NCBI GenBank assembly: GCA_015654595.1
Contig: JAATGQ010000041.1
Location: 124,001-188,000 of the forward strand
Reading direction: 5' to 3'
Length of the DNA stretch: 64,000 nucleotides
Source: Chitinophagales bacterium
GTDB lineage: Bacteria > Bacteroidota > Bacteroidia > Chitinophagales > Chitinophagaceae
Positions within the stretch are counted from its first letter, which is position 1. The number at the start of each line of letters is the position of its first letter. This document shows positions 1 to 64,000 of this stretch, piece by piece. Both the position numbers and the translations under genes were made by a program. The notes beneath the pieces are model-generated. The model had not been told where the DNA came from, did no database searches, and saw nothing but the letters and a program-made list of their open reading frames with translations.

Positions 1-1830
<1,830 letters not shown>

Positions 1831-1887
1831 CTATCCCACAGTCACATCTCTTCTTACGCGCCATCCCGTCATGCGCCCAGCTCTGCT

Positions 1888-2094
1888 CTACCCCCCTTGC
1901 GTCGCGCGGATCACAAAAACTTTGTCCTCCGCGCGCAGCACATAAGAACCCCATTCGGTCCTTGGGATCACCTTGTCGTTAACGGCAATGGCTATCCCAT
2001 CCGGCCGATCGATGCGCAACAATGGCAACACATCGGAGAGCAATCCCTTTTCAGGCAGCTCAAACCTTTCTTTGTTGATAATTACTTCCGGCAT
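1888..2094 (-). CDS. thiS: Sulfur carrier protein ThiS
   Basis: Ubiquitin-fold sulfur carrier that is adenylated and thiocarboxylated at its C-terminus and donates sulfur to the thiazole ring of thiamine. The 68-residue protein begins MPEVIINKE, has the family's VAVNDKVIPRTEW core and ends in the obligatory Gly-Gly (ATQGG). A clear AGGAG lies six bases before the ATG, unusually strong for this genome. It is the first gene behind the TPP riboswitch and is followed by thiC on the same strand. Length and terminus match the family exactly. Confidence 0.95.
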   Translation of the reverse strand: MPEVIINKERFELPEKGLLSDVLPLLRIDRPDGIAIAVNDKVIPRTEWGSYVLRAEDKVFVIRATQGG

Positions 2095-2317
2095 AACAAC
2101 TCCTGCAGGCCTACACTCTCCATTGGATCCTTTCTCAAACCGTCCATACCGGACCCTTTCCCAAACCTAGACAGACACTGCCCTATCAGCCATTTGATGC
2201 GGCCAATCGCAACGCCTGAACGCCAGTCTGGTTTGCGCTAAGCAAGGACCAACAAAGGTTTCAGCCAATTGATTAAATCAATAAATACAGGGGGTGCGCT
2301 TTCGCGTAAAAGAGTAA

Positions 2318-2397
2318 GTCCGTCTTTTCCCTTCGCCGGTATTAACCGGATCAGGTTCTGAGGGTATTATCTCAGCCCGTATGAACGAGCACCCCTA
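2318..2397 (-). ncRNA. TPP riboswitch (THI element)
   Basis: On the minus strand the aptamer reads GGGGTGC, then GGGCTGAGATAATACCC, then GAACCTGATCCGGTTAATACCGGCG and AAGGGA, which are the conserved THI-box segments in the right order and spacing. It sits about 220 bases upstream of thiS and should repress thiS-thiC when thiamine pyrophosphate is bound. Downstream, at 2291-2297, the transcript contains GCACCCC, which complements the first seven aptamer bases GGGGTGC and could form a competing helix. Confidence 0.95.
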
Positions 2398-2406
2398 AAG
2401 CCACGA

Positions 2407-2437
2407 TAAAGGTAGGGAATAAATTAAATACAAAAAA
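2407..2437 (-). promoter_or_regulatory. Candidate Bacteroidota-type promoter of the thi operon
   Basis: On the minus strand TACCTTTA (2414-2407) matches seven of eight positions of the -7 box TAnnTTTG, with TTTTTTG (2437-2431) upstream as a -33 candidate. The spacing is 16 bases, slightly shorter than usual. Initiation would fall near 2399, just before the riboswitch begins, which fits well. Inferred from position and motif only. Confidence 0.4.
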
Positions 2438-2721
2438 TAATTCGCGAACACAACCGCACAAAAAAAATCCCGCCCGCGTCAGTTATAGGTTTAAAAAGAT
2501 TAGCCTACGAGTTCTTGATTTGACAAAAGGGCTTGTGTTAGCTCTTGAATACGCTTGAGAGAAAAGTACTCCCTTGAAGCAAACGAAGCAAGTTGTTTAG
2601 CAATTCAAAGGGGGGGCTTACAATGCAAAATAGGTTTGATATAATCTAATAATAATCTATATTTTCGCTAAATTACTAACCAAAAGGCGTTCTAAAGCAC
2701 TCATTTTGTACCACTTATATT
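2438..2721. other. AT-rich intergenic stretch upstream of the ATPase cassette
   Basis: About 285 bases between the divergent thi leader and the AAA ATPase gene, with no supported gene. AT content rises sharply from about 2600, matching the following two genes. TAGGTTTG at 2631-2638 fits the TAnnTTTG -7 box but has no good -33 partner. This is the likely left junction of the AT-rich island; no inverted or direct repeats marking an insertion were seen. Confidence 0.4.
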
Positions 2722-4113
2722 ATGATTACCCGAATTGAAATAGACGGTTTTAAGACTTTTAGCCATTTTCAAATGGATTTTGCCCCACTGACAGTTGTCG
2801 CCGGTGCAAATGCTTCAGGCAAGAGTAATTTGTTTGATGCAATGCAATTGCTAACAAGAATAGTAGACAATGACCTTAAAACGTCTTTCAGCGAACAAAG
2901 AGGAAGTGCTAACGAGTTATTTACAAGATATGCTCAAGGAGAGTATGCCAAAGAGATATCTTTCAAAATCGAGCTATTAACAGATAAAAATATACAAGAT
3001 AAGTTTGGAGGAGAAGCCCAATTAAAATACACAAGGCTTAAGTATGAAATAAAAATAGGCCGGTCCACCAACGCAAGAGGAATGGAAGATTTAGTTATTA
3101 TAGCAGAATCGCTTAATCCAATTCGACACGATGATGACAAATGGATAAAAACTTACATCCCTAGCAGATATCAGGAAAGATGGCGTCCAAAAGTAAAAAC
3201 AGGGAAACGAGGTGTAGCATACATCGATACAGACAATGATCGCATAAACCTACGACAAGATGGAAAAGGTGGAATTAAAAAAGAATTCCCTCTTAACAAT
3301 ATTAATCAAGCTATAATAAGCATAGTCAACTCAATAGACTTTCCCCATGCATTAGCGGCAAAAGAAGAGATCAAAAATTGGCACTTTTTACAGCTCAACC
3401 CTGAAGATCTTCGTCGCCCTAGCGACTATCTTGCAAAAGACATCCTTACTCACACAGGCGAAAACTTAGCTTCGGTTCTCTCACGAATAAAAAATGCCGA
3501 TCCCTCTGCCCTAAAAAATATTTCACGCCGATTAAATTCACTACTACCAAGTATTGCAAACGTAGATGTGATTGATGACAGAGTTGGAAAACAGTTTATA
3601 ATCGAAATAAAGACAGGAGATGGGAGAATATTTACATCAAGGGTACTTTCTGAAGGAACATTGCGACTTTTAACTTTATGTGTATTTCTTTACGATCCCT
3701 CGCATAAGGGCCTGTTATGCTTCGAAGAACCAGAGAATGGTGTACATCCAGCAAGGATGAAACTAACGGCTGAGTTACTATTAGATTTAACTTCTCATTT
3801 TGTTGAAGATGCAGACGAATTAAGGCAAGTGATTGTCAACACACATTCACCCACCTTAGTTGCAGACTTCTTCAATTCCGACAACCAAGGTGTTTATGCA
3901 ATTTGGCTGTCTCAATTAGTCACACAAGTTACAACCATCAACGAGAAGAAGCAAAAAATCCAGGTAACTAAAATGCTACCTGTTGACAAAGGAAGCTCCC
4001 AACTAGCAATAGATTTTACAGAGAATGAGAGAAGACTAACCCTTGCAAAAGTAATAGAATATCTTGGAAGTGAAGATTTAGAAAAATCTATATTGAAAAT
4101 AGAAGAGGAATGA
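2722..4113 (+). CDS. AAA-family (AAA_21/OLD-like) ATPase, probable defence module subunit
   Basis: ABC/SMC-type ATPase of 463 residues. The N-terminus ITRIEIDGFKTF is typical of RecF/OLD-like proteins. Walker A is GANASGKS at residues 28-35, the signature-like LSEGTLRLL starts at 309, Walker B with its catalytic acids is CFEEPENGVHP around 333-343, and the switch histidine is in VNTHSPT (H375). It overlaps the next gene by ATGA (4110-4113), so the two are translationally coupled. AAA_21 ATPases coupled to a small TOPRIM-like or DUF4276 partner are common among anti-phage systems (PARIS- and AbiL-type logic). The pair is much more AT-rich than all neighbours, suggesting recent transfer. ATPase assignment is secure; the defence role is inference from partner and composition. 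Confidence 0.85.
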   Translation: MITRIEIDGFKTFSHFQMDFAPLTVVAGANASGKSNLFDAMQLLTRIVDNDLKTSFSEQRGSANELFTRYAQGEYAKEISFKIELLTDKNIQDKFGGEAQLKYTRLKYEIKIGRSTNARGMEDLVIIAESLNPIRHDDDKWIKTYIPSRYQERWRPKVKTGKRGVAYIDTDNDRINLRQDGKGGIKKEFPLNNINQAIISIVNSIDFPHALAAKEEIKNWHFLQLNPEDLRRPSDYLAKDILTHTGENLASVLSRIKNADPSALKNISRRLNSLLPSIANVDVIDDRVGKQFIIEIKTGDGRIFTSRVLSEGTLRLLTLCVFLYDPSHKGLLCFEEPENGVHPARMKLTAELLLDLTSHFVEDADELRQVIVNTHSPTLVADFFNSDNQGVYAIWLSQLVTQVTTINEKKQKIQVTKMLPVDKGSSQLAIDFTENERRLTLAKVIEYLGSEDLEKSILKIEEE

Positions 4114-4772
4114 GCAACATTTTAACTATTGCATATAGTGCAGAAGGAAACACTGATCAAAGATTTCTTGAAAGTATAATTAAAAGAACATTCGAAGAAA
4201 TAGCCTTTAAATGCGATGGCATTATTGAAGTTTTCGATCCCATATACATCAAATTAGACAAAAGAGATGGGTTTATTTCCGCAGTATGTCTAGCCGCTTT
4301 ACAAGCATTTAAAGACGGTATAAATGTATTGTGTATACACGCAGACGCAGATTCGTATTCAGATAATGAAGTAGCTCAAAACAAAATCATTCCTGCATTT
4401 GATGCCATAGCTAAATTAGACACAAATGCATGCAAAAATTTAGTTGCCATAATTCCCGTCCAAATGTCTGAAGCGTGGATGCTTGCGGATAAAGAATTAC
4501 TAAAAGAGGAAATTGACACTATAAAATCTAATGAAGACTTAGGTTTAACGAGAGCGCCAGAAACAATTTCCGACCCAAAGGAAACTATCAAAACCGCAAT
4601 TCGGAATGCTCAAAAGGACTCATCTAAACGAAGAGATAGGATAAGCATCAATGAATTATATCAGCCCATTGGGCAAAAAATCTCCCTCGACAAACTGGAA
4701 TCTTTACCATCATTTGTCAAATTCAAATGCGCGGTGGAAGATGCATTTAAAAAATTAAACTATTTACACTAA
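4110..4772 (+). CDS. DUF4276 family protein, putative TOPRIM-like effector paired with the ATPase
   Basis: A 220-residue protein with the hallmarks of DUF4276: AEGNTDQRFLE near the N-terminus (E12, D16), an acidic HADADS motif (D79, D81) after a beta strand, and PVQMSEAWMLADKELL near residue 130. The Glu plus DxD arrangement resembles a TOPRIM metal site, which in related AriB/RloB-like proteins belongs to a nuclease effector held by an AAA ATPase. It starts inside the stop of the ATPase gene. Codon use and composition are AT-rich like its partner. No terminator of its own was found downstream on this strand. Family call is firm; nuclease activity is inferred. Confidence 0.75.
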   Translation: MSNILTIAYSAEGNTDQRFLESIIKRTFEEIAFKCDGIIEVFDPIYIKLDKRDGFISAVCLAALQAFKDGINVLCIHADADSYSDNEVAQNKIIPAFDAIAKLDTNACKNLVAIIPVQMSEAWMLADKELLKEEIDTIKSNEDLGLTRAPETISDPKETIKTAIRNAQKDSSKRRDRISINELYQPIGQKISLDKLESLPSFVKFKCAVEDAFKKLNYLH

Positions 4773-4806
4773 ATAATTAAGCCGACGGAATATTAAACAA
4801 AAAAAA

Positions 4807-4825
4807 TCCCGGCACAAAGCCGGGA
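4807..4825 (-). terminator. Intrinsic terminator of the GH51 gene
   Basis: Perfect seven-base stem TCCCGGC/GCCGGGA with a five-base loop, followed on the minus strand by a run of T. It lies 29 bases past the stop of the arabinofuranosidase gene and also separates it from the convergent AT-rich cassette. Confidence 0.85.
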
Positions 4826-4853
4826 CAAAAGGCCGATCATTTTATCATTTTCT

Positions 4854-6377
4854 CTACTTCTGTAATTCGACAACCACCACCGACATCGGCGGCAGCTCAA
4901 CACTCAAGCCGGCACTGGTCTTCTTCGCACCATTGAACCCGGCAGTCTTCACCTTATCAGGCTGATCGAAAGTATTGATATCATTGAACTTCGAAGAGGT
5001 CAGGATCTGTCCATGAATAGTCGAGAATGCAATACCCGGAAGCGCCGCATTTATCGTGATCTTCTTCGAAGGATCGATGTTTACAAAAGAAATATGGATC
5101 GCCCCGCTGGAATCGCGCGAAGCGGAAGCATTCACCGCAGCGATCTTCTGACCGTCATGCACATATTGCGGGCTGGTAAAATGAACAGCCAGCGAATGGG
5201 CATCCTGATGCACCTTATACATATCGAAGATATAATAGGTAGGCGTCAGCAGCATCTTATCCTTATCGGTAAGGACCAACGCCTGCAACACATTCACGGT
5301 CTGTGCCAGATTGGCCATCTTCACACGATCGGTATGGTTATTAAAGATATTAAGCGTAGAGCCAGCGATCAGCGCATCCCGCAGGCTGTTTTGCTGATAG
5401 AGAAACCCAGGCTTTGAACCGGGTTCGGCATCCGTCCAGATACCCCATTCGTCAACGACAAGCGCCATCCGCTTCTTTGGATCGTACTTGTCCATGATCG
5501 CGGAATGCTTGCTCACGATCTCCTCCATCTTCAAACAGGAAACCATCGCCTTGAAATAGTCGTCTTCCCCAAACTGCGTCGCAGAACCTTTATGTTCCCA
5601 GGGGCCAGCCAGCGTATAATAGTGCATCGAGATCCCCCAGGTACGGTTGCGAACGATATTCTTCATCACCTTGTCCGTCCAGTTGTAGTCATCGCTGTTT
5701 GCGCCGCTGGCGATCAGCCGAAGCTGCGAACCGGGATAGTTCTTGCAAAACTCGGAGTAACGGTTATACTCACCCGCATAATACTCCGGCGTCATACTGC
5801 CGCCGCATCCCCAGCTTTCATTTCCAACACCCCAAAAGGAAACATTCCAGGGCTTCTCCCGCCCGTTCTTGCGACGCATATCCGCCAGCGTACTCTTGCC
5901 ATCAAAGTTGAGGTACTCCAGCCAGCTTTCCATTTCCTCCGGCGTCCCCGTGCCCACATTGCCGGCGATATAAGGCTGACACCCCAGCAGATCGCACAAC
6001 TCGAGAAATTCATGCGTCCCAAAACTATTGTCTTCTGTTACCATACCCCAGGTCGTATTCACCGTCTTCTTACGCTGATCACGCGGCCCGATAGCATCCC
6101 GCCAGTGATACTGATCGGCATAACAACCACCCGGCCAGCGCAATACCGGAACTTTTATTTTACGCAACGCCTCCACTACATCCATCCGCATACGATCACC
6201 CGTCCAAAACCCATCGTAGATACAACGCCCGAGGTCCTCGGAGAAATGCCCATAAACATTACGACTGATGACAGGCCCGGAAGTATCCTTGATGGAAAGT
6301 TCGATGGCTGTTTGTGAAAAGACTTGAATACCTGACAATAAAAAGAGAAAGACAAGAAAAGGCCAGCTGGATTTCAT
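4854..6377 (-). CDS. Secreted alpha-L-arabinofuranosidase, GH51
   Basis: Retaining glycoside hydrolase releasing terminal arabinofuranose from arabinan or arabinoxylan. The 507-residue protein begins with a signal peptide (hydrophobic LFLLSGIQVF, likely cleavage after FSQ). Family landmarks include YGHFSEDLGRCIYDG, VLRWPGGCYADQYHW, the acid/base glutamate in GVGNESWGCGG (E187) and the nucleophile in LVVDEWG (E310). Length is normal for GH51. It is followed by a strong terminator and lies downstream of a CBM6-bearing esterase on the same strand with a terminator between them, so the two are probably separate units that attack the same class of plant polysaccharide. Confidence 0.93.
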   Translation of the reverse strand: MKSSWPFLVFLFLLSGIQVFSQTAIELSIKDTSGPVISRNVYGHFSEDLGRCIYDGFWTGDRMRMDVVEALRKIKVPVLRWPGGCYADQYHWRDAIGPRDQRKKTVNTTWGMVTEDNSFGTHEFLELCDLLGCQPYIAGNVGTGTPEEMESWLEYLNFDGKSTLADMRRKNGREKPWNVSFWGVGNESWGCGGSMTPEYYAGEYNRYSEFCKNYPGSQLRLIASGANSDDYNWTDKVMKNIVRNRTWGISMHYYTLAGPWEHKGSATQFGEDDYFKAMVSCLKMEEIVSKHSAIMDKYDPKKRMALVVDEWGIWTDAEPGSKPGFLYQQNSLRDALIAGSTLNIFNNHTDRVKMANLAQTVNVLQALVLTDKDKMLLTPTYYIFDMYKVHQDAHSLAVHFTSPQYVHDGQKIAAVNASASRDSSGAIHISFVNIDPSKKITINAALPGIAFSTIHGQILTSSKFNDINTFDQPDKVKTAGFNGAKKTSAGLSVELPPMSVVVVELQK

Positions 6378-6452
6378 ATGCTTTAATCGTTTTGGTTTGA
6401 CACCCCTAAATTAATTGTTTTTTTGACAATTAAAAGGGACAAACAAAAAAAA

Positions 6453-6477
6453 GCGGCCCCCAGTCCATGGAGGCCGC
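6453..6477 (-). terminator. Intrinsic terminator of the CBM6 esterase gene
   Basis: GCGGCC and GGCCGC arms followed on the minus strand by a run of nine T, 17 bases past the esterase stop. Confidence 0.8.
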
Positions 6478-6493
6478 CTCTCGTCTCGGAAAT

Positions 6494-9271
6494 TTATTGT
6501 TTCACAATCTTCTTCACCGTACTCCAATTCCCAATCTGCATCCGCACAAAATACACCCCAGGCGCCAGTGTACTCGCATTTACATTCACCTGCAAAGCAC
6601 CCGCAGCCTTTGTAACTTCCTGCGTCTGACGGATCGCGCCAGTAACATCCAGCAGCTGCACCCGCAAGCTGCCCGCCTGCGCATTGCTCATCTGGATAGA
6701 GAAATTAGCCTTTACAGGATTGGGGTAGATCGTCAGATAATCCGCCCCTGTAATGGCAGCCTCAGCCGCATCAACCTCACCGCCGGCAGCCGTAGCGCTA
6801 ACCAGCCCATTGGTAACGGCAGACGCCGAGGCGGGAAGCGCAAAGGTCATATAGTGGAAGTTCCAGCCAACAGCCGAAGTAGACTTCACCTGCAAGGTCT
6901 GTACACCCGCACCCAGATTGGCGGTCGTAGTAACGGTCTGCCAGGACTGATAAGCCCCGGTGTTGGGCAGCAGCACATTAGCAACCACATAGCCATTCGA
7001 CAACAGCTGCAGCGAAGCATTATTATTAGGAGTCGCAACCCGGAAGCTCACGGTATAAACCCCGGCCTTGGTTACGTTTACGGTATAGTTCATCCAATCC
7101 CCGTCATCGATCCAACCCAGATCGGTACCGCCGCCCACGTCAGAAGTCGTCTCGGTACCCACACCAGTCATCAACACATAGCTGGGCGCCAGGATAGTGC
7201 CAGGAATCGATGGCGTAGACGAACTGCTTCCGGAAGACGCAGCAGCGAACTGTATCCAGTTGATGTTCCAATTCCCCGCCGCCACAGATTTTACGATAAG
7301 GGTCTGTGCACCCGCCGCCAGCGCAGCCGTAGCGGTAACGGTCTCCCAGGTTTGATAAGAACCGGAGGCAGGTACGGTAACGGTCGCCAAAGCTACACCC
7401 GAAGCATTCTGCAGCTGGATCTGTCCGCCAGCCGCTGATGCTGCCACACGAAAACTGACGGTATAGGAACCCGCCGTCGCCACATTTACGTTGTATTTCA
7501 TCCAGTCCCCGTTGTCGATCCAGCCCACATCATAACCGCCCCCGGCATCGAGGGTGTTTTCCTGCGCTACACCGCTCATCGAAGCATAGCCTTCGGCCTC
7601 GACGGCGCCAGGGATCGCGTAAGTCGTAACAGCAGCAGCAGGAGCCGCAGTAAAGGTCATATAGTTGAAGTTCCAGCCGGTAACGGTTGATTTTACCCGA
7701 AGGGTCTGCTGACCAGCAGGCAGAACGGCCTGCGTCGTAACGGTCTGCCAGGTCTGATATCCCCCTGTATTGGGCACATTTATCGTGCTAAGCACTACAC
7801 CCGCAGCATTCAGCAGCTGAAAGGAAACCCCGGTATTCGGAGAGGTTACACGCCAGCCAATATTATAGGTTCCAGCCGTCGCAACATTGATCCGGTAATC
7901 CATATAATCACCCGCGTCGATATAACCTACATCCTGGCCGCCGCCAGTGTCCCCGGTCGTCTCAGTCGCCACCCCACTCATAGCAGCATAGCTTTCGCCC
8001 TGCACAGTACCAGGAACGGCATAATAGGTCGGGGCAGCCGATACGACAGGCGTTGCAAACTGCAGCCAGTTGAAATTCCAGCCGGTACCCGTCGATTTGA
8101 TGGTCAGGGCCTGCTGACCCGCCGGCAAGGTCACCGTAGCAGTAACGGTCTGCCAGGCCTGATAACCTCCTGTATTGGGAACGCTGACAGTCGCCAGCAC
8201 AGCGCCTGAAGCATTGATTATCTGAAAAGCAGCTCCTGCATTAGGAGAAGCCACCCGAAAACTGGCCGTATAAGAACCCGCAGAGGCAACATTCAGAGAA
8301 TAAGTCATCCAGTCCCCGTTGTCGATCCAACCCACATCCTGGCCGCCGCCAGTGTCCCCGGTCGTCTCGAGCCCTACTCCGCTCATCGTGGAATAGCTTT
8401 CAGCCTGCACGGTACCCGGAACGGTATAATACGTCGCCGTAGGCGTAGCCGGCGAAGTCACCGAAGTAGCAGCCGTCGTATACTGCAATAACCATTGGTA
8501 GATATTCATTCCGTTGAGGGTATACGCGGGATCGTAGAACTGTTCCCAGCAGCAGTGACCACCCGCATAAGCGGTCGACAAGGCATAATTCGCCTTTATC
8601 GCATTGACATCCAATACAAGATTCAGGGTATTGGCGCCATGCACATCCGTAGCGGAACCGAATCCCCACAGCTGGACCTTGTTCTTTACGACCGTATCGG
8701 CATACTGTCCGCGATAGTAAGCATTCATCACCGCGCTCATCGGGACAAACGCAGGAATGGGATGCGTAGCAGCAACGGAAGCCCCCGAAGCCTGTATCTT
8801 GCCGACATACTCCAGTATCCCTTCCCCGCCCGCAGACAAACCAGTCAGGTACACGCGGGTCGGATCGACCCGGTAGGTCTTCAGCAGATACGTCAATACA
8901 TATTCCAGCTGCGGCGCCGTCGTTGAATAACCATACGCCGCCTGCGGAGAGACGACGATAAACTTATAGGACTTCTTGTCAACAGGATTGACAAAACTGG
9001 AAGGCCAGGAACCATGCGCAATGATATACGCCGGTCCGCCGGCATTGCTGTTGTTGTAGATCACAGAAGGGTCGGTAGTAGACCCCTCATCCACCCCGTG
9101 CAGAAACACGATGATCGGGTAAGTCCCCGACGTAGTGGAATAATCATCCGGTAAGTGAAGAATAGCGTTTTCTGTTCCACCCGCATTGTCTACGGGTACT
9201 TTGATAATGGTTTGATCACCCTGCCCAAAGCAGAAAGCAGGTAAGAGCAGCAGCAGTAGTAGGCGTTTCAT
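6494..9271 (-). CDS. Secreted esterase with four CBM6 modules and T9SS sorting domain
   Basis: A 925-residue modular enzyme. After a signal peptide (residues 1-16) comes an alpha/beta-hydrolase esterase domain to about 270, with IIVFLHG as oxyanion region and the nucleophile serine in LTGLSAGGEG (S146). Four consecutive CBM6 modules follow at about 285-405, 415-540, 547-672 and 685-808, each marked by a SYxxMSGV-like opening, GGGxDVGWIDxGDWM and a NFNWLQF-like end. The last 80 residues form a type A T9SS C-terminal signal (YPNPVKANFSI to the final KKIVKQ), so the enzyme is exported through type IX secretion to the cell surface. Feruloyl or acetyl-xylan esterase activity is likely from the company of CBM6 and GH51 but not proven by sequence. 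Confidence 0.88.
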   Translation of the reverse strand: MKRLLLLLLLPAFCFGQGDQTIIKVPVDNAGGTENAILHLPDDYSTTSGTYPIIVFLHGVDEGSTTDPSVIYNNSNAGGPAYIIAHGSWPSSFVNPVDKKSYKFIVVSPQAAYGYSTTAPQLEYVLTYLLKTYRVDPTRVYLTGLSAGGEGILEYVGKIQASGASVAATHPIPAFVPMSAVMNAYYRGQYADTVVKNKVQLWGFGSATDVHGANTLNLVLDVNAIKANYALSTAYAGGHCCWEQFYDPAYTLNGMNIYQWLLQYTTAATSVTSPATPTATYYTVPGTVQAESYSTMSGVGLETTGDTGGGQDVGWIDNGDWMTYSLNVASAGSYTASFRVASPNAGAAFQIINASGAVLATVSVPNTGGYQAWQTVTATVTLPAGQQALTIKSTGTGWNFNWLQFATPVVSAAPTYYAVPGTVQGESYAAMSGVATETTGDTGGGQDVGYIDAGDYMDYRINVATAGTYNIGWRVTSPNTGVSFQLLNAAGVVLSTINVPNTGGYQTWQTVTTQAVLPAGQQTLRVKSTVTGWNFNYMTFTAAPAAAVTTYAIPGAVEAEGYASMSGVAQENTLDAGGGYDVGWIDNGDWMKYNVNVATAGSYTVSFRVAASAAGGQIQLQNASGVALATVTVPASGSYQTWETVTATAALAAGAQTLIVKSVAAGNWNINWIQFAAASSGSSSSTPSIPGTILAPSYVLMTGVGTETTSDVGGGTDLGWIDDGDWMNYTVNVTKAGVYTVSFRVATPNNNASLQLLSNGYVVANVLLPNTGAYQSWQTVTTTANLGAGVQTLQVKSTSAVGWNFHYMTFALPASASAVTNGLVSATAAGGEVDAAEAAITGADYLTIYPNPVKANFSIQMSNAQAGSLRVQLLDVTGAIRQTQEVTKAAGALQVNVNASTLAPGVYFVRMQIGNWSTVKKIVKQ

Positions 9272-9814
9272 AATAGGCTTGATTGGATTTGAAGTGTGTA
9301 ATGTTTGTTCATTTTTATCGGTTGTTTAAGGTAGAGAAAAGGAACCCTGCCCAGCCGGTAGTCATTTTTCAGACATACCAGTACCGGTTGACAACTGCAC
9401 ACGCAGCCGCAGGAACGAAAGGAAAGGTTTCGCTAAACGGAATGGGCGAGAAAAGGGGTTAGGTTACGGCTGGCAATAACCGCTAGGACGTTTTTTCATT
9501 TGTGTTTTCTGTCAGCAAGGGAAATTGAGAAAGCAGAGCGTGTGGCCTTAAACCTTTGGACAAGAACAGGACGGTTTGTGAGATCCCGTTTTGATGAAGT
9601 TCATAAGCAGTCTTCTCTAATTTATCAGGCTTACCAGATTTAGCAACTTGGCATAATAACGAGCAAAAACCGTGCTAGTTGCGTGTTTCAGCAGTTTTTT
9701 TTCGCGGGTAACACTAAGTTAATCCCATCGGGCTATTCTGAGCCGCTAAAGCGTTTTGCACCCTAAAGAATACACTTAATTATGCTTTTTCCAGGCCCTT
9801 TTCCTTGGAAGTGA
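9272..9814. other. 540-base intergenic region with no recognised gene
   Basis: Lies between the start of the CBM6 esterase and the end of proA. It should carry the esterase promoter near its left end. No open frame with coding character, RNA family, terminator or repeat could be supported on either strand. Confidence 0.5.
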
Positions 9815-11059
9815 TCATTCTCTGACCTGGCCTTTCCCACGCACGATCCACTTCTCGGTCACCAGCTTCTCCAACGCAAAAGGCCCCCGCGCATGAAGTT
9901 TCTGCGTAGAAATGCCAATCTCCGCCCCAAGACCAAACTCCTCACCGTCTGTAAAGCGGGTTGACGCATTCGCATACACCGCCGCAGCATCCACCTCCAG
10001 CAGAAAACGCTCGCACTGCTGCTGATCACGAGACACAATAGCCTCGGAATGCCGCGTCGAATAACGCCGGATATGCTCCAGCGCCTCGTCGATCCCACCC
10101 ACCACTTTTACCGCACATTTCAAACTCAGGAACTCCCGGGCAAAATCGGAAGACTTCGCCTTTTTCAGATACGGGTACCCTTTCAGCAATCCGCCGGCAG
10201 CCGCATCAGCAAAGACCTCCACGCCAGATTTTTCCAGCGGCCCCTTCAGTTTTTTCAGAAAAGAAGACGCAACCGCCTTGTCTACCAACAAGGTATCCAT
10301 TGAATTACAGACAGATGGACGGGAAACCTTTGCATTCACCACAATGGCTACCGCCATATCCAGATCCGCCCCCTTCTCCACGTACACATGACACACGCCA
10401 GCCCCGGTCTCGATCACCGGCACCCGACTGTTCGCCCGCACATACTGGATCAGTGAATCTGAACCCCGGGGTATCAGCACATCCACATAACGGGTGGCCG
10501 TAAACAGTTCCTGCACGTTCTCGCGTTCTGCGGGCAATAGTGTCACACAGTTGGGGTCGATCCCGGAAACCTTCAGTACCTTATGAATAATGACCAACGC
10601 CGCCTTATTCGTTGCTAATGCCTCCTGACTCCCTTTTAGCAGACAACCATTACGGCTGCGCAGACAAAGGGCGGCAATATCGAACGTAACATTGGGTCTG
10701 GACTCGTAGATCGCACCAACCACACCAAGAGGCACCGCCCGCTTCTCAAGCTTCAGGCCATTAGGCAGCGTACGCTTTTCCAACAGCCGCCCCGAAGGAT
10801 CGGGCAGCCGGCTTACTTTCCGGATACTCTGAGCGATGGATTTTATCCGCTGAGGATTGAGCAGAAGCCTGTCGGTCCGGGGACTCGCCGGATCCTGCTT
10901 GCTCACATCGAGGGCATTAGCCTTCAGAAGAACGGCGCTGTCAGCTTCCAGTTCAGAAGCCAATAATTGAAGGGCTTTTTTTATCTGGCTGTCAGTGGCC
11001 TGCCTGAGCGCAATAGCCGCCTTCGCCGTTTTTATAATAAGAGGTTGAATAGACTTCAT
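9815..11059 (-). CDS. proA: Gamma-glutamyl phosphate reductase ProA
   Basis: NADPH-dependent reductase converting glutamyl-5-phosphate to glutamate semialdehyde, the second step of proline synthesis, in the cytoplasm. The 414-residue length is standard. Recognisable blocks include LGVVGAIYESRPNVT, LKGSQEALATN, IPRGSDSLIQYV, the catalytic cysteine in RPSVCNSMDTLL (C251) and FGLGAEIGISTQKLHARGP near the C-terminus. It is second in the proB-proA pair, 90 bases downstream of proB. The spacer contains a (TA)n tract. Nothing is missing from the active site. Confidence 0.97.
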   Translation of the reverse strand: MKSIQPLIIKTAKAAIALRQATDSQIKKALQLLASELEADSAVLLKANALDVSKQDPASPRTDRLLLNPQRIKSIAQSIRKVSRLPDPSGRLLEKRTLPNGLKLEKRAVPLGVVGAIYESRPNVTFDIAALCLRSRNGCLLKGSQEALATNKAALVIIHKVLKVSGIDPNCVTLLPAERENVQELFTATRYVDVLIPRGSDSLIQYVRANSRVPVIETGAGVCHVYVEKGADLDMAVAIVVNAKVSRPSVCNSMDTLLVDKAVASSFLKKLKGPLEKSGVEVFADAAAGGLLKGYPYLKKAKSSDFAREFLSLKCAVKVVGGIDEALEHIRRYSTRHSEAIVSRDQQQCERFLLEVDAAAVYANASTRFTDGEEFGLGAEIGISTQKLHARGPFALEKLVTEKWIVRGKGQVRE

Positions 11060-11087
11060 CTGGCTGATCGTTTGAAAAAATTGTTTG

Positions 11088-11101
11088 TATATATATATAT
11101 A
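11088..11101. repeat. (TA)7 dinucleotide tract in the proB-proA spacer
   Basis: Seven perfect TA units directly upstream of proA, inside a 90-base intercistronic spacer. The tract could vary in length by slippage or act as an unwinding element of an internal promoter; neither is shown by sequence alone. Confidence 0.6.
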
Positions 11102-11149
11102 TTATTATGTGGCCCCGGTCCGCCCAAAGCGCCGCGCCAACCCATCCCC

Positions 11150-12184
11150 CTAAAACAACACGATGTCATCCGCATGCGCCGCGACCACATTCCGGGTAGA
11201 AAGCTGAGCAGACACCTCGGAAGCCCCAAGTTTTACCTTGGCCACCCCAATGATATTGGCTTCCTCGTCTTTGATCTGAACAACTTCGCCCGGACCAAAC
11301 TTCCCCTGGATCTTGCGGATCCCTACACTCAACAAACTTCGCCGCTGGACAAGCGCTTTTGCCGCTCCCTTGTCAACGATAAGACTACCAAGGGTGATCG
11401 ACCCGCTGGCCAGCCACTTCTGTCGAGCCTTCAGCGTGCTGACAGCAGGAACGAAACTCGTCCCCGATCTACCCGCCAACGCGTCCGTAAAAGGAGTTTT
11501 ACCACCCAACCCGCAGATCACGACTTTTATCCCTAACCCTGTTGCAAGACGGGTGAAGGTCAGCTTCGACAACATCCCGCCCAGCCCCAGACTGCTTTTA
11601 CTCTTATCCACCAGCCCCAGGATACGATGATCCACCTTTTCCACCCGCGGCATGATCCGCTGGTCAGCATCCAGAAAACCACCCACCGACGTACAAAGCA
11701 ACAGTGCTTCTGCATCGAAACCGATCGCCGTTAGCGTCGCCAGCTCGTCATTGTCCGAGAACTTCAACTCGACATTGCTGACCAGGTCGTTCTCGTTCAT
11801 GATTGGCAATATGCCGTTCTTCCAGAACTCCATAAAAGTCTCCTTCAGCTGCAGAAAACGCGGCCGGCTGGAAAAATGCTGGCGTTCGCAAAGCGCCTGC
11901 GCTACGGGAATACCGTAGACGGCAAACTGTTTTTCGTAATGCCGGATCAGGATAGGATTGCCCACCGCAGCAGCCGCCTTCCGCTCTGCCAGGGTGCCCT
12001 TGTATTGCTTAAAAAAGCCCCTGCCGCTGCCGACAGCACCGCTGGATACCAGGACTACCCGGTAATCTGCCGAAAGCTGTGCAACCCCGGCCGCCACCTT
12101 TTTGATGGTCGCCTGCGCAATCTCCCCCTTTTCGTTGGTGAGAACGGCCGTGCCCAGCTTGATAACCAATACGGGTTTTTGCAT
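11150..12184 (-). CDS. proB: Glutamate 5-kinase ProB
   Basis: First enzyme of proline synthesis, phosphorylating glutamate. The 344-residue protein has an amino-acid-kinase domain at about 1-250 (VIKLGTAVLT, VLVSSGAVGSGRG, IMNENDLVS and FSDNDELATLTA) and a C-terminal PUA domain at about 265-344, where RKIQGKFGPGEVVQI and VVAAHADDIVLF are visible. PUA-bearing ProB is usually feedback-inhibited by proline. It is transcribed ahead of proA and is separated by a strong terminator from the upstream Hint-protein gene, so it needs its own promoter in the short gap near 12190. Confidence 0.95.
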   Translation of the reverse strand: MQKPVLVIKLGTAVLTNEKGEIAQATIKKVAAGVAQLSADYRVVLVSSGAVGSGRGFFKQYKGTLAERKAAAAVGNPILIRHYEKQFAVYGIPVAQALCERQHFSSRPRFLQLKETFMEFWKNGILPIMNENDLVSNVELKFSDNDELATLTAIGFDAEALLLCTSVGGFLDADQRIMPRVEKVDHRILGLVDKSKSSLGLGGMLSKLTFTRLATGLGIKVVICGLGGKTPFTDALAGRSGTSFVPAVSTLKARQKWLASGSITLGSLIVDKGAAKALVQRRSLLSVGIRKIQGKFGPGEVVQIKDEEANIIGVAKVKLGASEVSAQLSTRNVVAAHADDIVLF

Positions 12185-12208
12185 GATTGTCGCAATCTAC
12201 ACAAAAAA

Positions 12209-12247
12209 GCGGCGGCCCACCTGGAAAAGTAGACCACCGCTTTTTTT
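12209..12247 (-). terminator. Intrinsic terminator after the Hint-protein gene
   Basis: Twelve-base stem (12240-12229 with 12220-12209 on the minus strand) fully paired if G-U pairs are counted, followed by six T. The G-U pairs exist only in the minus-strand RNA, showing that it serves transcription towards proB rather than the opposite direction. Confidence 0.8.
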
Positions 12248-12261
12248 ATTCGTGAATGCTT

Positions 12262-13254
12262 TTACTTCTGTCTCACCATCACCCCATTCATTATAAACGT
12301 ACTCCCGCCGCCGGCCACGATATTATACACAGGCTGAACCCCGCCCGCAGACTCTTCCTTCTGCCAGACCGTAAACTCCTGGTAACGACCAGTCTCGGCA
12401 TCCCTACAAAGCACCTTATCGCCTTCGACCAGCTCCCCTGCCTTCTTCTCGCCACTGACCGTAGCCATAGGATGATTAGGCGTAGCCTCCAGGGTCCGGG
12501 TAGAAAGCGTCACATCCCGATCCTGCCCCATAGCCGACAACAAGACCACCCGCGTGATCGCATAATTCTTTGCGGCATGCACGGTCAACTCTTTGACTAC
12601 AACACTCGTCGATTGATGCGTAGCAGGATCGACCGTCACCACGGCATCCCCTGGCTTAACCTCGCTCAGCTGCTTGTGCGTGCCATCCGCCATCGTCACT
12701 TCCATATCCCCGGGGAAACAGATATCGTTGCCATAAGTGCCCGCCTCCCGGCTGACCTCCTTGCCCGAACCCGCCGTATTAGCGCGGTATTGCTGAAAGC
12801 CCAGCTCCTTTGACAACACATAAGACAGCTTCAACACATAGAATTTCTCTTCTTTATCGATGGCATGGATGTCTTCGAAATATTTCTCCCAGACCTTCCC
12901 ATCCGCCTTGTATCCGGGCATAACTGCTACATAGCGCTTGCCCTTTTCTGTTGTATAATAGATAACGGTCCCCAACTCTACACGGCCTTCTTTCAGAATG
13001 AGCTTGTAAAGATCGATACGCTTCTTCATCCCGTCGTCACCGGTGATAAAGTAGGGCTTTCCAAATCCATTCCGGTCGAGAATATAAGCATTCTCGAATT
13101 TGACATACGTATCCTTGTCCAGATCCGTGAGCGAAAACGTCTTAGCCTTTTCATATTCAGCCATGGTCAGGGCACGAACAGCAGCCGTATCCTGTGCACG
13201 TACGGTGATCATGCCGGTCAACGCAAGGAAGACCGAAAAAAACAAATGCTTCAT
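12262..13254 (-). CDS. Secreted protein with C-terminal Hint (Hedgehog/intein) module
   Basis: A 330-residue protein with a signal peptide (residues 1-20, cleavage after VRA), an uncharacterised N-terminal region to about 178, and a C-terminal Hint module of about 150 residues. The Hint module starts at C179 (ICFPGDMEVTMADG, then LSEVKPGD), has block B TPNHPM with the catalytic Thr and His (T258, H261), LVEGDKVLC, and ends VYNIVAGGGSTFIMNGVMV. The Asn that ends inteins is absent: the protein stops in RQK where HN would stand. The autoprocessing cysteine is kept but splicing is not possible, a Hedgehog-like situation. It is the last gene of a three-gene operon, 13 bases after an exported aminotransferase. 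Function of the N-terminal part is unknown. Confidence 0.8.
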   Translation of the reverse strand: MKHLFFSVFLALTGMITVRAQDTAAVRALTMAEYEKAKTFSLTDLDKDTYVKFENAYILDRNGFGKPYFITGDDGMKKRIDLYKLILKEGRVELGTVIYYTTEKGKRYVAVMPGYKADGKVWEKYFEDIHAIDKEEKFYVLKLSYVLSKELGFQQYRANTAGSGKEVSREAGTYGNDICFPGDMEVTMADGTHKQLSEVKPGDAVVTVDPATHQSTSVVVKELTVHAAKNYAITRVVLLSAMGQDRDVTLSTRTLEATPNHPMATVSGEKKAGELVEGDKVLCRDAETGRYQEFTVWQKEESAGGVQPVYNIVAGGGSTFIMNGVMVRQK

Positions 13255-13267
13255 TTATTGATTTTAA

Positions 13268-14458
13268 TTATGACAACTCCTTAAAAGCGGCGGCAAAAGC
13301 CTCCATTTCATCCATCCTGCCGATGCTTACCCGGCAAAAATCTGTGTTGTTGAATTTCCAGAAACGTACGCCAACGCCACGCTTCATCATTTCATCGGTA
13401 AACTGCTTGCCTTCCATTTTGATCGGAAACAACACGAAGTTGGTGCTGGAAGGCACATAAGTATATCCTTCTTTCTTCAGCACCTCATACAGATAGGCCT
13501 TGGAAGCATTGGTCTTCTTCAACGCGCCGTCGAGGAATTCCCGATCCTGGTAGCTGGCAATCGCAGCATCCAGCGTCGGCGCAGAAATGGACATCGAAGC
13601 CTCGGTATACAAAGACAGTTTCTTTATCGTATCCGGATGCGTCACCACATAACCGATACGCAAACCGGCAAAACCATACAGCTTGGAGAAAGTACGGGCA
13701 ACGATGATATTCGGGTTCGAACTGGCCATCGGGATCAACGTCGTCCCCTGGGGGTCATCAAGGTAATCGATATAGGCCTCATCCACAAAGACCATTACCT
13801 TTTTGGAAACGCGTTCCACAAAAGCGCGCAGCTTCACATTGTCCAGCACCGTAGCCGTCGGATTGTTCGGGTTGCAGATATAGACCAGACCGGTATTGGC
13901 GTCGATAGCCTTCTCCATCGCATCGAGGTCGAGTTTGTAGTCCGCCGTCACCGGGACCTTTATCCACTTGCAGCCCATACGCTCCGCCTTCGAAGGCAGA
14001 TCGGAATAAGAAGGATCGCCGGTGATGACATTACTGCCGGGCTTGCCATAATACAACGCAGCCGCCATCAGCAAAGGTGAAGAACCAGACGCCATCAGGA
14101 TGGAAGACGAATCGACCTTTTCAAAGGCAGCGATCTTATCTACCAAAGAACCCATACTGCGGAAAGGATATTGATAACTCATCGGCAAAGCTTCCTCGAT
14201 CGCCTTCTTGGCCTTATCAGAAGGACCAAACGGGTTTTCGTTTGCAAAGAGACGAGCCTTCAACGGCACAGGAGCACCAAGCGCGATCTCTCTTTCCGTC
14301 CAGACTTCCGGCATCGAATACCGCATGTCAGCAGGGCTGGCTTTGGCGATCAGCGGACTAGCCTGTACTTTATCCAACAGGCTGCCGGCAAAAGGAAGAC
14401 CGCCAGCAAGAATAGCACCCCTTTTTAATAAGGAGCGACGACTGATTGAATTGCCCAT
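13268..14458 (-). CDS. Tat-exported HisC-like PLP aminotransferase
   Basis: Fold-type I, class I/II aminotransferase close to histidinol-phosphate aminotransferase. The ATG at 14456-14458 puts the twin-arginine motif SRRSLLKRG right at the N-terminus and gives 396 residues; an upstream ATG at 14534-14536, overlapping the stop of the preceding gene as TAATG, would add 26 unlikely residues. The PLP-binding parts are intact: NPNNPTATVL, VDEAYIDYL, the Schiff-base lysine in TFSKLYGFAGLRIGY, and SSTNFVLF and FCRVSIGRMDEM near the end. Export of a folded cofactor enzyme through Tat is consistent with the motif. A role in histidine synthesis is unlikely outside the cytoplasm; its neighbours are a Tat amine oxidase and a Hint protein. 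Confidence 0.85.
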   Translation of the reverse strand: MGNSISRRSLLKRGAILAGGLPFAGSLLDKVQASPLIAKASPADMRYSMPEVWTEREIALGAPVPLKARLFANENPFGPSDKAKKAIEEALPMSYQYPFRSMGSLVDKIAAFEKVDSSSILMASGSSPLLMAAALYYGKPGSNVITGDPSYSDLPSKAERMGCKWIKVPVTADYKLDLDAMEKAIDANTGLVYICNPNNPTATVLDNVKLRAFVERVSKKVMVFVDEAYIDYLDDPQGTTLIPMASSNPNIIVARTFSKLYGFAGLRIGYVVTHPDTIKKLSLYTEASMSISAPTLDAAIASYQDREFLDGALKKTNASKAYLYEVLKKEGYTYVPSSTNFVLFPIKMEGKQFTDEMMKRGVGVRFWKFNNTDFCRVSIGRMDEMEAFAAAFKELS

Positions 14459-14535
14459 AAGAGTAATATTTATTGGTGGTAAAAAATAGGTTTTCTCAGT
14501 GACAAGCTGGCGGCGGCAACGACCGGAGGCTGCCA

Positions 14536-16122
14536 TTAGCTTCCCAGGGACGGATAAACATAAGACTGACCAGACACCCGACTATGCAGCGCAGCAACGA
14601 CACTCCTCGACGACTCGAACGCCCCGGCCATCCACGCATTCAGATACGTCATATGCTCGCCGCAGAAGTAAACCTGCTTGTCCGGCTGAAGCAACGGCTT
14701 ATATAAGCTCTGCCGCTCCTCTGCAGAATAAAGCGCCCATCCGCCGAGATTGTATTTCGTCTTGTGCCAGCTGACCGAAAAGCTGCTCTCGAATTCCTGT
14801 CTGTATTGGGGATGGATCAGACTTCCTTTGTCCAATGCCAGTTGTTCTCGTTGCTGGTAGGATAAATTTCCAGTGGCTACGGCCTTGTCATTAAAGTTAT
14901 AATATCCGATCAAAACACCCTTACCGCTCAAATAATCGTAGGAAGGATAAAAGATCTGCGTCAACTGATTGTTAGTATGCGTGATCCCGCCATAGATGCC
15001 CTCGTCCTCTTCCCAAAAACGCCGCTTGAACTGCAAGCCGATCTTCCCGGTATTCATATACACCACCGAATCGATCGCCCGGCTCGCATCCGACGAAAAG
15101 TTGTGATCGATATTACTCAACACCGGCAGCGGTATGGTGCAAATACAGAAATCCGCCTGCACCGTCTTCTCACCCGCCGCATCTTTGTATACGATCTTTA
15201 CGCCCTGCTCCAGGTTATGTATAGAAGTCACTTCGCTCCGGTACCGGATCAATGAATGCAGCCGCTGTTCGAATGCAGCCGCAATCCTGTCCATCCCGCC
15301 GATCGCCTGAAATAAAGTCCCCTGCAATTCATAAGTATACTCGGCAACATTATAAAAATCTGGATCGAGCAGCCCCGACTGCAACATCGCCAGCAAGGAC
15401 GCAGGCTCGCCGATACGCCCCTCTTTATCGCCAGCACCGGGAGATTCGACATATCCCCTCCGCGCCGATGCCTTGTATAACTTGTCGATGTCCAGCCCGC
15501 CTTCCGCACGGAGATATTCGATGACCTTCAAAGTATCCTCCTTACTCATCCCCGCATCCACCTTGCCCCCATCCATCCCCTTTGCCAACAACTCCGCCAT
15601 CCACCCGCGCATATCGTTATGCACTTCCCGGACACGGATCTTCTTATTACTCAACGGCCCCTTGCCCTCGGCATAGTAGTAGGAATTCTCGTTGACATTA
15701 TTATAGATCTGCAACGACACATTCAACTCCTTACAATACTGCAAGGTCAAACCATGATGATGCGGGATACGGGATGGCCCCGCGTTGAAATACTGCCCCT
15801 CGTCGAATCCCGCCGTATGAACCCCCAAACCGACCTCTTCATTCACCGCCCCCTTACGGACACTCCAGCATCGACCACCAGCCCGCTCCCTCGCCTCCAG
15901 GATCGTACACTTATAACCCAGCTTCCCCAATTCATAGGCTGCAGATAAACCAGCCAGACCCGCTCCAAGAATAACCACTTCCTTCCCACCGCTCTCCCCC
16001 TCCAGCCTGAAAGACACGGCCGGCGCCGCCGGAATCATACCCATCGCCAACATCGCCGGATAAGAAGTACCGGCCAAAATACTCGTGCGTCTTAAAAATT
16101 CTCTGCGAGTTAGTTGTTTCAA
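14536..16122 (-). CDS. Tat-exported flavin monoamine oxidase family protein
   Basis: FAD-dependent amine oxidase of 528 residues. A TTG at 16120-16122 is the best start because it places the Tat motif TRREFLRRTS at residues 5-14; another TTG at 16195-16197 would add 25 residues, and no ATG is suitably placed. The Rossmann FAD site reads VVILGAGLAGLSAAYELG, followed by ILEARERAGGRC, and the C-terminal FAD loop reads YFCGEHMTYLNAWMAGAFESS. Known homologues oxidise amines or amino acids (L-amino acid or tryptophan oxidase type) to imines with peroxide release. It is first in the operon with the aminotransferase and the Hint protein. Substrate is not predictable from sequence. Confidence 0.85.
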   Translation of the reverse strand: MKQLTRREFLRRTSILAGTSYPAMLAMGMIPAAPAVSFRLEGESGGKEVVILGAGLAGLSAAYELGKLGYKCTILEARERAGGRCWSVRKGAVNEEVGLGVHTAGFDEGQYFNAGPSRIPHHHGLTLQYCKELNVSLQIYNNVNENSYYYAEGKGPLSNKKIRVREVHNDMRGWMAELLAKGMDGGKVDAGMSKEDTLKVIEYLRAEGGLDIDKLYKASARRGYVESPGAGDKEGRIGEPASLLAMLQSGLLDPDFYNVAEYTYELQGTLFQAIGGMDRIAAAFEQRLHSLIRYRSEVTSIHNLEQGVKIVYKDAAGEKTVQADFCICTIPLPVLSNIDHNFSSDASRAIDSVVYMNTGKIGLQFKRRFWEEDEGIYGGITHTNNQLTQIFYPSYDYLSGKGVLIGYYNFNDKAVATGNLSYQQREQLALDKGSLIHPQYRQEFESSFSVSWHKTKYNLGGWALYSAEERQSLYKPLLQPDKQVYFCGEHMTYLNAWMAGAFESSRSVVAALHSRVSGQSYVYPSLGS

Positions 16123-16230
16123 ATTAAAAACAGAATATATATAACAAGACCTATTTAAAAATACCGAAAAATTTCGGCAATTCGGAAAAAACGACAATAT
16201 AAAGAAATCACTAATACGTCGGAACTAAGA

Positions 16231-16280
16231 TAAAAAAACCGGACTACAAAACCCGGTCTCCCCGGCAATTTTTTCGCCGG
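16231..16280 (-). terminator. Second and third stacked hairpins downstream of susD
   Basis: On the minus strand CCGGC/GCCGG with an A/T-rich loop is followed by ACCGG/CCGGT ending in seven T. They lie directly behind the main susD terminator and should block readthrough into the amine oxidase operon. Confidence 0.65.
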
Positions 16281-16294
16281 ACAGAATAAAAAAA

Positions 16295-16332
16295 ACAGAC
16301 TGTCTGATTTTTCAAAAAGACAGCCTGTTTTT
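16295..16332 (-). terminator. Main intrinsic terminator of the SusC/SusD operon
   Basis: Twelve-base stem AACAGGCTGTCT / AGACAGTCTGTT, perfect with one G-U pair, followed by eight T on the minus strand, 18 bases past the susD stop. Confidence 0.9.
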
Positions 16333-16349
16333 TAACTTATTCTAACCAT

Positions 16350-17897
16350 TTAGTAACCTGGATTCTGATACATTTTTACGGGATCCAACAGATACTCCTG
16401 GTAAGGGATCGGAAAATACTCATCCTTCGTACCAAAGTTCGCCAGACTCGCCAGCCCAAAATCAGCCTGGTTCTTGGAATGCATATAAGCAACCAGGTCA
16501 CTGATCGTAAAGAAACGCAGCAGATCATACCAACGCTGATGCTCAAAAGCCAGCTCAGACCTTCTTTCATGCAGAATAGCCAGCTTCAGCGTCGGGAACT
16601 TTGCCATATAATTTGCATCCGTCGTACTGGATGTTTCATAGCTCGGCATCCCCGCACGAGTCCGCACCATATCCAGATACTGAATAGCGCCGGCAGTATT
16701 ACCTTGATACATATTCACCTCAGCCAGCATCAGGATCACATCGGCATAACGGATCAAAGGCCAGTCATTGCCGCCATATCCATTCTTACCAGCCGCTGTA
16801 CTGGCATCGCGGTACTTCGATACATAGTAATCAAGTACGGTAGAAGCCGTATCATACCGGATCGACCACGCCGCACGGGGATCGTTCGCCTCGTATTCCT
16901 TGACCAGGTCATGCGTCACATTATTGCCATAACTGGAGGAAACCTTCAGCGTAATGAACTGCTCCCCCTTTGCCTGATTATCAGCAGCCACATTCGAGTG
17001 ATAGGTAGCATCCCCCTGGATATTGACGATCTGCCAGATCAGCTCCGGACAAGTCGCCTTCTTGGTAACGTCAAACACATCGGTATAAGGAATAGTAGAC
17101 AGGGAAGAGAAGGTCTTCATATTGTAACAAGCCGTCAGGTAGTAGTTTGCGCTGTCAAGATCTGTCGTATTGGAGGACGCACCGCTGTTCCCGCCGTCCA
17201 GCGTTGCATAGCGGGTCAGGTATACCTGCCCAAGCATCGCCGTTACCGCCTGCATCGAAGCGCGGCCGCGAAAAGTGGAAGACTGCACCACCGGGATCTT
17301 GCTGTTATAAGCATCCGTCAGATCGCCAACGATCTGCCTGTAAACAGTTGCAGCTGGCACCCGGAACGTAACGGCTTTGATCTGATCGACCGTCGTCAAC
17401 GGAGTAAGGATCAACGGCACATCACCCCATGTACGCACCAGGTGAAAGTACATCACCGCCCGCAGGAACTTGGCTTCTCCTATATATTCCTGCTTGGTGC
17501 TGTCGGAATCAAAAGTAACCTTGTCGACATTCCCCAGCAGGATATTGCACCTGGTAATCGTTCCATACAGGGAAGACCAGTGCGACAACAGGTTGGAATT
17601 GGTAGGCAGGATGGAATAGTTGCCAAACTGAAAAGGCTCGCCTGCATTGGACTGATTATCATTCGTACCGGTATCATCAGAACGCTGATCGGTATACAGA
17701 TCGCTTTCTTCACCGATATTGTTGCTGCTGCGAAGAGACTGATAACAGCCGTTGAGCGCCAGCAACACATCCCCCTGCGTCGTGAAGTATTGAGCAATAG
17801 TAACCGAGTCGGGGTTGGTCTGATCCAGGAAACTCTTTTTACAAGAACAGAACAGAATTCCCATCAGGATCACCGTCTGTAAAAATTTATTTCTCAT
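16350..17897 (-). CDS. SusD/RagB-family surface glycan- or nutrient-binding lipoprotein
   Basis: Outer-membrane lipoprotein that caps a SusC transporter and binds the ligand outside the cell. The 515-residue protein has a lipobox ending at C19 (LFCSC) and SusD landmarks: FLDQTNPDSVT at the N-terminus, GEAKFLRAVMYFHLVRTWGDVPL around 140-160, an alpha-helical TPR-like core, WPLIRYADVILMLAEV near 390, and the typical C-terminal LAILHERRSELAFEHQRWYDLLRF and FPIPYQEYLLDP. It starts 19 bases after susC, fixing the SusC-SusD pair, and is followed by a strong terminator. Ligand is unknown because no glycoside hydrolase lies in the same operon. Confidence 0.95.
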   Translation of the reverse strand: MRNKFLQTVILMGILFCSCKKSFLDQTNPDSVTIAQYFTTQGDVLLALNGCYQSLRSSNNIGEESDLYTDQRSDDTGTNDNQSNAGEPFQFGNYSILPTNSNLLSHWSSLYGTITRCNILLGNVDKVTFDSDSTKQEYIGEAKFLRAVMYFHLVRTWGDVPLILTPLTTVDQIKAVTFRVPAATVYRQIVGDLTDAYNSKIPVVQSSTFRGRASMQAVTAMLGQVYLTRYATLDGGNSGASSNTTDLDSANYYLTACYNMKTFSSLSTIPYTDVFDVTKKATCPELIWQIVNIQGDATYHSNVAADNQAKGEQFITLKVSSSYGNNVTHDLVKEYEANDPRAAWSIRYDTASTVLDYYVSKYRDASTAAGKNGYGGNDWPLIRYADVILMLAEVNMYQGNTAGAIQYLDMVRTRAGMPSYETSSTTDANYMAKFPTLKLAILHERRSELAFEHQRWYDLLRFFTISDLVAYMHSKNQADFGLASLANFGTKDEYFPIPYQEYLLDPVKMYQNPGY

Positions 17898-17916
17898 CGT
17901 ATTCGATTTAATTTTC

Positions 17917-20900
17917 TTAGAAGGTTACGTGAACGCCCATGTTATAAGATCTTACCAGCGGATAGATACCATAGTCTACTCCCGGCGCCAGGTTAGCCGA
18001 TTGAGGCGTGGCATTGTTTGCGCTGTAGTTATAGTCAACTTCCGGATTGTATCCCTTGTACTTGGTGATCGTAAACAGGTTATTCAGCGTCGCATACACA
18101 CGGATACCGCTGACGCCAGCCTTATGCAGCGCAGTGATCGTCGGCACATTGTAGCCTATCGCTACATTGGTACAGCGGAAGAAAGAACCGGGCTGCAGAT
18201 AGAAGGTCGACAGACGGGTACTGTTACTTTGCGTACCGGCACGGGAAGCGCGATAAACTTTACCATTGCCCGGCTGAGACTCGGAACGGTAACGGTTGAC
18301 AACATCCTCGTACTGATTACCCGATCCTTCCATATTGTACAGATAGTAGTCCTGACCATCCAGCACCTCATTGCCATAGGAACCGGCAAATGAAGCGCTG
18401 AGGCTAACCGCCTGATAACTGGCATTCAGGTTAAACCCATAGGTAAATTTGGCATAAGGACTGCCTATGATCGAAAGATCCTTGCTGTTGACAACCCCGT
18501 CTCCGTTGACATCCTTGAAGTACAGATCGCCGGGAGCCAGCGGATTGGTTTGTGCTGTAGAACGGGGCGGGCCCTTCAATACATATCCTGTCGGGAAGGA
18601 CTGGGTAGACGAGTTATAGTTGGCATTGTCGATCGCGATATTCGCCATATCTTTCTGACGAACCATACCCGCTACCTTATACCCATAGAACATACCGATC
18701 GGCTGTCCCGTCTCTGTGATATGCGTGATATAACCGCGTTCAGCACCGTCGCTCGTGATAGGTGCAACACCCAGGTTCAACACTTTATTGCGGTTGATCG
18801 AAATGTTGCCGCTCAGATTCAGGTTAAAGCCATTGTTGCTTTGGATCACCTTGCCATCTACCTGGAAGTCAAAACCACGGTTGCGGATCCTTGAATTGTG
18901 CAGGTTGGTCAGGATCGTATTCTCACCGGACCCCGCAGTAACGGGCTCGTTGATCAACAGATCATAAGTCCGGCTATCGTAGAAGTTGGCGATAAGTGAA
19001 AGCCGGTCATGAAAGAGTCCCAGGTCAAAGCCGGCATTGTATTGGGAAGTCGATTCCCAACCCAGCTTCGGATCGGTAGTACCATTGGGATAGTAAGCCG
19101 TTACGATACTGCTGCTGCTGCCATTCCCCAAAACGGTTCCGGTTGGCGTAGCAAATACCTGGATCGCCTTGTAATCCCCGATGTTGTTATTACCGCTCAA
19201 ACCCCAACTGGCGCGAACTCTCAACGTAACATTATCAGCCAGCCAGCCCCGCCAGAACTCTTCTTTATGCACATTCCAACCAGCAGACACGGAAGGGAAC
19301 GCACCCCACTTGTTATCCGGACCAAAACGGGAAGAGCCATCGGTACGGAATGAACCGGTTAGATAGTATTTCTGCGCATAGCTGTATTGTATTCTCCCAA
19401 GGTAAGAAGCCAGAGTGTAAGTGGTATTACCAGTAGGCAGAGTTCCCTGATTCGCCGTCGTGGCAGAGAGCGACGCGGTAGTATTGATCGTCGTATTCGC
19501 CTGGGGAACGTTCACATAGATCTGACCGCTGCCCCCCGCAGTGATATCGGGGATCAGGTCATTCTGAAATCCTTTGGCAGAAATATTCGTGGCCTGCAGG
19601 TTATTCTGCTGCGCGGTATAACCAGCCAGGAAATTAAAGGTATGCTCTTTTACCTTCCAGTCATAGGTCAATGTAAACTCAGCCAGCTGATCCTTTTGCG
19701 CAACGGTCTGCGTCTGTGCATAAGCCGCCGCAATAGACGCAGCAGAGAAAGGAGGATTGGTTCCATTACTCAGGCTGGTCGGCAGGTAGTAATTATACGT
19801 CTCGTTATAGGTCTGCAAACCAAGGTTGGTTTTGAATACCAGGCGAGGCAGAATCTCATAAGAGGCAAAGGCGTTATACGTGCTTCTGTTGCCGACCCGC
19901 TTGATCTGGGTAAATTCAGCCGTAGCAATCGGGTTCTCGATCGACTGATAGCCATAGTTTGAAGACTCTGCATCTGCCAGGTACTGCGCAATCGTCCCAT
20001 TGGAATTATACGCCGGGAACAAGGGCATATAGATCAGCGCTCCAAAAGCAGGGCTATGATCCCAGCGCCCTTCCTGTGTTTCATGGTTGGTATTGCCGGA
20101 GTAAGCGACATTGGCGCCCGCCTTGATCTTGTCGGAAATATCGGCATCGACGTTAGCCCGGAAGTTGACACGCTGCTGTGACGTGTTCAGCATGATCCCA
20201 TCCTGGTTCTGATAGCCGCCGCTGATGGCATACCGGACTGTCTTTGAACCGCCGGAAAAGAACAGGTTATGCCGGATAAAACCTGCATTGCGATAAAGCT
20301 CATCCTGCCAGTCTGTATTGTATTGCGGCTTTATCTCCGTAGCGGTACTGAAATCATACAATTCGGTAGGAATGCTGACCGCCGAACCATTGGCGCCGCC
20401 AACACGGGCGATACGCTGAGTATTGTTGTCCTTTAACATATCATCGTTCCACGCGCTTCCAACCAGGTCCCGATAACTGTCGTTGCGGCCATCGATCACC
20501 AACTGTCCGAACTGCTGGGCATTCAGCAATTTGACTTTCTTCGCCAGCTGATCTACGCCATATTGATAATCATATTCTAACTTGCCTTTGCCATCCTTAC
20601 CGCGTTTGGTGGTGATCAGCACCACACCACCCGAAGCGCGTGATCCATAGATCGCAGCCGAAGCGGCATCCTTAAGGATGTCGATCGATTCGATATCATT
20701 CGGGTTGATATAAAGATCATTCCCCGCAGGATAACCATCGACCACATACAGCGGATCGCTGCTCGCATTGATCGACCCTACGCCGCGCACACGGATCTTC
20801 GGGCTCGCATAAGGCGCTCCATCGGTCTGAGAGACGACGACACCAGCCACCTTACCCACCAACGCCTGACCAACCGTCGGAGCCGAGACGTTCATCTCGC

Positions 20901-21561
20901 TCGACTTAACGCTGGCTACAGCACCGGTAAAGTCGCTCTTACGAAGTTTCTGATACCCGATAAAGACGACTTCATTCAACGCATTCACTCCTTCATGCAT
21001 CCTTACATCCAAAGGAGTGATCCCCCGGAAGGTGATCTCCTGTGTTGAAAAACCAACAGAAGATACCTCGATATGCGATACCAGCGGCGCATTAAAGGCA
21101 TAATGCCCCTTTTCGTCCGTAGCCACCATGATCTCTGTCCCCTTGACATGGACAGTGGCTCCGCGAACAGGCTGACCATTCTCGTCAGCAACGGTCCCAT
21201 CGACCGGACGAGTCTCTCCCACTGGTGCTTTTTCCGCAGGAGGCAGCGGAACATATTTCAGCGTTACATTTTTACCATCCATCAGATAATGAAGACCGTA
21301 CTTCTTTTGCAGAATGTTCAGCGCATCCTCCAGATTATGGGTCTTCAACTGTACGTGATCAACCTTCACCTTTTCCAGGGCTTCCTGGCTATACGTAAAG
21401 TTGACGGCAGGCGCCTGCTGCTGCAGAACGGCTACCACTTTGGCCAGATCCGTTCCATGCAGATCCAACCGGATGCCTTGAGCCATACTCTTCTGCCCTA
21501 TACATACCAGCAAAAGGAAGAGCCCCAACACCATAAAGCGTCGTTGTAATGTTCTTGTCAT
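17917..21561 (-). CDS. SusC/RagA-family TonB-dependent receptor with STN signalling domain
   Basis: Outer-membrane beta-barrel of 1214 residues that imports nutrients with TonB energy. After a signal peptide (to about residue 27) comes an STN domain at about 30-105 (IRLDLHGTDLAKVVAVLQQ, ending NVTLKYVP), a carboxypeptidase-D-like domain (VDGTVADENGQPVRGATV), the plug (VGQALVGKVAGVVV, RVRGVGSINASSDPLYVVDG and the conserved DILKDAASAAIYGSRASGGV), then the barrel. The STN domain is the part that talks to a FecR anti-sigma factor, and FecR and sigma genes lie directly upstream in the same direction. The C-terminus ends in an aromatic MGVHVTF typical of barrel insertion. The transported ligand cannot be read from sequence. 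Confidence 0.96.
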   Translation of the reverse strand: MTRTLQRRFMVLGLFLLLVCIGQKSMAQGIRLDLHGTDLAKVVAVLQQQAPAVNFTYSQEALEKVKVDHVQLKTHNLEDALNILQKKYGLHYLMDGKNVTLKYVPLPPAEKAPVGETRPVDGTVADENGQPVRGATVHVKGTEIMVATDEKGHYAFNAPLVSHIEVSSVGFSTQEITFRGITPLDVRMHEGVNALNEVVFIGYQKLRKSDFTGAVASVKSSEMNVSAPTVGQALVGKVAGVVVSQTDGAPYASPKIRVRGVGSINASSDPLYVVDGYPAGNDLYINPNDIESIDILKDAASAAIYGSRASGGVVLITTKRGKDGKGKLEYDYQYGVDQLAKKVKLLNAQQFGQLVIDGRNDSYRDLVGSAWNDDMLKDNNTQRIARVGGANGSAVSIPTELYDFSTATEIKPQYNTDWQDELYRNAGFIRHNLFFSGGSKTVRYAISGGYQNQDGIMLNTSQQRVNFRANVDADISDKIKAGANVAYSGNTNHETQEGRWDHSPAFGALIYMPLFPAYNSNGTIAQYLADAESSNYGYQSIENPIATAEFTQIKRVGNRSTYNAFASYEILPRLVFKTNLGLQTYNETYNYYLPTSLSNGTNPPFSAASIAAAYAQTQTVAQKDQLAEFTLTYDWKVKEHTFNFLAGYTAQQNNLQATNISAKGFQNDLIPDITAGGSGQIYVNVPQANTTINTTASLSATTANQGTLPTGNTTYTLASYLGRIQYSYAQKYYLTGSFRTDGSSRFGPDNKWGAFPSVSAGWNVHKEEFWRGWLADNVTLRVRASWGLSGNNNIGDYKAIQVFATPTGTVLGNGSSSSIVTAYYPNGTTDPKLGWESTSQYNAGFDLGLFHDRLSLIANFYDSRTYDLLINEPVTAGSGENTILTNLHNSRIRNRGFDFQVDGKVIQSNNGFNLNLSGNISINRNKVLNLGVAPITSDGAERGYITHITETGQPIGMFYGYKVAGMVRQKDMANIAIDNANYNSSTQSFPTGYVLKGPPRSTAQTNPLAPGDLYFKDVNGDGVVNSKDLSIIGSPYAKFTYGFNLNASYQAVSLSASFAGSYGNEVLDGQDYYLYNMEGSGNQYEDVVNRYRSESQPGNGKVYRASRAGTQSNSTRLSTFYLQPGSFFRCTNVAIGYNVPTITALHKAGVSGIRVYATLNNLFTITKYKGYNPEVDYNYSANNATPQSANLAPGVDYGIYPLVRSYNMGVHVTF

Positions 21562-21585
21562 ACCTTAAGAATTGTTTATTTTTTG

Positions 21586-22551
21586 TTATCGGACATGCAG
21601 GGTATCCCTGTCCCTTGTGAAATGCAGCTCCCAGCCAAAGGATAAATAGGCCAGTACTTTTTCCAGGGCAGTATTTTCAAACCTTGCAGTTATAGTCTGG
21701 TTTTTCAGTGTATGATCGTAAATGATATGCACGCCATATCTTGCCTCGATCTGCGCCAGCGCTTCCTTCATCGGCGTCTTATAAAAGATCAGCTGTCCCG
21801 CCGTCCATACATCCATTTCACCGGGCGCCTGTTGCATAACTTCCTGTTTGCCGGATTCTTTATCATAGATCAACAATTCGCCGGGCGATAGTATCTTTTC
21901 ACCCGCCTTCCCCTTTACGCCGTCATAAGCCACGCCAACCCTGCCGCTCTGCAAAGAAACCCTGACCTGACCGGCTTCGGGATAAGCGGAAACGTTAAAA
22001 GCAGTCCCCAATACCCGCGTAAAGGCATTCCCAGCCCTCACGACGAAAGGATGTACAGGATCAGGACGCACCTGGAAGAATGCCTCGCCCGTTAACCTAA
22101 CCTCCCGATGCGTCAAAAAATCGGGATGAAAAGCAAGATGGGTTGCGGAGTTCAGCCACACCACCGAACTATCCGGAAGCGTCACCTTCCTCACTTGCTG
22201 GTAACCGGTAGCCACCGTCATAAAATCAGCCGGCTTCTGACTCCCACTACGCTGACCCAACTTATTCCACAGCCCCCATACACCGCCGCTGACTACAATG
22301 ATACCCGTCCAGATAGCCGCAGCCTTCAGCATCCTCCGGTTAGCCTTGCTTTCCCTTCGGTGCACAGCCTTCTTCAGCGCCCGGACAAGCCTTTCTTCAT
22401 CGGCAGCACTGACCATCTTCACAGGCTCTTCCTGCTTGCTAACCTGGTGATACCATCGTTCCAGCAAAGCAATCTCCTGTTCAGTGCATTCTCCTTTAAT
22501 ATATCGTTCCAGTATTTCCTTAAGTTGTTCTTCCGGCGTATGTATGTTCAT
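21586..22551 (-). CDS. FecR-family anti-sigma factor
   Basis: Inner-membrane regulator of 321 residues. A cytoplasmic N-terminal helical region (LKEILERYIKGECTEQEIALLERW) would hold the sigma factor, one transmembrane helix lies at about 76-97, and the periplasmic FecR domain has the family phrases VTLPDSSVVWLNSAT, REVRLTGEAFFQV, FVVRAGNAFTRVLGTAFNV and LSPGELLIYD. The C-terminal DUF4974 part (FYKTPMKEALAQIEARYGV) is the STN-contacting end. It lies 24 bases upstream of the STN-type SusC gene and after the ECF sigma gene, the expected order for a trans-envelope signalling set. Confidence 0.95.
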   Translation of the reverse strand: MNIHTPEEQLKEILERYIKGECTEQEIALLERWYHQVSKQEEPVKMVSAADEERLVRALKKAVHRRESKANRRMLKAAAIWTGIIVVSGGVWGLWNKLGQRSGSQKPADFMTVATGYQQVRKVTLPDSSVVWLNSATHLAFHPDFLTHREVRLTGEAFFQVRPDPVHPFVVRAGNAFTRVLGTAFNVSAYPEAGQVRVSLQSGRVGVAYDGVKGKAGEKILSPGELLIYDKESGKQEVMQQAPGEMDVWTAGQLIFYKTPMKEALAQIEARYGVHIIYDHTLKNQTITARFENTALEKVLAYLSFGWELHFTRDRDTLHVR

Positions 22552-22686
22552 ATATTATCAAGCCCGCGCTTTAACGGCGAAGCATCATCGCCATTTATTA
22601 GTCCGGAATTTGAAGAAAAAGACTACTCGCTTTTTTTGAATTAATATGCAGTTAACATTGCCTCGAAAGGCAGACAAGGATCGCTG

Positions 22687-23259
22687 TTACAAAAAGAAAG
22701 AAGACATCCGCAAAGCCGCGCTGCGAAGACGTCGGCGAATTTTCTGCAGATGATTTTTTACGGTGTAGGGAGAAACTAATAATTCTTCGGAGATCTCGCG
22801 TATGCTCTTACCCTGCTCCGCGCTAAGCAGATAAACTTTTTTCATTTGCGCCGGCAATTGTTCCAGCTCTGATATGACGATCGCCTCCCGGCTCTTCAGT
22901 TCTTCATTCTGAAATGCGGCCGTCAATACCGCTTCCTCCTGCATGATCAGCTTCCACGCCTGGATCTGTTTCTCCGACAGCTGCTTCTGACGCAGCCGGT
23001 CAAAGATCTTGTACTGGGCCATGCTATACAAATAAGAAAATACTTCATTCTGGATCTTGATCTTTGCACGCCTTTCCCAAAGATCAAGAAAGACCTCCTG
23101 CAAAACGTCTTCCGCCTCTGCCGCATCTTCTGACCATTTGCAGATCACAGCCATCAGTGCATGCAAAGTCCGTCTGTAAAGTTGCTCGAACGCAGATTGG
23201 TCATTCTCCTGCGAAATAAGCCGCCAAAGCTCTTTGTCGCTACGCCGATCAGATTGCAT
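22687..23259 (-). CDS. ECF RNA polymerase sigma factor, FecI-like
   Basis: Sigma-70 family factor of 190 residues with region 2 (AFEQLYRRTLHALM, then AEDVLQEVFLDLWERR and FSYLYSMAQYKIFDRLR) and region 4 (LEQLPAQMKKVYLLSAEQGKSIREISEELLVS followed by a helix-turn-helix ending NHLQKIRRRLR). It precedes the FecR gene and should activate the SusC/SusD operon when the receptor is loaded. It starts six bases after the stop of an unknown secreted-protein gene, so that gene and the sigma factor are likely co-transcribed. Confidence 0.93.
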   Translation of the reverse strand: MQSDRRSDKELWRLISQENDQSAFEQLYRRTLHALMAVICKWSEDAAEAEDVLQEVFLDLWERRAKIKIQNEVFSYLYSMAQYKIFDRLRQKQLSEKQIQAWKLIMQEEAVLTAAFQNEELKSREAIVISELEQLPAQMKKVYLLSAEQGKSIREISEELLVSPYTVKNHLQKIRRRLRSAALRMSSFFL

Positions 23260-23265
23260 GTCGCC

Positions 23266-24147
23266 TTACCATTTTATATCTATGAAATTGACATTTCCTT
23301 TTCTGGATGAGGTTACCGCGATCCCCTTTGTCCGATTGGGAAGAAAGGTAAACCCTTCCAGCTCATCGCCTCTGTCGATGCCATCCTCCTCTCTTACCAC
23401 AACAGCCTTACCCGCTGCCAACGATTTCTCGAGATCGACATAAGTAAATTTCCATTTGCGGCCTTCAATCTGGTTCTGGATCAACAGCAGCCACCCTTTT
23501 TCCGGTATCCACTGCAGGTTCTGCACCCAGGGACCGCAGCTGAATTTTTTATACAACACTCCCTTATCTGAGGTATGTTTTGCATGCTGCAGTACCGCCG
23601 GATCATAAAGCCTTACTTCGTTAGCCCGGCCGCCATAGTCTGCCGTTGCCACAAACCATTTTTTATTGTATTGCACATATTCGGGGCGAGTCCCCTGCAC
23701 ACAGGCGTCATCTTCTATGACCTGTTTCAGATTCCCGTGATCCAGCGTCCCGGTCTTCATCAGTCCATCCCAGTCGATACAATAGATGATCGCCTTCCAG
23801 GTATTGGTAGCTTTGTCGACAATAACGCTGTTACCCATGAATACGGGATCCTTTCCGTGTATCGCCAGTCCGGTCGGATGATTGATCACATCGGTATCGT
23901 TCAGCGTAAGCCGCATCTCCTTGCCCGTATAAAGAAGGCTGTCTTTCTGATATTGAAACTCTCTGATCATCCCCACCTCTCTGTCGCCGTACAAATAGGC
24001 TTTCCCTTTCTGCCAGGAAGCGCCCTGACAGGCGCCGAGAGAGTCGATCGTCGAAACATGGGACAGCTGCATTTGCGGCCGCCCTGGGTCTTGGAGAACA
24101 GGAATAATATAAAATCCGGCAGTAAGAAGCAGAAGTAAAGGTCGCAT
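23266..24147 (-). CDS. Exported protein of unknown function, possible beta-propeller
   Basis: I do not recognise the family. The ATG at 24145-24147 gives 293 residues with an N-terminal hydrophobic segment (LLLLLTAGFYIIPV) that could be a signal peptide or anchor. Strand-rich repeats such as AYLYGDREVGMIREF, PEYVQYNKKWFVATADY and VQNLQWIPEKGWLLLIQNQ suggest a beta-propeller or related all-beta fold. It is the first gene of the unit leading into the ECF sigma, FecR, SusC and SusD genes, with only six bases to the sigma factor, so its product may belong to the same response. Function is open. Confidence 0.7.
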   Translation of the reverse strand: MRPLLLLLTAGFYIIPVLQDPGRPQMQLSHVSTIDSLGACQGASWQKGKAYLYGDREVGMIREFQYQKDSLLYTGKEMRLTLNDTDVINHPTGLAIHGKDPVFMGNSVIVDKATNTWKAIIYCIDWDGLMKTGTLDHGNLKQVIEDDACVQGTRPEYVQYNKKWFVATADYGGRANEVRLYDPAVLQHAKHTSDKGVLYKKFSCGPWVQNLQWIPEKGWLLLIQNQIEGRKWKFTYVDLEKSLAAGKAVVVREEDGIDRGDELEGFTFLPNRTKGIAVTSSRKGNVNFIDIKW

Positions 24148-24296
24148 ATATTCTGCAAGATTAGTATGTTTTCCCGCCACTGGATGCCTTTACAGCATTA
24201 TGCTTGGATTATTGAATGTTGAATTTTTTATTAATTCGATTTTTCGGAGTAGTTCTTTTTTTCAATCCGAAGACTACTAGACAAAATCGTCAGACT

Positions 24297-25568
24297 ATGA
24301 CAAGACGTTGCGGTAAATATTTATTGTTTTTGCTTGTTTTCCCACTTTTGGTCCACGCCCAGCCGGGCGCCGGCTACCAGGCCGGTTATCGTTTCCTCCA
24401 TTCGGATAACCTTGTGGCAGACAAGAACTTCTACTGGCTGACCGTCATCGGCAAGACGCCGGCGTTGCAACAGCTGCTGGCAGCAGATCCTGAACTGAAA
24501 CAACTCCACGACCGGCTGCTGACTACCCTCAAAAGTCACGTGGAAGACTCCTGCCAATGGCCCTTATCGCTGGTCGCCGATTTCCGTTTTACCAGCGCCG
24601 ACTCGCTTGCTGTAGACCAGCGGCTAAAATTTTTGTACGAAGGGAACCGTCCCCCGTTCGACGCCCTCGTCGACAAACACCTTCGCCCCAGCGGGTATTA
24701 TCAACGCTTTATCGCAATGACCAACGAAGACCTGCTCCTTCACGCCTGGGCACAGACCGTCGTAGGCATAAATTATATCATCGACCAGTTTGGCCTGGGT
24801 AAGAAGATGCGCTACCCCCGGATCGATTCGGCCAGCTATGTGGTCACATCTACCTACTACCGGGGCGCGCTGAAAGACATGTTCGCCTACCTCAGCGAAA
24901 AGACGGATTCTATGCCCGCCTTTTTCCACCCCTCGCTGTCGATAGCCATGGAACTGATGGATCTCAACGACCGCGACGAACCCGCCCGTTTCGAACCCAT
25001 GGAATCGGGTCAAAACAAAGCCGCTATAAAAGCCATCGCCCATACGGACTGGACAAAGTACCGCTATGCGACGATCCTGATCCCCGGACAGGGGCCTGAA
25101 CTCTTCACCACTCCCATCAGCCCGGTAAACAAGATCCATTGCTCGGTTGCTGCCGATCGCTATAAAAAGGGCCTGGCCCCCTTTATCATCGTCAGCGGCG
25201 GATATTGCTATCCCTTCCGCGGCCCCTATTGTGAAGCGATCGAAATGCGCAAATACCTGATGGAAAAATTCAATATTCCCGCCGAAGCCATCCTCATCGA
25301 CCCGCACGCCCGGCATACCACCACGAATATTCGTAACGCCGACCGTCTGATGATCCGCTATGGCATCCCGCTTACAAAACCCTCACTCTTCGTGACGTCC
25401 CGCTCTCAGCTGCTCTATTCGGCAGCGCCCGCCTTTGACAAACGAAATCTCAACGAACTCGGCTATCTCCCCTACAAGGAAAAGACACAACTTTCTATCC
25501 ATGAGATCTCTTTCTATCCGGTGATGGAATCCCTGCACATGGATCCCTTCGATCCGCTGGACCCCTAG
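24297..25568 (+). CDS. Exported DUF218/YdcF-like protein
   Basis: 423 residues from the ATG at 24297, chosen because it places the signal peptide (YLLFLLVFPLLVHAQ) at the N-terminus; upstream in-frame codons give an implausible leader. The C-terminal half is a DUF218 domain: ATILIPGQGPE, AADRYKKGLAPFIIVSGG, AIEMRKYLMEKFNIPAEAILIDPHARHTTTN and PSLFVTSRSQ match the ElyC/SanA/YdcF fold, whose members act in envelope polysaccharide metabolism. The N-terminal half (about 20-250) is not recognised. It is divergent from the unknown gene at 23266-24147 and stands alone. Biochemical role is not known for this subfamily. Confidence 0.82.
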   Translation: MTRRCGKYLLFLLVFPLLVHAQPGAGYQAGYRFLHSDNLVADKNFYWLTVIGKTPALQQLLAADPELKQLHDRLLTTLKSHVEDSCQWPLSLVADFRFTSADSLAVDQRLKFLYEGNRPPFDALVDKHLRPSGYYQRFIAMTNEDLLLHAWAQTVVGINYIIDQFGLGKKMRYPRIDSASYVVTSTYYRGALKDMFAYLSEKTDSMPAFFHPSLSIAMELMDLNDRDEPARFEPMESGQNKAAIKAIAHTDWTKYRYATILIPGQGPELFTTPISPVNKIHCSVAADRYKKGLAPFIIVSGGYCYPFRGPYCEAIEMRKYLMEKFNIPAEAILIDPHARHTTTNIRNADRLMIRYGIPLTKPSLFVTSRSQLLYSAAPAFDKRNLNELGYLPYKEKTQLSIHEISFYPVMESLHMDPFDPLDP

Positions 25569-25658
25569 CCGGCCAGCCCTTGTCCCGGAGAAGCCTCAGA
25601 GACAACGCTAATTTTTACGGCTACCCACCCGATTTTTCCCGATGCGCGTATTTATAAT

Positions 25659-26600
25659 ATGCGCATCTTTTTTTTATCCCTGGCCATCCTGGTGATGGCT
25701 GCCTCCTGCTCAAAAAGCAAGGATACATCGACAGCGGCTAACACCGGCCCCGCTGCCGATACCACCGTTGCCCCTTCTACACCCCCCAATGGCGATCCAA
25801 CAACGCCAGCCTGGCTCACAACAGGATATATCGGCGTAAACGACAACTCGCTTCACAACGCAGGCTGCTATATAATGAACCAGACCGGCGAATCACTGAA
25901 CTTCGCCATCATCTTTGCTGCCAATATCAATGCGGACAATAATGGCAAGGCTACGCTTTATTTTAATCCCCAGACACAAACCGCCGTTCAATCCGGCGAC
26001 ATCGCCTATCTGCAATCGCTGGGCATCAAAGTGTTGCTATCGGTCCTCGGCAACCATGAAGACGCCGGCTGGTCTTGCTTTCTCAACTACGCCGCGGCAG
26101 ATGATTTTGCACAGCAGCTCGCGGCAGCCGTCACTCAATACAATCTCGATGGCATCGACATCGACGACGAATATTCTACCTGCACTGCAAACGATAGCTC
26201 GCTGGTCATCGCGCTAAGCGCCCTCCGCAGCCGCCTGGGAAATAAGAAGTATATCACAAAAGCGCTGTACAGCGATAAACAGTATTTTACTTATGCCTAT
26301 AACGGCCTCACAGCCGGGCAGATCCTCAATTATGGTTGGGAAATGGACTACGGTAATATGGCTTACAATGGCCGGCTTCATCCCTATACAAAACTCGGGA
26401 TGGCAAAAACGAAATTATTCCTGGGCGTAGACCCGGATATCAGCCGCGATAATACGACCGCTGCAAAATTTGTAAAAGACAGCAGCTATGCAGGAGTGAT
26501 GCTATACGATGTTACCAAAAATTCTCAGACCGATATATCGCTGGTTACATCGACCCTGTTTAATATGCCGACAGGCGCGCTGAATAATTGCTTGCGCTAG
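25659..26600 (+). CDS. GH18 lipoprotein, EndoH-like endo-beta-N-acetylglucosaminidase
   Basis: A 313-residue lipoprotein: lipobox LVMAASC with lipidated C17, then a Thr/Pro-rich linker to about residue 52. The catalytic motif is LDGIDIDDEY (D164, D167, D169, E171), matching the DxxDxDxE of GH18 with E171 as acid, and the extended DGxDxDDEY form is characteristic of EndoH/EndoF-type enzymes that cut between the two GlcNAc residues of N-glycans. The core strands FAIIFAANIN, KVLLSVLG and GVMLYDV fit the TIM barrel. It ends in a bidirectional terminator. Activity on high-mannose N-glycans is inferred from the motif. Confidence 0.82.
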   Translation: MRIFFLSLAILVMAASCSKSKDTSTAANTGPAADTTVAPSTPPNGDPTTPAWLTTGYIGVNDNSLHNAGCYIMNQTGESLNFAIIFAANINADNNGKATLYFNPQTQTAVQSGDIAYLQSLGIKVLLSVLGNHEDAGWSCFLNYAAADDFAQQLAAAVTQYNLDGIDIDDEYSTCTANDSSLVIALSALRSRLGNKKYITKALYSDKQYFTYAYNGLTAGQILNYGWEMDYGNMAYNGRLHPYTKLGMAKTKLFLGVDPDISRDNTTAAKFVKDSSYAGVMLYDVTKNSQTDISLVTSTLFNMPTGALNNCLR

Positions 26601-26615
26601 ACACCACAAAACTAA

Positions 26616-26643
26616 AAGGCCGGCGTTTCATAACGCCGGCCTT
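26616..26643. terminator. Bidirectional terminator between convergent GH18 and S53 genes
   Basis: Twelve-base perfect stem AAGGCCGGCGTT / AACGCCGGCCTT around a TCAT loop, 15 bases past the GH18 stop and 45 bases past the end of the S53 gene. Only modest T-runs follow on either side. Confidence 0.75.
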
Positions 26644-26688
26644 ACTATTTTACAGCGGCAGCAAGCACAATACCCTCGGCACTATTCT

Positions 26689-28311
26689 TTATTTAAGCCC
26701 CTCAAGCAAGGAGGTCCCGATCGGAACACCCCAGCCCGTGACGGCATCATAACCAGGTCCGGCGCTGTACCCGCCGATGGAAGCGGTATCGTTATCCCCG
26801 GAAGTAATATCCCTGCAGCCCGAAGAACCAAGAGGGCTGCCGCCCGCCGCATTCTGATAAAGCAGCGGAGTAAGATAACCTACAGGCTTGCCAAGACCGG
26901 CGTTGATCCGCGCGATCAAAGCTGCCCAAAGCGGAGCGGCAGCGCTCGTTCCGCCGCTGGCGCCCCCCTTTCCATCCACCACCGTCCAATAACCGGTATT
27001 AGCGCTTGCATCGGCAGCCACATCCGGAACAACACGGCCATCGATCGCCCCCGGATTTACGGATTGGATCCTAACGGTTTGCCAGTCGGGACGTGAAAAA
27101 ATTACGCTGACACCGCCCCCGGTACTTCCACCATTATCCTGACGCAAGCCATCTCCATCCTTCCACGCAGTCTCTGTGACCTTTCCTGTCGAGGATTTCT
27201 TCAACGTCGTGCCGCCAACTGCCAGCACATAAGGACTGGAAGAAGGGAAGTCGACATGCGCATGACCATCGCCAACCTGATCGTCGCTGCCATCATCGCC
27301 GGCAGCAACGCAGATGGTTACCCCAAGCAACGCAGCAGACTTCAGGGTGTCGTTTACGGATTGGATCGCCGCGCTCGACCAACCTCCAGACGCGTCCTCC
27401 GCATAACCCCAGCTGCAAGACAGTACCGACAACGGATTGTTCTCATCGTGGACGGCCGTATCGACCGCGTCCACCCAGCCGCTTTCATCAAACGACGAAA
27501 AGTAAACCACAATGGTCGACGAAGGGCAAACGCCTGCAACGACCTCCACGTCAAGCATGACCTCTCCCTCTGCCCCGTCCCGCTGGTTGGTTGGGGTATT
27601 GTTGACGGAGACAGTCTTGACGGTCGGCACAGCGACACCGGCATTCTTACAGAATGTCTGGAGATCGTCGGCAAAATAGCCGCCGCCAAACTCCAACAGC
27701 CCCACGGTCTGACCGGCCCCATCGCCATCCGGAAAAGAATAGATCGCCGCCAGCTCTGCCGGAAAAAACCAGGACCGGTTTGCAGCAGCCCGCTCCGCCA
27801 GATCAAGCGAAGTCCTTCTCCTGCTCAATGGCCGGCGTTTTACCTGCCTGCGGTTATCGAGCCCAAATACTCCTGCAATAATCCCCTCCAGTTCGCTGGG
27901 CACAAGCAAATCCCCTCTCCGGCCACGATAATTACCATCCGGATGAGAGTAATGAAACAACTTGACCTGAAAGACGGATTCCAGCAGACTGGCCCTTCCC
28001 CCCACCCGAAGGCTGCAGGTAAGCAGGTTCTCTTTTAAGATCTCGATCCCAAAACCCGTCAACACTTTCTTGACGGTATCCATATCTTTTGGATCAGCAC
28101 CATATTGGTCGGCCAGCTCCTGGCGGCTAAGCGGCTTTGCAGGGAAATCTTTCAGGTCAGGCAGCTCCTTTTTTCTGCGAATTTTGATCGTCACTTCTAT
28201 CCATTCATCAGGATCCGCCACCCCAAGGGTCTTGGCGCCAGGACGCAGCACGCGGCTGCTGCCTGGTAATAGGACATGTGCACTTGATTCAGGCTTTTGC
28301 GTCGGTTTCAT
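26689..28311 (-). CDS. Kumamolisin-type serine-carboxyl peptidase, S53 (sedolisin)
   Basis: Acid protease with a propeptide. The ATG at 28309-28311 gives 540 residues; an upstream start would add 19 residues with no signal. The prodomain (LSRQELADQYGADPKDMDTV, then FQVKLFHYSHPDGNYRGR) is followed by an Arg-rich junction and the peptidase (RSWFFPAELAAIYSFP onward). Catalytic residues are all present: Glu and Asp of GEVMLDVEV (E250, D254), oxyanion Asp in AAGDDG (D339) and Ser in SGGTSAAAPLWA (S456). The C-terminal calcium site is DITSGDND and the end is YDAVTGWGVP. No signal peptide is evident, as in other kumamolisins. Confidence 0.92.
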   Translation of the reverse strand: MKPTQKPESSAHVLLPGSSRVLRPGAKTLGVADPDEWIEVTIKIRRKKELPDLKDFPAKPLSRQELADQYGADPKDMDTVKKVLTGFGIEILKENLLTCSLRVGGRASLLESVFQVKLFHYSHPDGNYRGRRGDLLVPSELEGIIAGVFGLDNRRQVKRRPLSRRRTSLDLAERAAANRSWFFPAELAAIYSFPDGDGAGQTVGLLEFGGGYFADDLQTFCKNAGVAVPTVKTVSVNNTPTNQRDGAEGEVMLDVEVVAGVCPSSTIVVYFSSFDESGWVDAVDTAVHDENNPLSVLSCSWGYAEDASGGWSSAAIQSVNDTLKSAALLGVTICVAAGDDGSDDQVGDGHAHVDFPSSSPYVLAVGGTTLKKSSTGKVTETAWKDGDGLRQDNGGSTGGGVSVIFSRPDWQTVRIQSVNPGAIDGRVVPDVAADASANTGYWTVVDGKGGASGGTSAAAPLWAALIARINAGLGKPVGYLTPLLYQNAAGGSPLGSSGCRDITSGDNDTASIGGYSAGPGYDAVTGWGVPIGTSLLEGLK

Positions 28312-28398
28312 GGTATGTGTTTTATAGTTCAAGTCAATACTTTCCCAAAATCCATGCCCCTGCCGCAACGGCCACGCAGCTGTGCATAAATAGGTAGA

Positions 28399-28414
28399 CC
28401 CCGGTAAACCGGGG
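28399..28414 (-). terminator. Possible terminator hairpin of the penicillin acylase gene
   Basis: Perfect CCCCGG/CCGGGG stem with TAAA loop, 10 bases past the acylase stop. No T-run follows, so it may act only weakly or as an RNA-stabilising hairpin. Confidence 0.45.
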
Positions 28415-28423
28415 GCTAAAGCA

Positions 28424-31096
28424 TTAATTTTTTTGATTATCTGCAGGCTCTTCGCCGGGATGATATTTCACATCGGCATTCTGCAGGACATCCTCCTTGT
28501 AGAAGTTGACATCCTTAAACCAGCCGCCAAGATAAAGCGTAGACTGATCGGTAAAATGCGGCGATCCAGGTCGGCTGCTTTCGCCGCCCGTCACGATCGT
28601 TTTAGCCTTTATTTTTTTGCCAAACTCGATAGCCGCTATAAAGCTGTTCCCGGAATAACCATACCGTTTCTTTGTGTCCGGCATCACCTTGCTGGCGTAA
28701 GAAGGCAGGGAGCCAAAAGCAGAAGAGGCCAGACCCGCAGGACGACTGAACTTGTCATCGTCATAACTCTCGGTGATCTTGCCGGTAAGCCGCTGATAAC
28801 GGTTGATCTCGCCCCATTCGACTTTCCAGTTGCCATAGCGTTCTTTCAGATAAGCAATCGTATTCAGCAGCTGCGTCGTGCGCTGAGCAGGAGTTGCATT
28901 ATTGATCTCGGCAGTAATATTGACGACCGCATTGGTGTAGTCCTCGGGCAAATGCGGTTTTGGCGCATATTGCGCCATCCTGGTCCCCCACTCCACGGCA
29001 AGGGTGGTAGCGACAGAATGCGTAGCCGCCCGGCGATCCCATTTCTGAAGAATGGAGATGGGTTCCTGCAGCACTCTTTTTACTGAATCGGAAGCAGACG
29101 CATAAGCCTCGAACAAAGGAGGCAGCAGCACGTCAAAAGCGCCCAGATACCGGTCATAGCCTTTTGTAATAAGACTGTCCAGCGTAAATTCGGAAGCGCC
29201 GCTCAAAAGATGAACGGCATTCAACGCACGGAAGTTCTCTCCATCGGGCGCCATATACGCCGCATATCTGGCGCGTTGAGGACTGCTGTTTCCACTACAG
29301 GTATAGGGCGTAGAGTTACAATTCTGTATCCAGCCCGTCGCCGGATTGTAAACATGCACCATCTCATCCAGTTCGTGTATACCCTTCCATTCGGTAGCAG
29401 CGATGGAACCATCTACAGGCAGCGACCAGTTATACGTCGTATCGCGCCTGGGAAGGAAGTTCCCATGCCAGTAAGCGATATTGCCCTGATCATCGGCATA
29501 CACGGTATTATTGGTGGTGTTGGCCCGGATGTCCATGGCCTTTTTATATTCGTCAAAAGTATTGGCCTTTGTGATCAGCCAGGCTTCCAGCAACGCATTC
29601 AGACTACGATTGTATTCTTTCAGGCTCAGCCATTTCCCGTCCCGGCCCGCCAATACGGGACCATGATGGGTATAAAGTCCGACGACGGATAAGGATTGTA
29701 ATTCATTGGAAGCAGGCGCTGTTGCCAGCCCCGGAGGAAAACTACCCGAACGATACGAGATGGTTAAAGGACGAGTCGTTACGTTTTTCGTGTGTCCCTC
29801 ATATTCATAAACCCACTTGTTTCCATCCTGCCGTACCTTTTCTTCGTAGACATCGGCGACATCCGCCGTACTCGATGTATGCATCCAGCCGCAATGAGCG
29901 TTAAACCCCTGATAAATGAAGAATTGCCCCCAGGTAACCGCCCCATAAGTATTCAACCCTTCTTCGCTGACCAGGTGAACTTCCAGACGAAAGTAAAAAG
30001 GAACATGCGGATTGATATACAGCTCCGGAGACTCCGACGCCGTCCTGAAACCCGCCAGCGCAAAACCATTGGACCCCGTCTCGCAGTCGTTGTCACCAAT
30101 GCCCGGTATCAGCGGCGCAGAACAATTCCCCGCCGGCGCATCGCCAGGTATGACGGGCGGAGCAGGCACATCGTCCAGATCCGGCTCAAGCTCCCGCTCT
30201 CCATCGAACCAAGGTCCACCCGCATCTCCGCCAAGCCTCTGCCCAGCCGCTGTTACACCCGACTTCTGTCCACCCCTGGAGGCGCCGCCGGCCGCTCCAC
30301 CCAAAGCCAGCCCGGTTGCCGATCCACCAGCCGTGGATCCACCGCCAGTTGCAGCGCCGCCGGCCGCTCCACCCAAAGGCAGCCCCGTCGACGAGCTGCC
30401 GCCGGAAGCCGCTCCACTATGCGCAACGGCATCCTCATCCGATCCGCCTGGCTTGATACCCCTGTCTTCCAGGATCATCAGCTCCACATCGGAAACCTGC
30501 GGCCGCTTACGCGGCTCCTTCTTTGCGATATATCCGGGATTCCTGCTGTAAAAGTCTTTTATCTCGTCGATCCGCAATCCACCCGTACTCGTGGCAGAAA
30601 CACTGCCATCGGTAAACATCAGCGCATACCAGGGCTGAAAATGGGTCAACGCCACCGGCTTTGTTTCGGGATGCTTATATAAGTAGTAATTGACGCCATC
30701 GGCAAAAGCATCGAGCAGCTTCCGCATCCACGCCGGACTCTTTCCATAGTCGGCAATAGCCTGCGTGCTGTCATAGATAAGCCGCATCATCACGTCGTTA
30801 TAGAGATAAGCATCTCCATACGCCTCCGACTGCCGGCCAAGCATTTCAAGGTAGTTCTTCTCCACCCGGCTGAAATCTTCACAACACTCGGTATACATCA
30901 ACCCGAATACCACATCGGCATCGGTCTTCCCATAAATGTGAGGAATCCCCCATTGGTCACGGATGATCGTTACTGCTTTGGCCTCATCTTCACAACGACG
31001 CTGATCGGAGACTGAAAGAGATTGCGACATCCCGCGAACCGAAATCACGAGCAAGGGGATCAATACCAGTGCCTCCCCTAGGTTCAGTTTTCTCAT
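28424..31096 (-). CDS. Penicillin acylase family (S45) N-terminal-nucleophile hydrolase
   Basis: Secreted Ntn-hydrolase of 890 residues that hydrolyses amide bonds of acylated small molecules such as homoserine lactones or beta-lactams. A signal peptide (about 1-24) precedes the alpha part (TIIRDQWGIPHIYGKTDADVVFGLMY, typical of S45). The self-cleavage site and nucleophile is the serine of TGSNGFALAG (S342), opening the beta part with FYFRLEVHL, YGAVTWGQ, PGFIAGHN-like FNAHCGWMHT and WKVEWGEINRYQRL. Odd: the spacer just before S342 contains about 80 residues (217-297) made mostly of Gly, Ala and Ser, with a GLxLGGAAGGA unit occurring twice. Since the spacer is removed on maturation, the insertion is probably harmless. 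Confidence 0.9.
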   Translation of the reverse strand: MRKLNLGEALVLIPLLVISVRGMSQSLSVSDQRRCEDEAKAVTIIRDQWGIPHIYGKTDADVVFGLMYTECCEDFSRVEKNYLEMLGRQSEAYGDAYLYNDVMMRLIYDSTQAIADYGKSPAWMRKLLDAFADGVNYYLYKHPETKPVALTHFQPWYALMFTDGSVSATSTGGLRIDEIKDFYSRNPGYIAKKEPRKRPQVSDVELMILEDRGIKPGGSDEDAVAHSGAASGGSSSTGLPLGGAAGGAATGGGSTAGGSATGLALGGAAGGASRGGQKSGVTAAGQRLGGDAGGPWFDGERELEPDLDDVPAPPVIPGDAPAGNCSAPLIPGIGDNDCETGSNGFALAGFRTASESPELYINPHVPFYFRLEVHLVSEEGLNTYGAVTWGQFFIYQGFNAHCGWMHTSSTADVADVYEEKVRQDGNKWVYEYEGHTKNVTTRPLTISYRSGSFPPGLATAPASNELQSLSVVGLYTHHGPVLAGRDGKWLSLKEYNRSLNALLEAWLITKANTFDEYKKAMDIRANTTNNTVYADDQGNIAYWHGNFLPRRDTTYNWSLPVDGSIAATEWKGIHELDEMVHVYNPATGWIQNCNSTPYTCSGNSSPQRARYAAYMAPDGENFRALNAVHLLSGASEFTLDSLITKGYDRYLGAFDVLLPPLFEAYASASDSVKRVLQEPISILQKWDRRAATHSVATTLAVEWGTRMAQYAPKPHLPEDYTNAVVNITAEINNATPAQRTTQLLNTIAYLKERYGNWKVEWGEINRYQRLTGKITESYDDDKFSRPAGLASSAFGSLPSYASKVMPDTKKRYGYSGNSFIAAIEFGKKIKAKTIVTGGESSRPGSPHFTDQSTLYLGGWFKDVNFYKEDVLQNADVKYHPGEEPADNQKN
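30206..30448 (-). repeat. GC-rich low-complexity tract with direct repeats inside the acylase spacer
   Basis: Coding DNA made of GGC/GCC-type codons. A run of about 22 bases beginning CGCCGCCGGCCGCTCCACCC occurs at about 30287 and again at about 30356, giving the repeated GGAAGGA peptide. Slippage at such repeats is the likely origin. Confidence 0.7.
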
Positions 31097-31153
31097 TCAT
31101 CTAATTTAAGGTATTAATAGATATCCCCCATCGGTTTTTCGTAAATTTGAGTC

Positions 31154-31411
31154 ATGTCTCACCCGCTAACGATATTTTCCGGCGCTGCCCGTTTGCCAGT
31201 CGCAAAACTGGTCGGCAACGACCTCAGCGATACCATCGACCCCATCGCCGTAGAGCAGGCCCTCGAGATCGTTCCCTACGCCATTCCCAGACAATGCGCC
31301 GCCACTTATTATCCGGAAACGAATGTGCTCGTGCCCATCGATGCCGTCGCCGCCAAAAGCAATACACCGGTCTCCAAAATGGTCATCGTCCATCTCTTAA
31401 AGACAAATTAA
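31154..31411 (+). pseudogene. Remnant of an FdhF/YdeP-type molybdopterin oxidoreductase C-terminus
   Basis: An 85-codon frame. Its second half, VPYAIPRQCAATYYPETNVLVPIDAVAAKSNTP then VSKMVIVHL (split here for length), matches the extreme C-terminus of FdhF/YdeP-family formate-dehydrogenase-like proteins, which are normally 700 or more residues long. The first half does not match convincingly. No upstream part of the enzyme is present in the 57 bases before it, so this is a truncated remnant rather than a gene with its usual function. A strong intrinsic terminator follows directly, as expected for the end of the original gene. A repurposed small protein is the alternative. Confidence 0.5.
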
Positions 31412-31422
31412 AATGATTATAT

Positions 31423-31446
31423 GGGGAACAAATTCCCCGTTTTTTC
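31423..31446 (+). terminator. Intrinsic terminator after the oxidoreductase remnant
   Basis: GGGGAA/TTCCCC stem with four-base loop followed by seven consecutive bases rich in T (GTTTTTT). It isolates the phytochrome operon from upstream transcription. Confidence 0.85.
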
Positions 31447-31471
31447 TACAGATTTTAAGCAGCTGTTCTTT

Positions 31472-31479
31472 TACCTTTG
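31472..31479 (+). promoter_or_regulatory. Candidate -7 box of the phytochrome operon
   Basis: TACCTTTG fits the Bacteroidota TAnnTTTG consensus exactly and lies 26 bases before the bphO start. A T-rich stretch around 31453 could be the -33 element, with imperfect spacing. The upstream terminator means a promoter is required here. Confidence 0.5.
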
Positions 31480-31504
31480 GCCCAATCGTTGTTAAATTCA
31501 GCAC

Positions 31505-32077
31505 ATGTTAACGGAAGAATTGAAAGAAAGCACGGAAGCCGCTCACCACGCCTCCGAAAAGAAGATGATTGTTGCGCTCAAACAAATCGCGACAAAGGAA
31601 GACTATATCCGTATGCTCAACTGGCTTTACGGATTCTATGCACCCATGGAGGCACTTATCCGCCCCTATATGACGCCTGATGTCTTTCCCGATATGATAA
31701 AAAGATCCCGCGCAGAATACCTGCTCTGGGACATACAGGAAGCCGGCCTTCCTGCCATGGAACCAGACCCCTGTGAAGCGCTGCCCGTGATAGATTCCTT
31801 CCATCGCGCACTCGGCGCTTTTTATGTTATCGAAGGCAGCACGCTCGGCGGCAGGATTATCGCCGGCATGATCAGCCGTCAGCTCGGGTCATTAAAAAGC
31901 CTTTCCTTCTTCAACGGCTATGGCGCGGAAACAGGCAGTATGTGGCAATCCTTCAAGGATTTCCTAAACAGACCGTATACCATCGAACAACGTCACGAGA
32001 TCATCGCCGCCGCTGAAGACACTTTTATAACTTTTAAAAACTGGATCGACAAACATGAGCTCCAACCCCAATTATGA
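31505..32077 (+). CDS. bphO: Biliverdin-producing heme oxygenase BphO
   Basis: Bacteriophytochrome-associated heme oxygenase of 190 residues that opens heme to biliverdin IX-alpha, the phytochrome chromophore. The proximal heme histidine is in LKESTEAAHHASEK (H14, with H15 as alternative), and the distal helix with small glycines appears in FYVIEGSTLGGRIIAGMI near 120. Family length is normal. It is the first gene of the light-sensing operon and its 3' end overlaps the start of the phytochrome gene by 23 bases, so chromophore supply and apoprotein synthesis are directly linked. Confidence 0.92.
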   Translation: MLTEELKESTEAAHHASEKKMIVALKQIATKEDYIRMLNWLYGFYAPMEALIRPYMTPDVFPDMIKRSRAEYLLWDIQEAGLPAMEPDPCEALPVIDSFHRALGAFYVIEGSTLGGRIIAGMISRQLGSLKSLSFFNGYGAETGSMWQSFKDFLNRPYTIEQRHEIIAAAEDTFITFKNWIDKHELQPQL

Positions 32078-33569
32078 TTCGGAACTCTGTGGAAAGGTAC
32101 CCATCCATCTGATCAACACCGTACAGCCCTATGGAGTATTGCTCGTAATCGACAGGAATAGCCTGGAGGTCATCCAGGTCAGCGAAAACGTTGACGCGGT
32201 CTTTGAAGTAGGAGCAAAAGACCTGATACAACAGAATATAGGAGACTACCTCAATAAGACAGATCTGCATTTTCTGAAACACGTCGCTTCAGGCAAAAAC
32301 ACAGACAAGATCCCCCAGGTATGGACCATCCGGGGTAACAGATACCTCTGCCTGCTTCACGTTAAGGACAACCATATCCTGATAGAGATCGAACTGGAAT
32401 CTCACCGCGACGACACCCAACACAGCTTTATCAGTATCTACCAGGAGATAAAATACTCCATGGCCCTGATCGAAAAAGCGACTACGCCGACAGAGGTCTG
32501 CGGCATCGCCGCCCGCGAATTAAAACGCATCTCCGGCTTTGACAAGGTCATGGTCTACGGCTTCGACGAGGAATGGAACGGCACCGTCATCGCCGAAGAG
32601 ATGACGGAAGATATGGAATCCTACTTCGGCTTTACCTTCCCCGCCTCCGATATTCCGCGGCAGGCCCGGGAACTGTACCTTCGTAATCCCTATCGTTTTA
32701 TACCCGACAGGACCTATACACCCGTTAAGCTATACCCGGTCATCAATCCCACTACCTCTTCTTTTATCGATATGTCGGACTGTAATGTGAGGGGAGTAGT
32801 GGCGGTTCATCTGGAATACCTGGCCAATATGGGCGTGACGGCATCCATGTCGACCCGCATCCTGAATAATGACAAGCTCTGGGGACTGATCGCCTGTCAC
32901 CACAAGACGACCAAATCCATGCCCTTTGAACTTTGCTCCATCTTCGAACTGCTGTCCAACGTCATCTCGGCGCGGATGCACTCGCTGCAGAACAAGGAAA
33001 AACATGATGCGAAAACAGCGACACAGGAAGTGTACAACCGGCTTGTCGAGCAGATTTATTCCGCCGGCAATATTCAAACCGGCCTGCTCGATGGCGAAGC
33101 CACCGTCCTTCAAATCTTCCATGCCCAGGGCGTAGCGCTCGTCCGTCATGGACAGATCACCACAAAAGGAGAGGTCCCGGACCGGGATCAACTGGACGAA
33201 CTGCTGCTATGGCTGCATACCCGTCAATTGAATAAGCCCTACCATATCGACCATCTCTTTACTGAATTTGACCGTGCCGCCTCCTATATGGAACATGGCA
33301 GCGGTCTGCTGGCTATCCCCATATTCCCCGAACAGGAAGACTATGTACTGATCTTCCGCCCGGAAGTAAAAAAGACGATCGACTGGGGTGGAGACCCCGG
33401 CGGCCGCATCGTCTTTGAAAAAGACGGCCTCAATTATCATCCAAGACACTCCTTCAAATTATGGAGACAGATCGTCACCGGCACCTCCCTACCCTGGAAG
33501 GAAGAAGAAATTTCAATCGCCGAGACGTTGAGAAGTTTTTTATATGAGTACGCCAGTAAAAAAGTATAA
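32055..33569 (+). CDS. bphP: Bacteriophytochrome photosensory core (PAS-GAF-PHY) without output domain
   Basis: Red/far-red photoreceptor of 504 residues. The PAS domain holds the biliverdin-binding cysteine (C12 in SELCGKVPIHLINTVQPYG; note QPYG instead of the usual QPHG). The GAF domain (about 135-315) contains FPASDIPRQARELY with D199, the chromophore-contacting H252 in VAVHLEYLANMGV and H282 in LIACHH. The PHY domain has a complete tongue, with WGGDP near 444 and PRHSF at 463-467. The protein ends shortly after the last PHY helix, with no histidine kinase or other effector, and its last 26 bases overlap the CheB-CheR-kinase gene. The photosensor therefore must act in trans, presumably on that kinase. 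Photoreceptor identity is firm; the partner is inferred from gene overlap. Confidence 0.95.
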   Translation: MSSNPNYDSELCGKVPIHLINTVQPYGVLLVIDRNSLEVIQVSENVDAVFEVGAKDLIQQNIGDYLNKTDLHFLKHVASGKNTDKIPQVWTIRGNRYLCLLHVKDNHILIEIELESHRDDTQHSFISIYQEIKYSMALIEKATTPTEVCGIAARELKRISGFDKVMVYGFDEEWNGTVIAEEMTEDMESYFGFTFPASDIPRQARELYLRNPYRFIPDRTYTPVKLYPVINPTTSSFIDMSDCNVRGVVAVHLEYLANMGVTASMSTRILNNDKLWGLIACHHKTTKSMPFELCSIFELLSNVISARMHSLQNKEKHDAKTATQEVYNRLVEQIYSAGNIQTGLLDGEATVLQIFHAQGVALVRHGQITTKGEVPDRDQLDELLLWLHTRQLNKPYHIDHLFTEFDRAASYMEHGSGLLAIPIFPEQEDYVLIFRPEVKKTIDWGGDPGGRIVFEKDGLNYHPRHSFKLWRQIVTGTSLPWKEEEISIAETLRSFLYEYASKKV

Positions 33570-36500
33570 CAACCACTATATCGTAGCCATCGGAGCATCC
33601 GCGGGCGGCCTCGAAGCCATCCACGAGTTCTTCGACAGCATGCCCGATACTCAGAATTGCAGCTTTATCATCATCCAGCACCTCTCGCCGGATTATAAAA
33701 GCCTGCTGGTAGAACTCGTCGCCAGGCATACGGATATGAAGGTGTACGAAGCGACCGATCACCAGGAGATCGAGCGCAAATGTGTATACGTCATCCCCAA
33801 TACGAAGTTCATCACCGTTCAGAAGAATGAGTTGCGGCTGACAGAAAAAAAGGTTCTGAAAGTACCCAACAACGCCATCGACGTTTTTCTATACTCTCTC
33901 GCCAAAGAACGCAAGGACAAGGCCATCGCCATCATCCTCTCCGGCACAGGCACAGACGGAACAAAGGGAACGGAAGCCATCAAAAAGGAAGGCGGTATCG
34001 TACTCGTTCAGGATCCATCGACAGCCAAATTCGATGGCATGCCCAACAGCGTCATCGCCGCCGGCAACGCAGACTTTATCCTGCCGCCGGCCGCCATGTA
34101 CACGGAGATCATGCAGCATATCTCGCCACCCCCGGCCTACCTCTATGGCAACGACAAAAAAGACGAACAATTCCTGCAGACGGTCTTTCAGCTGATCCAG
34201 TCGGAATCGGGCATGGAATTTCGATATTATAAAACGCCGACCATCCTCAGACGCATCACCCGCAGGATGATGCAGGGCAACTTCAATAACCCCGACAAGT
34301 ATGTGGAATTCCTTAAAAACAATAAGGAAGAAGTCAGACAACTGGGCCAGGACTTCCTGATCGGCGTCACCCGCTTCTTCCGTGACAAGGAAGCCTTCGA
34401 TCTGCTAAAAGAAAATGTACTCCCGGATATCATCGAAGCAAAAGAAGATGACGACATCATAAAGATTTGGGTCACAGCCTGCAGCACTGGAGAAGAAGCC
34501 TATACCATCGCGATGGTGCTCGACGAGGTGCTGGAAAAGAGCACAAAAAATCTGACCGTAAAGATCTTTGCCTCCGACATAGACGGTGAAGCCATCCATT
34601 TCGCCTCCGTTGGCGAATACCCTTCCTCCATCGAAAAAGATATCGATCCCCAGCTCCTGCGAAAGTATTTTACCCGCGTGGGAAAGACCTATACGATCAT
34701 TCCACGCATCCGTAAACAGATCGTTTTCGCCCGGCACAACATCATAAAAGATCCTCCCTTCATAAAGAACGACCTGGTCAGCTGCCGGAATATGCTGATC
34801 TATATCAGCCCCGCATTGCAGCAACGCATCTTCTCACTGCTGCTTTTCGCGGCAGGCAAGGACGGCTATATCTTCCTCGGACCCAGCGAGAACTCGGCAC
34901 TGCTGAAAAAGGACGTAGAAGAGATCAGCAGCCGCTGGAAGATCTATAAGAAGACCGGCGAATCAAAACCCGGCTATTATTATCAACAGGGTATCCCGGA
35001 AGGCTATACCACCCGACAAGACAAAGGGATAAAACCCTCCGCACTGGCTAAAGACAGCAGATCGCAGTCTATTCTCTGGGAAGATTTCAAACAGGTCCTG
35101 GCCAACGACTTTGCCTACGTAGCTATCTATGTCGATCACAATTACGAGATCCGGGAGGTCATCGGGCAATACGAAAAATTTCTTACCCTTCCCCGCAAAC
35201 AGCTGCACCTGAACCTGCTCAGAATGGTGCCCTCGGGCATTTCTGTATTGCTCAGTGCAGAGATCCGAAAGGCAGAAAAGAACAGGGAAAAGATACACCT
35301 CCCCAACGTCCGCTACCGGAAAGACGAAGAACTGCTTTCCCTCGAGATCTTTATTCGCCCCGGCGGACAAGAACCGGGAAGCCCGCCTACAATGATCGTC
35401 TTTCGCGAGACGGCCGCCGCAGAAACGTCTGGCAACGGCGTCCACGAAAACCACCACCACGAAGAGGAATACGTACGGGCACTGGAAACGGAGCTGAATG
35501 AGACGAAAAGCCATCTGCAGCTGGCGATAGAAGACCTCGAAACAACCAACGAGGAACTACAGTCCACCAACGAAGAATTGCTCTCCGCCAACGAGGAATT
35601 GCAAAGCTCCAATGAGGAACTGCAATCCTTAAACGAAGAATTGATCACACTGAATACGGAACACCAGCTGAAGATAAAGGAGCTCCTCGAACTAAACGAC
35701 GACCTCAACAACTACTTCCGCAGCACCGATATCGCACAGGTCTTCCTCGACAACAATCTCCGTATCCGCAAGTTCAACCCGGCTTCGTCTAGGATGATCA
35801 ATTTCATCGACTCGGATACGGGCCGGCCGCTGACCCATATCTCCAATAATATCCGCTCCGAAACGCTGACACAGGACGTTCAATCTGTGCTGAAGACGGG
35901 AAAGCCAATGGAGAAGGAAGTCCAGCTGCTCAGCGGCAAAAACCTGCTGATGAGGGTCATGCCCTACCTGACCCACGACGGAAAAAACGACGGCGTCATC
36001 ATTGCCTTTGTAGACATAACGGCCATCACGGACCTGAACAATATCATCCGCGCCGTCTACAATTCAAGCCCCAGCGCCATCTTCGCCTTCCAGGCACAAC
36101 GCGATATTCAGAATCATATCGTGGATTTCTCCATACTGTCGGCCAACTACGCCGCCAATGCAATGGTCCAGAAATCCAACGAAGTCCTTCGCGGCTTCCA
36201 GCTCAAAAGGGATCTGCCCCTGCTGATGACCAACGACCTGATGAGTAAATACATGGACGTGGTCGCCAGCGGCAAGAATTACCACGGCCTGGTTCAATTC
36301 AAAGAGGAAAAGAAATGGTTCGAAGTCACCATCGTAAAAATGATGGACGGCTTCGTCGCCACGTTTACCAACGTATCGGAACGAAAACAGGCAGAAGAAA
36401 AACTTCGCACCAACTATATGGAGCTGATCGCAGCACGCGAAACGCTCAAAAAGCTGAATACGGAACTGGAAAACAAAGTACTGGAAAGAACACGCGCCCT

Positions 36501-37689
36501 CGCGCAGAGCGAAGAACGTTTCCGCCTCGTATCCCGCGTGACCAACGACGCGCTCTGGGACTGGGACTTTGTCAACAATATCGTATGGTGGGGCGACACT
36601 TTCTACAACCAGTTCGGTTATAAGACAACCAGCACCGCAATTGACCGTAACGGCTGGCTCGACAAGATCCACCCGTCCGATCGCGCAGGTACGGAAGCCA
36701 GCATCTTCGCCGCCATCAACTCTCATCAGACACAGTGGAGCCGCGAATACCGCTTCCGCAAAGAGAACGGGGAATACGCCCACGTCCTCGACAGAGGCTA
36801 TATCCTGCACGATGACTATGGCACCCCCTATCGGATGCTGGGCTCGATGCTGGATATCACGGAATTGAAACGCGCTGGGGAAGAAATTGCACGCGCCAAA
36901 GAAGAACTGGAGCAGAAGGTAGCAGAAAGAACTTTCCAACTTCAACAACTAAACGAAGCGCTCGAAACCAGTAACCACGATCTTCAACAGTTTGCCTCCA
37001 TCGCCAGTCACGACCTGCAGGAGCCTCTCCGGAAGATCCATATGTTCTCCAAACTCATACAGGATAAATATGGGGATACTATGCCCGAAGATATCCGGGC
37101 CTGGTTCAGTAAGATCAATCGCTCCACTGACCGTATGCGGGCATTGATCATCGACATCCTGAACTTCTCGAGACTATCGGCCGAAGTGTCTTACTTCCGC
37201 GAAACTGATGTTCAGACATTGTTTACCGACAGCCTCGAAGATTTTGAGGTAGCAATCCGGGAAAAACAAGCAGAAATCACCGCCAACTCCCTCCCTACCC
37301 TCGACCTTATTCAAGGACAATTCAGACAAGTCCTTCACAACCTGCTCAGCAACGCGTTGAAATTCAGCAGTCCTGGCGTGCCGCCCCGGATTCACTTGGA
37401 AGCCGTCCGCGTCCGGGACAGATCTTTCAATAGTCCCCAGGACGAAAATGGAAATTTTTATCGGTTCACACTAACTGATAATGGCATTGGTTTTGAGGCA
37501 AAGTTTGCCGAAGACGTTTTCAAACTGTTCCAGAGACTGCACTCGAAGGACCGGTACGAAGGCACGGGTATAGGACTTGCCATCACTAAAAAGATTATCG
37601 AGCGGCATAATGGAATCATCTCCGTTCACAGTGAAGAAGGAAAAGGAACCCGCTTCGATTGGATAATCCCCGTAACCCACCGATCTTAA
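33544..37689 (+). CDS. CheB-CheR-PAS hybrid sensor histidine kinase
   Basis: A 1381-residue signalling protein. CheB methylesterase at about 10-190 with intact triad S19 (IGASAGG), H46 (IIQHLSP) and D138 (SGTGTDG); CheR methyltransferase at about 210-480 with the SAM site WVTACSTGEEAYTIAMV near 308. A long coiled coil at about 640-720 is built of NEELQSxNEEL heptads. PAS domains follow at about 720-830, 845-960 and 990-1110, then a dimerisation domain with the phospho-accepting H1156 (ASHDLQEPLRKI) and an ATPase domain (N-box LLSNALKFS near 1265, DNGIGF, GTGIGLAI). No membrane segment is visible, so it is cytosolic. Its start overlaps the phytochrome gene by 26 bases and it is followed by a receiver. 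No chemoreceptor gene is near, so the substrate of CheB/CheR is unknown. Confidence 0.93.
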   Translation: MSTPVKKYNNHYIVAIGASAGGLEAIHEFFDSMPDTQNCSFIIIQHLSPDYKSLLVELVARHTDMKVYEATDHQEIERKCVYVIPNTKFITVQKNELRLTEKKVLKVPNNAIDVFLYSLAKERKDKAIAIILSGTGTDGTKGTEAIKKEGGIVLVQDPSTAKFDGMPNSVIAAGNADFILPPAAMYTEIMQHISPPPAYLYGNDKKDEQFLQTVFQLIQSESGMEFRYYKTPTILRRITRRMMQGNFNNPDKYVEFLKNNKEEVRQLGQDFLIGVTRFFRDKEAFDLLKENVLPDIIEAKEDDDIIKIWVTACSTGEEAYTIAMVLDEVLEKSTKNLTVKIFASDIDGEAIHFASVGEYPSSIEKDIDPQLLRKYFTRVGKTYTIIPRIRKQIVFARHNIIKDPPFIKNDLVSCRNMLIYISPALQQRIFSLLLFAAGKDGYIFLGPSENSALLKKDVEEISSRWKIYKKTGESKPGYYYQQGIPEGYTTRQDKGIKPSALAKDSRSQSILWEDFKQVLANDFAYVAIYVDHNYEIREVIGQYEKFLTLPRKQLHLNLLRMVPSGISVLLSAEIRKAEKNREKIHLPNVRYRKDEELLSLEIFIRPGGQEPGSPPTMIVFRETAAAETSGNGVHENHHHEEEYVRALETELNETKSHLQLAIEDLETTNEELQSTNEELLSANEELQSSNEELQSLNEELITLNTEHQLKIKELLELNDDLNNYFRSTDIAQVFLDNNLRIRKFNPASSRMINFIDSDTGRPLTHISNNIRSETLTQDVQSVLKTGKPMEKEVQLLSGKNLLMRVMPYLTHDGKNDGVIIAFVDITAITDLNNIIRAVYNSSPSAIFAFQAQRDIQNHIVDFSILSANYAANAMVQKSNEVLRGFQLKRDLPLLMTNDLMSKYMDVVASGKNYHGLVQFKEEKKWFEVTIVKMMDGFVATFTNVSERKQAEEKLRTNYMELIAARETLKKLNTELENKVLERTRALAQSEERFRLVSRVTNDALWDWDFVNNIVWWGDTFYNQFGYKTTSTAIDRNGWLDKIHPSDRAGTEASIFAAINSHQTQWSREYRFRKENGEYAHVLDRGYILHDDYGTPYRMLGSMLDITELKRAGEEIARAKEELEQKVAERTFQLQQLNEALETSNHDLQQFASIASHDLQEPLRKIHMFSKLIQDKYGDTMPEDIRAWFSKINRSTDRMRALIIDILNFSRLSAEVSYFRETDVQTLFTDSLEDFEVAIREKQAEITANSLPTLDLIQGQFRQVLHNLLSNALKFSSPGVPPRIHLEAVRVRDRSFNSPQDENGNFYRFTLTDNGIGFEAKFAEDVFKLFQRLHSKDRYEGTGIGLAITKKIIERHNGIISVHSEEGKGTRFDWIIPVTHRS

Positions 37690-37701
37690 AAACCAAGAAG
37701 T

Positions 37702-38097
37702 ATGGTGAAATACAAAAAAATAGTATTAGTAGATGACGACGCAGACGACCGTCAGATCTTTACTGAGATCATCAGGGAGATTGACGAGGAATCCGTCATT
37801 GAGACGGCCGAGAACGGATTGGAAATGGTTGCCATGCTGGATAAATTGCCGGAAGAAGAACTGCCCGATATGATCATCCTGGACCAGAATATGCCAAAGA
37901 TGACCGGCAAGGAAAGCCTTATTTATCTAAAGGAAAATCCCCGCTATCAACGTATCCCCGCCATCATCTATTCCACCTACCAGGTAAGAGATTTCTATAA
38001 GGAATGCCTTGAGCTTGGCGCACAGGACGTCGTCGCCAAACCCGACACCATACAGGCCTATCGCGAAATGATCGAACAGTTCCTGGTAGCGCACTGA
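37702..38097 (+). CDS. Stand-alone response regulator receiver
   Basis: A 131-residue CheY-like receiver. Acidic pocket is VDDDADD (residues 10-16), the phospho-acceptor is D61 in IILDQNMPKMTG, the switch Ser/Thr is in IIYSTYQ and the conserved lysine is in VVAKPD. There is no DNA-binding or enzymatic output domain. It begins 12 bases after the kinase gene and ends the phytochrome operon. This type of receiver (Rcp1-like) is often the phosphate acceptor of phytochrome kinases, so it is the likely end of this relay. Confidence 0.93.
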   Translation: MVKYKKIVLVDDDADDRQIFTEIIREIDEESVIETAENGLEMVAMLDKLPEEELPDMIILDQNMPKMTGKESLIYLKENPRYQRIPAIIYSTYQVRDFYKECLELGAQDVVAKPDTIQAYREMIEQFLVAH

Positions 38098-38128
38098 TCC
38101 CCGTGCAGGCTCCGACAGCCCCCAGGGT

Positions 38129-39022
38129 CTACTCTACTCCCCGCACACGCATCGGAATGACATAAAGTCCTTCCGATGCAGTGATCACCAGGGTCCGCCT
38201 GTCCTTCCCTCCAAAACAAAGATTCCCCACCCACTTCTCAGGCACAGGTATATGCGCAATTTTCTTTCCCGAGGGAGAATATATGGTTACGCCGTTACCC
38301 GCCATATATAAATTTCCGCGCTCATCCAGCGTCATCCCATCCGAACCCTGTGCCGCAAACAACATCCGCCCGCCCAGGCGCCCAGCCCCTGCGATCATAT
38401 ATTTATACGTCTTACCCGCATTGATATCCGAAACATACAAAGACCGCCCGTCCGGCGTACCTACGATCCCGTTGGGACGCACCAGGCTATCCGCCGCCAC
38501 CACCGCATGATGGGCTCCGCGCGGCAGATAGTACACTTTCTCTCCATCCAGCTCTGATCTTGTCCTCGTCCAATAATCCCGTTGATAATATGGATCGGTA
38601 AAGTAAATTCCTCCACGGGCGTCTATCCAAAGATCATTCGGGCCGTTAAACCGACGACCGTCAAAATCCTGTAAAAGAACCCGTACTTTTTTCTTCGGAC
38701 TGATCGCCCAAAGCTCATTCCTGGCATCCGCACAGGTGATCAGCCAGCCTTTTTTGTCGAAATACATCCCATTCGATCGCCCGGCGCTGTCCAGGAAAAG
38801 CACGAGCGTCCCATCCAACCGATATTCCCAGATCTTATTATCCGGCTGATCGGTAAAAAATACATTTCCCTTCCTATCGACCGCCGCCCCCTCGGTAAAA
38901 TGAAACTGACGGGAAACCAACCGTAAAGGACCTGCTGTCAATGAATCGGTATCCAGATCCTGGGCCATACAGGCGCCGGCCAGACCCAACAATGCCATCA
39001 GAAAAAACGCTGCTTTATTCAT
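38129..39022 (-). CDS. Exported SMP-30/gluconolactonase-like beta-propeller
   Basis: A 297-residue protein with a signal peptide (AAFFLMALLGLAGACMAQ) and a six-bladed SMP-30/gluconolactonase propeller: FTEGAAVDRKGNVFFTDQ (metal-binding Glu), SNGMYFDKKGWLITC, FNGPNDLWIDARGGIYFTDPYY and VRPNGIVGTPDGRSLYVSD carry the family's metal-binding Glu, Asn and Asp. Members open sugar lactones with a divalent cation. It is convergent with the phytochrome operon and divergent from the SGNH gene. A cysteine at residue 18 (AGAC) could instead be lipidated. Substrate unknown. Confidence 0.87.
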   Translation of the reverse strand: MNKAAFFLMALLGLAGACMAQDLDTDSLTAGPLRLVSRQFHFTEGAAVDRKGNVFFTDQPDNKIWEYRLDGTLVLFLDSAGRSNGMYFDKKGWLITCADARNELWAISPKKKVRVLLQDFDGRRFNGPNDLWIDARGGIYFTDPYYQRDYWTRTRSELDGEKVYYLPRGAHHAVVAADSLVRPNGIVGTPDGRSLYVSDINAGKTYKYMIAGAGRLGGRMLFAAQGSDGMTLDERGNLYMAGNGVTIYSPSGKKIAHIPVPEKWVGNLCFGGKDRRTLVITASEGLYVIPMRVRGVE

Positions 39023-39116
39023 GGCGGGAATTTACCTATTATTTTAATTTTATCAATTGCCCAATACAAGGACTTCTGCCTGCCAAAACTTATATTTGAG
39101 AGACTAAAATCCCCAT

Positions 39117-39716
39117 ATGGTCTGGTACGAGAACGAAGTCCAAAGACTGGAAAATGAACGAACGACGATGCCCCCCGATCCTAAGCTGCTTTTTTACGGC
39201 AGCAGCAGCATCCGGCTATGGGAAACGCTGAAAGAAGACTTCGCCCCCTACCAGCCCGCCAACCTGGGATTTGGCGGCAGCACGCTGGCCGCCTGCGTCT
39301 GGTTCTTCGACAGGTTGATCGCTCCCCTTCACCCCAGCTCCATTATTGTCTATGCCGGAGATAACGACCTCGGCGACGGCCGCCACCCGGAAGAAGTCTT
39401 TATCTTTTTTCAACAACTCGTCGTCCGCACCCGGCAGCAGTTCGGAGATATTCCACTCGCTTTCATTTCTATAAAGCCAAGCATTACCCGCTGGAACATC
39501 GTCGACAGTATCCGGTATACGAATAAGATCATCGAAGATGAGATCAGAAAGCAGGGGAATAACCTACATTTCATCGACATATATCATCAGATGACCGACA
39601 ATTCGGGCTATCCGAAAAGGGAATACCTGGAACCCGACGGATTGCATATAAATGAAAAAGGTTATGCTTTATGGAAAGAGATAATCTTGCAATATCTATC
39701 CGAAAGGCCGTCATGA
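39117..39716 (+). CDS. SGNH/GDSL-type hydrolase
   Basis: Cytoplasmic esterase-type hydrolase of 199 residues. The four SGNH blocks are visible: nucleophile in FYGSSSIRLW, glycine in LGFGGST, asparagine in VYAGDNDLG and the Asp/His pair in DGLHINEKGY near the C-terminus. No signal peptide. Its stop overlaps the ATG of the following alpha/beta-hydrolase esterase as ATGA, so the two are translated together. TATATTTG at 39091-39098 fits the TAnnTTTG promoter box. Natural substrate is not known; acyl or acetyl ester cleavage is the family activity. Confidence 0.88.
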   Translation: MVWYENEVQRLENERTTMPPDPKLLFYGSSSIRLWETLKEDFAPYQPANLGFGGSTLAACVWFFDRLIAPLHPSSIIVYAGDNDLGDGRHPEEVFIFFQQLVVRTRQQFGDIPLAFISIKPSITRWNIVDSIRYTNKIIEDEIRKQGNNLHFIDIYHQMTDNSGYPKREYLEPDGLHINEKGYALWKEIILQYLSERPS

Positions 39717-40441
39717 ACAGGGTATATCATAAATGGTATAGCCCGCATCTCGGAAGAGAAATGGAGCTCCTGGTCTTCGGCCACGCCGGAGACCCCGTCT
39801 TGTTCTTCCCTACCCGGACCGCCCGGTTCTATGACTACGAAGACTGGCACGTCATCGAAGCCCTCCACCGCAAGATCGAGGCCGGTTCCATCCAGGTATG
39901 GTGTCTCGACAGCGTAGACCGCGAAAGTTTTTACGCCACACACCTGGCCCCCGCAGAAAGGATCCTCCGCCATCTTCAGTATGAAAAATACATCCTCCAC
40001 GAAGTGATCCCAAAGATACAGGAGGTCAATCCGCATAAAACCTTGGTTGCCGCCGGCTGCAGCCTCGGCGCCTATCACGCCGCAAACCTTGTCTTCAAAC
40101 ACCCGCAGCTTTTTCACAAGCTGGTTGGCCTCAGCGGCCGCTATGACCTGACCACTTCGCTGGAACACTTCGACGACCTCTTCGACGGTTATCGCGACGA
40201 GAATATTTATTATAATACGCCCACACAGTTCCTCCCAAATCTCCATGACCAGCGCCTGATCCAGCTGATAAAAGCCGTCGAGATCATTTTTGTAGTGGGA
40301 GAAAAAGACGTCTTCCTCGAAAATAACCACCTGATCAGCAATATCCTTTGGGAAAAGGGCATCTGGAATGCACTCCACCTCTGGGACGGAGAATCCCACA
40401 AGGCCCGCTACTGGCGGCACATGGTGCAGTTATATCTGTAA
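39713..40441 (+). CDS. Alpha/beta-hydrolase esterase, esterase D-like
   Basis: 242 residues from the ATG at 39713, chosen because it overlaps the preceding stop by ATGA and gives a family-like N-terminus (MNRVYHKWYSPHLGREMELLVFGH). The nucleophile elbow is VAAGCSLGAYHA, the acid is in VVGEKDVFLENN, and the histidine is near the C-terminus in WDGESHKARYWRHM. It belongs to the putative-esterase group (PF00756-like) and sits in a two-gene unit with an SGNH hydrolase. Two cytosolic esterases made together suggest consecutive deacylation steps, which is inference only. Confidence 0.85.
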   Translation: MNRVYHKWYSPHLGREMELLVFGHAGDPVLFFPTRTARFYDYEDWHVIEALHRKIEAGSIQVWCLDSVDRESFYATHLAPAERILRHLQYEKYILHEVIPKIQEVNPHKTLVAAGCSLGAYHAANLVFKHPQLFHKLVGLSGRYDLTTSLEHFDDLFDGYRDENIYYNTPTQFLPNLHDQRLIQLIKAVEIIFVVGEKDVFLENNHLISNILWEKGIWNALHLWDGESHKARYWRHMVQLYL

Positions 40442-40499
40442 TCGGTCCCGCCGCACATCCGATCCTGCTGCCGACCGGCCTTAGGGGTTTCAGGGTCTC

Positions 40500-41396
40500 T
40501 TACTTTTTCGTCACTTCCACCTGCCAGTCCCCGCCGCTGGCCACTTTATAAGTCGCCGCAAAATCGCCCTGGTTCAACGCAAAAGAAACTTGTAAAAGAC
40601 TATTAAGATACGCAAGCGGCTTTCCTACAGCAACGGCGCCAAAAGTAGAAACATAAGGCATTTCGCCGGAATATACCGTTTTACCCTGATGCAGGATCTT
40701 TATCCGGAGTACATCTCCAAAAGTGACATGCAGCTGCTGGAAGAGCTCGCCAGGAATATTCGTCCATACATTGCCGTACTGTACATCCAGGACCGGGATC
40801 GTGCCAACCAGCTCCGCACCATGCAGCTCAGCCTTCTGATAAGGGATCGACACCACTTCCTGTTTTGGCAGCAAGGGCCCAACCTCTTCAAACCGGATCA
40901 CGCCGGCAGCCAGCCTTGCAGCGGTATAGGAATACACATCCCGCCCATGAAAAGTATAGGAAGCCTTCGAATCCTTACGGCGATTCAAACGCTCATCGAT
41001 CTCCCTTATCCCGGCAATTCCCTGCGATTCGGCAACCAGTGTCAGCGTGCCATTATCAGGCGTTACGATAAATTGCCCCGTCTTTGTCAATAATACCACC
41101 GACTTACGCGAAGTGCCCACTCCCGGATCGACGACGGAAACGAAGACCGTTCCCTGCGGCCAGTAAGGAACGGTTTGCTGAAGCCGGTAAGCCGCATCCC
41201 AGATATTATAAGCCGGGATCTCATGCGTCAGGTCGAATAACTTCAGATCGGCAGAAACACCCATAGCCACACCCTTCATCTCGGATACTGCGCCATCTTT
41301 TAAACCAAAATCGGATTGATAAACGACCATCTTGTTTTGCGCCGTTGCTACGGCCATCATCGACAGGGCAGCGAGAGAAAGGATCAGCGATTTCAT
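40500..41396 (-). CDS. Exported SAM hydroxide adenosyltransferase (DUF62)
   Basis: A 298-residue relative of fluorinase/chlorinase that hydrolyses S-adenosylmethionine to adenosine and methionine with an activated water. Active-site blocks are intact: YQSDFGLKDGAVSEMKG, VVDPGVGTSRKSV (D90, R97), TPDNGTLT, and YTFHGRDVYSYTAARLA (H150). Odd: a clean signal peptide (LILSLAALSMMAVATAQ) predicts export to the periplasm, where SAM is not expected to be available. Its start overlaps the stop of the AI-2E-type permease gene by four bases, so the two are coupled and the permease might supply or remove its substrate or product. Confidence 0.88.
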   Translation of the reverse strand: MKSLILSLAALSMMAVATAQNKMVVYQSDFGLKDGAVSEMKGVAMGVSADLKLFDLTHEIPAYNIWDAAYRLQQTVPYWPQGTVFVSVVDPGVGTSRKSVVLLTKTGQFIVTPDNGTLTLVAESQGIAGIREIDERLNRRKDSKASYTFHGRDVYSYTAARLAAGVIRFEEVGPLLPKQEVVSIPYQKAELHGAELVGTIPVLDVQYGNVWTNIPGELFQQLHVTFGDVLRIKILHQGKTVYSGEMPYVSTFGAVAVGKPLAYLNSLLQVSFALNQGDFAATYKVASGGDWQVEVTKK

Positions 41397-42508
41397 GCCA
41401 AAGGTTTTGGTTGTTTAAATATACGGGATTCTCTTTTTCTGGATAGCCTTTTCCCCTCCAGCCATGAAGAATACAAGGTATAAGAAATAGCCAGGATGAT
41501 CGCGCCCTTGAACATCCCGGTAAACCCCCAGGCCGCAAGTCCCCCGATTACACCGACGAACAAGACGAGGAAAGGGAGCTTACCGCCGCTCTTAGCGATC
41601 AGGACGGGCTTTAAAAAGGCATCGATCACCAGCAGCCCAATCCCATAGATGATCAGAAAGATCGTAACCCCGGTATGCCCCTGAACGGCCGACCAGACGA
41701 CCAGCGGAACCCATACCAGCAACGGGCCAAGTTGTATCAGCACCAGGAAAAAGATCAGCCCCGCCAGTACCAGGGAAAACTCCACCCCCGCAATAGCCAG
41801 ACCTATCCAGGCCAATACCGCAGCAATGAAAGCGGTCCCCATAACGCCCATCGATACGCTCTTTATCGCCTGCGCCGTCGCACCCAACAAGGTGAGACCA
41901 TTGCGGCGCCCCAGCAGGTGTATTGCCGTCAGCTTGATAGGCGCCATGATCTGTGCACCGGAAACCAGGAAAAAGGCGGAGATAAAAATGCCCAGGATAA
42001 CCTGCCCGGCAGTGGTTAAAATATCCAGCCCGCTGCTTAAAATATGACGCAAGGCAAACATGATCTGTTCTTCATGATGCGCTACAATACCCTTTGGACT
42101 AGACTGCAGCTGTGACCAGAAATCGGCGATGTCCGGCCCGACCGTCGGCAGCTCGACCACCCAAGCGGGCAACGCAGGTATCCCGTTAGCCCTCACCTGC
42201 CCGATATAATGAATAGCATCCCGGATATAGGTCCGGATCGCCGATACGATAAAGATCGACGGCAAAGCGATCAGCGCGATCAGTAGGACGGAATAAATGA
42301 CAGCCGCCAACTTTCTCCGGTTCTTCAACAGGCGGACCAACCGCTCGAATACACGGGCAAAAGACACCGAAAAGATCAACGCAAAGGTCATTACCCCAAG
42401 AAAGACTTTTAACACGTCATATAAGGCCCACATCAGGCTGATCAGCAGCAGCAGGACAAGAACCGTCTCGATAAGGCTTTTGGAATTGCCTTGCATATAT
42501 TTATTCAT
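41393..42508 (-). CDS. AI-2E/PerM family membrane transporter
   Basis: A 371-residue inner-membrane protein with about eight hydrophobic segments, starting with VLLLLISLMWALYDVLKVFLG. The family pattern is recognisable: an N-terminal pair of helices, a soluble loop (about 85-145), then FSLVLAGLIFFLVLIQLGPLLVWVPLV and a C-terminal gate region with LKPVLIAKSGGKLPFLVLFVGVIGG. Members transport small molecules or sodium/protons; the quorum-sensing name is historical. It precedes the exported SAM hydrolase in a two-gene operon with a four-base overlap. Divergent from the AsmA-like gene across only 47 bases. Confidence 0.9.
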   Translation of the reverse strand: MNKYMQGNSKSLIETVLVLLLLISLMWALYDVLKVFLGVMTFALIFSVSFARVFERLVRLLKNRRKLAAVIYSVLLIALIALPSIFIVSAIRTYIRDAIHYIGQVRANGIPALPAWVVELPTVGPDIADFWSQLQSSPKGIVAHHEEQIMFALRHILSSGLDILTTAGQVILGIFISAFFLVSGAQIMAPIKLTAIHLLGRRNGLTLLGATAQAIKSVSMGVMGTAFIAAVLAWIGLAIAGVEFSLVLAGLIFFLVLIQLGPLLVWVPLVVWSAVQGHTGVTIFLIIYGIGLLVIDAFLKPVLIAKSGGKLPFLVLFVGVIGGLAAWGFTGMFKGAIILAISYTLYSSWLEGKRLSRKRESRIFKQPKPLA

Positions 42509-42555
42509 AATATAGGGCTTACAGCTAAAGTTAATATAAATTTATAGGCCAGTAA

Positions 42556-45500
42556 ATGCACGCATCCCGCAAACTAAAAAAACGGAGCCTGTGGGTTATC
42601 TCCATACCCATTCTTTTCCTGCTGACAGCCGGAGGCATACTCTACTTTTTTATCGTTTACCGGTTTAAGGACGGAATTAAATACATCCTGAACAAGGAGT
42701 CCAACGGGAAGTTTGCCTTCGATGCCAGCGACGCCGAGATCTCCCTCTGGCATGGCTCTATCCGGCTAAAGAACGCCGTTCTCTATACGCCGGACAGCGC
42801 CGAAGCCAACGCTTACTTTACCGCCCGCATTCCCGGAATCAATTTCACGATCACTTCCTGGCGCGACCTGATCCTGCATAAAAAGATCATGATCGACAGC
42901 CTGTCTATTATCCAACCCGCCATCGACATCAACGTCCGCAACCTTTCCAGCCATCCACAGCAACATCCTTTTCATGCCTCCGACGTACTGCCTATGCTGG
43001 AAAAAGCGCTGACCCGCTTCAACGTCCATAGCTTCTCGCTGCAGGATGCGGCTTTCAGTTATCGCCAGCCAGGCGCCATCCACCCCTTCGAAGGAGACCA
43101 TATCACGCTCGCCGTCTCGAATTTTGCTTCTATGAGCAATGACGAGGACCATCCGCTGGGCGCCGACAATGTTGTCCTTTCCATGGGACCCCAGCACTGG
43201 TCCCTGCCCGATAACCGTCACTTCGTTGTCTTCAGGCGGCTGGGATTTGACGGTAAGGCCCAGCGCTTCGTGCTGGACTCGCTTTCCTTCGTCCAACTCC
43301 CCGCCAACGGCCCCGGCGTGATCCGCCTTCAGGCCGAACGCATTTTTTTCAATGCAAGACACCTTCCCGCCACCTATCAGAAAGGCCAGCTGCTGCTGGA
43401 CACCCTGGTCTGTGTCAACCCCATCCTTTCCATCCCCGGCCTCAAGCAAAATAAAACCCAGATCGATTCAGCACATATACGGATGACCAACGACCTGTTC
43501 AATTACATGAACATCCGGTATGTCTCCGTCGTAAACGGGGAACTGCTGTTGCAAAACAAAGAAGGCCGCACAGGCAGCGCAACGGCCAGGAAAGCCAATC
43601 TCGAGATCTATAACCTGTCGGTCCACCCGGAAGCAGAACAGCCGCTGAGCAATGACAGCATCCGCCTCAGCCTTCGCAATACGGAGTTCTGGACAACGGA
43701 CAGCCTGTACCGCCTGACAATCGACAATTTTTTGTTTCGCCGCAATGACGCTACCTTCGGAACGGTTCGATTTGGCCCCACCCGACCGGCAGTAGCCGAC
43801 AAACGCGTAGAGTTTACCGCACCGGCTCTTGTCTTAAAGGATATCAGCCTCGTCGAATTGTTGCAAAGCCGGCTGAAAGCATCGGGCGCCGAACTGCTCC
43901 ACCCCTCTATCATCATGATCGACCGGAGAAAAGAGCAGTCCCATCAAACCATCCAAAAGACCACGCTAAACGCCGCCGCTGCCGCCGCCGACAGAGCCCG
44001 CAAACTGGCGCTCTTCTATCGCGCGCTGCACCATATCCGCGACCTGATCAATGCCCCCGACTTTTATATCACAAATGGATCGGCCTCCTACCAACTGCTC
44101 GGATCGGATTCTCTACACGCAATGGTCAGCGACCTGAATGCGCATATCCTGCTCAACAGGTTCTTCTACAGCGACTCGCTCGTCGATATAAAAAGAGCCA
44201 TCCCCCAGCTGCGTATTGGCAAAATGAATCTAAAAACAAAGGGTGCCAATATCGACGCCGCCAGCTTTGAATTCAACGGCGCCAAAGGCTTTACGCTCAG
44301 CCGCCAGTTCGCACTGACGACCCGCAACGGCCTTTCTCTGAAAGGGGATAATATATCCTGGAACCGACTCGACTGGGATGACTATCAGCGGCGTCATTAT
44401 GTTGTGATCGACTCGCTGCATGCCGACCGGCTCATAATAAAAGCCGGCAACCGACCCGCCCCGGCTCACAGTCCCGGCACAACACCCAACTCCCCCGCCC
44501 AACAGTCCGTTTCAGCAGCAGGGAACGCCGACCCCAACAACAAGTCCGGCGATCCGGGATTCATGCTTCCCATCGGCTCCCAGCCACCCATCCCCCTACC
44601 CGGCATCCACGTCGGTACGCTGCTGGCCGACAATATCATCGTCGACGGAAACCAGCTTCACTTTGAACTAAACGCCTTCGAAGCGAAGGATATCGCGTCG
44701 ATCAATCAGCATTTTACCTGGAAACACCTGACTACCGGATTGCACAACGTCCACATCCAAAAACCTGGCAGCGATCTTTCCATCCAGGAAGCCGCCATCG
44801 GCCCGGAGACCTATATCAAAAACCTCCAATACAGTAACCCGGCACGACGGATACAGGTCAGCATCCCTCTCATAAAACTTCAGACCCGCATCTATTCGAC
44901 AGATTTCAGCCGCCTCGACTTTGATGCGCTCGACGCCACAGGCGGCAGCTTCTCTTATACGCATGTCTCACCGGAAGGAGACAGCATTGACCTCAACCTG
45001 CCCTTCTCCCTGCATCTCGGCAGCTCCCAGATCGACCTTTCGGGCAAACCAAGAGTCGGCATTTCCGCTGCCATACGGATGGACTGGCAGAATGCCAATC
45101 TCTATCTCCATAAAGGAGAAAAGATGGTTTCTGTCAGAAACCTGGCAGGCTCCTTCAACGACGACCGGTTCTTCTGGTCTTCAGGCGTAAAGCTCGGCTG
45201 GCAGCAGCTGGTAGCCAGCACCATGATCACCAAAGGCAGTATCGATTATAAGGACAACAACATCAGCGCCGGCGCCGGCCGTTGCGCCTGGTCGCCACAA
45301 GGCCACCGGCTGGAACTGAATGCATTTCGGGTATCGCCGAATGAAACCCGGGATCAGGCGCTGCTCCACGCACAATGGCAAAAAGACTATATCACCGTTC
45401 GCGGCAGCAGGCTGACGCTTTCACATATCCGCTTTCCCGAGGAATCAGACCCTTTCTCGATACGCGTCCCGCAAGTAACCCTCGACAGCGTAGTCATCAA

Positions 45501-46281
45501 CGTATCGAGAGACAAAAACATCCCCTTCAGACATGGGTTTGAAAAATCCATGCCCACAAAACTGATCCAACAGATCCCGATGCCGGTAAATATCGATTCG
45601 TTATTTGTACAGGACAGTCGGGTCATCTATAACGAACGCTCGATCACGACAGGCCGCTGGAGCCAGATCCCTATCGAAAACCTCAACGGCTCGCTGGTCC
45701 ACCTGGGGAATACGGACTATAAACGCGATACGCTGACCATGAACGTTTCCGCCAACCTCTTCGGCAACCATATCCGCAGATTTGTCTATCGCGAGAGCTA
45801 TGGCGATTCTTTGTCCGGCTTTATGGCTTATGCCAATTTTTCGCCCCACGACCTCAAACAGTTCTCGCAGTTCTCGATACCGGCGGCCGCAGTCAGTATC
45901 ATAAGAGGGAACGTCGACACCGTCTGGTCAAGCTGGCAGGGAAATAAATACGCCTGCTTTGGAGAAATGAATTTCTACTACGACCGGCTGAAGATAAAGG
46001 TGCTCAACAAGAATGATTCTTTACGCCGGGGCTTTCTGCCGACAGTGGAAACATGGGCCGCTAACCTGATCCTGCCCAATCACCGGCAGCGGTCTTCTCT
46101 TATCTATTTCGAGCGGAACCGCGAGAAGTTCGTTTTCAATTACTGGATCAAGGCACAGGAAAGCGGCATCTTATCCACCGTTGGCGTTAAAAGCAATGCG
46201 GGCTATCGCCGGGCCTGGCAGCGTAAGTACAAACAGTATCATCTGCCGCCCCACCCAAAATCGGCGAGGCGGGAACGCTAG
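42556..46281 (+). CDS. AsmA-like inner-membrane-anchored periplasmic protein
   Basis: A 1241-residue protein with one N-terminal transmembrane helix (about 12-35, WVISIPILFLLTAGGILYFF) and a long periplasmic region of repeated beta strands. The first part, with KFAFDASDAEISLWHGSIRLKN and TSWRDLILHKKIMIDSLSI, is typical of AsmA/DUF748 proteins, which form a lipid-carrying beta groove between the membranes. A Pro/Ser/Asn-rich linker occurs around residues 638-680. The C-terminus is basic (KSARRER). It stands alone between a divergent permease and a convergent ABC permease. Role in envelope lipid homeostasis is inferred from the family. Confidence 0.75.
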   Translation: MHASRKLKKRSLWVISIPILFLLTAGGILYFFIVYRFKDGIKYILNKESNGKFAFDASDAEISLWHGSIRLKNAVLYTPDSAEANAYFTARIPGINFTITSWRDLILHKKIMIDSLSIIQPAIDINVRNLSSHPQQHPFHASDVLPMLEKALTRFNVHSFSLQDAAFSYRQPGAIHPFEGDHITLAVSNFASMSNDEDHPLGADNVVLSMGPQHWSLPDNRHFVVFRRLGFDGKAQRFVLDSLSFVQLPANGPGVIRLQAERIFFNARHLPATYQKGQLLLDTLVCVNPILSIPGLKQNKTQIDSAHIRMTNDLFNYMNIRYVSVVNGELLLQNKEGRTGSATARKANLEIYNLSVHPEAEQPLSNDSIRLSLRNTEFWTTDSLYRLTIDNFLFRRNDATFGTVRFGPTRPAVADKRVEFTAPALVLKDISLVELLQSRLKASGAELLHPSIIMIDRRKEQSHQTIQKTTLNAAAAAADRARKLALFYRALHHIRDLINAPDFYITNGSASYQLLGSDSLHAMVSDLNAHILLNRFFYSDSLVDIKRAIPQLRIGKMNLKTKGANIDAASFEFNGAKGFTLSRQFALTTRNGLSLKGDNISWNRLDWDDYQRRHYVVIDSLHADRLIIKAGNRPAPAHSPGTTPNSPAQQSVSAAGNADPNNKSGDPGFMLPIGSQPPIPLPGIHVGTLLADNIIVDGNQLHFELNAFEAKDIASINQHFTWKHLTTGLHNVHIQKPGSDLSIQEAAIGPETYIKNLQYSNPARRIQVSIPLIKLQTRIYSTDFSRLDFDALDATGGSFSYTHVSPEGDSIDLNLPFSLHLGSSQIDLSGKPRVGISAAIRMDWQNANLYLHKGEKMVSVRNLAGSFNDDRFFWSSGVKLGWQQLVASTMITKGSIDYKDNNISAGAGRCAWSPQGHRLELNAFRVSPNETRDQALLHAQWQKDYITVRGSRLTLSHIRFPEESDPFSIRVPQVTLDSVVINVSRDKNIPFRHGFEKSMPTKLIQQIPMPVNIDSLFVQDSRVIYNERSITTGRWSQIPIENLNGSLVHLGNTDYKRDTLTMNVSANLFGNHIRRFVYRESYGDSLSGFMAYANFSPHDLKQFSQFSIPAAAVSIIRGNVDTVWSSWQGNKYACFGEMNFYYDRLKIKVLNKNDSLRRGFLPTVETWAANLILPNHRQRSSLIYFERNREKFVFNYWIKAQESGILSTVGVKSNAGYRRAWQRKYKQYHLPPHPKSARRER

Positions 46282-46339
46282 CCGCAACGACCAGCATCCC
46301 CGCCCCGCAATATATTCTCCACTTCCGGCCCGCGGACAC

Positions 46340-48826
46340 TTACTCGGCCCTTAAACTCTTGATCGGATTGGCCAGCGCCGCCTTCACCGCCTGCAAACTC
46401 ACCGTCAGCAACGCAATAGCCGTCGCCAGGAAGATCGCCACCGCAAACACTTCCCAGCCGATAGAAATACGATAAGCAAAATCCTGCAGCCAATGCGACA
46501 TCGTCCACCAGGCCAGCGGAAAGGCAATCACCGCCGCTATAAGCACCAGCCTCAAAAAATCCTTCGACAATAAGGAAATGATCCCCGTCACCGAAGCGCC
46601 CAATACCTTGCGGATACCGATCTCGCGGGTTCGCTGCTCTGCCGCGTAAGCCGCAAGCCCGAACAACCACAGACAAGCAATAAAGATCGCCAGCAGCGAA
46701 AAGGAAAGTGAGATACCACCCATCTGCTGCTCTGACTTATAAATATTGTTGAAATCATCGTCCATAAAGGTATAACCGAAAGGCTGCGACTGCACCCTTT
46801 TCTCCCAGGCCTTCTGCACCTGGCCCAGCACGCGGGGTAAATTATCGCTGTTGACCCGAAGCGCGATCTTTCCATGATCATTACCCAGGAAGAGCGCCAT
46901 CGGCGTAACCACCTGACGCAGCGAATTGAAGTTAAAATCTTTTATGACCCCTATGATATGCCAGACCTTCAGTTTCTTGCTATTCTCATTCTCCAGCTCA
47001 TAAAGATTTTGTCCAACGGCATCCTTTACGCCCATGAACCGCTGTGTCGCTTCATTGACCAGAACAGCGCTGGAGTCCGTTGGAAATTCTTTGGAGAAAT
47101 TGCGGCCGCTGACCATCTTCATCCCAAGCACCGGGACATATTGATCATCGATCCACCAATCCTGCAGAGACGCGGATTTCTTGATATCCATATCCGGAGA
47201 AAGAAAATAGGTGTCGTCATTGCGCTCACTGGCAGTAGGCAGGTAGCCCGTTACCGTTGCACCCTGTACACCAGGTATATTCAGCAACTCGTCTTTGAAT
47301 TCTTTTACGCCGTTGTTTAACGTACTGACGTTCTGAATGACCAGAACATGACTCCGGTTAAAACCCAGGTCGGTATTATGAATATAAGTAAGCTGACGAT
47401 AAATGACCGCCGTACCCACGATCAGGAAAATGCTGATCCCAAACTGAAAAACAACCAGGGCATTCCGCAGCCAGCTTCCTTTAAAGCCGGCAGCCACAGA
47501 CCATCGCAGGAACATCATTCCTCGTCCCTTGCCCGGTCGCAGCCTTTGGTTCCCCCGGCTGTCCTTCAATACGGCAATAGGCTGAAAAGAAGAAAGAAAA
47601 AAGGCTGGATAGCTGCCCGCCAACAAACCGACGACCAGTACGAGTACCGCCGCGGCCGGCAGCAACAATGGTCTGGTGAAAAGGCCAAGGCTCATTTGTT
47701 TGCCCGCCAGCTGGTTGAACAGCGGCAAAAACAGCCAGGCCAGCGCCAGCGCCAGCAACATAGATATCAGGCTGATCAGCACAGACTCTACCATGAACTG
47801 GCTGACCAGGTCGCCGCGCCGGGAGCCCAATACTTTCCGGATACCAACCTCCTTTGCCCGGTTGGCAGAACGTGCCGTCGACAGGTTCATAAAGTTGACA
47901 CAGGCGATCAGCAGGATAAAAGCCGCAATAGCCGAGAAGATATAGATATATTGAATACTGGAATTGCCCTCCATTTCAGACTGTCTGTTACTATGCAGAT
48001 GGATAGACGTCAATGGGGTCAGGGAGAAAGCAAAAAAACCGCCGCCTTTCTTTATATCATCCAGACTCGTGCCGATATCTGAGAAAAGCTTGGGACCGAT
48101 GTATTTGTTGACCATGTCCGGCAGCCTGCGTGCAAACTGTACAGGATCTGTCCCTTTTCTCAACAGCACATAGGTATTGAAGTTATAGCTTAGCCAGCGG
48201 CTATTGTCCATTGCCTCCGGTACGTCCAGCATCGACAACAGGAAGTCGTAGTGAAAATGTGACTGGCTGGGCATATCGACCATCACACCGGTAATCTTAT
48301 AGGGCGTGTTGTCATTGACCATCAAGGTCTTCCCAACGACATCGGTGCTGTTGAAATATTTTTTAGCCATTCGTTCCGACAGGACCATCGTATGCGAAGA
48401 AGCCAGTGCCGTCCTTGGATTACCCGACAACAAAGGCAAAGTAAACACATCGAAAACAGAAGAGTCCGTAAAAATGACCGCATCCTCCCGCAGATTCTGA
48501 TTCCCTTTTCTCATCAGCTGCCAGCCCTGCGTTCTGAATCTCACCGCCTTTTCTACTTCCGGGTAGTCCTGCTCCAGCGCTTTTGCCGCCGGCGCCGCAT
48601 TCGTCGCCAGATCAAAATGGTTGCCGCTGAACTTGATCTCGCTGTCAACCCGGAAGATACGATCGGCATTTTTATTAAATCTGTCATAGCTCAGTTCGTC
48701 CATCACAAAGATCAGGATGAGCAGACAGGTGGCCAGACCGATGGCCAGACCGACAACATTAAGCGCGGAGAAACCCCGGCTCCTCCAGAGATTACGGAAA
48801 GCGGTTTTGAGATAGTTGCGTAGCAT
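46340..48826 (-). CDS. MacB/FtsX-type ABC transporter permease, orphan
   Basis: An 828-residue permease with two MacB periplasmic core domains and two FtsX domains. It begins NYLKTAFRNLWRSRGFSALNVVGLAIGLATCLLI, a hallmark of this Bacteroidota group, has VGIRKVLGSRRGDLVSQFMVES before the first FtsX helices and EIGIRKVLGASVTGIISLLS before the last, and ends ANPIKSLRAE. About eight transmembrane helices are expected. No ATP-binding partner is encoded nearby, which is usual for the group. Likely exports or mechanotransmits small envelope molecules; substrate unknown. Confidence 0.9.
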   Translation of the reverse strand: MLRNYLKTAFRNLWRSRGFSALNVVGLAIGLATCLLILIFVMDELSYDRFNKNADRIFRVDSEIKFSGNHFDLATNAAPAAKALEQDYPEVEKAVRFRTQGWQLMRKGNQNLREDAVIFTDSSVFDVFTLPLLSGNPRTALASSHTMVLSERMAKKYFNSTDVVGKTLMVNDNTPYKITGVMVDMPSQSHFHYDFLLSMLDVPEAMDNSRWLSYNFNTYVLLRKGTDPVQFARRLPDMVNKYIGPKLFSDIGTSLDDIKKGGGFFAFSLTPLTSIHLHSNRQSEMEGNSSIQYIYIFSAIAAFILLIACVNFMNLSTARSANRAKEVGIRKVLGSRRGDLVSQFMVESVLISLISMLLALALAWLFLPLFNQLAGKQMSLGLFTRPLLLPAAAVLVLVVGLLAGSYPAFFLSSFQPIAVLKDSRGNQRLRPGKGRGMMFLRWSVAAGFKGSWLRNALVVFQFGISIFLIVGTAVIYRQLTYIHNTDLGFNRSHVLVIQNVSTLNNGVKEFKDELLNIPGVQGATVTGYLPTASERNDDTYFLSPDMDIKKSASLQDWWIDDQYVPVLGMKMVSGRNFSKEFPTDSSAVLVNEATQRFMGVKDAVGQNLYELENENSKKLKVWHIIGVIKDFNFNSLRQVVTPMALFLGNDHGKIALRVNSDNLPRVLGQVQKAWEKRVQSQPFGYTFMDDDFNNIYKSEQQMGGISLSFSLLAIFIACLWLFGLAAYAAEQRTREIGIRKVLGASVTGIISLLSKDFLRLVLIAAVIAFPLAWWTMSHWLQDFAYRISIGWEVFAVAIFLATAIALLTVSLQAVKAALANPIKSLRAE

Positions 48827-48883
48827 AAAGGTTACTTGGTTGATTCGTTGATTAGACGCACAAGCCCCGGGATTGTTACACCC

Positions 48884-50236
48884 TTATCTGGCCGGCGTCG
48901 GCACTACAGGCAGGCTCTCGTTTCCGTGGTCCGATACGGACTGCACAGCAAAATAATAGTTATCCTTCGAATAGGGCAGCCTGATAGACACCTGGCTGGT
49001 GAAAACCTTTTTCTGCCAGACCGGACTGGTCGTTTCCCTTACCAGCACATAATACCCGTACGGCTTTCCGGATGCCGGGACGATCCAGCTTAACTGCGCA
49101 CCGTTGCTCAGATTTTTTACATCTACCTTTACCTCCTGCGGCACGCCAGCCGACTTCGCCAGGTTGGCCAAAACAGACAGGTTCATCGCGGTATTCTTTC
49201 TCAGGTACTCGAAATCCATAAACTCCGGCAGGTCGCCATACACAACACCCTTTTCCGTTCGCACATCCTGGTGCTGGTGGTTGTAGTTTTCGTTCATCTC
49301 CGTGATACGCACTGCCGTAAACCCCTGCTGCTGAAAGGGCGACTGGTCCCCGCCGCGCAAAAACCTGTCGGGACGGTAGACCTGTACGACTTCGAGATTG
49401 TCGACATACCGCTGTCCTACCTCCTTGATATATCGCGACAGCTGTCTCGAGGAACCATCATTCTCGGCTCCCATCTGTCGTATCGACTTTGCCTTGTCCT
49501 GGTAGAGATAGGGAATGCCTTCGCTAAAAACGCGGACCTGCGTGTTATTGATGATATTCGTTTCGCTGCTGTTGTTACTGCCGATGATATCGTTATTCAG
49601 CACCGCTTCGATATCCCAGCCCTGTTCCTTTGCTTTTTTTGCCAGAATGCCGCTGCCCAGCAGCCCTTGTTCTTCGCCGCTGACAACGACGAAGAAGATC
49701 GTCGCCGGAAAGCTATGGCGGCTCATCACACGCGCACATTCTATAACAGCCGCGCTGCCGCTGCCATCGTCATTGGCGCCCGGCGCATCACCGGTTGCAT
49801 CCATCACATCAGTACGCCTGCTGTCAAGATGACCGCTGATAAGAAAGATACGATGGTCGTTGGGGTCCGCCCCTTTTAGCGTTGCTATAACGTTCCCCAG
49901 GTTGACCAGCGACTTTACCCGCTGCCCGTCGGGAACATAAGTGGTGGTATCGATAGCAGCCGTCAACCTTCCGTTGGCCGCGGCTGCTATCTGGTTGAAT
50001 TTGGAGAGCACCCAGTTGCGGGCCGCTCCGATCCCTCTCTTCCTGTCGACAACTGTGCTGATGGTACTGCGGGTTCCGAAGCTGACCATTGCCCGTATAT
50101 AGGATTGCAGACTATCTGCATTGACTTCGCTTACCATCGTCTCGATCTCCGGGTCACGGACAATCATCGTTTGCGCTTGCGATACGACAGCTATCGCCAA
50201 TACAAGAACAGTCAGGACAAGTCTGTTGGATATCAT
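48884..50236 (-). CDS. Secreted M28-family zinc aminopeptidase
   Basis: A 450-residue exopeptidase with a signal peptide (about 1-22). Zinc ligands and catalytic residues are present: H136 and D138 in SGHLDSR, D156 in PGANDDGSGSAA, the catalytic Glu pair in VVSGEEQGLLGS (E188, E189) and later acidic and histidine positions in EMNENYNHQHQD. The last 90 residues form a fibronectin type III-like module (VKVDVKNLSNGAQLSWIVP onward), probably for adhesion or substrate positioning. It lies 9 bases after the DUF4097 gene on the same strand, so the two are likely an operon. Confidence 0.92.
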   Translation of the reverse strand: MISNRLVLTVLVLAIAVVSQAQTMIVRDPEIETMVSEVNADSLQSYIRAMVSFGTRSTISTVVDRKRGIGAARNWVLSKFNQIAAAANGRLTAAIDTTTYVPDGQRVKSLVNLGNVIATLKGADPNDHRIFLISGHLDSRRTDVMDATGDAPGANDDGSGSAAVIECARVMSRHSFPATIFFVVVSGEEQGLLGSGILAKKAKEQGWDIEAVLNNDIIGSNNSSETNIINNTQVRVFSEGIPYLYQDKAKSIRQMGAENDGSSRQLSRYIKEVGQRYVDNLEVVQVYRPDRFLRGGDQSPFQQQGFTAVRITEMNENYNHQHQDVRTEKGVVYGDLPEFMDFEYLRKNTAMNLSVLANLAKSAGVPQEVKVDVKNLSNGAQLSWIVPASGKPYGYYVLVRETTSPVWQKKVFTSQVSIRLPYSKDNYYFAVQSVSDHGNESLPVVPTPAR

Positions 50237-50245
50237 TAGGTCTTA

Positions 50246-51283
50246 TTAACGAAAGCTCACGTGGACGGAGCTGCTGCTGCCATCCACTTTGACCGGCACT
50301 CCGCCGCCATTCACACTGCCCGACGCATGGTGCTGATCCATATTTCCGTGGAAGTTGGTCACATCCTCAAAGTGAACCGACTCGCCGCGAAGATCAAAAT
50401 TCATTCCCTTCCCTTTTGGAAGCGTCAGCGTCACGTAGCCGCTATTATCCGAAAGGTCTACATATTTTCCCAGCTCGCTGATGCTCAGATCGATATTACC
50501 ACCGCTGGTTGATGCAGAAACGCTGCAGGTCAGATTCTTCAAATGGATGCTGCCGCCGGAAGTCCCCGTCTTCAGCTCACCGCCGATGTCCGCACCTTCT
50601 ACCTGACCGCCCGACGTATGCGCATGAATATCGCCTTGCAGCGATGTCAGGCGAACATCCCCACCCGAAGTTTCGAGACGGATAACGCCCTTGCAGTTGA
50701 TCGCCTTGATATTGCCGCCGCTGGTCGACACATCGATGTTATCCTTCGAATCACGGATCGTTACGTTACCGCCGGAGGTCCGGCCCGTAATCTTTCCAGA
50801 AAGCGCTTCCAGCTCGAGATTGCCGCCGCTGGTCGCAAAGTCCTGCGTTCCGGCCAGATGACTCATTATAATATTTCCACCGCTGGTATGCAGCCCCGTG
50901 CTGACCGCCTCGGGGACATGGAAAACGAACGAGATAGAAAAATTATCTTCCCAGTTGCCATCCCTGTGTTTGGCCTTGGCGTCGCCCGTCAGTTTTCCAT
51001 CGGTAAGACCAACGATCAGGTCATAGCGTTCGGCGATCTTACGATCGATCTCTTCCTTGGTCCAATGATGCCGGTTGCCCGAATTTACAAAAACTTCCAC
51101 ACGCGCATCACCAGTAGCCTCGCCATATACTGTAATATTACCGCCGGAAGTAGAAGACTCGACCTTATGCACCGCACCATGAAAAGTCTTTACCATATAC
51201 GGCTGCTCATCATGATCCTGCGCATGCAATACGGCAAACTGTATACCGCAGCAGGCCAATAAAAGGGATTTTCTGAAGTTCAT
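50246..51283 (-). CDS. DUF4097-type exported protein with TSGG repeat ladder
   Basis: 345 residues from the ATG at 51281-51283 (an ATG four codons upstream is possible). A signal peptide (SLLLACCGIQFAVLHAQ) is followed by a short-repeat beta-solenoid: the tetrapeptide TSGG recurs nine times about every 20-24 residues (for example STSGGNITVYG, HTSGGNIIMSHL, RTSGGNVTIRD, STSGGNIKAINC), as expected for DUF4097/putative adhesin proteins in which each turn ends at an asparagine ladder. It is followed 9 bases later by the M28 peptidase gene. Function is unknown; a structural or binding role at the envelope is likely. Confidence 0.82.
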   Translation of the reverse strand: MNFRKSLLLACCGIQFAVLHAQDHDEQPYMVKTFHGAVHKVESSTSGGNITVYGEATGDARVEVFVNSGNRHHWTKEEIDRKIAERYDLIVGLTDGKLTGDAKAKHRDGNWEDNFSISFVFHVPEAVSTGLHTSGGNIIMSHLAGTQDFATSGGNLELEALSGKITGRTSGGNVTIRDSKDNIDVSTSGGNIKAINCKGVIRLETSGGDVRLTSLQGDIHAHTSGGQVEGADIGGELKTGTSGGSIHLKNLTCSVSASTSGGNIDLSISELGKYVDLSDNSGYVTLTLPKGKGMNFDLRGESVHFEDVTNFHGNMDQHHASGSVNGGGVPVKVDGSSSSVHVSFR

Positions 51284-51554
51284 ATGTTTTGTCATTAGGT
51301 GTCTAAAAAAGTTAACGAGATCTGTTTTTTTCCAAAGTCGTCCGCCCCGCAAGAAATGTTACATGCCCATTTACGAACAGAAACTGTATCGAAACCGGAC
51401 ACTTTTCCAGCCGCCGCCATCCCCCTTTCTGGCCATCAATCCACTGCCGGCGCTTTCTGAGCCCGCTTTTGGCTCCTCATCCGTTTTGCTATCCCTTCCC
51501 CCGTCCCTCTATAAAATCAACATTCCGGCCAAATCGCCTTCACCCTTTCCGCCG

Positions 51555-51690
51555 ATTGGCGCCCCGCCTCCCCTCAATCCGTGCCCACATCCTGTCCATT
51601 GGCCCCCGCCTCCCCTCAGTCCGCGTACACTTCCAGTCCATTGGTCCCGCCTCCCCTCAATCCACGCCCCCTTCCCGCGAATCCGCATCA
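51555..51690. repeat. C-rich minisatellite, about 42-base unit, three copies
   Basis: Tandem units starting ATTGGCGCCCCGCC (51555), ATTGGCCCCCGCC (51598) and ATTGGTCCCGCC (51640), each continuing TCCCCTCA and a variable second half. Period is 42-43 bases. It ends about 70 bases before the papain-like gene. The rest of the 51284-51760 gap holds nothing recognisable except the promoter region of that gene. Confidence 0.8.
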
Positions 51691-51760
51691 GCCCCCAATT
51701 CATTTCCCCACCCTCATACCGACAGGAATCATTATCTTGCCTGGTAATCGATTCATTTTC

Positions 51761-52726
51761 ATGAGAAGGCCCCTACTCCGTTTAATCCTCCTTGTGCTGT
51801 TTGGCTTTACAGCCCGGCATGCCCTGGCCTTTTCGTCCCCAGGCGACTCTATTCTGACACCCACGCCCATCCATCCCGTCATCTCCACACGCGATAAAGC
51901 GCTCTCTTTGCTGGATAGCGTCTCCCTGCCCGACTCTTCCGTCTGGTGGCCCAACGTCCGCAAAACCTGGTTTATGGAGAATATAAAAGCCAATATCCTC
52001 CACCCACTGGCCATCTACCAGGGCAGCAATACTAATTTCTGCGGCTATGCCGCCATGTCTTACCTGCCGCTGCAGGACGACCCCGTAAAATATACCCGGT
52101 TTATGCTGGACCTCTATCTCAATGGGAAAGCCAACTGGGGGAAGATCCGCTTCACTCCGTCAAAGGAAGTGAGAAAGGCGGCAGGAACGCTTCGGTTCAA
52201 AGGCATCCTCGATATCCGGCCGGGGGATCAAATGTGGTTCCTGGTGCTGGCAGACCATTTCCGCGGCTATCTCAATTTCTTTAACCGACGCTTCAAACCC
52301 GGCGCCGAAGACACCTTCTGGGCCGCCGTAAATTATGGCAAGTTCAACCGGATGATCCGGGAAATGGCCGGCTACCAGGTCGAGGCAAGCGGCTCCGATA
52401 TCATTCGCCCGCATTTCAAGGACCTCTATACCTACCTGACCAGCCGGCTGAGCACTGGAGTAACCTATCTCTACGTCAATAATGTCTACCTGCATAAGAA
52501 AAGTCACGACACCCGAAAGTTCCGCAACAGCTTTCCCACTCACTTCATCGTCCTGACCGATATCCACCGGATACCAGGCGAAGAGGACAGGGATCTCGTG
52601 GATATCATCTATTGGGATTATGGCGGCCGTACGCTTCGCCAGGTAGAGATGCGCTTTCTGAAAAAAATCATTTTCGGCGTGTCGCACTGTACCCCGCCGC
52701 CAAAACCTCAAAACACCGGCAAATGA
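51761..52726 (+). CDS. Exported putative papain-like cysteine hydrolase, unrecognised family
   Basis: 321 residues from the ATG at 51761, which places a signal peptide (LLRLILLVLFGFTARHALA) at the N-terminus. I do not recognise a named family. A cysteine in a papain/C39-like context (QGSNTNFCGYAAMSYLPL, about C92), followed by a histidine in SFPTHFIVLTDIHRI and an aspartate in VDIIYWDYGG, gives Cys-His-Asp in the order of papain-fold peptidases. The middle contains long helices (about 110-240). It overlaps the following lipoprotein gene by ATGA, so the two are made together. Peptidase or transglutaminase-like activity is inference. Confidence 0.6.
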   Translation: MRRPLLRLILLVLFGFTARHALAFSSPGDSILTPTPIHPVISTRDKALSLLDSVSLPDSSVWWPNVRKTWFMENIKANILHPLAIYQGSNTNFCGYAAMSYLPLQDDPVKYTRFMLDLYLNGKANWGKIRFTPSKEVRKAAGTLRFKGILDIRPGDQMWFLVLADHFRGYLNFFNRRFKPGAEDTFWAAVNYGKFNRMIREMAGYQVEASGSDIIRPHFKDLYTYLTSRLSTGVTYLYVNNVYLHKKSHDTRKFRNSFPTHFIVLTDIHRIPGEEDRDLVDIIYWDYGGRTLRQVEMRFLKKIIFGVSHCTPPPKPQNTGK

Positions 52727-53313
52727 AAACACTGTTCAGCATCCTGTTGACCCTGGCCGTGTTTTCTTCCTGCACGACCCTGAATATAAAAAACTACTAC
52801 CGGAAGTACCACCCTACCTTAGACAGTATGGAGATGGTCTTCAACCAGGCCTATCACAAAAAGCCTTTCTCCATTCAGTTTAGCGACCGCGCCTTCGACC
52901 GGGTTTCACTCGAGCTGATCACTGATACCCTCACCTATATCTACGAATACCATGTCACCGAAGCCAGGATGCTGGATACCCTCGTCAAGTATGGCTATGA
53001 TCCCATACCGATCATCAGCCTGATCTCCAGCATGCAGTCGATGGAATGCACCTGGATCAACAATCTCGACTATTATACCGAAGACAGAAAGCATTCCCTG
53101 ACCTATATCTCGTTGTGGCCAAGGGCATTCAACTCCCCCTTTGTCAATAAGAAGTATTATATCCTGACCTACTTCCAACAGCCGCAATACTTTGACAATG
53201 AAGGCCGACTGCTGGTTGGACGCCGGTTGCGGCGTGTCCGCAGGATCAACGCAGAGGTATTCCACCGCATAAACGACAAGGTCTGCTACACGATCTCGGA
53301 TCAGTTCCGGTAA
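52723..53313 (+). CDS. Lipoprotein of unknown function paired with the papain-like protein
   Basis: 196 residues starting at the ATG that overlaps the previous stop. The lipobox AVFSSC gives a lipidated cysteine at residue 17. The mature part is rich in Tyr and basic residues (NIKNYYRKYHPTLDSM, then KYYILTYFQQPQYFDNEGRL and RRLRRVRRINAEVF) with no recognised domain. Translational coupling suggests a partner, inhibitor or membrane tether for the upstream putative cysteine hydrolase. It is followed by a 45-base minisatellite rather than a terminator. Confidence 0.7.
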   Translation: MKTLFSILLTLAVFSSCTTLNIKNYYRKYHPTLDSMEMVFNQAYHKKPFSIQFSDRAFDRVSLELITDTLTYIYEYHVTEARMLDTLVKYGYDPIPIISLISSMQSMECTWINNLDYYTEDRKHSLTYISLWPRAFNSPFVNKKYYILTYFQQPQYFDNEGRLLVGRRLRRVRRINAEVFHRINDKVCYTISDQFR

Positions 53314-53315
53314 AC

Positions 53316-53496
53316 CACTCGGCAGCAGCCCGCCAGCGATCACCAGGCACTGCCTCCCCGCACCAGCGATCACCACTCGGCAGCAATCACCAGGCACTCC
53401 CCCCGCACCAGCGATCACCACTCGGCAGCAATCACCAGGCACTCCCCCCGCCAGCGATCACCACGCGGCAGCAATCACCAGGCACTGCCTCCCTCC
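53316..53496. repeat. Minisatellite with about 45-base unit downstream of the lipoprotein gene
   Basis: About four tandem units: CACCACTCGGCAGCAATCAC, then CAGGCACTCCCCCCGCACCAGCGAT, at 53371, 53416 (period 45) and 53459 (period 43), preceded by a diverged unit from 53316. Units abut with no spacer. The rest of the gap to 53598 holds nothing recognisable. Confidence 0.85.
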
Positions 53497-53598
53497 GCCA
53501 TCGACTGACCGGAGCCCCGGCATCCCATCCACCAAAAAGCTTCGGCCCACTTTCGCTCCCTCAGCCCTTCGCACCACTCCATGCCCGCGGTTCACGCT

Positions 53599-54294
53599 CT
53601 ATCCCCCCTTCAGGTCGATGATCACATTGATCGTCAGCGCGACGATAACCGTATTAAAAAGAAAAGACAACACCCCATGCAGCAAGGTCACGCGACGGAT
53701 CAACCTTGAAGAAATAGAGATATCCGCCGTCTGAAAAGTCATCCCTATAATAAAAGAAAAGTAAGCAAAGTCCATATAATCCGGCCACAACTCATTCGGT
53801 ATCTGCAGCCCTACCGTATGCGGATCAGGGTCCAGCGGATGGTCGCCATAATACAGCAGCGCATAACGATACGCAAACATCGTATGCAGCAATAACCAGG
53901 ATGAGATCACGCCGGTGATATAGATAAAGGTCTCGAGCCCCTTTCTCAATATCCAGTTATCCTTATTCGACAACAATAGCAGCACAGCCATCAGACTCCC
54001 CAATATGGCTATCAGCACGATAAAGAAGACCACCACTCTGCCCGCATCTTCCTGCTTGGCCAATACCCTGATCTGACGCGGCCGCATACTCCCGAATATG
54101 ACGATACTGATGATGAGCAGCGTGATGCTAAAGCAGTCCCATCCGATCATGACACGGGTCATACTCTCCATACGGACAGGCAATAAAGCCACGGAAATAA
54201 TAGTGGCAATCGCAAAACTTACCACGAGCTTATAAATAGCAGGCAGCCGGTGAAACCAGGACGGACAATTGATATAACCAGACAAATATTCCAT
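53599..54294 (-). CDS. DUF1345 membrane protein
   Basis: A 231-residue inner-membrane protein with five to six hydrophobic helices (around 22-40, 50-67, 87-107, 120-145, 165-180 and 200-225). Family phrases are visible: RVMIGWDCFSITLL, HTMFAYRYALLYYGD near 145, and DYMDFAYFSFIIGMTFQTADISISSRLIRR near 175-205, the most conserved DUF1345 block. No function has been assigned to this family. It stands alone, divergent from the M1 peptidase gene. Confidence 0.88.
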   Translation of the reverse strand: MEYLSGYINCPSWFHRLPAIYKLVVSFAIATIISVALLPVRMESMTRVMIGWDCFSITLLIISIVIFGSMRPRQIRVLAKQEDAGRVVVFFIVLIAILGSLMAVLLLLSNKDNWILRKGLETFIYITGVISSWLLLHTMFAYRYALLYYGDHPLDPDPHTVGLQIPNELWPDYMDFAYFSFIIGMTFQTADISISSRLIRRVTLLHGVLSFLFNTVIVALTINVIIDLKGG

Positions 54295-54390
54295 AGCAAA
54301 TAAAATCTACAGCATCCCGCAGCCCCAGGAGCCCGCTTTCCGCTGAATTAGTTATAAATTTAAAGCAAATTTGTACAACAACTCCACTAT

Positions 54391-55968
54391 ATGAGACTAG
54401 TCTTTCTTACCCTGCTTTTAGGCTATTGCTCAGCGCAAGCCCTGGGACAGATCTATAATCCCAGGATCGATGTCGAACATTATACGTTTGCGCTGCAGGT
54501 AAACGACGAAAGTAATGTAATCAAAGGCAATGCCACCGTCTCTGTTCTCTTTAAAGAGAATGCCCCAACGTTTTCGCTCGACCTCGTCCGGAAAAATGAA
54601 GAAGGTAAAGGAATGACGGTGACCGAAGTAAAAGAAGGCGCTCGACCGCTAAGATTCAGCCAGAACAGCGAGACCCTGATCATCTTTTCCGCCGCAAAAA
54701 CAGGCAGCAGACATAGCTATACGATCGTCTATACCGGGATACCCAGGGACGGACTGATCATCTCGAACAATAAGTTTGGGAAAAGGGGGTTCTTCGGCGA
54801 CAATTGGCCCAACAGGGCCCACAACTGGCTTCCCTGTGTCGATCACCCCTCCGATAAAGCCACCGTCGATTTCGAGATCACCGCCCCCGATCATTATAAG
54901 GTGGTCGCCAACGGGTCTTTACAGGAAGAAAAAGCACTGCCTGGCCACCTGCAGCTCACCCGCTGGAAAGAAGCTGTCCCCCTATCCCCAAAGGTAATGG
55001 TGGTGGGTATAGCCGAGTTTGCCGTCGATCATCCGGGAGATGCGATGGGCATACCTGTCTGGGACTATGTTTACAAGGAGGAAAAAGCACAGGGATTTAA
55101 AGCCTATGCCAATGCACTGAAGATCCTCCCCTTTTACATACAGCACATCGGTCCCTTCCCCTTTGAGAAGTGCGGCAACGTCCAATCTAAAACGATCTTC
55201 GGAGGACTGGAAAATGCCAGCGCCATCTTCTATTATGAAAACTCGGTCGAAGCTGCCGATATTGAATCGCTTATGGCCCACGAGATCGCTCATCAATGGT
55301 TTGGCGATGCCGCCACCGAAACGCAATGGAAGCATCTCTGGCTGAGCGAAGGCTTCGCCACCTACATGACGCACTGCTATCTGGAAAACCAATACGGCCC
55401 GGACACGCTGAAAAGGGGAATGGCCCAGGACAGAAAGACGGCCATAGCCTTTGAAAAGAGAAGGCTGACACCCATCGTCGACACCAGCATAAAAGAGAAT
55501 TATATGCTGCTGCTCAACCCCAACAATTATCAAAAAGGCGGCTGGGTCCTGCATATGCTCCGCCGCACCGTCGGAGATGAGCTTTTCTGGAAAGGGGTGT
55601 CCACCTATTATACTACCTATCGGAATAGCAACGCCAGCAGCGAAGACTTCGAAAAGATCATGGAGACGGTCAGCGGCAAAGACCTGCATGCCTTCTTCCA
55701 TGACTGGCTGGATAAACCAGGTCATCCACATATCCGGATCGACTGGAAATATGATCTCGATAAAAAAGCGCTTGTGCTCGATATCACCCGCACAGGAGAA
55801 CAACAATTGGATTTGCCGCTGGAACTGGCAGCCGACGGCGTTGCAGAAAAAACAATTTTACACGGAACGCATACACACGCAGAGATTCCTTTCCCGGAAA
55901 AGCCCGTCAATATCCTGCCAGACCCGAACGTCGATCTGCTGGCCGATTTTGAGACCCACGAACAGTAG
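54391..55968 (+). CDS. Exported M1-family zinc metallopeptidase
   Basis: A 525-residue gluzincin with a signal peptide (about 1-20). The zinc motif HEIAHQWFGD (H297, E298, H301) is followed by the third ligand E320 in WLSEGFATYMTH. The exopeptidase motif reads GGLEN in FGGLENASAIFYYE, a variant of GAMEN seen in bacterial members. N-terminal beta domain (YTFALQVNDESNVIKGNATV) and WPNRAHNWLPCVDHPSDKATV are typical. It lacks the large C-terminal helical domain of full-length aminopeptidase N, as is common in this short subgroup. Probably trims peptides in the periplasm. Confidence 0.93.
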   Translation: MRLVFLTLLLGYCSAQALGQIYNPRIDVEHYTFALQVNDESNVIKGNATVSVLFKENAPTFSLDLVRKNEEGKGMTVTEVKEGARPLRFSQNSETLIIFSAAKTGSRHSYTIVYTGIPRDGLIISNNKFGKRGFFGDNWPNRAHNWLPCVDHPSDKATVDFEITAPDHYKVVANGSLQEEKALPGHLQLTRWKEAVPLSPKVMVVGIAEFAVDHPGDAMGIPVWDYVYKEEKAQGFKAYANALKILPFYIQHIGPFPFEKCGNVQSKTIFGGLENASAIFYYENSVEAADIESLMAHEIAHQWFGDAATETQWKHLWLSEGFATYMTHCYLENQYGPDTLKRGMAQDRKTAIAFEKRRLTPIVDTSIKENYMLLLNPNNYQKGGWVLHMLRRTVGDELFWKGVSTYYTTYRNSNASSEDFEKIMETVSGKDLHAFFHDWLDKPGHPHIRIDWKYDLDKKALVLDITRTGEQQLDLPLELAADGVAEKTILHGTHTHAEIPFPEKPVNILPDPNVDLLADFETHEQ

Positions 55969-56018
55969 TAGAACCGCCCAGCCTTCCCGGCACTCGGGCG
56001 GTCGATGGAGCTTCCGGC

Positions 56019-56585
56019 TTAGCGCTTGTTCGCCTCAACGACAACGGCCTTGACATCCTGCATGACAGTCAAAGTCCCGATCTTATTCTCAAACTGCTTA
56101 TGAATAAACATCCGTACATTGACAGAGTCGCCATAGAACTCTTCCAGCCTGTCGCGCATGACTGCCGTCCGGTCAAAATTGGTGAGGAAAAGATAAGAGG
56201 TATCCTTCTTCTGAAAAGTAAGCCCGATCCGCGTCGTAGTCTCGCCTACTTCTAAAGGAGGATAGGTATAGGTATAAAGAGAAGCCTTGGGCCCTTCCAC
56301 AACGACCTCCTGAAACTTAAGCCCCAGTGTCGACAGCATTTTTGCCCGATAGACATGCAGCCCCTGTTTGTCGGAGTATCCATAACAGGCGATATCGGCC
56401 GGATGATAGGTCTTTTCCTTTCCCTGGGCATCGATCGCCATCACTTCATCGAACCGCCGGTCTCCCAGCTTCAGCACGACATGCGCCGAATCATTGTTAT
56501 GAAAAACAATAAAGCCTTCAACCTTTTTTGCCATTGCAACGGTAGTAGTCAATATCAGCAGGGCCAGGAATAGAATATGCCTCAT
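56019..56585 (-). CDS. Small exported protein of unknown function
   Basis: 188 residues with a signal peptide (ILFLALLILTTTVAMAK). The mature part is mostly predicted beta strands: EGFIVFHNNDSAHVVLKLG, KTYHPADIACYGYSD, KASLYTYTYPPLE and TSYLFLTNFD. I recognise no family or motif; proteins of this size and layout are common in Bacteroidota genomes without assigned function. It is convergent with the M1 peptidase and lies downstream of the TldE gene, from which it is separated by a 14-base-stem terminator. Confidence 0.7.
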   Translation of the reverse strand: MRHILFLALLILTTTVAMAKKVEGFIVFHNNDSAHVVLKLGDRRFDEVMAIDAQGKEKTYHPADIACYGYSDKQGLHVYRAKMLSTLGLKFQEVVVEGPKASLYTYTYPPLEVGETTTRIGLTFQKKDTSYLFLTNFDRTAVMRDRLEEFYGDSVNVRMFIHKQFENKIGTLTVMQDVKAVVVEANKR

Positions 56586-56613
56586 TAGAGCGCGATTTTG
56601 GCCGCAATTTAAA

Positions 56614-56644
56614 CAAAGAGCCTCGATAAAATCGAGGCTCTTTG
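56614..56644 (-). terminator. Intrinsic terminator of the TldD-TldE operon
   Basis: Perfect 14-base stem CAAAGAGCCTCGAT / ATCGAGGCTCTTTG around a three-base loop, followed on the minus strand by TTTAAATT. It lies 70 bases past the TldE stop. Confidence 0.8.
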
Positions 56645-56714
56645 TCTCATGACCCGCAAAAATAATTTTGCCGGGGGCTCAACCGGAACCCAAGATTAAT
56701 TTATGATGGCCATT

Positions 56715-58049
56715 TTAAACCGCATCCGATAGCGAGGTAAAGGTAAAATCCCTCACTTTGATTGGCGGCACCAGGTAACTTCTGTAAGATTCCACACTGA
56801 TGCTCCTCTCCGGCCGACCCAACGCCTCCACATTATTCAGCATGATCACCGGACTTTCGTTAAACCGAAAGTTCTTTACCGGGAACTTGATCTCCCCATT
56901 CTCGATATAAAAGGTACCGTCCCGGGTAAGACCGGTCAGCAACAGGGTCTGCGGGTCCACCATCCGGATGTACCAGAGCCGGGAGACCAGGATACCCTTT
57001 TCTGTGTTTTTGATCATCTCTTCGAGAGATTCGGTTCCCCCTTCCATGATGATATTACCCGGTCCGGGAACTGGAGCAACTCCCTTCTTGTCCGCCCAGA
57101 AACGGGAATAGCTGAGATTCTTTACCACCCCTTTGTCGATCCATGTTCTCTTTGTCATAGCCTGTCCTTCCCCATTCCAGGTCGAGGACGGCAGCTCTGT
57201 ATTAAAAGGATCGGAATAGATCGTGATCTTGGGGTCCATCAACTGCTCGCCCAGCCGGTTACCGCCGCCGGGTTTGCTCATAAAGCTCCGTCCCTCGTCC
57301 GCACTGCGGGCATCCAATCCATAAAACATATTTTCAAGCATATAGGTGACCGCTACCGGTTCCAATATGACAGTATACTTCCCGGGCTCTATGGCACGGG
57401 CGCCGACAGAACCCGCCGCCTTCCTGGAAGCGATCTGGGTCGCGGTAAAGGTATCCAGCTTGCTGACGTCGTTGAAGCCCCTGGCGGCATAGCCGGAACC
57501 CGTCCCTTCTTCGTTACGTGTTGTAACGGAAAAGATCACATCGGTATCCTTGTCATATGCAAATAAACCCTTTGAGTTCATGATCGCCCTGAACCCGGTA
57601 GTATTCTCGATATAACCTGCAGCCTGCAGCTTTGCATCCTTGGCAACCTGTATGCTCCTGCCGACGGCCTCAGCCCTGGTATCAGGCGTTATTGCAGCAG
57701 TCGACGGCACATAGGTGATCGACTCGTCAAAGGTCTGCGGCCCTAACAAAGGCATGTGCTCAGGGTTCTCCGGCGCCAGCTGAGCCAGTTCTTCACTACG
57801 ACGGACAACCTTCTCCAGGCTGGCGTCGTCAAATTCGTCGATCGTAGCTGTACCTGTCTTCTTTCCAAAGCTCGAACTAACGGAAAGACTCATACGGCTC
57901 ATCTCTCCGGCAGTAGACACCGCGTTGCGGGCATACCGGATATTGCCCCCTTCCTCTCCGGACAAGGAAGCCGCACACTCGTCAGCTTTTGAATAACCAA
58001 GCACTTTTTTTAATAAGACTTGCGCTTCTTCTTTATTTAAAATTGGCAT
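56715..58049 (-). CDS. tldE: TldE/PmbA metalloprotease subunit homologue
   Basis: A 444-residue partner subunit of TldD. The protein begins with the nucleotide-free alpha/beta domain (EAQVLLKKVLGYSKADECAAS, YARNAVSTAGEM) and has the PmbA-type C-terminal domain with VEPVAVTYMLENMFYGLDARSADEGRSF, LPSSTWNGEGQAMTKRTWIDKGVV and TLLLTGLTRDGTFYIENGEIK. As in other PmbA proteins, the HExxxH metal motif of TldD is absent. It is encoded 108 bases downstream of tldD; in Escherichia coli the two form a heterodimer that degrades unfolded peptides and matures microcin B17. Confidence 0.9.
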   Translation of the reverse strand: MPILNKEEAQVLLKKVLGYSKADECAASLSGEEGGNIRYARNAVSTAGEMSRMSLSVSSSFGKKTGTATIDEFDDASLEKVVRRSEELAQLAPENPEHMPLLGPQTFDESITYVPSTAAITPDTRAEAVGRSIQVAKDAKLQAAGYIENTTGFRAIMNSKGLFAYDKDTDVIFSVTTRNEEGTGSGYAARGFNDVSKLDTFTATQIASRKAAGSVGARAIEPGKYTVILEPVAVTYMLENMFYGLDARSADEGRSFMSKPGGGNRLGEQLMDPKITIYSDPFNTELPSSTWNGEGQAMTKRTWIDKGVVKNLSYSRFWADKKGVAPVPGPGNIIMEGGTESLEEMIKNTEKGILVSRLWYIRMVDPQTLLLTGLTRDGTFYIENGEIKFPVKNFRFNESPVIMLNNVEALGRPERSISVESYRSYLVPPIKVRDFTFTSLSDAV

Positions 58050-58157
58050 AACTTAATTTAAATGGGATTTATAATTGACAGCCGCTTTCCGCCATACCGC
58101 GGATCGCTCACGCCGCTGCGCCAGCCGTTCGCCAGCCGCCGCATCTGCACGCCTGCG

Positions 58158-59798
58158 CTACCCGATCTTCCTGGCAGTATTGATCACATTTACTCCGTTG
58201 AACCGGGCCGTACTGGAGCCATGCGAGACGGCATTAGACTGACCCGGCTGCCCCTTCCCATCATTGAATGCACCGCCAAGCCGGTAATCACGCTCATCAG
58301 CCACCGCCGCCAGCGAATTCCAGAACTCCTGGTTATTCGACTGATACGCTACATCCTTTAACATCCCGACGATCTTCCCGTCCTCGATCTCATAAAACAG
58401 CTGACCGCCAAACTGAAAATTATACCGCTGCTGATCGATAGAAAAACTGCCATCGCCAATGATATAGATGCCCTTCTTTACGCCTTTGATCATTTCATCC
58501 ACACTCAACGGCTTCTTGCCCGGCTGCAGCGAAACATTCGGCATACGCTGAAACTGAACATCCGCCCAGCTTTGCGCATAACAGCAACCCTGGGAATGTT
58601 TTAACCCGATGATATGCGCCTGGTCACGAATAGCCTGGTAGTTGACCAGAACGCCTTCCTTCACCAGATCCCATTTCCCGCATTTTACGCCTTCGTCGTC
58701 ATAGCCGACCGCGCCCAGACTTCCGGGCTGCAGCTTGTCAGCGACGATATTCATCAACGGACTGCCAAAATGAAAGTTGCCGGATTTCCACTTGTCCAGG
58801 GTCAGGAAGCTCGTACCGGCAAAGTTGGCCTCATACCCCAATACGCGGTCCAGCTCGGTAGGATGCGCCACAGATTCGTGAATGGTCAGCCACAAATGCG
58901 AAGGATCAAGGATCAGATCGTATTTACCAGCCTCGACGCTCTTTGCGCTGATCTTTTGCGTGACGTCCGCAGCGGCATTTTTCACGTCTTCCAGGATATC
59001 ATAGCGGTCCTTGTAACGCGTAACAATACCCGCCACCTTTGACTCAGGCGTCGGCGTCAGGTATTCGTAGCCCATCCCAACGGGTGAACTTAATGACCGG
59101 CGGGTCTGAAATTTACCCGAAGCCTTGTCGATCTTTGTAACATTGAAATTGGGATAGATGCGGTGTATGTCCTGGTCGATATAAGAACCATCCGTCGAAG
59201 CAAAATACTTCTGCTCGTTGATGGCCAGGATCGCAGAGTTCACAAAATTAACTCCTCCTTGCAATGCCGCGCCATTGACGGACAACAACAGATCGATCTT
59301 TTCTTTTAAAGGAACTTCAAAGACATTCTTTTGAATAGGCGTCTTCCAGCTTACTTCTCCATACCCTTCCTGGGGAGCCAATTCAACGGGCTCCGCAATG
59401 ATCCTGGCATTGGCCTTTGCCACAGCAACAGCCTTCGCAGCCGTCCGGGCAACCCCATCAGCCGTCACGTCATTCGTCGCCGCAAAACCCCAGGAGCCAT
59501 TGGCGATCACCCTGATCCCAACGCCAAACGATTCTGTGTTGGCGATATTCTGAACCCGGGTCTCCCTGGTGATCACATACTGATTAAGATATCTCCCGAT
59601 CCTGACGTCTGCGTAAGTGGCGCCGGCCGACCTGGCGGCATTCAGCGCAATATCCGCCAGCCCTTTTTTGGCCGTTCCATCCATCCGTTGCTCCAACAGC
59701 TCCGCGGGATCGACAAACCTACTGCCAAACGGCAGCTTGGGCAGTACCAGGGAACCTAATCCCATCCCCGCCATTTGAATAAAGTCTTTTCTTTTCAT
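58158..59798 (-). CDS. tldD: TldD-family metalloprotease with Tat-like N-terminus
   Basis: Catalytic TldD subunit of 546 residues. The metal motif HESVAH (H307, E308, H312) matches HExxxH, with the third ligand expected in the C-terminal CCYAQSWADVQ region. N-terminal domain phrases TYADVRIGRYLNQY and ESFGVGIRVIANGSWGFAATND are typical. Odd: it begins MKRKDFIQMAGMGLGSLVLPKL, an RK-type Tat-like signal, so this TldD may be exported, unlike the cytosolic enterobacterial one. Its start overlaps the stop of the upstream membrane-protein gene by ATGA and it is followed by tldE. Twin-arginine use would need experiment. Confidence 0.92.
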   Translation of the reverse strand: MKRKDFIQMAGMGLGSLVLPKLPFGSRFVDPAELLEQRMDGTAKKGLADIALNAARSAGATYADVRIGRYLNQYVITRETRVQNIANTESFGVGIRVIANGSWGFAATNDVTADGVARTAAKAVAVAKANARIIAEPVELAPQEGYGEVSWKTPIQKNVFEVPLKEKIDLLLSVNGAALQGGVNFVNSAILAINEQKYFASTDGSYIDQDIHRIYPNFNVTKIDKASGKFQTRRSLSSPVGMGYEYLTPTPESKVAGIVTRYKDRYDILEDVKNAAADVTQKISAKSVEAGKYDLILDPSHLWLTIHESVAHPTELDRVLGYEANFAGTSFLTLDKWKSGNFHFGSPLMNIVADKLQPGSLGAVGYDDEGVKCGKWDLVKEGVLVNYQAIRDQAHIIGLKHSQGCCYAQSWADVQFQRMPNVSLQPGKKPLSVDEMIKGVKKGIYIIGDGSFSIDQQRYNFQFGGQLFYEIEDGKIVGMLKDVAYQSNNQEFWNSLAAVADERDYRLGGAFNDGKGQPGQSNAVSHGSSTARFNGVNVINTARKIG

Positions 59799-61087
59799 AT
59801 CACCAATCTACTTTTTTCAATCCATAAAAAAATCACACTAAGTAAAAAAACAGCAAACAGCCAGACGCTTCCCCCCATACCTGCCTCCCTCATCCCGCCG
59901 ACCTTTGACGCCACAGCCCGATGACTCTTCTGCGGCCACACATACCACCAGGTCGTATCCCCGCCGGACGTATGAACGGTATGCCACCCGCTGGCCCTCG
60001 GCCAATAGCTCCCCCGCCAGATAAAAGGCAGCGTCATGTCTTCGGCGAGATAACAGCTGGTCTGCAGTCCATCCGCAGTCTCCACAAACCCCTGCGGGAT
60101 CTGCGCCCCCGCTTTTTGCAAGATCAATACCATCGGTTCCCCCACAGAAGGACAACGCGGCGACCAACTCCATTTCTCATCGACCGGCTGCCGGCCTGCC
60201 GCCCGCTGCAACAGCCCTGCCCAATATTCTGAATAGTCGGACTGACGCCCCGAGAGCACCCAGGAGAAACTGGTATCCTGAAACAGGACCAGCTGCCGGC
60301 CCATCCCATGCAAACTCAAACCCGCCGGCTGTCTTTGCGAAGCGCTGTCCACCCTTATGATCACACCCAGGCCCTTTTCCGTCGCCTGCTGCAATATCGC
60401 CGGCATACTATCGGTAATCACCAGATCAAACGCTGACAATAATGGGATCGTCAATTCCGATAAGGATCGTTCAGCCATATTGGCAAAGGAATTTGCATAT
60501 CGGCCCCTTGAGACGGCCACACGACTCGCAACTCCATATCCTTTCTGTGCCAGCCAGCTGATCAGGAATGTATTTTCCGGTCCCGGTGCAGAGGCCAGCA
60601 CCAACACCCGCAGACGTGGCGCAGTGTCCACTAAGACCGGGATATCCATCTTGTCTATCGTATCGTTGCCGTTAACCAGGGCCAGCCGATAAACCGCCCT
60701 TCCGCGATGCGCCGGGACGGTCGACAGTTCGAAGAGGGAATCTGTTTTCGCCGAATCAAGCACACCGCCTAATCCCATCAGTACCACCCGGCCCATTTCC
60801 ATTACCCTCCCCTGCACCCGCAGCCTTTGTCCCTCCATGATCTCACGCGGCCAGTCAACCGAAAGAATGCCCGCCGCCTTCTCCTTCTCTTTCGATAAAG
60901 CCGCGACAGGCGGCCTCGTCCCTTCCAGCCACGACAACCCAAGTCCCGCAAGACTGCCTGTCGCCAACACCGTCGCAAGAAGACGGGCAGGAAGCCAGGC
61001 CCGTCGGACACGACGCACCTCCTTCCAAACCAGGAAGCACAACAACAGACCGCAAAGCCCCAATACAATATCGTTATGAATGGACAT
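59795..61087 (-). CDS. Membrane protein with central GATase/vWA-like region, unknown function
   Basis: 430 residues from the ATG at 61085-61087 (an ATG nine codons upstream is the alternative). Two N-terminal helices (about 5-25 and 35-52) precede a large soluble part with strand-helix phrases such as LRVLVLASAPGPENTFLISWLAQ, FDLVITDSMPAILQQA and GVIIRVDS that resemble the class I glutamine-amidotransferase-like fold found in Bat-type proteins; one helix lies near the C-terminus (VWLFAVFLLSVIFLWI). It overlaps DUF4175 by 14 bases upstream and tldD by four downstream, in a single operon. Function unknown. Confidence 0.72.
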   Translation of the reverse strand: MSIHNDIVLGLCGLLLCFLVWKEVRRVRRAWLPARLLATVLATGSLAGLGLSWLEGTRPPVAALSKEKEKAAGILSVDWPREIMEGQRLRVQGRVMEMGRVVLMGLGGVLDSAKTDSLFELSTVPAHRGRAVYRLALVNGNDTIDKMDIPVLVDTAPRLRVLVLASAPGPENTFLISWLAQKGYGVASRVAVSRGRYANSFANMAERSLSELTIPLLSAFDLVITDSMPAILQQATEKGLGVIIRVDSASQRQPAGLSLHGMGRQLVLFQDTSFSWVLSGRQSDYSEYWAGLLQRAAGRQPVDEKWSWSPRCPSVGEPMVLILQKAGAQIPQGFVETADGLQTSCYLAEDMTLPFIWRGSYWPRASGWHTVHTSGGDTTWWYVWPQKSHRAVASKVGGMREAGMGGSVWLFAVFLLSVIFLWIEKSRLVI

Positions 61088-63308
61088 GTTTAAAATAAAG
61101 TTTCGATAACCCATCGTCCGCCGCCTTCTTGTTCAACACAGGCAGAGGTTCTGCCGCCGGTAACAGATTCCTGATCGCGCGCTCGATACGCGCCGCATCG
61201 ACCTTTTTCCCCTCCGCCAACTGTCGCATATCCTGGTAAGCATCCAGGTATTGCGCCGGGTGCTGCGCCGCCTCCTGGCCCAATCGCCGCATGGTTTGCT
61301 TCAAAAGCACGCGTTCTGCATCGGTCGTACCGCCCAATATCAGCTGCCCCGCACTACGATTCACCGGCGCCCCCGCCATCCCATTCCCCCCAGTAGCTCT
61401 GTTCGTTTCCACTGCCGGCTCTGCTGCCTTACCACTCGCCGTAATCGTCCCACCTGCCCCTCCCCCCGGCGCCCCCGCTCCAGCAGCCGCCTCTCCCGGC
61501 CTTGCCGCCCTATCCAATATCGCCAACGCCATCCGCAACACCTCATCTTCGGATAAACCGCCGGCTTTCTCCACACGCTGCATAGGCGCATCGATCCCTT
61601 TTAACTCACCTGTCAGCCGTCGGGCCGGATTTAACGGCGTCACCTTCACACCCGTCTTCGCAACAAAAGCCCGGGATTGCTGCTGCAGATCCTTTAACAA
61701 CCGCAACGCTTTATAGGCAAAAGGCAAGGCCTCCTGCGGCTTACCAGTACGCAGCCGCAACTCGGCATTCCACATTTCTGTCAAAGTCGCCTTCAATTGC
61801 TGTTTGATCGCCGGCTCGAAGTAAGTGGCGTCCTCCGCGTTATCGTGCTTATCCGTAAATGCATCGAGTATCTTTTTGGCGTCTCCCACATCCCCCGCGC
61901 TGCCGCCATGCGCCCTCCCATCTTCCCCTTCCGAAGCGCCACCCTCGCCGCCCGGCTCCCCTTCTTCTGCCTCCTCACCCAAAAACTTTCCATACCGCAG
62001 CCGCAGTAATTTCTGATCGAGTCCCAAATCATTACTTCGCTCATTGAAGTCCTTGACCGTAATGGTATCCTTCCTCCTCAACAGTTGCTCTGCATCGATG
62101 ATGATCTGCCTTTCGCTCCGAAAGTATTCAGGTTTCACATCCGTACTCATCGTCATTCCATCCAGGCTCATCAACTGCGCGGTATCCGCCAGCGCTACGA
62201 TATACATATCCGTCCGGGCTTCCTGCCCATGATTATCCCGTGCTTTGCAATAAAAGTAAAGCTCGTCCCCTGGCTTCATCCCCAGGGCTGTCAGGTCCAG
62301 CGTCTTCGACAAGGTATATGACCGGCCCCCTCTGACATCCCATCTAAACTCCTGTTGTTTAAATTTGACCGCCTCTCCCTTCCCGCTGCTGACCGTCGCT
62401 GCCACCGCGGCACTATCAATACCATAGTCATCCTGTATCCTAACGCCCAAAGATACCCGCGTCGACTCTCCATAATCGATAACGGTATATGCGTGAGGGG
62501 TGAGAATAGTAATCTTTGGCGGCTGGTCCTTCAGCAGCTCCAGTTTATAGAGGTCAGACATTTTATTATCCAGCTTTACCTGGTAAAACCCGGCCCAACG
62601 AACAGGCATCGTCAGCCGCCATACCTCCTTGCCCGCTCTTATCGGTCTCCGTACAAGGGTATCATTAAAGAAAAAAACAAGACTGTCCACCTGCCCCTGA
62701 GTGGTGATCTCCCAATTAACGATCGCTCCTTCTTCCACCCGTAAACTAAATTCCGACTGTTCGCGTATAGCCCTGCCCGTGTAAGCCGGCGGATTGATCC
62801 GTATGGACACGGTGCTGATGCCCGGCATCAGCGGAATAGTCACAGCGGCAGGCCGGACAACTGGCGTTTCGGAAGACACAGCAGCATGGCGCCAGGGAAG
62901 AAAACTGAACGTTATAGCTCCAATGAAAATGCCCGCCGTCAACACCAGCTTTAGCCAAACCGGGTCCGGCAGACGAAGGGCACTCAACGCGTTTTCCGTA
63001 CGCTCGGCCTGCAGCCGCTCCAGCAGCCTGAGCTCTTCGACGGGGCGCAGCAGAAGCCCGCAGCTTTCCTCCAACGCTAAGACATGCTGATCCAGGTAAC
63101 GTACCACCGTTACAAGCGTGATCTCCCAAAAAGGAAAAATAGAAAGCGAAAATCCAAACACGACAAACCCGATCCACCACGACCATCCAAACAGACTCAT
63201 CAACACGATCGTTACCGCCGACGACAAAAGCAGGCTGCAGAAGATACTTTCTATCTTCCACCGCTGCCGCAGCGTAATTAACCGTTGATATCCCGCCCGT
63301 CTATTCAT
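61074..63308 (-). CDS. DUF4175-type membrane protein
   Basis: A 744-residue protein with an N-terminal membrane region (helices at about 25-45, 48-70 and 118-138), a long periplasmic beta-rich region (ISIRINPPAYTG, QVDSLVFFFNDT, PKITILTPHAYTVIDYGESTRV, DDYGIDSAAVA) and a helical C-terminal part. The RINPPAYTG and DDYGI phrases mark DUF4175. Two low-complexity stretches interrupt it: an acidic Gly/Glu run (about residues 443-480) and a Gly/Ala/Thr run (about 600-655). It overlaps the BatA-like gene by eight bases. Family members occur in Bat-like operons and have no assigned function. Confidence 0.82.
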   Translation of the reverse strand: MNRRAGYQRLITLRQRWKIESIFCSLLLSSAVTIVLMSLFGWSWWIGFVVFGFSLSIFPFWEITLVTVVRYLDQHVLALEESCGLLLRPVEELRLLERLQAERTENALSALRLPDPVWLKLVLTAGIFIGAITFSFLPWRHAAVSSETPVVRPAAVTIPLMPGISTVSIRINPPAYTGRAIREQSEFSLRVEEGAIVNWEITTQGQVDSLVFFFNDTLVRRPIRAGKEVWRLTMPVRWAGFYQVKLDNKMSDLYKLELLKDQPPKITILTPHAYTVIDYGESTRVSLGVRIQDDYGIDSAAVAATVSSGKGEAVKFKQQEFRWDVRGGRSYTLSKTLDLTALGMKPGDELYFYCKARDNHGQEARTDMYIVALADTAQLMSLDGMTMSTDVKPEYFRSERQIIIDAEQLLRRKDTITVKDFNERSNDLGLDQKLLRLRYGKFLGEEAEEGEPGGEGGASEGEDGRAHGGSAGDVGDAKKILDAFTDKHDNAEDATYFEPAIKQQLKATLTEMWNAELRLRTGKPQEALPFAYKALRLLKDLQQQSRAFVAKTGVKVTPLNPARRLTGELKGIDAPMQRVEKAGGLSEDEVLRMALAILDRAARPGEAAAGAGAPGGGAGGTITASGKAAEPAVETNRATGGNGMAGAPVNRSAGQLILGGTTDAERVLLKQTMRRLGQEAAQHPAQYLDAYQDMRQLAEGKKVDAARIERAIRNLLPAAEPLPVLNKKAADDGLSKLYFKHVHS

Positions 63309-64000
63309 TATTCAAAAAGGAGACTATCCGCTCCAGGATAAATACCAGCAATAAAAGTATCCAACATATAAAACCGGCGTCCCAATCCCGATGTGTTACA
63401 GCCACTTTCACAGCATTTGCTTTCTTTACTGTCGGAATGATTTGCTCGGGGTCCAACGCCCGCCGGTCCTGACGACTCAGCGAATCCTGTCCGAACAAAA
63501 CCCCTTTCAGCAGGATGGGAAAGCACGGGTCCCATACCAACCCATTCCACGCAGGATCAAGCCGGCTGTAAAAGCGAAAGGTATCCGCACCGCCAACAGC
63601 CGAAAGTATCCCGCGTCCAAATCCATCGGTCCACCTATTCCCACCCATATTCGCATCGATCGCCCCTCCGTTGTCCTTCATCCCCCCGCCACCCATCATC
63701 TCTCCGTTATCCTTCATCCCCCCGTTATCCATTCCGCCCGCCGGCGCTCCCTCGATCTCTTTGCTTACTTCCACGCCCTCCATCCAGGTAGCTGCTTTCT
63801 TTTCTTTCCCCGCTTCATATTTCCAGACATGCAGAAAATGCCCGGCTGGCAATGGTCTGGTAGATAACCAAAACAGCCAGTCTGCGGAATATACGCCCGT
63901 TGGTCCCGCGGCGGCAACATCGATCTTCCGTCGCGTATACTCTCCCACCGCCCTGACCGCAGCTTCCACATAACGGGCATCCTCCCTTCGATCCGCCCCT
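63301..64000 (-). CDS. BatA-like membrane protein, C-terminal part; start beyond right edge
   Basis: Open frame of 233 codons running through the right edge, so the N-terminus is missing; a GTG at 63967-63969 is an internal candidate only. The visible part has YVEAAVRAVGEYTRRKIDV, a beta-strand region (TDTFRFYSRL-like ADTFRFYSRLDPAWNGLVWDPCFPILL), and a single C-terminal helix (ICWILLLLVFILERIVSFL), the layout of the C-terminal half of BatA/aerotolerance-type proteins. A low-complexity run of Gly, Asn, Met and Lys (GGMKDNG occurring repeatedly) sits at about 63615-63760. It overlaps DUF4175 by eight bases and heads the operon that ends in TldD/TldE. Confidence 0.72.
   Translation of the reverse strand, partial: GADRREDARYVEAAVRAVGEYTRRKIDVAAAGPTGVYSADWLFWLSTRPLPAGHFLHVWKYEAGKEKKAATWMEGVEVSKEIEGAPAGGMDNGGMKDNGEMMGGGGMKDNGGAIDANMGGNRWTDGFGRGILSAVGGADTFRFYSRLDPAWNGLVWDPCFPILLKGVLFGQDSLSRQDRRALDPEQIIPTVKKANAVKVAVTHRDWDAGFICWILLLLVFILERIVSFLNNE

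Follow-up and report, generated by a model that had tools for sequence, protein, structure and literature searches.

Phytochromes have mostly been studied as one-piece sensor-kinases. The locus described here raises a different question: to which protein does a phytochrome without a kinase of its own signal? It lies in a window of 64,000 nucleotides (the whole stretch of DNA that was analysed) from a bacterium of the family Chitinophagaceae. The original prediction for this DNA was that the bacteriophytochrome (BphP) is split and works with the CheB-CheR kinase encoded beside it, and that a light-gated methylesterase/methyltransferase with an unknown protein substrate is the output. We now consider that the locus probably encodes a split light-sensing histidine kinase, in which BphP would act in trans on the CheB-CheR kinase. 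What the sequences themselves show is the anatomy of the proteins, the recurring gene pairing, the natural fusions and the near-complete absence of chemoreceptors (MCPs) from the tested genomes. Comparison across genomes shows, as far as sequences and gene order can, a phytochrome lineage without its own kinase that an old and repeated gene pairing ties to one subfamily of CheB-CheR-PAS-kinases.

Open reading frame coordinates confirmed the four predicted genes and their positions (Table 1), with overlaps of 23 bases between BphO and BphP and 26 bases between BphP and the CheB-CheR kinase, and a gap of 12 bases before the receiver. The genome assembly (6.03 Mb, 265 contigs, 87% complete) contains a single PHY domain. 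A profile search found no PHY domain in nine other sampled genomes of the same genus, which indicates that the cassette is patchily distributed. Nothing was found when viral contigs were scanned.

Table 1 Features of the phytochrome locus, in window positions
Feature	Position	Strand	Support
BphO-like heme oxygenase, 190 aa	31505..32077	+	Pfam PF01126 E 1.9e-13
Kinase-less bacteriophytochrome BphP, PAS-GAF-PHY only, 504 aa	32055..33569	+	Pfam, PDB phytochrome matches
CheB-CheR-coiled-coil-PAS-PAS-PAS-HisKA-HATPase kinase, 1381 aa	33544..37689	+	Pfam
CheB methylesterase domain, residues 14-189	33583..34110	+	Pfam PF01339 E 4.8e-53
CheR methyltransferase domains, residues 212-465	34177..34938	+	Pfam PF03705, PF01739
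Five NEEL heptads, residues 669-700; candidate in-cis methylation helix	35548..35643	+	
Three PAS domains, residues 721-826, about 834-960, 1014-1101	35704..36846	+	Pfam PAS_10, PAS_8 (below cut-off), PAS_3
Kinase core HisKA (His1156) + HATPase_c	36982..37677	+	Pfam PF00512, PF02518
Single-domain receiver, 131 aa	37702..38097	+	Pfam PF00072 E 1.7e-19

The phytochrome consists of PAS_2 (residues 12-113), GAF (146-305) and PHY (325-501) domains. Pfam detected neither HisKA nor HATPase on it, which sets it apart from a bacteriophytochrome histidine kinase. Its end lies 25 residues past the motif PWKEEE, where fused relatives continue into a kinase, and it matched 505 of the 622 positions of the NCBIfam bacphytchrmBphP model with 308.6 bits (cut-off 1040). 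Among solved structures 104 chains matched; the best 60 were mostly phytochromes, with FiDCB at the top. The protein has every hallmark of the photosensory part of a bacteriophytochrome: the N-terminal Cys, D-[I]-P, two pocket His and PRxSF. When the 30 CheB-CheR-linked relatives (window included) were aligned, C12, D199, H252, H282 and the P, R, S and F of the PRxSF tongue were identical in all of them, as were P201 and Y255; I200, within the D-I-P motif of the window, is Val in three of the 30, and H283 is Asn in one. Both Pfam and the alignment thus bear out the earlier description of a photosensor that keeps C12, D199, H252, H282 and the tongue and ends after PHY. The truncation is not peculiar to this genome either: kinase-less forms of 497-558 aa occur at 29 of the 66 places in the family where a PHY domain was found.

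A heme oxygenase gene is present directly upstream, on the same strand, in 22 of the 30 linked loci; the window's BphO gave weak PDB matches, to HemO (1j77, E 4e-6) and pa-HO (1sk7, E 8e-6). A receiver gene lies directly downstream in just 15 of the 30, and the likely acceptor of the window's receiver, as read from its sequence, is Asp61. The frequent heme oxygenase, which persists at one locus (L127) where BphP is gone, would suit a decaying or chromophore-only sensor that responds to biliverdin or heme breakdown and for which light is irrelevant. However, a decaying protein would not keep C12, D199, P201, H252, Y255, H282 and the tested tongue residues identical in 30 of 30 sequences, and we regard this explanation as very improbable.

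The partner protein carries, in Pfam order, CheB, CheR_N, CheR, PAS_10, PAS_8, PAS_3, HisKA and HATPase. Two of the three predicted PAS domains are firm, whereas the middle one is marginal (PAS_8, 20.0 bits against a cut-off of 21.8). The CheB domain lacks the receiver domain of ordinary CheB. The active-site residues are Ser19, His46 and Asp138 in CheB and Arg280, Glu317, Asn416 and Tyr420 in CheR. All of them are identical in the 34 members of the clade to which this protein belongs (described below), except Glu317, which is Glu in 30 and Gln in four; this agrees with the intact active sites that had been proposed. His1156, Asn1270, Asp1312 and Gly1342 of the kinase are likewise found in 34/34. 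CheB, CheR and HisKA-HATPase, with these residues, therefore lie on one chain, as in a CheB-CheR fusion kinase. A second type of kinase core is present in five of the 34 clade members (L037, L056, L128, L167 and L173), which means that the clade has no single conserved interface with one kinase.

Is the CheB-CheR kinase a steady neighbour of kinase-less phytochromes? PHY was found in 60 of the 394 genomes of the family, at 66 places. Open reading frames were called at all 66 loci (the window and 65 others), and the phytochromes divided into 29 kinase-less and 37 kinase-bearing proteins. A gene for a CheB-CheR-PAS-kinase directly follows 27 of the 29 kinase-less BphPs versus none of the 37 kinase-bearing ones (Fisher p 1.7e-16, a guide value since the genomes are related). 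This pattern rules out chance gene order. By sample genus labels, the 27 paired loci represent 11 genera.

The pairing extends beyond the family. PHY was detected in 40 of 395 genomes of a phylum-wide sample (38 over the cut-off) and in 31 of 395 genomes of a class-wide sample that overlaps it. Outside the family, these two samples yielded kinase-less frames over the cut-off only in G646 and G1082, both from another family, and in both the kinase-less BphP stands directly before a CheB-CheR kinase; G626 and G762 gave two weak fragments below the cut-off. A scan of a public genome collection, which reaches close relatives only, returned one relative, the MAG SZAS-43 (L031). It carries the same four genes, with a phytochrome 67% identical to that of the window. 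Overall, the pair was observed in 12 genera (by sample labels) plus this MAG, in unchanged order and with the two genes either overlapping or separated by no more than 60 bases. These gene ends are longest-ORF calls, and individual gaps may be inexact; for L031 the call gave an overlap of 143 bases, against a true one of about 20. Thus the proposed split, with the CheB-CheR kinase as the steady neighbour, holds in 27 of 29 family loci and in relatives outside the family, and the four-gene order that was to be sought elsewhere is complete in SZAS-43.

We then asked whether the linked kinases are related to each other. With the first 535 residues of the kinase as query and a match threshold of E 1e-20, CheB-CheR proteins were found in 170 of the 394 family genomes, mostly not beside a phytochrome. 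A tree of the CheB-CheR core of 70 chosen proteins placed all 30 linked kinases inside one clade of 34 (support 100/98), with 36 proteins outside it; an earlier tree had placed 28 linked kinases in a clade of 32 (100/100). The four unlinked members (L127, L128, L129 and L130) are nested within the clade, as by loss of BphP. About three CheB-CheR candidates were scored per genome, and the unlinked members number at least four. A clade of the linked kinases alone was rejected (p-AU 5e-41), as expected if four members lost BphP. At L127, genes for a heme oxygenase and a receiver still adjoin the kinase, and a search at E 1 detected no remnant of a phytochrome; the one 36-residue phytochrome match at L130 (E 0.75) was taken as chance. 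The phytochrome tree gave a matching picture, with one clade of 33 (100/100) made up of 28 linked phytochromes, L040, L066 and the kinase-carrying L033, L044 and L073. L040 (genome G108), one of the kinase-less BphPs, had no kinase within the 14 kb examined.

One may argue that the two genes are merely co-expressed, with a different kinase or target receiving the phytochrome's signal and the CheB-CheR kinase sensing something else through its PAS domains. Those domains could indeed bind other signals, and four clade kinases without an adjoining BphP, together with one BphP without an adjoining kinase, are what co-expression would allow. Yet the same order with overlapping or closely spaced genes in 12 genera and a MAG, and the natural fusions of these phytochromes to the same kind of kinase, speak against it. 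We consider mere co-expression distinctly unlikely, and the split kinase the better account of the pairing.

The fusions also bear on which part of the partner is the output. L033, L044 and L073 are nested in the kinase-less phytochrome lineage (99/95 to 100/96) and look as if they have regained a kinase. In L033 and L044 the phytochrome continues straight into PAS-HisKA-HATPase. For these tails, the best 12 listed matches over about 390 residues, each other aside, were clade kinases, aligned over the last PAS and the kinase, with top identities of 48% and 46%. In L073 the phytochrome is joined to HisKA-HATPase, and the best 13 listed matches were clade members, over the kinase alone. At L066, BphP is adjoined by a 795-aa PAS-kinase without CheB or CheR, which matches the rear of the clade proteins. 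When trees were built from the kinase end, the tails of the fused proteins and the neighbour at L066 grouped with the clade and sister CheB-CheR kinases (95; 97/69), apart from canonical phytochrome kinases. These trees did not separate clade from sister, so it is the BLAST ranking that points to descent from the clade itself. The second of these trees omitted 27 BphP kinases and six other kinases of 111 segments, and for four of the 34 clade members it lacked a usable segment.

At all four loci, CheB, CheR and the Glu-Glu helix described below are absent and a CheB-CheR-type kinase is present, fused in three and alongside in one. These four lineage phytochromes suggest that the kinase is the steadier output, with CheB-CheR in a tuning role. 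Consequently, the light output is likely the kinase, rather than methylation as such, and the CheB-CheR part can apparently be dispensed with at these loci. Against a strict rule, the genomes with the fused phytochromes (G068, G223 and G267) carry further CheB-CheR matches away from these loci.

The same loci weigh on the proposal that CheB or CheR is gated directly by the phytochrome, which might stand in for the missing CheB receiver; a separate protein would then be methylated under light, and the kinase would be secondary. This proposal has points in its favour: the CheB and CheR residues are kept throughout the clade (with Gln for Glu317 in four members), the BphP gene sits just before a CheB that lacks its usual receiver, and the kinase core is of two types in the clade while CheB-CheR is not. 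A further point for it is that no MCP over the cut-off was found in 30 of the 31 genomes tested. On the other hand, four phytochromes of the lineage retain a kinase where no CheB-CheR is found, and a conserved candidate substrate lies within the same protein. Direct gating is therefore unlikely in our view, and the idea of a light-gated methylesterase/methyltransferase as the output itself finds no support. For the split kinase, we counted as contrary evidence the L040 locus without a kinase, the four unlinked clade kinases, the receiver in only half of the linked loci (15/30) and the two kinase cores.

What, then, would CheB and CheR modify? No MCP signalling domain and no CheW was found in the window's own genome (87% complete), so it lacks the combination that marks a chemotaxis adaptation system. 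Of the 28 family genomes with kinase-less phytochromes, one (G288) had an MCP over the cut-off. We tested 80 further genomes, namely 78 of the 170 CheB-CheR-matching genomes (for the most part those of higher completeness) together with G646 and G1082; five had a match and one (G253) was over the cut-off. G646 and G1082 had no MCP over the cut-off. In total, MCPs over the cut-off were absent from 30 of the 31 genomes with a kinase-less BphP and present in two of the 109 tested. CheW was over the cut-off in one of the 31 (G288), with a weak match below it in G039. An early census likewise reports four Bacteroidetes genomes without MCPs (PMC1183210). A CheB-CheR pair that serves local chemoreceptors was consequently rejected, and the earlier remark that no chemoreceptor lies nearby now extends to this genome as assembled and to nearly all of the relatives tested. 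It had also been argued that a partnership with BphP would be refuted if homologues of the kinase occurred mostly without BphP and with chemoreceptors of their own. The outcome is mixed: CheB-CheR proteins do occur mostly without BphP, yet mostly also without chemoreceptors, and the subfamily found here is linked to BphP in 30 of the 34 members sampled.

A candidate substrate is present within the kinase itself. Glu-Glu pairs occur every seven residues at 670/671, 677/678, 684/685, 691/692 and 698/699, and all ten Glu are identical in the 34 clade members. Outside the clade, seven of these ten Glu are present in 36/36 CheB-CheR proteins, two in 35/36 and the one at position 671 in 30/36. The coiled coil is the most conserved 40-residue stretch in the clade (mean identity 0.98 from residue 669); elsewhere in the protein the best stretch reaches 0.86. 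The core positions of an ordinary coiled coil would be expected to be its best-conserved part. Core positions average 0.98 and 0.81 identity in the clade, and in the 36 non-clade proteins the Glu positions average 0.99 and 0.97 and the core positions 0.65 and 0.42. At least three Glu-Glu pairs at this spacing were found in 34/34 clade members and 35/36 other CheB-CheR proteins, and in none of 225 other open reading frames of more than 500 aa at these loci (57 of them kinases). The helix is thus not specific to phytochromes, since CheB-CheR proteins without BphP have it too. The full MCP methylation consensus was found in only four of the 34 clade members and none of the 36 others, and was not supported as a description; the resemblance of the helix to MCP sites is in the Glu-Glu pairs at seven-residue spacing followed by small residues, not in the whole consensus. 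An AlphaFold model of residues 1-735, built with two sequences, was poor (mean pLDDT 42.9) outside a predicted helix, 639-727, that holds the heptads (57-86 by blocks). Blocks of ten residues exceeded 70 only in this helix and at residues 251-260.

How could these parts work together? In our model, BphO would make biliverdin, which would be bound at Cys12 of the phytochrome, and red/far-red switching would alter the PHY tongue and the exit helix. The phytochrome would dock on its partner and change the PAS-HisKA-HATPase end, and both His1156 autophosphorylation and phosphotransfer to the lone receiver (at Asp61) would be light-dependent. With less confidence, we hypothesize that CheR would methylate, and CheB demethylate, the Glu-Glu heptads within their own protein, in the manner of a chemoreceptor but in cis, setting the gain of the kinase. 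The helix would be the likeliest CheB-CheR substrate, a best guess that we nevertheless judge less probable than not; with it at hand, the separate protein substrate of the original prediction is not needed. The guess draws on the MCP-free genomes, on ten invariant Glu beside varying core d positions and on the precedent of RsbM and RsbK. A light-sensing kinase with built-in adaptation, in which BphP drives the kinase in trans, CheR and CheB write and erase methyls on its own helix and no chemoreceptor takes part, is accordingly put forward tentatively, as a possible rather than a probable arrangement.

The system could be useful in several ways. Split and re-fused forms both exist in nature, and the entry point of light into the kinase can be compared directly. 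CheB-CheR kinases occur commonly among the sampled bacteria without chemoreceptors, and a subfamily with light as a switchable input and a candidate methylation helix makes the question of their substrate testable. If the helix is methylated, the kinase would adapt by itself and might serve as an optogenetic part. If true, in-cis methylation of the helix would also be the general role of the widespread CheB-CheR fusion, because 35 of the 36 sampled non-clade proteins carry Glu-Glu runs as well.

Finally, we compared the locus with known systems. Deinococcus BphP-BphR and Cph1-Rcp1 are bacteriophytochrome histidine kinases with a lone receiver. The locus shares with them a PAS-GAF-PHY protein with the Cys, His and PRxSF residues, an adjoining heme oxygenase and a single-domain receiver; in contrast to those systems, a second protein carries the kinase, together with CheB-CheR, PAS domains and a long Glu-rich helix. 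That protein in turn resembles the CheB-CheR fusion kinases annotated as chemotaxis protein CheB or CheR family methyltransferase, which have CheB, CheR, a NEEL-type helix, PAS and HisKA-HATPase. Such proteins are widespread, as residues 1-735 match 726 plasmid records, 176 of them over at least 80% of the length. In two plasmid neighbourhoods (Azospirillum and Deinococcus), no phytochrome is annotated beside the CheB-CheR kinase. What distinguishes the present case is that one subfamily is tied to a phytochrome, and searches of open-licence PMC papers brought up no study that pairs a phytochrome with a CheB-CheR kinase.

Two further systems offer partial parallels. In Bacillus cereus, the methyltransferase RsbM methylates a signalling helix of the kinase RsbK, which is not a chemoreceptor (PMC4574943); the helix described here is only a candidate for such a site. 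RsbM is reported to stand apart from the kinase and to have no methylesterase paired with it, whereas here both CheR and CheB are on the kinase and a phytochrome is the neighbour. Ppr of Rhodocista centenaria is reported to be a phytochrome-type photoreceptor linked to chemotaxis proteins (PMC2993699); it has its own kinase and binds CheW, in contrast to the present locus, for which no CheW or MCP was found. Phytochromes, CheB-CheR kinases and lone receivers are thus each of known kinds, and it is their dedicated split pairing that appears to be new.

At L127, a locus whose CheB-CheR kinase belongs to the clade otherwise mostly adjoining BphP genes, the phytochrome is absent, and a search there for a remnant found none. 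We consider this locus a likely natural loss of the phytochrome sensor, with the remaining cassette genes retained. The kinase-less phytochrome at L040 carries the tested chromophore residues; neither a heme oxygenase nor a kinase lies beside it. Separately, L169 (genome G564) has a receiver gene between two kinase-bearing phytochromes in a tandem arrangement.

Locations of the features at relatives' loci and in the window
Locus (genome)	Positions	Strand	Feature
L127 (G330)	5205-11045		receiver, heme oxygenase and clade CheB-CheR kinase, grouped
L040 (G108)	6045-7541		kinase-less phytochrome
Window	28424-31096	-	penicillin-amidase family protein (Pfam)
Window	31156-31407	+	short open frame, immediately 5' of bphO
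Window	40500-41396	-	protein matching Pfam PF01887 and PF20257, both SAM hydroxide adenosyltransferase domains

Among the other window genes, the short frame had no match in a Pfam search; by eye it resembles the tail of a molybdopterin oxidoreductase and is perhaps a remnant. Also by eye, the penicillin-amidase protein contains a long repetitive insert rich in Gly/Ser/Ala, and the start of the adenosyltransferase-domain protein resembles a signal peptide.

Within the clade, five members (L037, L056, L128, L167 and L173) have a second type of kinase core in common, despite which all retain CheB, CheR and the Glu helix, the five conserved Glu-Glu heptads of the coiled coil. The sister CheB-CheR kinases, outside the clade, are about 1200 aa long (those of L137 and L138 are truncated by contig ends), and in 10 of 12 cases a receiver gene adjoins them on the opposite strand (L131-L135, L137-L139, L141 and L142). 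This pairing is a second conserved CheB-CheR arrangement, one without a phytochrome.
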